From: Desulfotignum sp.
GTDB taxonomy: Bacteria; Desulfobacterota; Desulfobacteria; Desulfobacterales; Desulfobacteraceae
NCBI GenBank assembly: GCA_021737695.1
Contig: JAIPDL010000030.1
Coordinates: 1-39,421 of the forward strand
Direction: 5' to 3'
DNA length: 39,421 nucleotides
The notes under the pieces were generated by a model. That model was not told the DNA's origin. It searched no databases and saw only the letters and a program-made list of their open reading frames with translations. Numbering within the stretch: the stretch's first letter is position 1; every line of letters starts with the position of its first letter. Below, piece by piece: positions 1 to 39,421 of the stretch. A program made the translations under genes and the position numbers.

Positions 1-455
1 GGATCGATGCTGCCCGGGTTCACCAGCATGGTATACAGATGCACGGACCCGGCAAAAAACATGATGAAACCGGTCACGGCCTGGATATACCACAGGTTGG
101 TGTCCGTGTGTTTCATCATCTGCATCTGGTCTCTCATGATCCGGTGCTGGCGCCAGGAAATGGGAAATTTGCGCATCCCCAAAAGCGCATGAACGATAAA
201 CAGGGTGAACACCCCGGATACTGCGAAAAACACGGCAATGGGATACCCGTGCCCCGTGTCGGACAAAAACGCCAGCTCCATGGTCTTGGCCACGAAGTCG
301 AATGCGCCCTTGCCCAGAATGATACTGCCCACCAGAAGCATGTGCACCCACATGAACAGCCCCAGGATCAGGCCCGTGCCGCTCTGGGCCAGATCCAGCC
401 GGGCTGGCAGCCGGCTGCTTCTTGGTTTGTATTCCTCAATAATATAACTTTCCAA
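1..455 (-). CDS. frdC: Fumarate reductase/succinate dehydrogenase cytochrome b subunit (C-terminal end beyond window)
   Basis: Membrane anchor subunit of a Wolinella-type quinol:fumarate reductase/succinate dehydrogenase, carrying haem b and the quinone site in the cytoplasmic membrane. About 151 codons are visible and the frame runs off the window edge. Recognisable family stretches are RLDLAQSGTGLILGLFMWVH near the N-terminus, the HALLGMRKFPISWRQH segment and the GFIMFFAGSVHLYTM helix, with several His residues suited to haem ligation. I start it at a TTG (453-455), because an AGGAGGT Shine-Dalgarno lies about 5 bases upstream and no ATG is available in frame. It follows sucD by about 40 bp on the same strand, so it probably belongs to the sucCD operon; the catalytic subunits should lie outside the window. 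It would link succinate released during benzylsuccinate degradation to fumarate, the co-substrate of the glycyl radical enzyme. The family call is firm; the TTG start is inferred. Confidence 0.88.
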   Translation of the reverse strand, partial: MESYIIEEYKPRSSRLPARLDLAQSGTGLILGLFMWVHMLLVGSIILGKGAFDFVAKTMELAFLSDTGHGYPIAVFFAVSGVFTLFIVHALLGMRKFPISWRQHRIMRDQMQMMKHTDTNLWYIQAVTGFIMFFAGSVHLYTMLVNPGSID

Positions 456-496
456 TGGTAACCTCCTTTTATGGTCCAGGCCGACCCCGGGGTCAG

Positions 497-1363
497 CTAA
501 AATACCTCTTTGCAGATCTGTCCGATCCGTCCCAGATTTTCACACACATGAATGCCGTTTTCCTTGAACGCCTTGATTTTGGCGTCTCCGGTTCCGCTGG
601 ACCCGGAGATAATGGCGCCGGCATGTCCCATGCGGCGGCCCGGCGGGGCCGTGAGCCCGGCGATGAATCCCACCACGGGCTTGGTGACATGGGCCTTGAT
701 ATAGGCGGCGGCATCTTCTTCAGCACTGCCCCCGATCTCTCCCACCATCACCATGGCGTGGGTGTCCGGATCCGCTTCAAACGCGGACAGCACATCGATG
801 AAATTGGTGCCGTTCACGGGGTCCCCGCCGATGCCGATGCAGGTGGACTGGCCCATGCCGTTTTTGGTGAGCTGATCCACCACCTCATAGGTCAGGGTCC
901 CGGACCGGGACACCACACCCACATGGCCTTTTTTGTGAATCATACCCGGCATGATCCCGATTTTGCACTCTTCGGGCGTGATGATGCCCGGGCAGTTGGG
1001 ACCGATCAACCGGCATTTTCTGCTGCTTAAAAAATTTTTCACCTTGACCATGTCCAGGATGGGAATCCCCTCGGTGATGGCCACGATGAGCGACACCCCG
1101 GCATCAGCCGCCTCCATGATGGCATCGGCCCCGAAGGGCGGGGGCACGAAAATCAGTGAGGCATCGGCACCGGTTTCCTTGACGGCCCCGGCCACGGTAT
1201 TGAATACCGGGACCCCGTCCATTTTCTGTCCGCCCTTGCCCGGGGTGACCCCGGCCACGATCCGGGTCCCGTACGATATGCACTGTCTGGTATGGAAACT
1301 GCCTTCATTGCCGGTAATTCCCTGTACCAGTACTTTTGTATCTTTGTTGACAAATATACTCAC
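497..1363 (-). CDS. sucD: Succinyl-CoA synthetase alpha subunit
   Basis: Alpha subunit of the nucleotide-forming succinyl-CoA ligase (succinyl-CoA + NDP + Pi to succinate + NTP + CoA), cytoplasmic. The 288 residues are the usual length. The N-terminal CoA-binding Rossmann domain starts at [11 protein letters not shown] (residues 11-21), followed by GVTPGKGGQ. The phosphorylated histidine lies in RRMGHAGAI (His247). The beta subunit gene sits just upstream (14-bp gap) and a cytochrome b gene for fumarate reductase just downstream, so the three form a succinate module. In this context it can dispose of the succinyl-CoA left by the thiolase step of the bbs pathway, although the CoA-transferase also uses it. 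Base composition is GC-rich, like the rest of the left edge and unlike the aromatic cluster. Confidence 0.96.
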
Positions 1364-1377
1364 AACCCTTTTCTCCT

Positions 1378-2538
1378 TTAGTTCACTGCTGCTGCGATTT
1401 TCTCGGCCGCATCGGCCAGGTCTGATGCACTGGTCAGGTTCAGGTCACTGTCCGCCAGAATCTGCCGGCCTTCTTCCACGTTGGTGCCTTCCATGCGCAC
1501 CACCACAGGCACGGTGACGCCGGTCTTTTTGGCGGCTTCCACCACGCCTCTGGCAAACACGTCACACCTTAAGATCCCGCCGAAAATATTGATGAGCACT
1601 GCCTTGACTTTCGGATCCGCCAGAATGATGCGGAACGCGTTTTCCACCTGCTCGGCAGAGGCTCCGCCCCCCACATCCATGAAATTGGCAGGTGAGGCCC
1701 CGGCGTTCTTGATGATATCCATGGTGGCCATGGCCAGGCCGGCGCCGTTGACGATGTTGCCCACATTGCCGTCCAGGTTGATGTAATTAAGATTGTATGA
1801 CGAGGCTTCCACCTCCATGGGGTCTTCTTCGTCCAGATCCCTTAATTCCAGCAGATCCTTGTGCCGGAACAGGGCGTTGGAATCAAAATCCACCTTGGCG
1901 TCCAGGGCCATGACATTTCCCTCCGAGGTCAAAATCAATGGATTGATTTCCACAAGAGATACGTCGTATTTCACAAAAAAACGATACAGATTGAACAGCA
2001 ACCCATATAATTGTTTCATGGCAGGTGCCGGAAAACCCAGCTGGAATCCCACTTGCCGCATCTGATATCCCTGGATACCTATAAGTGGGTCCACAAACAC
2101 CCTGATAATCTTTTCTGGTGTCTTTGCAGCAACATTTTCAATATCGACCCCCCCAGCCTGGCTTGCCATAATCACTATTTTTTCAGTCTGTCTGTCAACC
2201 AACAGACTCAGATAAAACTCCTTATCAATACTCTGACCGGCTTCAATCAGTACTTTTCGGACGATTCTGCCTTCCGGTCCGGTTTGATCAGTGACCAGAC
2301 GCATTCCCAAAAACTGATCCACAATGGTCATCACCTGTTCGGAATTTGCCGCAAGTTTGACTCCACCGCCTTTACCGCGACCACCGGCATGGATCTGAGC
2401 TTTCACCACCACTGGATACTGACCGAGATCTTCAGCAACCTTGAGTGCCTCTTCTTTTGAAAATGCCACACCGCTTCTGGCAACCGGGACATTGAATGTT
2501 CGAAACAATTCCTTGGCCTGATATTCATGTATCTTCAT
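1378..2538 (-). CDS. sucC: Succinyl-CoA synthetase beta subunit
   Basis: Beta subunit of succinyl-CoA ligase, with an N-terminal ATP-grasp nucleotide domain and a C-terminal CoA-ligase domain. Its 386 residues match the family length. It begins [13 protein letters not shown], has the glycine-rich [12 protein letters not shown] stretch around residue 55 and ends with the conserved [15 protein letters not shown] segment. A Shine-Dalgarno-like AAGGAA precedes the ATG. It is first in the sucC-sucD-frdC unit. The protein looks intact, but base composition changes sharply inside the gene: the part from about 1380 to 1930 (C-terminal half) runs near 57-60% GC in sampled 60-base rows, while 1921-2280 (N-terminal half) runs near 37-50%. 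This may mean the gene is a recombinant between resident and incoming DNA. Confidence 0.95.
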
Positions 2539-2606
2539 TCCGTTTCCTTTTTTATTTGAGGGATACGCAGGTTTAGCGTCTCATCCTCATTTATCAGAAT
2601 TTTGAC

Positions 2607-2635
2607 TATATACTTTTTTTACAGCAACTTTTCAA
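2607..2635 (-). promoter_or_regulatory. Candidate sigma70-type promoter for sucCD
   Basis: On the minus strand a TTGAAA box (2630-2635) and a TATATA box (2607-2612) are separated by exactly 17 bases, about 70 bp upstream of the sucC start codon. The surrounding 237 bp (2539-2775) is very AT-rich and holds no recognisable gene. In AT-rich DNA such matches also occur by chance, so this is a candidate only. Confidence 0.45.
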
Positions 2636-2775
2636 CATTTTATCAGAAATATAGACCTTGTTCTTGCAAAATCTGAATTAGATCCTAAAAATGATAAAAG
2701 ATTCGAAACATTTTTCAAAAAAACAGTCAAAAATTATTCGGAAACAGATAAAAATATATTAATTATTCTAATAAG

Positions 2776-4305
2776 TTAACAATATTTTTTCTTTAACACC
2801 CCCTTTCTCAACTTACCAGTTACAGTCTGCGGCATTGAATCAAGCAGTTGAGTGTATCCGGGTATTTTAAATCTGGCGACCTTACCGTCCAGATATTCAG
2901 CGACTTCCGAATGGGTTATTGTCTGGCCTTCAGAACAGACAATAAAGGCTTTTCCGGTTTCTCCCCATTTTTCACTGGGAACGCCCACAATGGCCACCTG
3001 CTCGATTTTAGGATGCTTTATCAATTCAGCTTCCACCTCAGCCGGATACACATTTTCCGCACCTGATCGATACATATCTTTCATCCGGTCCACAACATAC
3101 AGATAGCCATCCTCATCCATATATCCAAGGTCTCCGGTATGCAGCACGTCATCCACAATCGTGGCCCGTGTTTCCGCTGGCATATCCCAGTATTCTTTCA
3201 TCACATTGGGACCCCTAGCCATAATCTGACCGATTTCTCCGGGTTTGACCCTTTGCCCTTTTTCGTTCTGAATCCATAATTCCGTAAAAAAATTGGCCAA
3301 TCCGACAGATTTGTATTTCGATCGGGGTGCATGTTCTGGCATCAGGGCCATTGCGGAATTTTCGGTCTGGCCGAAGCCTGGAAGCAAATTCAAACCCTTT
3401 CTTGCCAGCTCATCATAAAGGGTCTGGGACGTTTTTTCTCCGCCTCCGTAGACGAACCGCACAGAACTTAAATCCACTTTATCCAGGACCCCTGAATTCA
3501 ACACAAAACGCATCATGGTACTGAGCCCAAACACAATGGTAGCGCTGTATCTCTCAATGTCCAAGGAAAATTTCTCCGGATCGAATCCGGACCGCATCAA
3601 CAAAGTCGCCCCCCTGCTCAAAGCTGGCGTGGAAACAGCGAAAAGACCGGCAGAATGACAAAGAGGTGCCTGCGATTGAACGATGTCCCCCTGTCGCATA
3701 TCTGTATAATTGATTATTTGAAAACATTTGAAATAGGTCTGACCATGGGTGATGACAGCGCCCTTGGGACTGCCGGTCACTCCCGAGGTAAACAGTATTG
3801 TCAGCGGATCATCCAAATCAATGATGCGTTCAGGAATTGGTTCATCAGCAGGATAATGGCTGATGACACCCCGGTAGTCTAAAGCCCAGGCAGGGCATTC
3901 ACCATCCATGGTCACGCACACGAAATTTTCCTCTTTCAAATCCAGGGAATCCCGTATGGGGTCGATATATTCTTTGAATTGATCATTAAATACCAACATG
4001 CTGCAATTGCACCGGTTAAGCTGGTATTTCAATTCCTGTGAAACAAGTCGGTAATTCATCGGGACAAAGATCAGGCCCAATTTTGCCGCCGCAAAATAGC
4101 ATGCCAGAAACTCAGGACCATTCAACAAGTCCACAGCAATCCGATCCCCTTTTTTCAATCCTTTTTCCGCAAAAAATTGGGCAACCCGGTTAGACTCCCG
4201 ATTCAGATCCCTGTATGTCAAAGGCGTGTCCTCATATATCAGGGCGATTTTATCCGGGCTAAACGCCTCACGCTTGCTCAAGATCTTTCCGATATTCCAT
4301 TTCAT
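2776..4305 (-). CDS. AMP-forming acyl-CoA synthetase/ligase
   Basis: ANL-superfamily enzyme that activates a carboxylic acid as acyl-AMP and transfers it to CoA; cytoplasmic. The 509 residues show the complete fold. The nucleotide loop is TILFTSGVTGSPKG (about 169-182; Val replaces the more common Thr in TSGTTG). Further motifs are GFGQTENSA, the TGD and YLYVVDRMKDM hinge region, and the C-terminal catalytic lysine in TVTGKLRKG (about Lys498). It overlaps the upstream fusion gene by 4 bases (ATGA), so it is translationally coupled to it. The bbs pathway already activates its substrate with the BbsEF CoA-transferase, so a ligase is not strictly required. It might activate a free aromatic or alkyl-succinic acid, or serve the neighbouring DUF4037/DUF4125 module. 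The substrate cannot be read from the sequence. Confidence 0.9.
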   Translation of the reverse strand: MKWNIGKILSKREAFSPDKIALIYEDTPLTYRDLNRESNRVAQFFAEKGLKKGDRIAVDLLNGPEFLACYFAAAKLGLIFVPMNYRLVSQELKYQLNRCNCSMLVFNDQFKEYIDPIRDSLDLKEENFVCVTMDGECPAWALDYRGVISHYPADEPIPERIIDLDDPLTILFTSGVTGSPKGAVITHGQTYFKCFQIINYTDMRQGDIVQSQAPLCHSAGLFAVSTPALSRGATLLMRSGFDPEKFSLDIERYSATIVFGLSTMMRFVLNSGVLDKVDLSSVRFVYGGGEKTSQTLYDELARKGLNLLPGFGQTENSAMALMPEHAPRSKYKSVGLANFFTELWIQNEKGQRVKPGEIGQIMARGPNVMKEYWDMPAETRATIVDDVLHTGDLGYMDEDGYLYVVDRMKDMYRSGAENVYPAEVEAELIKHPKIEQVAIVGVPSEKWGETGKAFIVCSEGQTITHSEVAEYLDGKVARFKIPGYTQLLDSMPQTVTGKLRKGVLKKKYC

Positions 4306-5516
4306 GGATTCACCTGTTTTTGCATAACTGCCTCTAATTTTTCAAGACTTTCCACCCCACTGTTTTCAGCCAGCCTGCGGAGCATTTCCATGGATAAGTT
4401 TTTTCCTTTATCAATGGCTTTCTTTACATGGTCGTAGTATTTTTCCAGTGTTTTGTTACCAAAAGTTTCAAGCTCACTGGCAAGATAAACTTTAAAATCA
4501 CTTCCGTCCTTAACCACGCTCCTATCCCGGCAGGTATGTCGATATACCACTGGATAAGCTGATTTTAGTTCTTCCTGCCATTTCTGTTCAATCTCGACAA
4601 TTTTTCCAATAAGCGGGCTCTTGTTTATTGGTGGAATCCTGTTGTCCATTCTGGCATATTTTTCATAAACGAGATTCCGATTATTTCTCTGGGCCATGAT
4701 TAAATCCCCGTAATAGGATTCCAACATGTCAAGGGACCAGAACGAATAGATACTTCCCCTGATCTTTTTGAATGCATCCGGTTGTTCCTGGCAGGGTGCG
4801 CTTGGCCCCCCATTGACCCTTTGAAACATGTTCAGTTCCATCTCAAGGATGCTTTTGATCAAAAACTTCCGGCTTTTTTTTAACACATCCATTTTATAGC
4901 TCCTTTTTTTCAGGTTGGACTTGTAGAATCCATACGTTTTTTCCATTCCCTGAACTAATGGGGTGGACTGAAAACCAAACTTCCGGTAAAGCCTGGTCCC
5001 TGAATAAATCTGATGCTGATCAATGGAGAAAGGCAAAGGAATCCCTTGCTTTTCAATGGTGGCAACGGACATCCGGACGATCCTGATCTTTTTTCCGGAA
5101 ATTTGCGCCAGTTTCTTCTCAGTTTGTATCTTATCAAACGCATAAAAAGCGTATTCCCCCAAGTTTGGCTGAGGGCCGTCCAGAGGGAGCATGGCAGAAT
5201 GGTCATAGACACTAATTGTGCTGACAAAGATATACTGACCGATAGTTCCGTTCATCAATTCCAGAACCATTTCCACATCCTCAGGCTTGTAGGCGCACAA
5301 ATCGATGACTACATCCCAAGTCCGGTAAGGCAAATCGTGCCGAACGGAGAAAGGATCCGTACGATCGCCGTATATTTCGTTGACCTCAGACAAATTCAAA
5401 GGAATATTATTACGGTTGAAGGTGTGAACCTGACCTTTTTTTTCCTGCAGCAGCCGATCAACCAAAGCACTTCCCGCAAAATAACTGCCCCCCAGGATCA
5501 GGATATTTCGGCTCAA
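4302..5516 (-). CDS. Shortened NAD-dependent epimerase-like domain fused to DUF4125
   Basis: A 404-residue two-part protein. Residues 1-200 resemble an NAD(P)-dependent epimerase/dehydratase: the glycine-rich ILILGGSYFAG loop (5-15), a YIFVSTISVYD strand (95-105), the YxxxK pair Tyr125/Lys129 in YAFDK, and the closing FGFQSTPLVQGMEKTYGFY segment typical of the end of such enzymes. Only about 30 residues separate the YxxxK region from that closing segment, where ordinary family members have roughly 100 more, so most of the substrate lobe is missing. Residues about 215-404 resemble DUF4125 (an ESYYGDLIMAQRNNRNLVYE-type segment, then an EIEQKWQEEL helix and LETFGNKTLEKYYDHV). It overlaps both neighbours by 4 bases. 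Function is unknown; the domain assignment is from memory of the families. Confidence 0.72.
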   Translation of the reverse strand: MSRNILILGGSYFAGSALVDRLLQEKKGQVHTFNRNNIPLNLSEVNEIYGDRTDPFSVRHDLPYRTWDVVIDLCAYKPEDVEMVLELMNGTIGQYIFVSTISVYDHSAMLPLDGPQPNLGEYAFYAFDKIQTEKKLAQISGKKIRIVRMSVATIEKQGIPLPFSIDQHQIYSGTRLYRKFGFQSTPLVQGMEKTYGFYKSNLKKRSYKMDVLKKSRKFLIKSILEMELNMFQRVNGGPSAPCQEQPDAFKKIRGSIYSFWSLDMLESYYGDLIMAQRNNRNLVYEKYARMDNRIPPINKSPLIGKIVEIEQKWQEELKSAYPVVYRHTCRDRSVVKDGSDFKVYLASELETFGNKTLEKYYDHVKKAIDKGKNLSMEMLRRLAENSGVESLEKLEAVMQKQVNP

Positions 5517-6439
5517 TGGTCCCCCCAGACATCGCTGTGTCGGAGCATGTCAGATGAAATCCTGCTCTGAACCGAAAGGCTGTGGTCCAGCAAAAAATCA
5601 CTGTTCGAATCACTGAGCCCCTGATTTTTCAATTCATTGATAACAGAAAGACTCAGACTTTCAACAATCGCTTGTTTATCCTCATCCTTTCGGTTACGCA
5701 TCAATGTGTTCACCTGATCATGGACAGCGGCCCCTAAGGCACCCAATTCCCTGGTTGCCCGGTGTTTCCATTTAAAAAATGGAGAATACCGGCGTTTCAG
5801 TAAAAAGACCAGCCCCATGAGGCCTGAACAGAAATCATGCAACGCATAGGCGGCAGCAAATATTTCCTTTCGCTTGGCACAGCGCATAAAATTGTACTGA
5901 CCCGATCTGGCACATGCAGCACACCGGCAAGCAATTTTGAACATCCGGACATCTTCTGGATAAAAATCCAACAGGATTTGACGAATCCGGGAGAATCGGC
6001 CCAGTGGGTCACTAAAAACATCTCCGCTGGTACAGGCGCAAAGAGATTCATCTGTCTGCCGAACCCACTGCAAAAGCGTTTCGGGCGCATGAGCCAGGCC
6101 GACAAATCGTTTGTAAAAGTCTGATGTCTTGAAAACGCCGACTTTCCCGTTGCTCAACGGCCCGGGTTTTCGGACGAATCCCATGAACATGCGGGGCAGT
6201 TGATCATAGGCTGACTGAAGGGGCTTACCAATTTCATCAAAATCGTTGTCATCCAGCCAAAGGCAGAATCCTGGCCCCCAGTCATGATCCCTGGAAATCG
6301 GGTCATCAAATCCCAGACATTCAGAGCCCTCACCAACCATGCCTGCGGCAATCCGGTGGCGAAAACCAGAAAACTCTTTGCTGATCATGGATGCACCATG
6401 GCGTTCAAAAAACCTCCGGCACAGTTCAAGCCCCTTCAT
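5513..6439 (-). CDS. DUF4037 family protein, nucleotidyltransferase-like
   Basis: A 308-residue protein that I recognise as DUF4037-type. Residues 35-57 hold the hallmark GEGSECLGFDDPISRDHDWG, which looks like a polymerase-beta-type nucleotidyltransferase site (G-S, then an acidic D-x-D pair), followed by GPGFCLWL. A cysteine-rich stretch CRCAACARSG lies in the middle. In other bacteria DUF4037 and DUF4125 proteins are often neighbours, which is what is seen here: this gene overlaps the DUF4125 fusion gene by 4 bases (ATGA). Its own start also overlaps the stop of a short open frame upstream, again as ATGA. No function is established to my knowledge; nucleotidyl transfer is an inference from the motif. 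Confidence 0.72.
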   Translation of the reverse strand: MKGLELCRRFFERHGASMISKEFSGFRHRIAAGMVGEGSECLGFDDPISRDHDWGPGFCLWLDDNDFDEIGKPLQSAYDQLPRMFMGFVRKPGPLSNGKVGVFKTSDFYKRFVGLAHAPETLLQWVRQTDESLCACTSGDVFSDPLGRFSRIRQILLDFYPEDVRMFKIACRCAACARSGQYNFMRCAKRKEIFAAAYALHDFCSGLMGLVFLLKRRYSPFFKWKHRATRELGALGAAVHDQVNTLMRNRKDEDKQAIVESLSLSVINELKNQGLSDSNSDFLLDHSLSVQSRISSDMLRHSDVWGDH

Positions 6440-6630
6440 GATCGCCTTTCACGACAATAATTGCTGATTATTTTTTCATCATAATGAAACACTCGCACTC
6501 CATCCAGACTATACACAGCATCTGCCTCCAGTTTTGTCACTAATTTTTCCGTGGTTTCAACTGTGAATCTATATAATGCGCCCCGAAAGCAGAACCTGTC
6601 GAATCTCTGCCACTGAAAACATTCGACAAG
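6436..6630 (-). pseudogene. Possible remnant of a coding sequence upstream of DUF4037
   Basis: A 64-codon stop-free frame (in-frame stop at 6631-6633) whose own TGA overlaps the DUF4037 start as ATGA, the same coupling seen between the following genes. It has no ATG; the only usual start is a GTG at 6538-6540, which would give 34 residues (ending FHYDEKIISNYCRERRS). The residue mix looks protein-like (LEADAVYSLDGVRVFHYDEK), but I do not recognise it. It could be the 3' end of a deleted gene, a short coupled leader peptide, or a chance frame. It fills most of the 225-bp gap between elbB and the DUF4037 gene. Confidence 0.3.
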
Positions 6631-6664
6631 TCAGATACCGATGGATCAGCATCAGACCTGTGCT

Positions 6665-7333
6665 CTATTGTGTCATTTCAATTACTTTTTCAACCAGTTT
6701 CTGGATTCCCTTGGCAACATCTGCAATGCCGGAGCCCAGCATATAAGCCGGGGTTGTTACGATGCTGTTTTTCGAGTCGACACAGATTTCGTCTACCTTG
6801 CACAAGGCATGTTTGACACCTAAGGCATTAAGGGCTTCAATCACTTCCGGCTCGCTCCCGATTGTCAATTCAGGAGACTTGTCCTTCAGAGCCATACCCA
6901 CTGTGACCGGTGAAATGCATAAAGCACCCAGTGGTTTTCCGACTTCAATCACCTTTTTCAGAAATGAGGACACGGACTCATTCACCTTTCCATGGGGGCC
7001 TTTAAAGGCAAAATCGCTTAAATTTTTAGCCGCTCCAAATCCACCAGGCAGGATTACAGCATCCAGCTCAGCTACATCCACCTCATCAATATTTCGAATC
7101 TGACCTCTGGCTATCCTTGCCGATTCAACCAGCACATTTCGAGTTTCCGACATCTCCTCCTGGGTCAAATGATTCACGACATGGGCCTGGGGAATGTCCG
7201 GCGCAAAACAGACCGCCTCAGCGTTGGACTGATCGATGAAAAAAAGGGTTAATACGGACTCATGGATTTCCGTTCCATCATACACACCACAACCTGAGAG
7301 CAATACACCTATTTTCTTTTTCTTTTTAGCCAT
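6665..7333 (-). CDS. elbB: ElbB-like glyoxalase III family protein (DJ-1/PfpI superfamily)
   Basis: A 222-residue protein closely resembling E. coli ElbB across its length: KKIGVLLSGCGVYDGTEIHE at the start, SNAEAVCFAPDIPQAHVVNH, ELDAVILPGGFGAAKNLSDF, GKPLGALCISP with the nucleophile-elbow cysteine, and IVTTPAYMLG near the end. ElbB-type proteins have been reported to have glyoxalase activity; their physiological role is unclear. A GGAGGAAGT ribosome site precedes the ATG. It follows the MmgE/PrpD gene by 57 bp on the same strand and looks like the last gene of the bbs-etf operon. Removal of a reactive aldehyde by-product is a possible role, but that is speculation. Confidence 0.85.
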   Translation of the reverse strand: MAKKKKKIGVLLSGCGVYDGTEIHESVLTLFFIDQSNAEAVCFAPDIPQAHVVNHLTQEEMSETRNVLVESARIARGQIRNIDEVDVAELDAVILPGGFGAAKNLSDFAFKGPHGKVNESVSSFLKKVIEVGKPLGALCISPVTVGMALKDKSPELTIGSEPEVIEALNALGVKHALCKVDEICVDSKNSIVTTPAYMLGSGIADVAKGIQKLVEKVIEMTQ

Positions 7334-7390
7334 ACTTCCTCCGTTTCATATTCGACTTCCATTATTTTGTGCCAGTACCATCAAATTTTA

Positions 7391-8737
7391 TCAACAACCT
7401 TTCGCAGGGTGACATAATTGTATGATTGCACTAACATCCTGGATATCAGACAGATGTCTTACAGATTCAACAATTTTTTCTGCATTTTCTTGATCAACAA
7501 CCGGTAGAGCCAAATCCATAAATTTGTTTTTCATTTCTAAAAATGTCAGGGGATCTGAAGGAGAACCTTTGGATTCGCGTATAAATATTTCCAGAATCCT
7601 GCCCTGTTGGGTAATCACTTTGATGATGGTTTCAAATCTTTTCAGACCCGGATTGAGCAAAACAGTAACTTTTTCTCGAAAACGGATAATTTCTGGATCA
7701 TGAATCCATTCATGGGTAAACATACCCGGAGTGACTCGACCTTTAACAAAAGCCAGGGCCGCACATTGATAAACACTGAACTTACCTTCCAGCACTCTTC
7801 TCGGATGTTTGATGTTGACAACACTGAAAGGAAGTTGTCCGAATTCGATCTGAATACTTTTGACATCCGCAGCTGTTATTTTTTCCTTTGCTTTCATAGC
7901 TTCGATCGCTTGAATGGTGGAATGGGTAGCCAGGGCTGAAGCATAGGGTTTGAAAGCAATATCCGTAATATGGTATTTCCGGCCAAGATCCTTCAGGAGC
8001 CGGCTGGGATCGGCTTTGGGCGCAAACACATTTTTCAGGCCGAACTTTCCCTCGAAGATTTCGTTACTGCTGTCAAAATTCCGCTTTGCCAAAGCAACAG
8101 AAAGAAGGCCATCCATCGCTGCTTTTCCGGCATGAAAGGGTTTACTCATGGTACCAAAAACCTCCCGCAGTCCGGAGACCTGGGTTCCGGCAATACCGAA
8201 GGCGTTAACGATCTGGTCCTGTGAAAGCCCCATGAGTTTGGATGCTGCCGCAGTGGCACTGAACCGGCCAATCGTTGCGGTGGCGTGCCATCCATAATCG
8301 TAATGAGCAGTTCCGGCCGCTTCCCCGATTCTGGCTCCCACCTCAAAACCGGTAACAAACGCCGTGATCAGATCCCGGCCCGATGATTTCATATATTCCC
8401 CCACAGCCATAACTGCTGGCGCCAGACAAACACTGGGATGAGTTCCCGAATTCTTGTGGGTATCATCATAATCCAAGGCATGGGACAGGGTACCGTTGAC
8501 CAGAGCAGCAAAAATCAGATTGGTTTTGATCCCTTTTCCAATGATGGTGGCATGAGGGTTACCCCCTACAATATCAACGAAGTCCATCAGGATGTCACTG
8601 ATCGGCTCCCGTGATCCGCCCAAGGTTACCCCTATCCAGTCCAAAAGGCATAACCGGGCGTATCGATGAACGTCACGAGGAATATCCTCGTACTTGGTTT
8701 CATCAATGTATTGGGCAAATCGCTTTGTAACGGTCAT
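7391..8737 (-). CDS. MmgE/PrpD family protein
   Basis: A 448-residue, full-length member of the MmgE/PrpD fold, which includes 2-methylcitrate dehydratase, cis-aconitate decarboxylase and iminodisuccinate epimerase. Diagnostic stretches are RLCLLDWIGVTLGG, AALVNGTLSHALDYDDTHKN (with the conserved D-D-T-H), HPSVCLAPAVMAVGE, the YDYGWHATATIGRFSATAAA segment and the FGTMSKPFHAGKAAMDG segment. It begins 19 bp after the ETF oxidoreductase gene with a good AAGGAA site, so it is in the bbs operon. No step of the known benzylsuccinate pathway needs such an enzyme. Acting on a substituted itaconate, citramalate or succinate-type acid formed by a side reaction is possible. The family is clear; the reaction is not. 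Confidence 0.88.
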   Translation of the reverse strand: MTVTKRFAQYIDETKYEDIPRDVHRYARLCLLDWIGVTLGGSREPISDILMDFVDIVGGNPHATIIGKGIKTNLIFAALVNGTLSHALDYDDTHKNSGTHPSVCLAPAVMAVGEYMKSSGRDLITAFVTGFEVGARIGEAAGTAHYDYGWHATATIGRFSATAAASKLMGLSQDQIVNAFGIAGTQVSGLREVFGTMSKPFHAGKAAMDGLLSVALAKRNFDSSNEIFEGKFGLKNVFAPKADPSRLLKDLGRKYHITDIAFKPYASALATHSTIQAIEAMKAKEKITAADVKSIQIEFGQLPFSVVNIKHPRRVLEGKFSVYQCAALAFVKGRVTPGMFTHEWIHDPEIIRFREKVTVLLNPGLKRFETIIKVITQQGRILEIFIRESKGSPSDPLTFLEMKNKFMDLALPVVDQENAEKIVESVRHLSDIQDVSAIIQLCHPAKGC

Positions 8738-8756
8738 GGCATTTCCTTGTTATCCA

Positions 8757-10724
8757 TCAAACCGTTGATGCATCGACTATTTCCGCTATATCAAAAACTT
8801 TTGTTTCCTCCGTATGTTTTTTCAGGCCATCAGTCAGCATCAGCAGGCAGAAAGGACAAGCCACTGCTATGGTATCAGCATTTGTTTCCATGGCTTCTCC
8901 AGCTCTCTGCTGATTGATCCGGGAACCCAGTTCTTCAGCCCAGTAATTTCCTCCACCGCCACCGCAGCAAAAGCTTTCGTTCCGGTGCCGGGGCATTTCA
9001 ACCAGCCCCCCCACTCCGGCAATGACGGTTCTGGGATCATCGTAAATCCCATTCCGCCTGCCCAGGTAACATGGATCATGATAAGTGATCAGCTGATCTT
9101 TTCGGACCAGGTTCAATTTTTTCTCGTCCATGAGGATTTTGATGAAAGAGCCGTGGGGAATGATTTCATATTCGCCGCCCAGTTTGGGATAATGGCGGGA
9201 AAAACTGTTAAAGCAGTGCGGGCACAGGGTGATAATTTTTTTAATCCCCAAAGCAGAAAAATCCTCGATATTCTGCTGCGCGATTTCCGCAAACAGGAAT
9301 TCATTGCCCATCTGCTTGGCAGGATCTCCGGTACACCGGGATTCCTCAAGAATGCCGAAGGAAGTCCCTGCCTTCTGTAAAATTCGCACCATGGCCCTCC
9401 CGATTTTCTGAGCCCGCTGCTCATAGGCGACCGAGCAGCCGATCCAGAGCAGATATTCTGTCTGGCCGGGCTCAAAGATCGGCACATCCAAGTCCTTGCG
9501 CCACTCGGCGGCACCCGAACCCGTTCCAAAGAACGGATGAGCGCGCTGCTCAAGGCTGGCCACGGCCTTTCCCATAAGTTCCGGAATCCGGCTCTGCTCC
9601 ATGACCAGATTTTGTCGGAACCGCATAATGGTTTTAGGCTGGTTGATGCTGACGGGACAGGCTTCCATGCAGACCGCACAGGTAGTGCAGTTAAAAATCG
9701 CATCCATGGAAATACCGTCAATCAGCGATTCATCCAGTTTACCTGAGGCGAGCCGGTCCGCCAGGGTTACTATCACGCCCTTGGGAGAAAGGGGTTTGTC
9801 CGTGTTATAGGCGGGACAGACTTCCTGGCAACGCCCGCACCACAGGCAGCTGGAAAAATCCAGGAACCGTTTGCGTGTAAAATCAGCCAATTTGTCCGCG
9901 CCCAGGGCCGGCAGTTCCTCTGCATCCTCATTTTCAAACGCGGAGAAATCCATGACCCCCATTTTCACGTTCGGTGCCGGATCGGCAAACCCCACATTCA
10001 CCGGAGCAAGAACTATGTGTACCAGGGGAGAATACGGAATATAGGCCACAAAGCCCAGAGACAGAAGGCCGTGTACCCACCAGGTGACCGCGTGGATTTC
10101 AAAGGCAAGGGCCGGACTGATCAGGTTTGATGCCAAAAAATTGCCCACGAACGCGCCAGCCTCCAGGGAGCCGGCAGCAGCAGCTATTCTTGCGCCCTCC
10201 GTGACAAATCCGGTGATAAGAATCAGGCCCAGAAGTCCGCTGACCGGCACAAACCCTTTTCTGGCCTCGGGCAATCTGAGGCGGTCCGGCGGAATCATCC
10301 GCCGGACCAGAAAAAAAACAATCCCGACCAAGGTCAGAAAACCTGCCAGGTCAAGCATGAACGACATGAACCAGCGATTGAATCCACCGCTGAACACCGG
10401 AAGCCCGAACAAAATGTTCAGAATTACCAGGTTTGTTCCGATAAAAAGAATAACCATCCCCCAGAACACAAACCCATGGGCAATGCCCGAGGCTGGCTTC
10501 CGGTAAAGCCGGGCATTCAGGATGCCCCGTACCAGAAAGGCCTTCAAGCGAAAGGTGCCGATCCCCTGAATCATATTGTCGATCGAGGGGATCACCCGCA
10601 TTTTGCCCTGTTTGATCAACAGCCATTGCTGGTAAAGACCATAAAAAAAAACAATGGCTACCGGAATTGCCAATAGATCAATGATGATACCATAATCAAT
10701 ATTCCAATAGGGGATGCGGGGCAT
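8757..10724 (-). CDS. Membrane Fe-S oxidoreductase, EtfD/ETF:menaquinone oxidoreductase type
   Basis: A 655-residue membrane protein that would pass electrons from EtfAB to menaquinone. The N-terminal 250 residues hold about five hydrophobic segments (for example AIPVAIVFFYGLY and GMVILFIGTNLVILNILFGL) resembling the NarI-type haem b domain. Next comes a dicluster ferredoxin (CLWCGRCQEVCP and CTTCAVCMEACP), then two cysteine-rich CCG domains (IGCSVAYEQ...CTGDP and CPHCFNSF...HDPCYLGR...FCCGGGGGNYW), as in heterodisulfide reductase HdrDE and EtfD-type proteins. Its ATG directly abuts the etfA stop codon. With BbsG, EtfB and EtfA it completes a route from the acyl-CoA dehydrogenase to the quinone pool. 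Much of the gene (about 8860-10640) is more GC-rich (52-57% in sampled rows) than its neighbours. Confidence 0.9.
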   Translation of the reverse strand: MPRIPYWNIDYGIIIDLLAIPVAIVFFYGLYQQWLLIKQGKMRVIPSIDNMIQGIGTFRLKAFLVRGILNARLYRKPASGIAHGFVFWGMVILFIGTNLVILNILFGLPVFSGGFNRWFMSFMLDLAGFLTLVGIVFFLVRRMIPPDRLRLPEARKGFVPVSGLLGLILITGFVTEGARIAAAAGSLEAGAFVGNFLASNLISPALAFEIHAVTWWVHGLLSLGFVAYIPYSPLVHIVLAPVNVGFADPAPNVKMGVMDFSAFENEDAEELPALGADKLADFTRKRFLDFSSCLWCGRCQEVCPAYNTDKPLSPKGVIVTLADRLASGKLDESLIDGISMDAIFNCTTCAVCMEACPVSINQPKTIMRFRQNLVMEQSRIPELMGKAVASLEQRAHPFFGTGSGAAEWRKDLDVPIFEPGQTEYLLWIGCSVAYEQRAQKIGRAMVRILQKAGTSFGILEESRCTGDPAKQMGNEFLFAEIAQQNIEDFSALGIKKIITLCPHCFNSFSRHYPKLGGEYEIIPHGSFIKILMDEKKLNLVRKDQLITYHDPCYLGRRNGIYDDPRTVIAGVGGLVEMPRHRNESFCCGGGGGNYWAEELGSRINQQRAGEAMETNADTIAVACPFCLLMLTDGLKKHTEETKVFDIAEIVDASTV

Positions 10725-11612
10725 TTATCTGTTCTCCTTGATCGCCTGAGTCAGTTGAGGGATAATTTTCTGATAATCACAAACCAGTCCAAACCGCGCT
10801 CTGTTGAAAATATTGGCTTCTTCATCCTTGTTAATCGCCACGACACATTTTGAATTGGCAATTCCAGCCAAATGCTGACTGGCCCCGGACACTCCCACGG
10901 CAAAATACACACTGGGGGCCACAATTTTGCCTGTCTGACCGATCTGGCGGGTGGGAGAGGCCCATCCTTCATCTACAGCCCCCCTCGATGCACCCACTGC
11001 ACCATTCATTTGATCAGCCAGAGTTTGAAGCAGGGAAAAATTATCTGCATTACCAATACCTCTGCCCCCGGACACAACCACTGGGGCATCTTCAAGAGGA
11101 ACACCATCGGTCTGTTCGTTTTTTTCGCTGATTAACTGGACTTTTTCCGATTCTATATTCAATGGGATGGATGAGGTGTGGCCTTCCAAAACTTCGGGCT
11201 CAAAATATTTACGCCGAATGGTCAAAACAACCGGAGTTGATTCTATTTTCTGCTTGATTATGGCTTTCCCGCCATAAATGGGCCGCTCAATTACCATGTC
11301 TGAATGAATGGCTGTCACTTCTGTCACAACCGGGGCTGACAGTGCCGCACTCAGAGGGCCTGCCAATCCCGTACCCAACGTTGAGACACTCAAGAGAATC
11401 ACTTCGTAATTTTCCAGCTTGGCTAGCTGAACAATGCTTGGCAGCAGATTGGGTGGAAGCGTCTGGCTGGATTGCCAGGCTTTGCCGTAATTGCCGGGGA
11501 TATCTCCCTCACCCAAGGCAATGATATCAGGAAGTTCGCAGAAATATCGGCTCACTGTTTTGAGTTCGCCGATTTTTTTCAAATCGATATTTTCAATGAT
11601 CAGCGTTTTCAT
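10725..11612 (-). CDS. etfA: Electron transfer flavoprotein alpha subunit
   Basis: Alpha subunit of ETF, which carries FAD and receives electrons from acyl-CoA dehydrogenases. The C-terminal FAD domain is clear: VVVSGGRGIGN, GASRGAVDEGWASPTRQIGQTG, YFAVGVSGASQHLAGI and VVAINKDEEANIF. The N-terminal domain is compact, and at 295 residues the protein is somewhat shorter than the usual 310-330. The start overlaps the etfB stop by 4 bases (ATGA). Its position between bbsH and the membrane oxidoreductase shows that it serves the benzylsuccinyl-CoA dehydrogenase BbsG. Confidence 0.94.
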   Translation of the reverse strand: MKTLIIENIDLKKIGELKTVSRYFCELPDIIALGEGDIPGNYGKAWQSSQTLPPNLLPSIVQLAKLENYEVILLSVSTLGTGLAGPLSAALSAPVVTEVTAIHSDMVIERPIYGGKAIIKQKIESTPVVLTIRRKYFEPEVLEGHTSSIPLNIESEKVQLISEKNEQTDGVPLEDAPVVVSGGRGIGNADNFSLLQTLADQMNGAVGASRGAVDEGWASPTRQIGQTGKIVAPSVYFAVGVSGASQHLAGIANSKCVVAINKDEEANIFNRARFGLVCDYQKIIPQLTQAIKENR

Positions 11613-12364
11613 AGATATCTCTCCTCATTCAACCGATTTAACAATATTCTGACAGCCTGCCCCGGGTCTTCCACATCAATGAACTCGCAAACACACTCAA
11701 TCTTAGGAATGGCCACTTCCAGTTCATTTAACGCCATTTTTTTCTGATCCGTGGACTCAAGTTTGATAACCGGTTTTTTCTTGGCTGCAAAAATAGCCCG
11801 CACAGCAGGGATTCGGGGCACATTCTCAGGAATACTGGTGATAGACAAAACACCTGGTCCACTGAACTCCAATTCACGTTTTCCCTGGGCTGTAATCTGA
11901 GTCACGGTCCAAGAACCGTTCTCATGATCAACATACCCGATCTGGGGAATGAAAGGAACTCCCAGCATCTGGGCCAGTATCCCCGGCACAACCCCTCGGT
12001 CCATATCTGCAGATTGCTGTCCCGCAAGCACCAGATCCACGTTATCTATACTCTGGAGGGCAGTCACGAGGTTCCCGGCAATGACCGCGGCATCATCGGA
12101 TGTCCCTTTCACCAGGATTAACTGATCCGCGCCCATGGCTGCACCTTTTCTCAAAAACTGTATATCGTTCTCGCTGCCATAGGAAATGAGGGTCAATGAC
12201 CCCGAAGTTTTTTCCTTGATCTGGATGGCGGTTTCAATGGCATTTTCATCGTACAGTCCGAGCATCCGTGAAAACCTTTCGTGGGCCCGGTTATTTGACA
12301 ACTCAAAATCCATGGACGGAACCAAATAATCCGGGACAACTTTTGCTAATACCGCAATGTGCAT
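11609..12364 (-). CDS. etfB: Electron transfer flavoprotein beta subunit
   Basis: Beta subunit of ETF, 251 residues, normal length. Visible family features are the start MHIAVLAKVVPD, the AIETAIQIKE helix, MGADQLILVKG, and LAGQQSADMDRGVVPGILAQ, which forms the AMP-binding and partner-recognition region. A GGAGG site lies 8 bases before the ATG. It follows bbsH by about 33 bp and overlaps etfA. It probably works with the acyl-CoA dehydrogenase three genes upstream rather than as a general housekeeping ETF. Confidence 0.94.
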   Translation of the reverse strand: MHIAVLAKVVPDYLVPSMDFELSNNRAHERFSRMLGLYDENAIETAIQIKEKTSGSLTLISYGSENDIQFLRKGAAMGADQLILVKGTSDDAAVIAGNLVTALQSIDNVDLVLAGQQSADMDRGVVPGILAQMLGVPFIPQIGYVDHENGSWTVTQITAQGKRELEFSGPGVLSITSIPENVPRIPAVRAIFAAKKKPVIKLESTDQKKMALNELEVAIPKIECVCEFIDVEDPGQAVRILLNRLNEERYL

Positions 12365-12397
12365 GTCTTTTCCTCCACTGTTTTTAATGAATTGACA

Positions 12398-13168
12398 TTA
12401 CCGTCCCTTCCATTGGGGCGCTCTTTTTTCTGCAAATGCCGTAAATCCCTCTTTCCTGTCCTCGGTATCTCTCAAGACTCCCCATAACAAGTGAGAAAAG
12501 GCAATCCCCTGTTCCAGCGGCATATCAAGCCCCATGACTGCGGCCTGTTTGGCAGCCTTCACACTCAAGGGTGCATTGCCGGCAATTTTCCGGGCCATGT
12601 TTCCGGCCAGAGTCATCAATTCCTGAGGTTCGACCACATCACTGATCAGACCAACCCTGTGAGCCTCTTTGGCATCTATCATCTCTCCTGTCAACAGCAT
12701 TTTCATGGCCACAGCCTGAGGAATGGCACGTGGAATGCACTGAGTTCCATTCAATCCGGCCAGGCTGGCCACCTTGACTTCAGTCAGGCCAAATTTGGCA
12801 TTGGTGCTGGCGATTCTGAGATCACAAGCAAGGGCCATTTCCAGCCCTCCACCAATGGCATAGCCATTTATGGCACAGATAATGGGCTTCCACATTTTCA
12901 TATGAGGAATGATAGGTTGGCCTTCCCTGAGCCAGATGGAAGCCATGCATTCCTGGGGTGGCGGAGTTTTTTTCATATCGGTCCCTGTACAAAATGATTT
13001 TTCTCCGGCACCCGTCAGCACAGTTACACGAATGTCATCGTCTTTGGCCACTTCAGCCCAGACTTCCGCCAGTCGTGTGACGGATTCCGGGTCTAAGGAA
13101 TTCATTGCTTTCGGCCGATTCAACGTAACATAGGCCACATGATCTTCTTTAAAAAATTCTACACCCAT
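12398..13168 (-). CDS. bbsH: Enoyl-CoA hydratase, phenylitaconyl-CoA hydratase type (BbsH)
   Basis: Crotonase-family hydratase that would add water to the unsaturated CoA ester made by BbsG. I start it at the ATG at 13168 (256 residues) because AAGGAG lies 8 bases upstream; an earlier frame start at 13237 would overlap bbsG and lacks a ribosome site. Both catalytic glutamates of the family are present at the correct 20-residue spacing: Glu110 in IGGGLEMAL and Glu130 in FGLTEVK. The oxyanion-hole segment is GEKSFCTGTDM. It holds the eighth position of a bbsABCDEFGH series, matching the Thauera operon, which is the main ground for naming it. Confidence 0.88.
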   Translation of the reverse strand: MGVEFFKEDHVAYVTLNRPKAMNSLDPESVTRLAEVWAEVAKDDDIRVTVLTGAGEKSFCTGTDMKKTPPPQECMASIWLREGQPIIPHMKMWKPIICAINGYAIGGGLEMALACDLRIASTNAKFGLTEVKVASLAGLNGTQCIPRAIPQAVAMKMLLTGEMIDAKEAHRVGLISDVVEPQELMTLAGNMARKIAGNAPLSVKAAKQAAVMGLDMPLEQGIAFSHLLWGVLRDTEDRKEGFTAFAEKRAPQWKGR

Positions 13169-13217
13169 TAGGTCTGCTCCTTTCCGATAGAGATTGTCAT
13201 CCCCTGCTATTTTGATG

Positions 13218-14444
13218 TTAGTCTGATACCACGACAAATGGATTATAAGGCTTTTTCTCTTTCAAAAGCTGCCTTGCAATCGTCCAGCGATGAATTTCAT
13301 TGGGTCCCTCCAGTATCCGCCAGATTCTGACCATTCGTGCCACATACTCAATTCCCAGTTCCTTGGACAGCCCTACCCCGCCATGAAGCTGTATGGCCCT
13401 ATCCGCAACTTTGGAAAGCATTTCTGTAGCTGTCACCTTGATGCTCGACCCTTCACTTCTCAGGTCAGTTATGCCCTGATCTGATTTCCACGCGGCGTAA
13501 TACAGCCTGAGTCTTACCGCCTCGAGCTCCATGGTTGAATCCGCAATCCAGTTCTGCACGGTCTGACGTTCCGCCAGGGGTTTGCCAAAAGTTGTCCGGG
13601 TTGTCGCCTGATCTATCATCATTTGAATAATCCGTTCAGCCATTCCAGTACATCGAGCTGCCAACTCTATTCGGCGTACCCCGAATCGATTCTGGAGAGG
13701 GATAAAGGCTTTTCCCACATCACCCAGAACCGCGTTGTCACCCACCTCGACATCGTTCAAAATCAATTCCCAGGTCGGCATGGCCCCGATCACTGGAATT
13801 TCTTTTCCCACCTTAACCCCAGGCATGTCTTTATCAATGAGAAATGCAGTGAATCGGTCTTTGGTCGGTGCATTCTTGTCCGTCAAGGCAATCAGGATAA
13901 AAAAAACATTATCCTTGTCACATTTGCTGATAAAGGTTTTGGTCCCGTTGATCACCCATTTATCACCTTTACGAACCGCCGTTGTTTTCAATCCACTCAC
14001 ATCAGATCCGGCATCCGGTTCCGTTACTGCCATCGCTGAATCCAGCTCATGGTTGCAGTAAGGAATAAAATATTTGTCCCTCTGATCATCCACGCAGCAT
14101 GCATGCAGATAATATAGATTCGGTGCATCCGGAGGCAGCATAAACCCATGGGGTGAAAACCCCACATAACTTTTACACATTTCTTCCATGATCAAGGTTT
14201 TGGCGAGCATCCCAAGTCCCTGGCCCCCGAATTTTTCCTCAACCTCAATACCCCAGAAACCCAGTTCTTTTGTAATAGCATACAGCCGGTCTGAATCTTC
14301 TTTTGGAATCAGTGGGCCAGGCTCGGTCCAGAGTCTCATATCCCGCTCAAGCAACGTCTTTTCCAGAGGCATTAGCTCGCGTTTGACAAATTCTCTCATA
14401 GCTTCTTTAAGCATCATATATTCTTCAGATATACCAAAATCCAT
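13218..14444 (-). CDS. bbsG: Acyl-CoA dehydrogenase, benzylsuccinyl-CoA dehydrogenase type (BbsG)
   Basis: FAD-dependent dehydrogenase that oxidises the CoA-activated fumarate adduct to its unsaturated form. The 408 residues cover all three ACAD domains. FAD/substrate segments are AMAVTEPDAGSDVSGLKTTA and KWVINGTKTFISKCDKD; the C-terminal domain has RTTFGKPLAERQTVQNWIAD and IQLHGGVGLSKELGIEY, and the catalytic base is the Glu in RILEGPNEIHRW. It sits between bbsF and bbsH in the Thauera order. The EtfAB and membrane oxidoreductase genes in the same operon are its likely electron acceptors. Confidence 0.92.
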   Translation of the reverse strand: MDFGISEEYMMLKEAMREFVKRELMPLEKTLLERDMRLWTEPGPLIPKEDSDRLYAITKELGFWGIEVEEKFGGQGLGMLAKTLIMEEMCKSYVGFSPHGFMLPPDAPNLYYLHACCVDDQRDKYFIPYCNHELDSAMAVTEPDAGSDVSGLKTTAVRKGDKWVINGTKTFISKCDKDNVFFILIALTDKNAPTKDRFTAFLIDKDMPGVKVGKEIPVIGAMPTWELILNDVEVGDNAVLGDVGKAFIPLQNRFGVRRIELAARCTGMAERIIQMMIDQATTRTTFGKPLAERQTVQNWIADSTMELEAVRLRLYYAAWKSDQGITDLRSEGSSIKVTATEMLSKVADRAIQLHGGVGLSKELGIEYVARMVRIWRILEGPNEIHRWTIARQLLKEKKPYNPFVVVSD

Positions 14445-14484
14445 AATTCCACTCTTCTTTTTTATGTAAAGTTGTCTTTCTTAA

Positions 14485-15711
14485 TTATACCAGCACATCC
14501 GCCGCTTTCAACGCTTCCAATTCCTTTTCCGAATAACCTAGAAAATCAGTCAAGACCTCATCAGTATGCTCTCCAAGAAGCGGGGCCGCCTTTTCCATAA
14601 CGATCGGAGTTTCTGAAAATACAATGGGGGCACGGTTGTACAAAGTCATTCCCACCACTGGATGATCCAGATAAGACCAGAATTCACGTTCAATCAGATG
14701 CTCATCTTCTATGGCTGCCCTGGCATCATTGACAAGGCCGGCTTTCACACCTTCTTTAAGCAGTTGTTTCATGAGTTTTGAAGCATATTGATGTTTTGTC
14801 CATGCCTCGACATGCTCGTTCAGTTCCACTTCGTTCGCCTTTCTTGCAGCGAAAGTGGCGAATTTCTCATCCTTTGCCCAGTCTGGATAGCCCATGACTT
14901 TCTGAAGGGCAGCCCATTCCTCTTCGGAAAACACCGCTATAGCCAACCATTTTCTGTATCCAAGGGTGGTATAAACCCCGTGAGGAGAGGCATTGGGATC
15001 TCCATATCCCAATGGCCCCATAATCTCACCATTTGCTGCATAAACCATACTGTCAATAGGCTTCATGGCAATGGCGCTCTCAAGCTGGGAAATTTCAACC
15101 GTCTGCCCCAAGCCGGTTCTTTCACGCTGAAGCAAGGCCGCCATAATGCCAAACAAGGTATGGGTCGGAACCATCACATGATCCGTATAATTGGTTCCTG
15201 TACCAAACGGACTTTTACCCGGCATAGCGGCTTGAGCCGTCAATCCGCACAAAGCGTTCAGATTAACACCGAAGCCCATGAATGATTTATGGGGGCCGTC
15301 GGTGCCCTGCAGGCTCATGGTTACATAGATAATCCGAGGATTGATTTTTTTGACGTCTTCCCAGCCCAGGTTCCATTTTTCCATTTGTCCGACCCGAAAA
15401 TTATTGATAATGATATCACTTTTTTCAATCAGGCGGATGGCTACCTCACGGGCCATGGGCTGCCGCATGTTCAAGGCAATGCATTTTTTGTTAGGATTAC
15501 GGTTTGCAAAATATCCGCTTCGCTCCAGTCCGTCGGCAATTCCGTCCTTGAAGGGTCCGCCTTTTCTTAAAATATCAGGCCTTTTCTGACTCTCTATCTT
15601 GATAACTTCAGCACCGCACTGGCCCAGGACATTGGTTGTGATAGGACCCGCGCCGACCCAGGAAAAATCACATACAACCAACCCCTCCAATGCTTTTTCA
15701 AAATTAGACAT
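14485..15711 (-). CDS. bbsF: Class III CoA-transferase subunit, succinyl-CoA:benzylsuccinate CoA-transferase type (BbsF)
   Basis: Family III (CaiB/BaiF) CoA-transferase subunit. I place the start at 15711 (408 residues, [10 protein letters not shown]) because AGGAGGG lies just upstream and the gene then overlaps bbsE by 8 bases; the longer frame adds 60 residues with no ribosome site. Family segments are [39 protein letters not shown] and [14 protein letters not shown]. The Asp in [11 protein letters not shown] lies at the spacing expected for the catalytic aspartate, so this appears to be the active subunit of the BbsEF pair. The reaction moves CoA from succinyl-CoA to the fumarate adduct. 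Confidence 0.9.
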
Positions 15712-16945
15712 GAACAATTCCCTCCTTTGAAAAAACAGCAATTTCTTCTTTTCTGTAATCAAGTGCTTCGAGTATTTGAGTCGTATGTTCACCAAATCTG
15801 GGGGCTGGAAATCCGAATCTCCAATCCAACTCACCAAATTCATAGGGTGCCCCGGGAAAGGTGATTTCACCATCAAGATTTTTATGTTCAATGGTCTGCC
15901 AAAAATTGCGATGCTTTAACTGAGGATTTTCAAGGAGATCTTTGCCATTGCTCACCGGAGACAAGGCAATACGGTTGGCCTGCCCTCTTTCATACAGGGT
16001 CATTTTGTCATGTTTCATGGTAAACTGATGAAAAATCCGACAAAAGGTTTCATAACCCTCAACCGATCGTCTGTAGGAAGGCTCAATCCATCGCGGATCC
16101 TCAAAAACTTCCCATCCTTCCACATTCTCGGACTTCATCCATTTGACAAAAGGATCCCACATAATTTTGTTTTTTCCCATGATCGCAACGATGGCGATAT
16201 AACCATCCTTACACGGATGAACGGTGGCTGAACCAGCTTCTTTTCCTCTTCCCCGGCGGATGCTGCCTTCCAAATCCCAGTATTGAGCTGCATTCTCAAG
16301 GGCCATGCCTACGGCCTCCATAGCAGAAACATCTACAAATTGCCCCTTCCCTGTTCTCTTGGCATATAAGAATGCAATTGAGCTGCCCACTGCGGCATAA
16401 GATTCAGCCATCCGATAGGATTGGTCATCACAGGCTCTTACCGGTTTTTCATTCTCAATCCCGGCCAGGTACAGAAATCCGCCCATGGCCGAACATGTTA
16501 AATCGGATCCCGGATAATCCTTATAAGGCCCGACACTGCCGTATGGCGTGATGGAGGTCTGAACCAGCCTGGGGTTAACCTCTTTCAGATTGTCATAGGA
16601 AAGACCTAAGGTATCAAGGTAACCAGGAACACAGCTTTCCATGAAAATATCGATTTTAGAAATGAGCTTCAAAAAAATGTTCCTGCCTTCTTCTCTATGA
16701 AGGTCCAGTACCAGGCTTTTTTTATTCCCATTATAATACAGGAATTGCAGGCTGGCTTCCATATTGTCTGCTTTCCCCCTATAAAATGGGCCTTTTCTCC
16801 GCAAAGGATCTCCAGTTATCGGCTCAAGGTGAATCACCTCCGCACCCAGGCCGGCATACAATTTTGAAGCATAGGGGCCCAGTTCACCCGTGAAATCAAG
16901 CACTTTCACATCAGAAAGGGATCTATTCTTATGTACACCTTCCAT
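15704..16945 (-). CDS. bbsE: Class III CoA-transferase subunit, succinyl-CoA:benzylsuccinate CoA-transferase type (BbsE)
   Basis: Second family III CoA-transferase subunit, 413 residues, start supported by AAGGAGG. Family segments are [51 protein letters not shown] and [18 protein letters not shown]. When its RTGKGQ motif is aligned with the RTGLGQ motif of the partner, a Ser falls where the partner has the likely catalytic Asp; the nearest Asp residues (in RACDDQS) are two or three positions away. I infer that this is the structural or regulatory half of a heteromeric BbsEF enzyme. The 8-base overlap with bbsF suits equal production of the two subunits. Confidence 0.88.
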
Positions 16946-17034
16946 TGCCTAACCTCCTTATTTTTATTCAGTTAAAATCATTTTCAAACCGAATGCGGGT
17001 ATCACCCACCTGATGGCAATACCATCACCTTTGA

Positions 17035-17781
17035 TTAACCTGAAAACAGACTTCTTCCTCCACATACATACAGAACCTGGCCGGTGACATAAACTGTCTC
17101 ATCGTCTGCCAGATACAGAACGGTATTGGCAATATCATCACCTTCGCCGATGCTGCCCGAGGGTTGTTTGGCAGAAAGAAAATCCCTCGTCTTTTCGGGC
17201 AGTTCGTACCACATGGGAGTTTCAATAAGTCCCGGAGCAATACAATTGGAGGTAATGCCTTTTCTGCCCAGTTCAAGGGCAAGGGTCCTGGTCAAACCCA
17301 CGAGACCGGCCTTTGCAGATGAATATGGTGCCTGCCCCGGCCCTCCCAGCCATGCCCGGGAAGCGATATTGATTATCCGTCCACGCTTTTGATCCACCAT
17401 ATAACCATGGACAGCCTGGCTGCAGAGGAACGGGCCTTTCAAATTAACCTTCAAAGTTAGGTCCCAATCCTGCTCAGATAGTTTTCTCAATGCACCGCCC
17501 CGCTCCAAACCGGCATTATTGACCAAAATATCGATGGAACCAAAGGAAGATATAGTTTCTTCCACCATCGATTCGACATCAGATTTACTTGAAATATCGG
17601 CTACAATACCGATTGCGTCGTAACCTTTATCCCGAAGTTCTTTCGCTGTCTGCTCGACCTTGTCTTCCACAACATCATTAATGACAATCCTGGCACCATG
17701 TTCAGCCAGTTTGAATGCAGTATCTCTGCCCATTCCACTGGCAGATCCTGTAATGATTGCAACTCTGTTTTCTACGCCCAT
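17035..17781 (-). CDS. bbsD: Short-chain dehydrogenase, catalytic subunit of hydroxyacyl-CoA dehydrogenase (BbsD)
   Basis: Classical SDR of 248 residues that would oxidise the hydroxyl made by BbsH to a ketone with NAD. It has the intact cofactor loop TGSASGMG (about 11-18), the NNAG motif in ILVNNAGLERGG, and the catalytic Ser-Tyr-Lys set in INIASRAWLGGPGQAPYSSAK. A GGAGG site precedes the ATG. It follows bbsC by 41 bp. In Thauera the enzyme is a BbsC/BbsD heterotetramer in which only BbsD is active, and the pattern here agrees. Confidence 0.92.
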   Translation of the reverse strand: MGVENRVAIITGSASGMGRDTAFKLAEHGARIVINDVVEDKVEQTAKELRDKGYDAIGIVADISSKSDVESMVEETISSFGSIDILVNNAGLERGGALRKLSEQDWDLTLKVNLKGPFLCSQAVHGYMVDQKRGRIINIASRAWLGGPGQAPYSSAKAGLVGLTRTLALELGRKGITSNCIAPGLIETPMWYELPEKTRDFLSAKQPSGSIGEGDDIANTVLYLADDETVYVTGQVLYVCGGRSLFSG

Positions 17782-17822
17782 TCTTTACCTCCACATAGTC
17801 CTGAAATTTATATAACAGCGTT

Positions 17823-18572
17823 TTAAATAGACATGGAAAAAGAAAGACTTTTCCCGCCACAGACAAAAAAAGTCTGACCTGTTATAAATTTTGATGTATC
17901 TGCAGCAAAAAAGGTCACAGCCCCGGCGACATCCCCGGGTGTTCCCAGTTTCTGTACTGGAATTTTCGCAGCCATTTTTTCTTCTTGTTCTTGGGACATG
18001 TTTGATTTATGGATGGTACCTTTGACGACCCAGTTGACAGTAATTTTATCTTTTGCGGTTTCAAGGGCAAGCGATCGGGTAAATCCCAGCATGGATGATT
18101 TTGCGGCGCTGTACACGGAAGTTTGAGGCAACCCCAGATATTCAATGCTTCCGATATTGACAATCCGACCGTAACTTTGCTTTCGCATAATCGGTATCAC
18201 CTCCCGGCACAAAAAGAATGCAGGATCAATATTGTTTTTGGCCCCTTGGTACCAGCCCTGGGCTTTGGTTTCCACAATATCATTTTCCACAAAATAATCG
18301 GAATTATTGATCAGCACATCAATTTTTCCGTATTTTTCCATGATGACGCCGATGGCTTGCTTGACACCGGTACAATCTGCCGGATCGCCTGTGACTCCAA
18401 GTGCTTCAATTCCATCCTCCTTAAGTCTGGCAACGATGTCAGAAGTATTTTTTCCATCAATATCAAGAAGTGCCAGCTTGGCCCCCTTTGATGCTACCTT
18501 ACGGGCGATGGCATAAGCGATATCATCCCCAACGGATTCGATAAGCACGACCCTGTCTTCAAATGATCCCAT
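17823..18572 (-). CDS. bbsC: SDR-like pseudoenzyme subunit (BbsC)
   Basis: An SDR-fold protein of 249 residues whose cofactor loop is degenerate: where the active partner has TGSASGMG, this one has IESVGDDIA, lacking the glycine pattern needed for dinucleotide binding. The NNAG motif is altered too (LINNSDYFV). The Tyr-Lys pair is retained in VYSAAKSS. It fits the known inactive BbsC subunit of the BbsCD dehydrogenase and stands in the matching operon position. Role: structural partner of BbsD. AAAGGAG precedes the start codon. Confidence 0.9.
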   Translation of the reverse strand: MGSFEDRVVLIESVGDDIAYAIARKVASKGAKLALLDIDGKNTSDIVARLKEDGIEALGVTGDPADCTGVKQAIGVIMEKYGKIDVLINNSDYFVENDIVETKAQGWYQGAKNNIDPAFFLCREVIPIMRKQSYGRIVNIGSIEYLGLPQTSVYSAAKSSMLGFTRSLALETAKDKITVNWVVKGTIHKSNMSQEQEEKMAAKIPVQKLGTPGDVAGAVTFFAADTSKFITGQTFFVCGGKSLSFSMSI

Positions 18573-18630
18573 TTTAACGTCTCCTTTTTCTTTTTTTTCA
18601 ATTCAATGTGAAGATGCTCAAGGCAGTATC

Positions 18631-19800
18631 CTACCAATCAGCTGTGATCATGTGCATTGTGCATGCTGCATGCTCCGTGCCTGACAACCCGCCCCCCGTT
18701 ACGTGAGACATCGCAACCTTTGGAATGGGTTCAACCTGATATCCGTTGCATTCTCCCCGGAGTTGTTTAACATTGGCCGCTATCTGAGCTGCCCCGGATG
18801 CGCCGATAGGGTGTCCATAGGACAGCATCCCGCCCCTGGGACTGACAACGCACTGTCCACCATAGGTAGCCTGGCCGTCTCTAAGAAATTTCAGCCCTTC
18901 ACCTTTTCCGCACAGCTGCATGCATTCATAGTAAAGTAATTCCGCAATGGTAAAGGCATCGTGCAATTCGAGAATATCCACATCCTTAGGTCCTATTCCG
19001 GATTCCTCGTACAGCATTTCAGAGGTCATCTCCGTTATGTCGTCACCGGTAATATCCCTTGGCCGGTTATGATATGGACCCGATGTTACCACGGAGCCCC
19101 TTACTTTGACCGGTTTTTCAATCCCCAGTTTCTTGACCATCTCTTTAGAGCAGACAACTACGGCTCCAGCCCCGTCGACAATGCCGCAACACTGATGCAG
19201 GGTCAAAGGATAGGCAATCATCCGGGAATCAATGATCTCTTGTATGGTATAATCCCCTCCAAAAGGTGCATGGGGATTGTTCTTTCCATGACGGCGGCTT
19301 TTCTGGGTGATCAGTGCTAAATCCTCAATGGTAGCACCGGTCTCGTACATGTAACGAGTAGCCCGCATGGCATACTTACCGGTCATAACCCCGCCGTGAA
19401 CTGTTTCAATATCGTTCATGGCCGGCATGAAGGCAGTACCGCTCTTACGACGAAGGGTATGATTTTCTGCACCAACGCCCATGGACAACTCAGTCAGTCC
19501 ATAGGCCACATCTTTGATAGCCAGATGTACCGCCATGGCGCCGGCAGAACAAGCACTTTCGACATTGATGATAGGAGTAGTGCCACAGACACCGAGGTCC
19601 TTAAAGATTGTCTGACCAGTAACGATACCGTTGTGCGCGTTGCCCACATAAGCACTGCCGATCATTCCCGGACTATCGATATTGGAGGCCTTAATCGCCT
19701 GGAATGCCGCGTTCCGTCCCAATTCATCATAATCTATCTTATGCTTGCCGAAAACCGTTTCTCCTACGCCTGCAATATAAACATCTCTCTGTAATTTCAT
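18631..19800 (-). CDS. bbsB: Thiolase subunit of benzoylsuccinyl-CoA thiolase (BbsB)
   Basis: SCP2-type thiolase of 389 residues that cleaves the beta-keto thioester to an aroyl-CoA and succinyl-CoA. The nucleophilic cysteine is Cys84 in [16 protein letters not shown]; the His of the [13 protein letters not shown] motif and the late [14 protein letters not shown] segment complete the active site. It begins 9 bp after the bbsA stop codon. In Thauera BbsB forms a stable complex with the zinc-finger protein BbsA, and the gene pair here is arranged the same way. Confidence 0.92.
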
Positions 19801-19809
19801 TAGAGTCTC

Positions 19810-20238
19810 CTAAGCTTTCTGGAACATGTAACTGGTGATCGGCAGACCATCGGTATTCATTCTGATCGGGCCTGTTGTCAACTCAACTTCTTCATTGCAT
19901 TTGAATGTATTGACCTCGCCTTTGAGCATGGCGAAAATTCTGACATTCTCAGGCAGATCAATATAACCACAAATATAAGGCGTTTCCAAACCCGGTTGAC
20001 CGATGTACAAATCGGAAAAGCTGTATAAGGTTCCTTTTCTGGATAACGGCACCATTTCAAATTCTTCCCCCCAACAGTTGGCGCACGGGGTTACTTTGGG
20101 GAAATCCAGTTGACCGCATTTTTTACATTTATACCCTTTCAGATAGGGAGGTTCGTTTTCCGGAACCGCCAATAGATCTGGATGGTAAAATGTAATATCC
20201 GGTTCTTTTTCTTTTTTAACCTTTTTTTTCTCAGCCAT
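19810..20238 (-). CDS. bbsA: Zinc-ribbon/OB-fold subunit of the thiolase (BbsA)
   Basis: A 142-residue DUF35-type protein: zinc ribbon with CKKCG and CANCWG pairs (about residues 37-60), then an OB-fold with KGTLYSFSDLYIGQPGLETPY. The N-terminus has a lysine-rich KKKVKKEKE stretch. Such proteins accompany SCP2-like thiolases, and BbsA is an integral part of the BbsAB thiolase in toluene degraders. It is the first gene of the long minus-strand operon, with AAGGAGG before the ATG and a candidate promoter about 115 bp upstream. Confidence 0.92.
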   Translation of the reverse strand: MAEKKKVKKEKEPDITFYHPDLLAVPENEPPYLKGYKCKKCGQLDFPKVTPCANCWGEEFEMVPLSRKGTLYSFSDLYIGQPGLETPYICGYIDLPENVRIFAMLKGEVNTFKCNEEVELTTGPIRMNTDGLPITSYMFQKA

Positions 20239-20351
20239 GGAGCCTCCTTATTAGAACGGTTGAATGAAAAACAATGTGCATTGATTTTTCAATATACTGA
20301 AATTAAAGACCAATTTAATTATTATAAATTTTACACTATTGATAGAAACTT

Positions 20352-20380
20352 ATTTTATGTTATTATTGAGGAGTATTCAA
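20352..20380 (-). promoter_or_regulatory. Candidate promoter of the bbs operon
   Basis: On the minus strand TTGAAT (20375-20380) and TAAAAT (20352-20357) are separated by 17 bases. The first box lies inside the shared 16-bp motif, so a protein bound there would cover the -35 region. The leader to the bbsA start codon would be a little over 100 nt. Confidence 0.45.
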
Positions 20381-20381
20381 T
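20366..20381 (-). promoter_or_regulatory. Candidate operator, motif copy 1 (bbs side)
   Basis: Minus-strand sequence ATTGAATACTCCTCAA. It matches copy 2 at 15 of 16 positions and shares the ATTGAAT-N4-CTCAA skeleton with copy 3. The outer TTGA and TCAA form an imperfect dyad. It overlaps the -35 box of the candidate bbs promoter. Binding by the tandem TetR protein is an inference from position. Confidence 0.5.
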
Positions 20382-20393
20382 CACATGGTTTTG

Positions 20394-20495
20394 AGCGTGT
20401 CAAGCGCAAAGGATACATTTTTTTTTGGCGCAAAAGAAAAATAAATGATTTTTTTTGATAACACTTTGAAAAAAATAACTATTATTTGACACGCT
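20394..20495. repeat. Perfect 10-bp inverted repeat with 82-bp spacer
   Basis: AGCGTGTCAA at 20394-20403 and its exact reverse complement TTGACACGCT at 20486-20495. It lies just upstream of the candidate bbs promoter. The wide spacing argues against an RNA hairpin and suits two protein-binding sites in opposite orientation, or chance. Confidence 0.5.
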
Positions 20496-20771
20496 GAAGA
20501 AAAATTTTTAGAAAAATACCTTATTGTACCTGAATAACGAAAGAGGCAAAGCCATTGTTTTTGAAAAATAAAATTGAATTTTCATCAAAATATCATTTTT
20601 GATGGCAGCATTATGTTTTGCAGGTGGGCGACGAAACATTTTTGCAGGATGGTGGATATCAACTTTCACTAAAGAACCCTGATAGAAACTGAATGCCCCT
20701 AATCGGGAATATAAACCGCTTTCTTACAAACGACCTCAATTTTCAACCGCGTTTGTTCAATTCAACACATC

Positions 20772-22019
20772 CTAACCATCGATAATTTTTTCAGATTTCG
20801 GAACTACGGCCCGGCAAAGGAGATCGGTAACGGAAGCCAGCTCCGACATCATTCGAATGGGCGAGACCCGCTCAAGCACAAACCAGCGGATACAAAGATG
20901 GGAAAAAGCACCCAAAAAAAGATTCCGGAACACTCTGTTGCTCAAATCCTGGCGAAAAACACCACAAGCTTTTCCCTCATCTAAAATGTCATATAAAATC
21001 TCACTGGTGTCTAAAAAAGCGCCAAATGCTTCAGTATTGTAGAATCGCTTATTCAGCTTGATGTCGCATAAAAAAATCATCAAAAAATCACTGTCTGATG
21101 AAAAAATCCGAAAATATTCCCAAACAAACGATCTAAGCTTCTCCAGGGGATCCTTTACCGTAAAAACCCCTTTTAATTGTACCTGAAAAGACAAAAATTT
21201 ATTCCTGGGTATGGAAAACAGCAACTCCTGCTTGTTTTTAAAATATTCGTATATTGTCCCTTCTGCAACCCCTGCATGCTCTGCTATCTCGAGCATAGTC
21301 GTTTTTCGATGACCTTTCCGGGCAAAAATTGACACAGCAGCTTCAGAAACCCTTTCAGCTTTATCATTTCTGTCATTTTTCACTGCGGCCGCGATCTCAG
21401 GATTCATAACAGGATTCATTCCATCTGTGTCAATCCCTATCATAGCCATGATCAGTGACATGATGGATTCAAAATCAGGCAGAGTTTCATCAATTTCCCT
21501 GTATGCCAGGCAACTCAACGATTCTTCGTCCAAAAAACCAAAAATCATGTCCCTGGTAATATTTATCTCAAGATCTTCTCGAAAATATTTTTCCTTGACT
21601 CCTTTTTTCAATATATCCAGCATAACCCCAGCATATCGTTGAAGCGCCTTATATCCGGTATGGTTGTAATAGTCTTTATTAGAACGGCATTCAAACAAAA
21701 GGTTTTTCATCTTACGCGCATCACCGGAGCTAAAATCATTCTCGTACAAATGAAACCAGACCATCTTCCCAAGTTGAGATACCGGCCCCCAAAGGCCCTT
21801 GAAGTGAAACAAAAGCTCCTCATGAGACTTTTCAATCAGCTCCTCTATTGAAGAAAACAAAAGATCCTGCTTGTTTGTAAAGTAATGATATATTATTGAA
21901 TCAACAACATCCGCCTTTTTTGCAATCTCAGAAATAGTGGCTTTCGCAAGTCCCTTTTCTGCAAATATTTCCTGAGCTGCCCGAAGGATGGCTTGCTTTT
22001 TTCCGTTATTATTTTGCAT
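20772..22019 (-). CDS. Transcriptional regulator with two TetR units in tandem
   Basis: A 415-residue protein made of two complete TetR/AcrR-type units in one chain. The first DNA-binding domain is at about 7-55 (ATISEIAKKADVVDSIIYHY, then FTNKQDLLF), followed by a ligand-type helical domain to about 200. A second domain follows at about 215-270 (TTMLEIAEHAGVAEGTIYEY, then FKNKQELLF) with its own C-terminal helical domain. Ordinary TetR proteins are about 190-220 residues and dimerise; here one chain could supply both halves. It lies between the divergent bbs and glycyl radical enzyme operons. Known toluene clusters are often controlled by the TdiSR two-component system, which is absent from this window. 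The start is an ATG with GGAG about 10 bases upstream. Confidence 0.9.
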   Translation of the reverse strand: MQNNNGKKQAILRAAQEIFAEKGLAKATISEIAKKADVVDSIIYHYFTNKQDLLFSSIEELIEKSHEELLFHFKGLWGPVSQLGKMVWFHLYENDFSSGDARKMKNLLFECRSNKDYYNHTGYKALQRYAGVMLDILKKGVKEKYFREDLEINITRDMIFGFLDEESLSCLAYREIDETLPDFESIMSLIMAMIGIDTDGMNPVMNPEIAAAVKNDRNDKAERVSEAAVSIFARKGHRKTTMLEIAEHAGVAEGTIYEYFKNKQELLFSIPRNKFLSFQVQLKGVFTVKDPLEKLRSFVWEYFRIFSSDSDFLMIFLCDIKLNKRFYNTEAFGAFLDTSEILYDILDEGKACGVFRQDLSNRVFRNLFLGAFSHLCIRWFVLERVSPIRMMSELASVTDLLCRAVVPKSEKIIDG

Positions 22020-22123
22020 TCAAATACGCTCTCCTATGCTCTCCCAGCCTTTACTGATAACTCCAGCAAAACAACACGCTCTCAAACGACAATCAATCAC
22101 TCGAACCTCTAATGATATTTTAA

Positions 22124-22151
22124 ATTATAGCAGACTTAGAATATTATTCAA
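22124..22151 (-). promoter_or_regulatory. Candidate promoter of the tandem TetR gene
   Basis: On the minus strand TTGAAT (22146-22151) and a perfect TATAAT (22124-22129) are 16 bases apart, about 105 bp upstream of the start codon. Motif copy 2 lies 11 bases upstream of the -35 box, which would allow autoregulation. Confidence 0.5.
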
Positions 22152-22162
22152 CCATTTTTGTT

Positions 22163-22178
22163 TTGAGCAGTATTCAAT
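22163..22178 (-). promoter_or_regulatory. Candidate operator, motif copy 2 (TetR side)
   Basis: Minus-strand ATTGAATACTGCTCAA, identical to copy 1 except for one base (G instead of C). It lies just upstream of the candidate TetR promoter. Confidence 0.5.
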
Positions 22179-22345
22179 AAATCATGGGACGATACATCAC
22201 AAAACGCGCTGAGCGAAAAAATTAAGCCCACTGTCATCGCCTACCATAAAACCCCATTGAGTGAATTCATTATTTCCTCTTTCATAAAAATTTAACCTTT
22301 GTCGTTTCTTCAAAAAAAACATCTTGACAAGACCATTTATAATTG

Positions 22346-22361
22346 ATTGAATGAAACTCAA
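22346..22361 (+). promoter_or_regulatory. Candidate operator, motif copy 3 (glycyl radical enzyme side)
   Basis: Plus-strand ATTGAATGAAACTCAA. It shares all 12 outer positions (ATTGAAT and CTCAA) with copies 1 and 2, while the 4 central bases differ. It points toward the glycyl radical enzyme operon and begins 17 bp after a TTGACA hexamer, so it could overlap the -10 region of that operon's promoter, although no good -10 box is evident. Confidence 0.42.
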
Positions 22362-22616
22362 TAATTTAAAAATCAACAATGATATTCAAAGCTGAGCGGT
22401 TTAACATTCTGATCTTGTCATTGGTTCGATAAAGACGACGTGAGGAGGTAACGTTCATTCAAAAAATTTAAAAAAGCATTTTGTATCGCGTACATTGACA
22501 TGTTTCCAAAAAGATCACTACTCACTGGGAACATGACAAATACTGCAATCCGCCGAAGCGAGCTTTGCAATACGGTAATTTTTACACCAAAGAATCTTAA
22601 GCAAGGAGGATCAAAA

Positions 22617-22793
22617 ATGCCCAAATGTGAAAAATGCACTTTTTTCTTTCCAATTCCTGAGAAGGATATGGATTTCGAACCTGGCAAAGGGGATTGCGTT
22701 GAACAGCAGCAGGATACAAAAGGCAAATTCTGGCTGTCCAAACCGGTATCGGAAAACAGTGAGGCCTGTCAGCGTTACAGACCTAGAAACTGA
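22617..22793 (+). CDS. bssC: Benzylsuccinate synthase-type gamma subunit (BssC-like)
   Basis: A 58-residue protein that strongly resembles BssC: KCEKCTFFFPIPEKDMDFE, then GKGDCVEQQQDTKGKFWLSK and PVSENSEACQRY. Four cysteines (4, 7, 27 and 51) are placed to hold the low-potential [4Fe-4S] cluster known in BssB and BssC. The start is the ATG after GCAAGGAGGATC; the frame extends upstream, but without a better ribosome site. It is the first gene of the operon and 60 bp ahead of the catalytic subunit, as in toluene clusters, although the activase does not precede it here. Confidence 0.9.
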   Translation: MPKCEKCTFFFPIPEKDMDFEPGKGDCVEQQQDTKGKFWLSKPVSENSEACQRYRPRN

Positions 22794-22853
22794 CCCCCAT
22801 CTTCGTTGAATCAATCATTTACGCATTAAAAATGCCAGACAGGAGGTACGATC

Positions 22854-25283
22854 ATGCCGACAACAGAAAGAACCGCAAGACTTAAAAACCGATGCCGCTT
22901 CAAACATGTCGCAGGAGGAGAATATGTAGACCCTGGTGTAAAGGCCGGAGTGGAACGCGCCAGACTCATCACCCAGGCTCACAAAGAAAATATAGGAGAG
23001 CCCACCAGCATCATCCGGGCCAAAGGACTTGAGAACATCCTTAAAAAAATTACCATCCACATCCAGGATGACGAACTGATCGTAGGCGCCAATACGGAGC
23101 ACCCCGATTATTTTCCGATGTATCCGGAGCTTTCCTATTTTTCAACTATGGATATGGTTGAAAGTCATTACTGCGATCACAAAGAGGAAATGGCAGAAAT
23201 CGCCGAATACTGGAAACCTTACACCATTCAAAGAAAAGCGGAAAAATATTTCACCCCTGAAGAAATTGGAATCATGTATTCCGCAACCACTGTCCAACCG
23301 CCCATGTTTGTCACAGCATTTTCCAGCATTGTGCCCAATTATGAATCCGTTATTGAAGATGGACTGCTGAAAAGAATCGAAGTCGTTGAACAAAAAATTG
23401 CAGATGCTGAAGAGGAAATTCGAAAATCTCCCTGGAATGCGCCGGAGAAACTGCATTATCTGGACAAGATAGACCAGTGGCAGGCCATGCTCATAGCTAT
23501 GAAAGCAGTTGTAGGATGGGCACAGAGGCACGCCAGACTGGCTAAAATTATCGCTGAAAATTTTCTGACCGATCCAAAGAGAAAAGAAGAATTGCTCGAA
23601 ATTTCAGACATCTGCCGGCATGTTCCGGCCTATCCCGCCAGGGGCTTGAAAGATGCCATGCAATCCAAATGGTTCACATTCCTTCTTTGTCACAGTATCG
23701 AACGGTACAGCAGCGGTTATGGACACAAAGAAGACAAGCTTCTCTGGCCGTTCTACAAAAAAAGTGTCATTGAAAAAAACGAGCAGCCCATGACCCGAGA
23801 AGAGGCTGTTGAACTTTTCGAATGCGAAAGGCTCAAGGTTTCCGAACATGGCAGCACCAAAGGCAGACAACTCAGGGAGTTTTTCGCGGGGTCCAACGAT
23901 CTTTTCATCCTCACCCTCGGTGGGATCAACCCGGATGGGTCAGATGCCAGCAATGACTGCACCAATGCCATTCTGGAGGCCGCAGAAAATATTGTCACCA
24001 CAGAACCGTCCATTGCCTTCCGATGGAATGAAAAAGGCAATGTGGAAACCAAAAAAAGGGTTTTTAACTGCATCAAAAAAGGATTTGGATTCCCCTCCAT
24101 TAAAAATGATGAGCTGAACACCCAGCAATTGATCAAATATTTCAATGTTCCTGAAGAGATTGCCAGGGACTGGGCACTTGTGCTGTGCATGTCCCCTGGC
24201 ATTACGGGACGAAGAGGCACACAGAAAACCCGCAGTGAAGGCGGATCAGACGTATATCCGGCAAAGGTCATGGAAATCGCTCTGACCAACGGGTTTGACG
24301 AATTTTTCACCAATATGCAGCTGGGTCCCGAAACTGGTAATGCAGAAGAATTCACCAGCTTTGATCAAGTCTGGGAGGCCGTAAAACTTCAACTACGCTA
24401 TGCCATTGAGCTCAGCCTGAGGTCCAAGGACGTGGGGCGTATCATGGAATCCAGATATCTTTGCTGTCCTTTCATTTCAAGTATTGATGATGGATGCGTT
24501 GAAAAAGGACTGGACGGCAATGAACTGGCTGAAGTGGCGAATCCCTGGCACAATATAATCGGCGGCAGCGTTGTCGTCGTTGATTCCATGGCAGCCATCA
24601 AAAAGCTGGTGTTTGACGAAAAAAAATATTCAATGAAAGAATTGATGGACGCGCTACGGAACAATTGGGAAGGCAAAGAAGAAATGCGGCTCGATTTCTG
24701 GAATGCTCCAAAATTCGGCAATGACGATCCCTATGCCGACGAAATTGCCACCAAATATTATGACCTGATCGCCGATGAATGGAAAAGAAATACCACATAT
24801 TCAGGCACATTCCCATTACCTCTGGCCCAGTCTGTTGCGGGTTACATCGTCAACGGCCCTAAAACGAATGCAACAGCCAACGGCAGGCATGCCGGTGAAG
24901 CTCTGGATGACGGGGGCATCTCGCCTTACATGGGTTGCGATAAAAATGGGCCGACCGCTGTACTCAAATCCGTATCAAAAATTAACGGATCAAAACATAA
25001 AGGTATCCTATTAAACCAGCGTTTATCTACTGTTCTCATGAACAGTGATGCCGGTTTCGATCTCTGGCACGCCTATATGAAAACCTGGCATGGCTTAGGC
25101 ATTGATCATGTCCAGTTCAATGTAATTTCAAGCGAAGAAATGAAAGCTGCACAGATTGAACCTGAAAAACATACTGATACGCTGGTCCGAATCGCGGGTT
25201 ATAGTGCAAAATTCATTGACCTTGCACGGTATTCCCAGGATACGATTATAGCACGGACAGAACAGGATCTTGCTGCTGGATAA
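22854..25283 (+). CDS. bssA: Benzylsuccinate synthase-type glycyl radical enzyme, catalytic alpha subunit
   Basis: Glycyl radical enzyme of 809 residues that would add the methyl carbon of an arene to fumarate. The thiyl cysteine is Cys445 in VLCMSPGITGRR; the radical glycine is Gly782 in RIAGYSAKF. Their distance (337) is within one residue of the 336 I recall for Thauera BssA (Cys493, Gly829). With a constant offset of 48, other BssA active-site residues also match: Arg460 (Arg508, fumarate carboxylate), Trp565 (Trp613), Ile569 (Ile617), Gln659 (Gln707) and Val661 (Val709). The N-terminus is therefore about 48 residues shorter than Thauera BssA. AGGAGG precedes the ATG. The substrate may be toluene, p-cresol, a xylene or another methylarene. 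An alkylsuccinate synthase is less likely given the complete bbs set. Confidence 0.93.
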   Translation: MPTTERTARLKNRCRFKHVAGGEYVDPGVKAGVERARLITQAHKENIGEPTSIIRAKGLENILKKITIHIQDDELIVGANTEHPDYFPMYPELSYFSTMDMVESHYCDHKEEMAEIAEYWKPYTIQRKAEKYFTPEEIGIMYSATTVQPPMFVTAFSSIVPNYESVIEDGLLKRIEVVEQKIADAEEEIRKSPWNAPEKLHYLDKIDQWQAMLIAMKAVVGWAQRHARLAKIIAENFLTDPKRKEELLEISDICRHVPAYPARGLKDAMQSKWFTFLLCHSIERYSSGYGHKEDKLLWPFYKKSVIEKNEQPMTREEAVELFECERLKVSEHGSTKGRQLREFFAGSNDLFILTLGGINPDGSDASNDCTNAILEAAENIVTTEPSIAFRWNEKGNVETKKRVFNCIKKGFGFPSIKNDELNTQQLIKYFNVPEEIARDWALVLCMSPGITGRRGTQKTRSEGGSDVYPAKVMEIALTNGFDEFFTNMQLGPETGNAEEFTSFDQVWEAVKLQLRYAIELSLRSKDVGRIMESRYLCCPFISSIDDGCVEKGLDGNELAEVANPWHNIIGGSVVVVDSMAAIKKLVFDEKKYSMKELMDALRNNWEGKEEMRLDFWNAPKFGNDDPYADEIATKYYDLIADEWKRNTTYSGTFPLPLAQSVAGYIVNGPKTNATANGRHAGEALDDGGISPYMGCDKNGPTAVLKSVSKINGSKHKGILLNQRLSTVLMNSDAGFDLWHAYMKTWHGLGIDHVQFNVISSEEMKAAQIEPEKHTDTLVRIAGYSAKFIDLARYSQDTIIARTEQDLAAG

Positions 25284-25305
25284 GCAGAATTGTATATTAT
25301 TTCAA

Positions 25306-25339
25306 TCATCCCCGGACTTGAATAATCATCCGGGGATGA
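25306..25339 (+). other. Strong hairpin between alpha and beta subunit genes
   Basis: Two perfectly complementary 11-base arms, TCATCCCCGGA (25306-25316) and TCCGGGGATGA (25329-25339), with a 12-base loop, 22 bases after the alpha stop codon. No clear U-run follows, so it is more likely an RNA processing or stability element, or a partial attenuator, than a full terminator. It could set the dosage of the large subunit against the downstream genes. Confidence 0.7.
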
Positions 25340-25376
25340 GCCCTTATCTAATATTATCAAATTAAGGAGAAGACTG

Positions 25377-25583
25377 ATGGCAACCTGTAAAGAATGTAAA
25401 TTCATCACGCCCTCCCCCACAGGAGATCCCAGCACCGGTATCTGTCTGGTTGACAGAATGCAGCTTGCTGAAACGCAGAAGACCAAAACAGCCATCAGGG
25501 GTAAGATGGTACAAAAATCCATGGAGTCATGCCCAAAATTTGAAGCTGGTGAATCCTGGAAAGACATTAAAAACCTTATATGA
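25377..25583 (+). CDS. bssB: Benzylsuccinate synthase-type beta subunit (BssB-like)
   Basis: A 68-residue protein with a CKECKF motif at the N-terminus and four cysteines in all (4, 7, 23 and 52), the pattern of the [4Fe-4S] beta subunit that covers the active site of the alpha subunit. Other recognisable pieces are ITPSPTGDPSTGICLVDRM and ESCPKFEAGE. AAGGAG precedes the ATG by 8 bases. It lacks the longer N-terminal extension I recall in Thauera BssB, so it is shorter (68 against about 80 residues). Confidence 0.85.
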   Translation: MATCKECKFITPSPTGDPSTGICLVDRMQLAETQKTKTAIRGKMVQKSMESCPKFEAGESWKDIKNLI

Positions 25584-25617
25584 AGTTTCTAAAAATCAAT
25601 CATGAAGGGTGGAAAAG

Positions 25618-26694
25618 ATGACATTTATTGATTCTGGAAAAAAACATTTGGTTACCCACATACAGCATTTCTCCGTCAATGACGGCCCCGGCATTCGGAC
25701 CACAGTATTTTTAAAAGGATGCCCCCTGAATTGTGCATGGTGCCACAACCCGGAGAATATCCATACTTATCAGGAATTTTTCTATTATGAGGAAAAATGC
25801 GTAAAATGTGGTGCCTGTGCTGAAAATTGCCCTGAAAAAGCCATTATTCCACCCCGGATTCGATACAAGGAAGACATAGCCCAGATAGTAAGATTTGGGG
25901 GTGGGGATGGATCCATTCCTACAAATTTGCAACATAACCTGCCTAACACCACTGCTCTGTCAGATGAAAAGGAAATTGAAGCCATCGATCCCCCCCGAAT
26001 TGATCGAGAAAAATGCACCAGTTGTATGACTTGTGTGGACGTTTGCCATCACGAGGCACTGAACTTTGTCAGTACTTTGAAAAGTGTGGAAGAAATCTTT
26101 GAGGAAGTATTGAAAGATGACCTATTTTTCAAATCTTCCGGCGGAGGATTTACCGTTTCAGGCGGAGAGCCCCTTATGCATCCGGATATGACCCTGTCGC
26201 TGGTGAAACGAGCAAAAAAAGAAGGATTGAACACGGTTCTAGATACCTGTGGATTTGCCAACTGGAATACCACCCGACCGATTCTTGAGCATGTCGACCT
26301 GATAATGCTGGATATCAAATCCCTGGATGATCAGAAACACAAAAAATGGACCGGTGTATCCAACCGGCTGATTCTGGAAAATGCAAGAAAAATGGCTGAA
26401 ACCGGCATCAAGATGCGCCTCAGACTTCCCATCATCCATTCTGTGAATTTCTGGGATCTTCAATATCCCAAAGACATTGTCAAATTTGCCAGGACCTTGG
26501 GAAAAAACATCATTGGTATTGACCTGCTCCCGTTCCATAACTTTGCAAGCAAAAAATGTGGAAATCTCGGGAGAAAAGGCTATTTTGATAATTTCCCTAA
26601 TATTTTCAGAGAGGAAATTGAAGATTATAGAAAAATTATCAGTGACGGCGGCACATGGCAAACAACCATAGGCGGATTGATTGGAGTAAGCTGA
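25618..26694 (+). CDS. bssD: Radical SAM glycyl radical enzyme activase (BssD-like)
   Basis: Activating enzyme that generates the glycyl radical using SAM. I start it at the ATG at 25618 (358 residues) because AAGGGTGGA lies just upstream; a GTG at 25609 is also in frame. The SAM cluster is CPLNCAWC (Cys35, 39 and 42). Two inserted ferredoxin-type clusters follow: CVKCGACAENC (61-71) and CTSCMTCVDVC (133-143), separated by an insert longer than in the second activase. Further motifs are GGGFTVSGGEP and LLPFHNFASKKCGNLGRKG; the latter resembles the end of Thauera BssD. It is downstream of the structural genes, whereas bssD comes first in the classic bssDCAB order. Confidence 0.9.
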   Translation: MTFIDSGKKHLVTHIQHFSVNDGPGIRTTVFLKGCPLNCAWCHNPENIHTYQEFFYYEEKCVKCGACAENCPEKAIIPPRIRYKEDIAQIVRFGGGDGSIPTNLQHNLPNTTALSDEKEIEAIDPPRIDREKCTSCMTCVDVCHHEALNFVSTLKSVEEIFEEVLKDDLFFKSSGGGFTVSGGEPLMHPDMTLSLVKRAKKEGLNTVLDTCGFANWNTTRPILEHVDLIMLDIKSLDDQKHKKWTGVSNRLILENARKMAETGIKMRLRLPIIHSVNFWDLQYPKDIVKFARTLGKNIIGIDLLPFHNFASKKCGNLGRKGYFDNFPNIFREEIEDYRKIISDGGTWQTTIGGLIGVS

Positions 26695-26696
26695 TA

Positions 26697-27728
26697 ATGA
26701 TACAAAATATGGGCATCATAACCAATATACAGAAATTCGCCTCCAACGACGGACCGGGGATTAGAACCACCGTGTTCCTGAAAGGCTGCCGGCTGAACTG
26801 CAAATGGTGCCATAATCCGGAAGGCGTGAGGCACTTCCCTGAAGTCTTTCATTTCTGGCCCAACTGCATCAATTGCGGAAATTGCAGAACCATATGTCCT
26901 GCTAATGCTATGACGGAAACCCGAAAGACACCGACCTATCCTGACCATAAAGGCTGGAAAGGAAAAATCGGCTCAAAAATCATTACCATAAATAAGGAAA
27001 AATGCCTGAACTGTTTCCAGTGTGTCGATATTTGTGATTTCGACGCCTTGATAGTCAGCGGAAAATTCATGACCGTGGAAATGGTGATGGCTGAAATCGA
27101 AAAAGATATCCCTTTTTACAACCAATCTGGCGGCGGGCTGACCCTTTCCGGAGGAGAACCTGCGGCCCAGCCTGAATTTGCCCTTGCACTGCTTAAGGCG
27201 GCAAAAGAAAAAGGAATCAATACCGCATTGGATACCAGTGGATATCAATCATGGGCTATTCTTGAAAAAATGATAGATTATACGGATTATGTCCTTTACG
27301 ACCTCAAACACCTTGACCGGAAAAAACACATTGCTTTTACCGGTGTTTCAAACGATTTGATTTTAGAGAACCTTGAAAAAATCATCACTCGTAATGATCT
27401 TACCACCTTTATCCGGATTCCTCTCCTTCCAGGGGTGAATGATTCCGAAGAAAACCTCAGGGCAACGGGTCAATATGTTCAATCCCTGGGTCTAAAAACA
27501 GTTTATCTGTTGCCGGCACACCCATTTGCAGGTCAGTCCTATCGTCTTGTCGGCATGGACTATCCGTATCCCATCGGTGAAAGTTACCCTGAAGCAAAAG
27601 CGAAAATTGCTCAAACCATACTTAAGTCCTACGGTTTAGATGTAAAAATGTGGATCGCCTGGGTCGAAGACCATATCTCAGAAAAATCTTCACTCCATCA
27701 GACCGATACTAAGGTTCAGACAAACTGA
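26697..27728 (+). CDS. Second radical SAM glycyl radical enzyme activase
   Basis: A second activase of 343 residues with the same layout: SAM cluster CRLNCKWC (Cys31, 35 and 38), ferredoxin-type clusters CINCGNCRTIC (57-67) and CLNCFQCVDIC, GGGLTLSGGEP, and a C-terminal YLLPAHPFAGQSYRLVG segment that differs from the BssD-like LLPFHNF. I start it at the ATG 2 bases after the stop of the first activase; an upstream frame overlaps that gene. Only one glycyl radical enzyme is in the window, so the second copy may be a spare, may assist, or may act on an enzyme elsewhere. It is clearly a paralogue and not a recent exact duplicate. Confidence 0.88.
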   Translation: MIQNMGIITNIQKFASNDGPGIRTTVFLKGCRLNCKWCHNPEGVRHFPEVFHFWPNCINCGNCRTICPANAMTETRKTPTYPDHKGWKGKIGSKIITINKEKCLNCFQCVDICDFDALIVSGKFMTVEMVMAEIEKDIPFYNQSGGGLTLSGGEPAAQPEFALALLKAAKEKGINTALDTSGYQSWAILEKMIDYTDYVLYDLKHLDRKKHIAFTGVSNDLILENLEKIITRNDLTTFIRIPLLPGVNDSEENLRATGQYVQSLGLKTVYLLPAHPFAGQSYRLVGMDYPYPIGESYPEAKAKIAQTILKSYGLDVKMWIAWVEDHISEKSSLHQTDTKVQTN

Positions 27729-27808
27729 TTCAGTCATTTTTTCTGAAGAATTATTATGATTTTTCGGCACCCATCGCTTTCAGTCAACCCCAACACATAG
27801 GTGATGAA

Positions 27809-28657
27809 TTGAACGATAAAAAGAATGCCACGTTAACGGTTCCTGAAATAGATCCTTATTTCTATGCGGACAGCAATACCCTGAACATCCTGAACAAACT
27901 CCACAAAATTTCTGAAAGGCATCCGGTGAATATCCTTGTCGCCGGGCGACAAGGATGCGGGAAATCCTCCATTGTCAGACAATTTGCGGCTGTCCATAAC
28001 AAACCCTTGGCAACATTTCAAGTAGGTATCCTTTCGGAGCCCGGACAGCTTTTTGGTGAATATACCTTGGAAGATGGTGAAACCCATTATAAACAATTTC
28101 TGTTCCCAATGGCACTCCAAACCCCCAACTGTATTATTCACTTGGAAGAAATCAACCGACCTGAAAATCCCAAGGCTCTGAACATGCTTTTCTCAATTCT
28201 GTCCGATGATCGCCAGGTTTGGATGGATGAACTGGGGTTACTTGAGGTTGCGCCGGGAGTGATCTTTTTTGCCACTTTGAATGAAGGTGATGATTTTGTC
28301 GGAACAGAACTCCTTGATCCTGCTCTTCGAGACAGATTTTATGTTATTCTGATGGACTATCTGCCCAATGAAGTTGAAAAAGAAGTGCTGATTAACAAAG
28401 CCCATATCAGTGTCGATCAGGCAGATGCTATCATCGATGCAGTCAACACGTTGAGAAGTAATTTCGAACTCTCAGTTGAGGTTTCAACTCGAACCGTTCT
28501 AATGATCGGCGAAATAGTTGCAGCCGGAGCTACACTCAAAGAAGCATTGACAACAAGCCTCCAGACAAGCAAAGAAACACTGGAGTCCATTCTGCTGGCC
28601 CTGCATGTCAAAAATGGATATCTGGAAAAAGGCAGTTATGAATACAGAAGATTTTAA
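27809..28657 (+). CDS. bssE: MoxR-type AAA+ ATPase (BssE-like)
   Basis: AAA+ ATPase of 282 residues. Walker A is GRQGCGKSS (46-54), Walker B is IIHLEEINRP (about 110-118), and the later sensor/arginine-finger region is FFATLNEGDDF...LLDPALRDRF. I use the TTG start at 27809, supported by AGGTGA just upstream; a nearby ATG is out of frame and stops at once. With the following VWA gene it forms a MoxR/VWA pair, like NorQ/NorD or CbbQ/CbbO, which remodel or activate metalloenzymes. BssE-type genes accompany benzylsuccinate synthase, where a chaperone-like role is assumed. Confidence 0.88.
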   Translation: MNDKKNATLTVPEIDPYFYADSNTLNILNKLHKISERHPVNILVAGRQGCGKSSIVRQFAAVHNKPLATFQVGILSEPGQLFGEYTLEDGETHYKQFLFPMALQTPNCIIHLEEINRPENPKALNMLFSILSDDRQVWMDELGLLEVAPGVIFFATLNEGDDFVGTELLDPALRDRFYVILMDYLPNEVEKEVLINKAHISVDQADAIIDAVNTLRSNFELSVEVSTRTVLMIGEIVAAGATLKEALTTSLQTSKETLESILLALHVKNGYLEKGSYEYRRF

Positions 28658-30347
28658 AACAATCAGACAAAGCCCGAAGTGTTTTAAAATTTCCGGTGAG
28701 GATGGATATTCAGAATTCTGGCGGAGAGACAAATCACCGGTTGAAACTCTCGAGCTTGCAAAACTTCTGGTTTCTCTCAGAAAAGTTGTGTCTCATGTTG
28801 GCCGCAATGCCGGGAAGGTGTCATGGAAAGACACTGTGGAAAGTGACATTATCATAGATCCAACCCCAGTTATTGGCAAATATCCAGTACCAGCATCAGA
28901 AACTGACAAATTGGTGGGGCAGGCAATCCATTTGGCCTATAAGAATATTGAAATGAGCGATTATGCACTCAAGCTTTCCAAATCACAACTGAAACTGTCT
29001 TTCCGGTATATGTACAAATTTGAATTGTATTTTAAAACATGTGAAAGCGTTTATTTTGATAACCTTGCCAACCAGACCGTATTGAGTGTGTATACTGAAA
29101 AATCAAGAAAAAAGAAAATCCAGGATTCTCTGGACGTAACATCGCATCCTCCCTCTCTGGCGGAACTGTTTGCAATATGGTGGAATATTGCTGCACAAAA
29201 AGGGGAGACAAAATACTTGGAAGAATATACCGACACCTCCACTCGTAGATTGATGGGACAGGTCAATCTTGAAAAATTTTACAAAAAACCCATCCAGATT
29301 TTGAACCACATGGTTCCGGTTCTGATTAATGAATGTGCAAATATCAATGGTGTCTCAGAAAGATGCGATTTCCGGGCAAACCTATATGTGACCACTTGGG
29401 AAAAACTGTTCGCCTACATCAAATTCTGGCCAATTGACAGCTCGGATAAATTCCTGCTGGCCAGAAAAAAAGAAAGGCAGCATCTGAAAGGGATTAAGAA
29501 ATCACAGGTCTTACCGGATCTGGTTTTTTCCGAAAAACTTGGGAGGGTTGTCAAAAAAAAAGAGGGTTCGCTTAATGAGGAACCCCCAAAAAAAGAGTCG
29601 CCTGAAAAAACAGCGGTTGCCGTGGAGCTTAACCCGATCATGCTTCCGGCCAGTGATTATGTGAATAAAAAACTGCTCCAGGATCTGGCATCGGTCTTCA
29701 AAACAGTGGCCGTACGAGAAAGCAGATACAACCGGGGATTGACCAGTGGAAATATTGATCGGCGCCGACTCTATCGGGCACACACTTCTGGTACAATATT
29801 CAACATCAAAAAAAACGAATTCAATCTGCTCAATGATATCACTCTTATTGTTGATGCTACTGGATCAATGGCAGCAACAAATAAATGGGAAAATGCACAG
29901 GAGATATTTCAGACCCTTTTTCTGGCCATTGAAAAATTCAATAAAAACGCAAGACTGTTCGCGTACAATGAAGTCCGTGAGCGTTGCCTGCTGACAGAAC
30001 TCTACAAAAAAGGTAAATTTTACACGATCCAGCCCCATGGCAAAACCGCATCCGGTGAAATTATCAAAACTCTGATCCGAAACGTCACGGGGAGAAACAA
30101 AAAACCAATTTTTATCCACATTACGGATGGTGCCTCCAATTGGGGTTGTCCTGTTCAAGAGGCTATCAATCTCTGCAAAGAGAAAAGAGTCTTACTTTTA
30201 ACCATTGGTGTGAACTGCAACGAGGAAAACCAGGCACTTTTAAAATCCGAATACGGAAAACTGGTTCAATTTGCGAAAACAGCCGATCAACTTCCCGGGT
30301 TGATGCGAAATCTACTCAATCGAGGTAAGAGGATGTTTTCGCAATAA
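28638..30347 (+). CDS. VWA domain protein, partner of the MoxR ATPase (BssF-like)
   Basis: A 569-residue protein with a C-terminal von Willebrand factor A domain: the MIDAS motif DATGS at 406-410, and IFIHITDGASNWGCP later in the domain. The N-terminal 380 residues are helical and charged, with a lysine/glutamate linker (KKKEGSLNEEPPKKESPEK). I take the ATG at 28638, preceded by AAAGG, so the gene overlaps the ATPase by 20 bases. In related systems such proteins work with the ATPase on a large enzyme, so the likely client here is the glycyl radical enzyme. It is the last gene of the plus-strand operon; no clear terminator is seen in the 82 bp before the convergent meaB gene. Confidence 0.85.
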   Translation: MNTEDFKTIRQSPKCFKISGEDGYSEFWRRDKSPVETLELAKLLVSLRKVVSHVGRNAGKVSWKDTVESDIIIDPTPVIGKYPVPASETDKLVGQAIHLAYKNIEMSDYALKLSKSQLKLSFRYMYKFELYFKTCESVYFDNLANQTVLSVYTEKSRKKKIQDSLDVTSHPPSLAELFAIWWNIAAQKGETKYLEEYTDTSTRRLMGQVNLEKFYKKPIQILNHMVPVLINECANINGVSERCDFRANLYVTTWEKLFAYIKFWPIDSSDKFLLARKKERQHLKGIKKSQVLPDLVFSEKLGRVVKKKEGSLNEEPPKKESPEKTAVAVELNPIMLPASDYVNKKLLQDLASVFKTVAVRESRYNRGLTSGNIDRRRLYRAHTSGTIFNIKKNEFNLLNDITLIVDATGSMAATNKWENAQEIFQTLFLAIEKFNKNARLFAYNEVRERCLLTELYKKGKFYTIQPHGKTASGEIIKTLIRNVTGRNKKPIFIHITDGASNWGCPVQEAINLCKEKRVLLLTIGVNCNEENQALLKSEYGKLVQFAKTADQLPGLMRNLLNRGKRMFSQ

Positions 30348-30429
30348 TACACAATCCATGTGCTTTTTAATTTTTCTGTCAGGCATTGGCATTGGAGAGC
30401 TTCATAGCGGACGACATTCTCAAACATCT

Positions 30430-31404
30430 TTACCAATATGAGAGAAGTTTTTCAGCCGCAGCCGAAGGAGTGATTTTCTCCTCCCGGACCTGCTGGGAAA
30501 GCACCGGAATTTGCCGGCGGATGGCTTCGTGGTTATGAAAACGTATTTTCAACCCGTCTTCCACCAGGGTCCACATCCATTCCAGGGCCTGGCTTTTGCG
30601 GCGCTGGTCAAACTCCCCGGACCGCCTGACAATGTCCTGGTGCGCCCGCACCTGTTCCCATACGGGCACGGTGCCGTTTTTTTCAACGGACGAACAGGTC
30701 ATCACAGGGGTCTGCCAGGAGGCAGATGCCGGCAGGATCAGGTGCATGGCGTTTTCCAGGTCTTTTTTGGCCCGGGCCACCCGGTCCTGGTTGTCCCCGT
30801 CCGCCTTGTTGATGGCAATGCCGTCCGCCAGCTCAAGAACCCCTTTTTTAATGCCCTGGAGTTCATCTCCGGCCCCGGCGATCATGAGCACCAGGAAAAA
30901 ATCCACCATGGCAGCCACGGCCGTTTCAGACTGGCCCACGCCCACGGTTTCCACCAGGATCACGTCAAACCCTGCGGCCTCGCACACCAGCATGGTCTCC
31001 CGGGTTTTGGCGGCCACGCCGCCCAGGGTCTCGCCGGCAGGGGACGGCCGGATAAAGGCGTTGGCATGGGCGGCCAGTTTTTCCATCCGGGTCTTGTCTC
31101 CCAGAATGGATCCGCCGCTGCGCCGGCTGGAGGGGTCCACGGCCAGCACGGCCACCTGGTGGCCGGCATCAGCCAGATAGACCCCTAAATTTTCAATAAA
31201 CGTGCTCTTGCCCACCCCGGGCACACCCGTGACCCCCAGCCGGGTGCTGTTGCCGGCCATGGGCAGAATCTGCTCCATGATCTTTGCCGCCATCTCCTGG
31301 TGGGCCGGCACCCGGCTTTCGATCAGGGTCATGGTTTTGGCGATCATGCGCCGGTTCCGGTCTTTGACCCCCTGAATCAGGGTTTTCAGATCCATTTCCG
31401 GCAT
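30430..31404 (-). CDS. meaB: MeaB/ArgK-type GTPase, methylmalonyl-CoA mutase chaperone
   Basis: G3E-family GTPase of 324 residues that protects and reloads B12-dependent methylmalonyl-CoA mutase. The P-loop is GVTGVPGVGKST, followed by LAVDPSSRRSGGSILGDKTRM, VETVGVGQSE and INKADGDN. It starts 3 bp after the mcm stop codon, so the two are coupled. The DNA is GC-rich, unlike the preceding aromatic operon, which marks a sharp composition change at about 30430. Confidence 0.95.
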   Translation of the reverse strand: MPEMDLKTLIQGVKDRNRRMIAKTMTLIESRVPAHQEMAAKIMEQILPMAGNSTRLGVTGVPGVGKSTFIENLGVYLADAGHQVAVLAVDPSSRRSGGSILGDKTRMEKLAAHANAFIRPSPAGETLGGVAAKTRETMLVCEAAGFDVILVETVGVGQSETAVAAMVDFFLVLMIAGAGDELQGIKKGVLELADGIAINKADGDNQDRVARAKKDLENAMHLILPASASWQTPVMTCSSVEKNGTVPVWEQVRAHQDIVRRSGEFDQRRKSQALEWMWTLVEDGLKIRFHNHEAIRRQIPVLSQQVREEKITPSAAAEKLLSYW

Positions 31405-31407
31405 TTT

Positions 31408-33528
31408 TTACGCCCCCAGGATGTTCAGGATCTGGTTGGCGGAATCGGTCACCACGGTACCGGGCCCGAAAATACCGGCCGCGCCGGCCGTTTTCAAAAA
31501 CGCATAATCCCCGGGCGGGATAATGCCGCCCACCACCACCTTGATATCGGATGCCCCCTGTTTTTCAAGTTCCCGGATCACCTGGGGCACCAGGGTTTTA
31601 TGGCCGGCGGCCAGGCTGGACACCCCCACCACATGGACATCGTTTTCCACGGCCATTTTGGCGGCTTCCTCCGGGGTCTGGAACATGGGGCCCAAATCCA
31701 CGTCAAACCCGAAATCCGCATATGCCGTGGCAATCACCTTGACTCCCCGGTCATGGCCGTCCTGGCCCATTTTGGACAGCAGAATTCTGGGCCGCCGGCC
31801 CGTCTGTTTTTCAAAATCCGCCGTGCGCTTGCGCAGCGATGCCAGAATCTCCGGGTCCGTGTTCTGGGCATACACCCCGGAAATACACTGGGTGGTGGCC
31901 ACAAACCGGGTGAACACCTTTTCCATGGCATCGGAGATCTCCCCCACCGTGGCCCTGGCACGGACTGCGGGCAGGCAGGCAGCCAAAAGGTTGCCCCCGG
32001 TTTCACAGGCTTTTTTGATCTCATCCAGGGCTTTTTTCACAGCCTCGCTGTCCCGGGTTTTCCGGGTCTGTTCCAGGCGGGCCACCTGTTCGTTGCGCAC
32101 CTCTTCAGACACCTCTCTCACCGGGATCGGGGCCTCATCGTCCACCCGGTACTTGTTGACGCCCACAATCACATCCTTGCCCTGGTCGATGCGGGCCTGG
32201 CGCGTTGCCGCCACCTCTTCAATACGCATCTTGGGCATGCCCGACTCGATGGCTTTGGCCATGCCGCCCAGGTCCTCGATCTCTTGCAGGATTTTTCGGA
32301 CCTCATCAATGATGTTCTGGGTCAGGGTTTCCACGTAATAGGACCCTCCCAGAGGATCCACCACGTCACAGATATGGGATTCCTCCTGGACAATGATCTG
32401 GGTGTTGCGGGAAATCCGGGCCGACAGCTCCGTGGGCAGGCCCACGGCTTCATCAAACGAGTTGGTGTGCAGGCTCTGGGTGCCGCCCAGCACGGCGGAC
32501 AGGCACTCCAGGGTGGTGCGGACAATGTTGTTGTAAGGATCCTGCTGGGTCAGGCTCCAACCCGATGTCTGGCAGTGGGTCCGCAGCATCTTGGATTTGG
32601 GATTTTTGGGATTGAACTGACTCATCAGCTCGGCCCACAGAAACCGGGCCGCCCTGAGCATGGCAATGTCCATGAAAAAATTCATGCCGATGCCGAAGAA
32701 AAAAGACAGCCTGGGCGCGAACTTGTCGATATCCAGGCCCGTGGCCAGGGCCGCCTTGACATATTCCAGCCCGTCGGCCAGGGTAAAGGCGGTCTGGAGC
32801 ACGGAATCGGCCCCGGCTTCCATGATGTGGTACCCGGAAATACTGATGGTGTTGAATTTGGGCATATGATCCGAACAGAACCCGATGATGTCGGAAATGA
32901 TCCGCATGGACGGTTCCGGCGGATAGATATAGGTGTTGCGGGTCAGATATTCCTTGAGAATATCGTTCTGGATGGTGCCCGTGAGCTGCTCATGCTTCAC
33001 CCCCTGCTCTTCGGCCGCCACGATATACCCGGCCAGAATGGGCAGCACGGCCCCGTTCATGGTCATGGACACAGACATTTGGTCCAAAGGGATCTGATCG
33101 AACAAAATTTTCATATCTTCCACGGAATCAATGGCCACGCCGGCTTTGCCCACATCGCCCGCCACGCGGGGGTGATCCGAATCATAGCCCCGGTGGGTGG
33201 CCAGGTCAAAGGCCACGGACAGCCCTTTCTGGCCGGCGGCCAGGTTTTTGCGGTAAAATTCGTTGGATTCCCTGGCCGTGGAAAACCCGGCATACTGGCG
33301 GATGGTCCAGGGCCTTCCTGCATACATGGTGGCTTTGGGTCCCCGGACAAAGGGATCGAATCCCGGCAGGGTGCCGGCACATGCCAGGTCCTGGGTGTCC
33401 AGATCCGTGTACAAGGGTTTGATGTCGATCCCTTCGGGTGTTTTTTTAGTCAGAGACGACAGCGGTTTTCCCCGCAATTCCTTTTCGGCCAGCGCTTCCC
33501 ATTTTTGAATATCAGACGGATGAGACAT
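31408..33528 (-). CDS. mcm: Methylmalonyl-CoA mutase, B12-dependent, single chain
   Basis: A 706-residue mutase interconverting succinyl-CoA and (R)-methylmalonyl-CoA. The N-terminal TIM barrel has the [17 protein letters not shown] and [13 protein letters not shown] segments and [13 protein letters not shown]. The C-terminal cobalamin domain has the GQDGHDRG motif (lower-axial His in DxHxxG). A GGAGGA site precedes the ATG. It is transcribed with the epimerase and MeaB. In this setting it links succinyl-CoA to propionyl-CoA metabolism. It resembles the housekeeping enzyme and nothing marks it as specific for alkylsuccinates. Confidence 0.96.
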
Positions 33529-33584
33529 GGTTATCCTCCAGATTTGTCTGTCACAGGTTATGTCAGGGGTTGATCTTTTCTTTG

Positions 33585-33986
33585 CTACCGTTCACACAAC
33601 TCCACCAGCACCCCGGCCGTGGCCTTGGGGTGTAGAAACGCGATTTTGGCACCGCCGGCCCCTTTTCTGGGGGTTTGATCGATGAGCTGAATCCCTTTTT
33701 CCTTGAGTTCGGCCAGAGCGTCTTCAATGTTTTCCACCTGAAACGCCACATGCTGGATGCCTTCGCCTTTTTTCTCGATGTATTTGGCAATGGGCCCGTC
33801 CGGAGCTGTGGATTCCAGGAGCTCCACCTCGCTTTCTCCCACAGGCAGAAACGCAGTGGTCACTTTCTGTTCTTCAACGGTTTCCGTGCCTTCCAAAGAA
33901 AGCCCCAGCCCGTCCGTCCAGAAATTTTTCCGGCCGTCAATGCTGTTGACGGCAATGCCCAGATGATCGATTTTCAATATTTTCAT
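33585..33986 (-). CDS. mce: Methylmalonyl-CoA epimerase
   Basis: A 133-residue vicinal-oxygen-chelate protein that interconverts the two methylmalonyl-CoA epimers. Metal-ligand regions are KIDHLGIAV at the start and [16 protein letters not shown] in the middle; the ending [13 protein letters not shown] is typical. Length is normal. A GGGAGGA site precedes the ATG. It is the first gene of the mce-mcm-meaB operon, with a candidate promoter 53-82 bp upstream. Confidence 0.94.
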
Positions 33987-34038
33987 TCTGATCCTCCCTT
34001 TTTTACACCCGGTTGACCCATTCTTTTCACAACCTCTA

Positions 34039-34068
34039 TCTATAGTGGGATCACCCGATGAAAGTCAA
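34039..34068 (-). promoter_or_regulatory. Candidate promoter of mce-mcm-meaB
   Basis: On the minus strand TTGACT (34063-34068) and TATAGA (34039-34044) are 18 bases apart, 53 bp before the mce start codon. The rest of the 297-bp gap between mce and the divergent dihydrouridine synthase gene (33987-34283) shows no gene. Confidence 0.5.
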
Positions 34069-34283
34069 CCTTAATTGATTATAATAGAATACTAATTAAA
34101 ATCAGGGTGTTCAGCAGGCGCGTAACCATCGGAATTCACCCGGATTCACAGGAAAGGCCCGGGCAGATCGGCAGCAGGCCGCCCGGCACAGGTCATTTCA
34201 TCCACCGGGATTGACATTTTCACCCACGTTCACTATGTTCTTGCGCATCTTTATCGATTCAAAACCATGGAATTTAACAGACA

Positions 34284-35309
34284 ATGACCCCATCCGATCT
34301 GGCCCGATACCTGAACACCCCGCTGGCCATCGGCGGCAAGACCATCAGCGGCCGCATGGTTCTGGCCCCCATGGCCGGCATCGGACATGTGGCGTTCCGG
34401 GAGCTGATTGCAGAACTGGGGGGATGCGCCCTTATGTTCACGGGCATGTGTTCGGCCAAAGCCGTTCCCCATGAAAACCCGGCCATATCCATGGTGTTTC
34501 GCTGGCGCACCCGGGAACTGCCCTTCACGGTGTGCCAGATCTTTGGATCCGATCCAGAAGACATGGCCCGGGCCGCCCGGCGCATCGAAAAAGAGGGCTT
34601 TTTCGGGGTGGACCTGAATTTCGGGTGTTCCGTGGCGGCCATCTGTAAAAAAGGATGCGGGGCCGCATTGCTGAAAACCCCGGACCAGGCGGTCCGCATT
34701 GTGGCGGCCGTCAGACAGGCCGTGGACATTCCCGTGTTTGTCAAATTCCGGACCGGGTGGTCGGATGACCCACAATTTGCCGCAGACATGGCCACACGGT
34801 TTGAACATGCCGGGGCTGATGCTTTGACCTTTCACCCCCGGGTGGCTCCGGACCGCCGCAACCGGCCGCCCAGATGGGATGCCATCACTCAGGTGCACAA
34901 TGCTGTGACCATACCGGTCTTTGGCAACGGCAATGTTTTCACCATGGAAGATGGGATACGTATGCTGACACAAACCAAATGTCAGGGCCTGTCACTGGGC
35001 CGCATGGCTGTGGCGCAACCCTGGATTTTCGCCCGGTGGACAAACGCTGCGCAAGTGGATGAGGCGATCTATCACACCACGGCCCGGCACCTGCTCGACC
35101 TGCTGGACCATCACTATCCAGCCCCTTTCAACCTGAAGCTGTTCAAGAAATTCGCCCCCTATTTCTGCGCCAATTTCAAGTTCTCCCTGTTTCTGCTGAA
35201 ACAAATCAACCAGGCCAAAACCATGGACGAGATGAAACAGCGCATTGACGACCTGCTTATTTCCTGCCCAGAAACCCTGTCTGTTCCCAATTTAAGCCTG
35301 TTTGTCTAA
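34284..35309 (+). CDS. tRNA-dihydrouridine synthase family protein
   Basis: FMN-dependent Dus-family enzyme of 341 residues that reduces uridines in tRNA. Family segments are MVLAPMAGIGHVAFRELI, CQIFGSDPEDMARAARR, VDLNFGCSVAAICKKGCGAAL (with the catalytic cysteine in the KKGCGAAL loop region or the preceding GCS) and FVKFRTGW. The usual NMGCP is NFGCS here, a variation also found in outlying family members, so the exact subfamily (DusA/B/C) is not assigned. The ribosome site before the ATG is weak. It stands alone on the plus strand. Confidence 0.88.
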   Translation: MTPSDLARYLNTPLAIGGKTISGRMVLAPMAGIGHVAFRELIAELGGCALMFTGMCSAKAVPHENPAISMVFRWRTRELPFTVCQIFGSDPEDMARAARRIEKEGFFGVDLNFGCSVAAICKKGCGAALLKTPDQAVRIVAAVRQAVDIPVFVKFRTGWSDDPQFAADMATRFEHAGADALTFHPRVAPDRRNRPPRWDAITQVHNAVTIPVFGNGNVFTMEDGIRMLTQTKCQGLSLGRMAVAQPWIFARWTNAAQVDEAIYHTTARHLLDLLDHHYPAPFNLKLFKKFAPYFCANFKFSLFLLKQINQAKTMDEMKQRIDDLLISCPETLSVPNLSLFV

Positions 35310-35320
35310 ATGGTTCCGAC

Positions 35321-35617
35321 TTACAGCCCCAGGATGTTCAACCCTTCTTCAAGTTCAAAATAAGGTTTGATCTCATACTGATACCCCGGCACACCGAAAT
35401 AAATGGCCAGGCTGTCTCCGATGGCCTGCAATCCTTCTGCCAGCCGGCTGTTATCTAGTTCATAATAGGTCAGAGAATGCATGCCTGTGCGTTTGCTGGC
35501 CGAGATGTAAGGGCCTTTTTTGGTGATGAAATCCGGCAGAGGCGGGGCGGTCAGGTACCTTTTGGCGATCTCTTTGGTGCTTTCCGGGGGATAGGTGACA
35601 TTGGACACAACGATCAT
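35321..35617 (-). CDS. Small conserved-looking protein of unknown function
   Basis: A 98-residue protein that I do not recognise. It starts MIVVSNVTYPPESTKEIAKR, has no signal peptide or membrane segment, and a central KKGPYISASKRTGMHSL stretch. The alternation of predicted strands and a helix would suit a small ferredoxin-like alpha/beta fold, but this is a guess. AAGGAG before the ATG and normal codon use support it as real. It is convergent with the dihydrouridine synthase gene, with an 11-bp gap between stop codons, and lies 14 bp downstream of the SPOR-domain gene. Confidence 0.75.
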   Translation of the reverse strand: MIVVSNVTYPPESTKEIAKRYLTAPPLPDFITKKGPYISASKRTGMHSLTYYELDNSRLAEGLQAIGDSLAIYFGVPGYQYEIKPYFELEEGLNILGL

Positions 35618-35631
35618 GGTGACACTCCTTT

Positions 35632-36915
35632 TCAGTCTTTGTTACTGACAAAAAACTCTTCAATAATATTTTCTGATATCAAATGGTTGCCGTATGCAGC
35701 CGCCATTTGCCTGTCTTCAAATTCAGACACCTGGATCAGATACCAGGTGTTGCCGCCGCCCGTGGTTGTTTTTATTCTTGCATCCACACCCTTTTGCGTC
35801 AAATTCACCACAAACTGTCTGGCATGGTTCTCTTTCAAGTATGCAGCCACCTGAATGGTAAAGGGTTTTGGCACACGTTCTTCAATCACGGTTTTGGTTT
35901 TTTCCACGGGTTTTGGCTCATCAACAAAAAACACCGGATAAAAGATGAACATGAGCGCTCCTGCGCACAACGCCCCCATGATGCCGGCTTTCAGATAAAA
36001 CCGCCACCGGGCCTGGATGGGGCGGCCGGACCCATCATGCTGTTTTTTAAAAGGAATCGCTGCCCACCCGGCCCCGGCAAGGCGGCAACGCATGTTTCGC
36101 CCTGCCTGCCGGATTTTTTCCAGGATCCCGGCAACGGGCACGGATGTTCTGATTGTTTTTCCTGAAATGGCCTGTTTTCCGGTTGCTTCCCGGATCGCCT
36201 CATCAGAATAGACCGCCTTTTTCCGGAACGTTGCGCCTGTCAGCGTCTGAATATCCTGCTGAAAATCGATCCTTACATCAGGATCTTCCATCACCTTTGC
36301 ATACACTTGTCTGGCAATGAAATCCATTCGCCCGGTGTCCAGAAAAACCCGGGCCAGGAGCGGCACCAATCCGGAATTTCTGTGGTGCGTCTGAGCCAGA
36401 CGGGTCAGCAGGGCCTGGTCTCGGGTTGTCACCTCGTCATCTTTTGCAAGCTGTTCCAGCCACAGGGCCGCCAATGCATCATCATGGGGTTTCAATGACA
36501 GATATACCCGGACCGCTTGTTTGAACGCATCGGATTTTCTGTCAAATGTCAGTGCAAACCGGGCCAGAGACCGGGTCATCAATAATGTCAATTTTTTTGA
36601 TCGGACCGGAGACGGTAAAAACGAATCATAGATCCGGACCGCCTGAAGGTATTTTTTTTCGGCCCGGACCGGAATACCGGCCTGTTCCCACACTTTTGCC
36701 TCATGAATCCGTTTTTGAATCATCCGGACGCCGGTCAGATGCATCAGGGCACTGATCACACCGAAACAGACCCCGGTCAAACCGATAAAAAACCCCGCCT
36801 GCCCCGGGCGGGAACTCAGTTGACTGAACCAGGGCAAAAAATAAAAACAGGCCGGCACTGCCACCATCAGGGTCAGCCAGAGCCGGATACTGATATTTCT
36901 CAAACATGGGATCAC
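35632..36915 (-). CDS. Membrane protein with C-terminal SPOR domain
   Basis: A 427-residue protein if started at the GTG at 36915, which overlaps the PBP1A stop as GTGA with GGAG about 10 bases upstream; a longer frame (from 36999) is possible. Near the N-terminus are two hydrophobic segments (LWLTLMVAVPACFYFLPWF and FFIGLTGVCFGVISALM), then a soluble helical region, a third hydrophobic segment (AGIMGALCAGALMFIFYPVF) and a SPOR-type end (FTIQVAAYLKENHARQFVV ... WYLIQVSEFEDRQMAAAYG). SPOR domains bind denuded peptidoglycan at division sites. Coupling to a penicillin-binding protein agrees with a cell-wall role. Confidence 0.78.
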   Translation of the reverse strand: MIPCLRNISIRLWLTLMVAVPACFYFLPWFSQLSSRPGQAGFFIGLTGVCFGVISALMHLTGVRMIQKRIHEAKVWEQAGIPVRAEKKYLQAVRIYDSFLPSPVRSKKLTLLMTRSLARFALTFDRKSDAFKQAVRVYLSLKPHDDALAALWLEQLAKDDEVTTRDQALLTRLAQTHHRNSGLVPLLARVFLDTGRMDFIARQVYAKVMEDPDVRIDFQQDIQTLTGATFRKKAVYSDEAIREATGKQAISGKTIRTSVPVAGILEKIRQAGRNMRCRLAGAGWAAIPFKKQHDGSGRPIQARWRFYLKAGIMGALCAGALMFIFYPVFFVDEPKPVEKTKTVIEERVPKPFTIQVAAYLKENHARQFVVNLTQKGVDARIKTTTGGGNTWYLIQVSEFEDRQMAAAYGNHLISENIIEEFFVSNKD

Positions 36916-38912
36916 CGAACTGTTTCTCCACAAAGAACCTGTCCTCGTTTCACCGCCACAATAATTCCGGGGCGGGAATCCCGGGAATCCATGGGACACC
37001 CCGTATCCGGATCTATTTTTTCAAACCGGATCTCCCTTGGCACTGGAAAATTCCTTTCCGGTTCATCCGCCAGCGCCTGTTGCATGAACCGGGCCCAAAT
37101 CGGGGCCGCGCCCCTGCCGCCGGTAATTCCGGTCCCATTTTTGTCTTGCAGCGGATCCCGCCTGTCAAATCCGACCCATACGGAAGTGCACAATGTCGGG
37201 GTGAATCCGGTAAACCAGGCATCCATGAAATTGTTGGAAGTGCCTGTTTTTCCGGCACAGGACCGGGTGAACCCATGGTCCCGGACCCTTCGGCCGGAAC
37301 CGGTGTCCACCACGGCTTTCATCATATCCACCACCTGGTAGGCGATGGCCGGGTCCAGCACGGGCTGGTCCTGAACAATGTGTTCGAACAGAACCCGGCC
37401 AAAGGCGTCCTCCACCCGCCAGAACAAAAACGGATCATGCCGGACCCCTGAGTTGGCAAACACGGAAAACGCGGCCGTCATTTCCAGCGGCGTGACATCG
37501 GCAGTGCCCAGGGCAATGGAAAAGACATCCTGCATCGGGCTGTTTATGCCGCATCTTCTGGCCGTATCAATCACGGCATCCGGCCCCGTGATTTGAACCA
37601 GCTGGGCTGCAACGGTATTCACGGACCGGGTCAATGCGGTTTTCAACACCATGTTTCCCTGGAATCTGCGTTCAAAATTCCGCGGCTGCCAGTCCGGGGC
37701 TCCTGTCACGGGAATGGTCACGGATTGATCGGTCATCAGGGTGCCCGGGTGCAGTCCGCCTTTTTCAAATGCCGCATAATAGACAAACGGTTTAAATCCG
37801 CTGCCGGCCTGACGCCGGGCATGGGTGGCCCGGTTGAATTCACTTTCAAAATAATCACGCCCCCCCACCATGGCCCGCACGGCACCCGTGGCCGGTTCAA
37901 TGGCCACCAGGGCCCCCTGGGGCCGGGACGGTTTTTCACCCGAAATGCCCATTTCCTGATCCAGCTGATCCAGGCCCTGCCGCAACGAAAGCTTTGCCAG
38001 ATCCTGGAGCCGGGGATCCAGGGTGGCATAGACACGGATGCCGCCGTTATACACCACATTTTCGCCATAGACATCGATCAGCGACTTGACCAGCGCATCC
38101 AGGAAATAACTCCCGCTTCGGGCATCTTTTTTCTCCCGGTTGAGTTCCGGTATGTCCGATGCCGCCAGAGCCGCCTGATCTTCAGAGATATACCCCGTGT
38201 CCTTCATGCGCTGCAACACCAACTGTCTTCGTTTCAGGGCCCGGTCCATATGACGAAACGGGTTATAGGCAGAAGGGGATTTGGGCAGGCCCGCCAAAAG
38301 CGCTGCCTCGGACAGGGTCAAATCCCGGGCTGATTTTCCGAAAAACGTGTCCGCCGCTTTTTCAATGCCCTGGGCACCGGCCCCGAAATGAATCTGGTTG
38401 ATATAGACTTCCAGAATTTCCGCCTTGGAATGGGTGACCTCGATCTGAAACGATACCAAAAGCTCCCTGAATTTTCTGGAAAACGACTGTTCAAAGGAAA
38501 AAAACAGATTTTTGGCCAGCTGCTGGGTAATGGTGGAGGCACCCTCCACGCGGCCGGGTTCAAACAGGGTGACATACAAAGCCTTTGCCGTGCGAAGCTT
38601 GTTGATGCCGTGGTGCTGGAAAAACCGGTGGTCTTCCGTGGCCACAATGGCATTGATGAAATCAGGAGACACCCGGTTCAAAGGAACGCTTTCCCGCTCG
38701 CCCAGACGCAGCACCACCTGGCCTGCGGCATTGTACACAAGGCTCTGGGGGGTTTCAATGATCCGGCTCAGATCTTCCGGCAGCCGGGGCAGATCCGAGG
38801 CCGTATACAGTATCAGGAGGGTGACCAGAAAAATACCCGTACAAACCAGCATGAGACCTGTAAAAAAGACCAGGCGCGCCGCCCGCCATATGCTGGAAGA
38901 AATGCCTTTCAT
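36912..38912 (-). CDS. Bifunctional penicillin-binding protein 1A
   Basis: Class A PBP with transglycosylase and transpeptidase activity, 666 residues from the ATG at 38912, chosen because it overlaps the upstream stop as ATGA with AAGGGG before it. An N-terminal membrane anchor (LVFFTGLMLVCTGIFLVTLLI) is followed by the glycosyltransferase motifs ATEDHRFFQHHG and GASTITQQLAKNLF. The transpeptidase domain has the active-site Ser in RQAGSGFKPFVY, the SVN motif in RSVNTVAAQ and KTGTSN. All catalytic motifs are intact. It makes peptidoglycan at the periplasmic face. Confidence 0.95.
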   Translation of the reverse strand: MKGISSSIWRAARLVFFTGLMLVCTGIFLVTLLILYTASDLPRLPEDLSRIIETPQSLVYNAAGQVVLRLGERESVPLNRVSPDFINAIVATEDHRFFQHHGINKLRTAKALYVTLFEPGRVEGASTITQQLAKNLFFSFEQSFSRKFRELLVSFQIEVTHSKAEILEVYINQIHFGAGAQGIEKAADTFFGKSARDLTLSEAALLAGLPKSPSAYNPFRHMDRALKRRQLVLQRMKDTGYISEDQAALAASDIPELNREKKDARSGSYFLDALVKSLIDVYGENVVYNGGIRVYATLDPRLQDLAKLSLRQGLDQLDQEMGISGEKPSRPQGALVAIEPATGAVRAMVGGRDYFESEFNRATHARRQAGSGFKPFVYYAAFEKGGLHPGTLMTDQSVTIPVTGAPDWQPRNFERRFQGNMVLKTALTRSVNTVAAQLVQITGPDAVIDTARRCGINSPMQDVFSIALGTADVTPLEMTAAFSVFANSGVRHDPFLFWRVEDAFGRVLFEHIVQDQPVLDPAIAYQVVDMMKAVVDTGSGRRVRDHGFTRSCAGKTGTSNNFMDAWFTGFTPTLCTSVWVGFDRRDPLQDKNGTGITGGRGAAPIWARFMQQALADEPERNFPVPREIRFEKIDPDTGCPMDSRDSRPGIIVAVKRGQVLCGETVR

Positions 38913-39421
38913 GAATGGGCCCCTTTGAGGATCAGGCCCAGCTGCCATACGGTCCATTCCCTGGCATTGACAAACAGCACCCGGACCCCGTTCTGGTGTC
39001 GGAATTCAAAGCCCAGGCGAATGAATCCGTCTTCGGCTTCGTTCCAGATCCCCACCCGGGAAATGACGCCTTCCTGATCCAGGAGCAGATCCGTATCCGG
39101 CAACAGGTCCGGAATCATTTCCGGGGGCAGCTTGAATACGGCATCAAAAAACCGGTTTACCGGATAAATGCGGCCTGAAAATTCATCAAATGCCTCCAGC
39201 GTGCCTGGTTTCAGATATTTTTTTTCTGCGATGGCCGTCAGGGTATCCTGTGTGAGTTCAATCTGGTGGATCACCCGGTTTTCCGTGTTGATGAAATAGA
39301 TCTTTATCCCGTTTTTCAGGCCTTCACAAAAAATGCGGTCCGTGACATCCCCGTTGAGCAGCCAGATGAGACGGGCCGGCTCCAGGATCTGCCTGGCATG
39401 GGTTAACGGCAGCGTTCGGTA
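38909..39421 (-). CDS. C-terminal part of an unknown protein (runs off the window)
   Basis: The frame is open to the end of the window, giving 170 visible residues before the stop. It includes GDVTDRIFCEGLKNGIKIYF, AEKKYLKPGTLEAFDEFSGR and, at the end, GVRVLFVNAREWTVWQLGLI. No domain is recognised; the alternating polar and hydrophobic pattern suggests a soluble beta-rich protein. Its stop overlaps the PBP1A start as ATGA, so it is in the same operon. Confidence 0.7.
   Translation of the reverse strand, partial: YRTLPLTHARQILEPARLIWLLNGDVTDRIFCEGLKNGIKIYFINTENRVIHQIELTQDTLTAIAEKKYLKPGTLEAFDEFSGRIYPVNRFFDAVFKLPPEMIPDLLPDTDLLLDQEGVISRVGIWNEAEDGFIRLGFEFRHQNGVRVLFVNAREWTVWQLGLILKGAHS

Follow-up and report, generated by a model that had tools for sequence, protein, structure and literature searches.

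A tandem TetR protein as a probable single-chain repressor of arylsuccinate degradation in a lineage of sulfate reducers

FadR (YsiA) of Bacillus is a TetR repressor which responds to acyl-CoA. Regulators carrying two TetR units in one chain are known but infrequent, with 204 putative members predicted in Actinomycetes (PMC11667970). One of these is Mce3R (Rv1963c, PDB 9b7y) of Mycobacterium tuberculosis, whose chain folds into an asymmetric unit and whose operator is nonpalindromic. According to the accessible part of that paper, a single ligand-binding domain is reported, and an intermolecular assembly was considered and an intramolecular one found (PMC11667970).

Another kind of protein is described for the control of anaerobic toluene degradation. 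In Azoarcus sp. CIB the TdiSR system controls the bss, bbs, and its own promoters, with benzylsuccinate as the proposed inducer (PMC5874301, accessible text). In the literature found, the switch-on of toluene and cresol degradation in sulfate reducers is much less described than TdiSR of a denitrifier. For Desulfobacula toluolica Tol2, TetR regulators are mentioned in connection with the toluene and p-cresol clusters, and the TetR-family regulator BzS1_13070 is also named with toluene/p-cresol clusters (PMC13416013, accessible text); such regulators are likewise mentioned for p-cresol in Desulfobacteraceae (PMC11887813, accessible text). A search of the mainly open literature, partly in extract, found no double TetR chain or operator of one in these clusters of sulfate reducers.

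The locus described here lies in a 39,421-nt stretch of a Desulfotignum sp. contig (JAIPDL010000030.1), referred to as the window. A first-pass annotation made from the letters alone had placed a regulator built of two TetR units between two operons, and its coordinates, strand, and length are correct, with one open frame from an ATG start (Table 1). The 415-residue protein has two stretches matching Pfam TetR_N (E 6.2e-31 for the protein) and scores 106.4 bits against a gathering score of 24, which places it in the TetR family. The YsiA-like ligand domain TetR_C_4 also matches two stretches, the best being residues 124–165. Each chain thus holds two complete units of HTH and ligand-type domain, making it a double TetR, and the two recognition helices quoted previously, ADVVDSIIYHY and AGVAEGTIYEY, are both found in the translation. 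The C half scores 176.4 bits against the NCBIfam FadR model (NF053878), under its curated cut-off of 200. Given the FadR/YsiA-like ligand-type domains, and a FadR structure holding stearoyl-CoA (title of 3whc), a CoA ester is favoured as the ligand and its sensing by this chain is plausible.

The surroundings also agree with the first-pass annotation. The bbs operon lies on the minus strand, in the same direction as the regulator gene and 533 bp downstream of it, and the glycyl-radical-enzyme operon lies on the plus strand. Behind BbsA and BbsB come two SDR dehydrogenases, two CoA-transferases, an acyl-CoA dehydrogenase, an enoyl-CoA hydratase, and ETF subunits; bbsC to bbsH are named by order and family, with no cut-off passed. 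The plus-strand operon also encodes two activases, a large protein without an NCBIfam match, and an ATPase with GvpN/CobS-like matches, which we take to be MoxR/BssE. The first-pass annotation had stated that no TdiSR-type system is present, and no two-component protein was found among the part of the window's ORFs that was scanned. The two glycyl-radical-activase genes are in tandem with overlapping frames (25609–27728) within one bss-type operon. Two activase copies stand at separate places in L038, L047 (G245), L051 (G077), L053 (G115), and L136 (G011), and an activase is found at one place only in L041 and L137. Genes for a MeaB GTPase, a full methylmalonyl-CoA mutase, and an epimerase (30430–33986) follow the bss operon on the opposite strand.

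Table 1. Coordinates of the regulator gene, candidate control elements, and neighbouring genes (window positions unless a locus is given)
Feature	Position	Strand	Remarks
Tandem TetR regulator gene	20772..22019	-	415 aa, ATG start, one open frame
N-terminal TetR unit	21429..22019	-	about residues 1-197; HTH column tallies D40, S41, H45
C-terminal TetR unit	20775..21386	-	about residues 212-415; HTH column tallies E253, G254, T255, E258; FadR-like
Candidate operator before bbs operon	20366..20380	-	TTGAATACTCCTCAA
TTGACA, putative -35	20398..20403	-	17 bp before TTGAAT of bbs site
Candidate operator before regulator gene	22163..22177	-	TTGAATACTGCTCAA; no TTGACA in front
Second, degenerate site	22137..22151	-	TTGAATAATATTCTA; one mismatch, 26 bp from 22163 site
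Putative regulator-gene promoter	22124..22151	-	TTGAAT-N16-TATAAT; consensus match only
Candidate operator before glycyl-radical-enzyme operon	22347..22361	+	TTGAATGAAACTCAA
TTGACA, putative -35	22324..22329	+	17 bp before TTGAAT of bss site
bbsA, first bbs operon gene	19810..20238	-	BbsA 267.4 bits vs cut-off 250
bbsB	18631..19800	-	BbsB 776.2 bits vs cut-off 750
Small bssC-like gene	22617..22793	+	by position, size, and conservation beside bssA; no NCBIfam match
bssA-like glycyl radical enzyme	22854..25283	+	809 residues
Second small ORF, bssB-like	25377-25583		68 residues; by place and cysteines; no family match
26-bp site pairs before regulator gene	L038 4940 and 4966; L047 8760 and 8786; L040 4318 and 4344		

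A candidate operator, TTGAAT-N4-CTCAA, was seen first by eye and then by script before the bbs operon, the bss operon, and the regulator gene, which puts candidate sites in both flanking intergenic regions. Relatives carry similar sites before bbs, bss, or the regulator gene. We consider it likely that the protein represses anaerobic arylsuccinate (toluene-type) degradation as a single-chain pseudo-dimer of the TetR type. Within a chain, the two TetR units would pack together like two normal TetR subunits, with one chain per operator. Their two unlike recognition helices would read the two unlike halves of TTGAAT-N4-CTCAA; we infer both the binding and the pairing of helix with half-site. At the bss and bbs promoters the TTGAAT half may double as an (extended) -10, where bound protein would block RNA polymerase, and the additional sites before the regulator gene would allow autoregulation. 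The releasing ligand would be an intermediate of the pathway, with an arylsuccinate, an aryl-CoA, or an arylsuccinyl-CoA as the most likely candidates.

The predicted fold is compatible with such packing. A structure prediction had been suggested in the first-pass annotation, and the AlphaFold2 model, made from a seven-row alignment, is of moderate quality (pLDDT 75.6, pTM 0.73). Its first whole-chain match in the PDB is Mce3R (9b7y), a loose one, with a TM score of 0.61 by query length and an rmsd of 7.2 over 422 columns. As single TetR chains reach only ~0.4, both units of the model appear to superpose on Mce3R at once, at least roughly. The model of the Desulfosarcina cetonica relative is weaker (pLDDT 70.2, pTM 0.59). 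Mce3R is again its first match, with a TM score of 0.50 and an rmsd of 12.8, where single chains already reach 0.43.

The promoter geometry bears on the direction of control. In the bss and bbs promoters of relatives TTGACA stands 17 bp before TTGAAT (16 in L137), often as TGnTTGAAT, and TTGACA-N17-TGnTTGAAT looks like a sigma-70 promoter in which an extended -10 doubles as a half-site. A consensus promoter scan of 20200–22700 gave 10 promoter-like sites against 7.5 in shuffles (sd 3.5), which is no excess, and the bss and bbs promoters were not among them; the -35 and -10 assignments thus derive from conservation. At position 2 TTGAAT also lacks the A expected of a -10. Since the putative -10 is poor and these promoters were not called, while TTGACA is kept, the protein may instead be an activator on the same site, needed for bss/bbs transcription and helping polymerase at promoters whose -35 is good but whose -10 is poor. 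In the compared promoters of bss, bbs, and the regulator gene the sites also keep one direction relative to their gene, bar one doubtful site (L052), but this fixed direction follows equally from a shared -10. The core of the site lies on the -10 candidate itself, where a bound protein would usually block, and most described TetR proteins repress (PMC3511530, accessible text). Activation is therefore judged rather unlikely, and repression is the direction we infer.

The pseudo-dimeric repressor would be expected to meet unlike half-sites, and most candidate sites have them. Among 27 core sites, 22 are unlike (TTGAA/TTGAG), five are TTGAA/TTGAA, and none is TTGAG/TTGAG, against expected values of 13.0, 9.5, and 4.5 (p 0.00035, with related sites treated as independent). 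Leaving out L132 and L133, which were fetched by the pattern itself, gives 19 unlike, five alike, and none (p 0.0013), and leaving out the window as well gives 16, five, and none (p 0.005). Without the TTGACA-linked sites, for which TTGACA in front of symmetric sites was looked for on both strands, the counts are nine unlike, four alike, and none (p 0.056, kinship of sites ignored). Overlap with the promoter element, with TTGAAT as a -10, may account for part of the asymmetry. Across 52 aligned proteins both recognition helices are conserved with differing column tallies. The N-terminal helix has D40 in 37, S41 in 49, and H45 in 34, and the C-terminal helix has E253 in 46, G254 in 47, T255 in 49, and E258 in 37. 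The mostly unlike half-sites thus appear to fit two unlike HTHs per chain.

A different arrangement would have two chains associate, N unit with N unit and C unit with C unit, forming two symmetric dimers that read two palindromes and respond to two ligands. All five symmetric TTGAA/TTGAA sites, in five loci, are in the interval from the regulator gene to bss. In three relatives an unlike site and the symmetric full site TTGAAT-N4-TTCAA are exactly 26 bp apart on the regulator side. The bss promoter of L041 (9442–9490) has TTGACA-N17 and, where an unlike site would usually stand, the fully symmetric TTGAATAGAATTCAA; this promoter therefore does not need unlike halves. This site takes weight from the pseudo-dimeric repressor, and from the reading of separate clusters by paralogues discussed below, and gives it to N-with-N pairing. 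The complete lack of TTGAG/TTGAG among the 27 sites argues against such pairing, as does the outcome for Mce3R, where an equivalent assembly was considered and the intramolecular one found (PMC11667970, accessible text). Pairing between chains is thus considered improbable.

It may also be that the conserved motif is a promoter element only and not a binding site for the regulator, a view favoured by the inclusion of TTGACA-N17 at bss and bbs. The distribution of the motif makes this quite improbable. The core also occurs without TTGACA, in nine of the 22 unlike sites, five of which stand before the regulator gene itself. The enrichment of the motif counts for the pseudo-dimeric repressor. In 31 stretches (28,624 bp), chosen after the motif was seen by eye and mostly intergenic, TTGA[AG]N5[CT]TCAA has 25 sites, against two in the remaining 300,402 bp of the same loci; six of these stretches exceed 1,000 bp and some of the six hold genes. 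At least one site is present in 18 of the 31 stretches, and the other 13 have no exact site, which counts against this reading. A looser weight matrix, trained on 14 sites seen previously, finds sites in some of the 13.

The extended pattern TTGACA-N17-TTGAAT-N4-CTCA is confined to nine of the 291 genomes of the order searched, with 19 matches, compared to none for the reversed pattern, and in eight of the nine there is a tandem TetR with identity of 45% or more. By tblastn positions, 14 of the 19 matches precede bss/bbs-type genes, and one lies before a homologue of the MmgE/PrpD gene that trails the window's bbs run. Of the other four, two stand in front of an orthologous methyltetrahydrofolate:corrinoid methyltransferase gene, each in a different genome, one stands in front of a DctP gene, and one is unassigned. 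These last four, which are not before bss/bbs-type or related genes, are in favour of a promoter element. The methyltransferase matches (L129 8827, L130 9712) are in genomes of the window's family, with a corrinoid protein gene alongside, and no bss/bbs genes were found in either stretch. The DctP-type gene, of a TRAP transporter, begins ~170 bp after the pattern (L128 9153, G245).

The motif was also looked for outside the order, where eight of 18 matching genomes were fetched, giving eight tandem TetR loci not used in motif discovery. Two of the eight loci, L169 and L170, had bss/bbs-type genes. In L169 one site, with TTGACA, lies before bbsAB, and a second one before the regulator gene. Neither scan found a site in L170, which lies beside a glycyl radical enzyme and bbs operon and so counts against the repressor reading, and none was found in the six other loci.

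The search for proteins of about 400 residues with two TetR units, as the first-pass annotation had suggested, shows that they exist and that they co-occur with bss/bbs-type genes. In the order, 60 of the 291 genomes have a match to the regulator at E ≤ 1e-25, many of them full length, with the best six first-look candidates per genome scored (the best four outside the order). The alignment and tree hold 52 full-length tandem proteins including that of the window, with duplicates and incomplete copies removed; L048 and L049 (same contigs as L040 and L041) and the incomplete L043 and L080 were left out. Rows were labelled for bss/bbs neighbours by tblastn of 21 window proteins against the flanks, and 15 of the 52 received the label. 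Of these, 14 make up one clade (100/99) with the window inside. The 15th, whose neighbour is a glycyl radical enzyme of 55% identity, falls in a five-row sister group, and clade and sister group together form 19 rows, again at 100/99. The label changes twice on the tree, compared to a mean of 13.1 when shuffled. BssA-like enzymes (E ≤ 1e-200) occur in 10 of the 291 genomes and tandem TetRs at E ≤ 4.4e-103 in nine, with seven genomes having both (Fisher p 1.3e-10, with the TetR cut-off chosen afterwards).

The exceptions differ in kind. G156 and G011 have a BssA-like enzyme but no close tandem TetR, and their bss contigs end near bssC or bssA; operator-like sites are present in both, and in G011 the 5.5 kb upstream of bbsA hold no tandem TetR. 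G042 has BssA-like enzymes that are only 57% identical, and its only tandem TetR is a 35% relative on another contig. G245 has a lone bssCA-like pair with no tandem TetR close by, and in G280 the nearest tandem TetR is ~22 kb away from a 50% identical BssA-like enzyme. The extra pair of G245 is at L140 11457–11750 (BssA 86%), and no other searched-for window gene and no operator-like site was found in the 19.5 kb of L140. G245 also has a second bbs operon (L056, L142), which adjoins a glycyl radical enzyme of 55% identity and has a tandem TetR paralogue of its own close by; this may possibly be a p-cresol set. In G280 there are at least six tandem TetR paralogues among the best six candidates scored, four of them beside bss/bbs-type genes, and two of these four lie within ~25 kb of each other.

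A regulon reaching the distant tandem TetRs was also considered and rejected, as none of the 33 rows outside the 19-row clade has a bss/bbs gene of at least 50% identity in the fetched flanks. Several have enoyl-CoA hydratase- or acyl-CoA dehydrogenase-like genes nearby (27–43%) and once a glycyl-radical-enzyme-like gene. A partial neighbour scan of seven loci gave a mixed set, with MFS and MarR proteins, ribosomal protein S6, an IS66 transposase, a periplasmic binding protein, and enoyl-CoA hydratase. These many distant rows suggest a large, little-studied double TetR family in the phylum.

The first-pass annotation had raised a frameshift or an assembly join of two TetR genes, but this artefact can be dismissed, as relatives of 73–75% identity on independent Desulfobacula and Desulfobacteraceae contigs, and of 56–57% in Desulfosarcina cetonica and a groundwater MAG, are the same single-frame chain, three of them in single-contig genomes, with similar G+C in both halves, 52 full-length tandem proteins aligned, and no point found in its favour. 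A recent duplication of one TetR was rejected on other grounds, as the halves lack strong DNA similarity (79% over one 42-bp stretch). A tree of 72 rows, built from 22 N halves, 22 C halves, and 28 single TetRs, places none of the N halves among the C halves; the latter form one weakly supported set (61/77) and the former two sets. This is compatible both with sister halves from a duplication and with the fusion of two TetRs.

Taken further, this lineage of sulfate reducers may control fumarate addition by fused TetR pseudo-heterodimers and not by a two-component system. The paralogues would have multiplied with the pathways, each guarding its own arylsuccinate cluster by way of an operator that is directional, embedded in the promoter, and mostly asymmetric, and each sensing its own aryl intermediate. 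This wider view is tentative, and we regard it as somewhat short of probable. The locus nonetheless provides a regulator family, a candidate operator, and a promoter geometry that are open to gel shift. It also gives a marker to predict which operons belong to the regulon and a second lineage for comparing fused TetR chains and unlike half-sites with those of Mce3R, and the gene may be a natural one-gene aromatic sensor for reporter strains.

Set against the known systems, the idea of a single-chain pseudo-dimer with unlike half-site readers gains from the HTH tallies, the Mce3R match, and the mostly unlike halves of the candidate operator, while the novelty is less than the first-pass annotation implied, as double TetRs are known and TetRs in the toluene/p-cresol clusters of D. 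toluolica are in print. TdiSR, a sensor kinase with a response-regulator activator, is an unrelated protein. The TetRs of D. toluolica Tol2 and BzS1_13070 share the kind of cluster and the TetR label, and from their description are probably members of the same family as the window's regulator; the accessible text of PMC13416013 has no mention of a double chain or an operator for them. FadR gives the best single-unit matches for the C half, with an NCBIfam score that falls under the cut-off, but has one TetR unit per chain.

The closest likeness in architecture is to Mce3R, with two TetR units in a chain of ~400 residues, two unlike HTHs, and an operator, here a candidate with mostly unlike halves, that is not a plain palindrome; Mce3R controls an adjacent operon and its own gene (PMC11667970, accessible text), as is proposed for the regulator here. 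By sequence only the HTH region matches (query 209–272 to Mce3R 4–67, E 2.9e-7), and with no homology found along the chain beyond this HTH-length match, orthology is not indicated. Mce3R also belongs to another phylum and other functions, namely cholesterol, lipid transport, and reactive oxygen, and its sites are 25-bp asymmetric sequences (PMC11667970, accessible text) compared to the 15-bp near-palindromic candidate described here. The double TetR is thus a kind already known, here in a separate lineage and pathway, whereas this branch and its DNA site look newly described.
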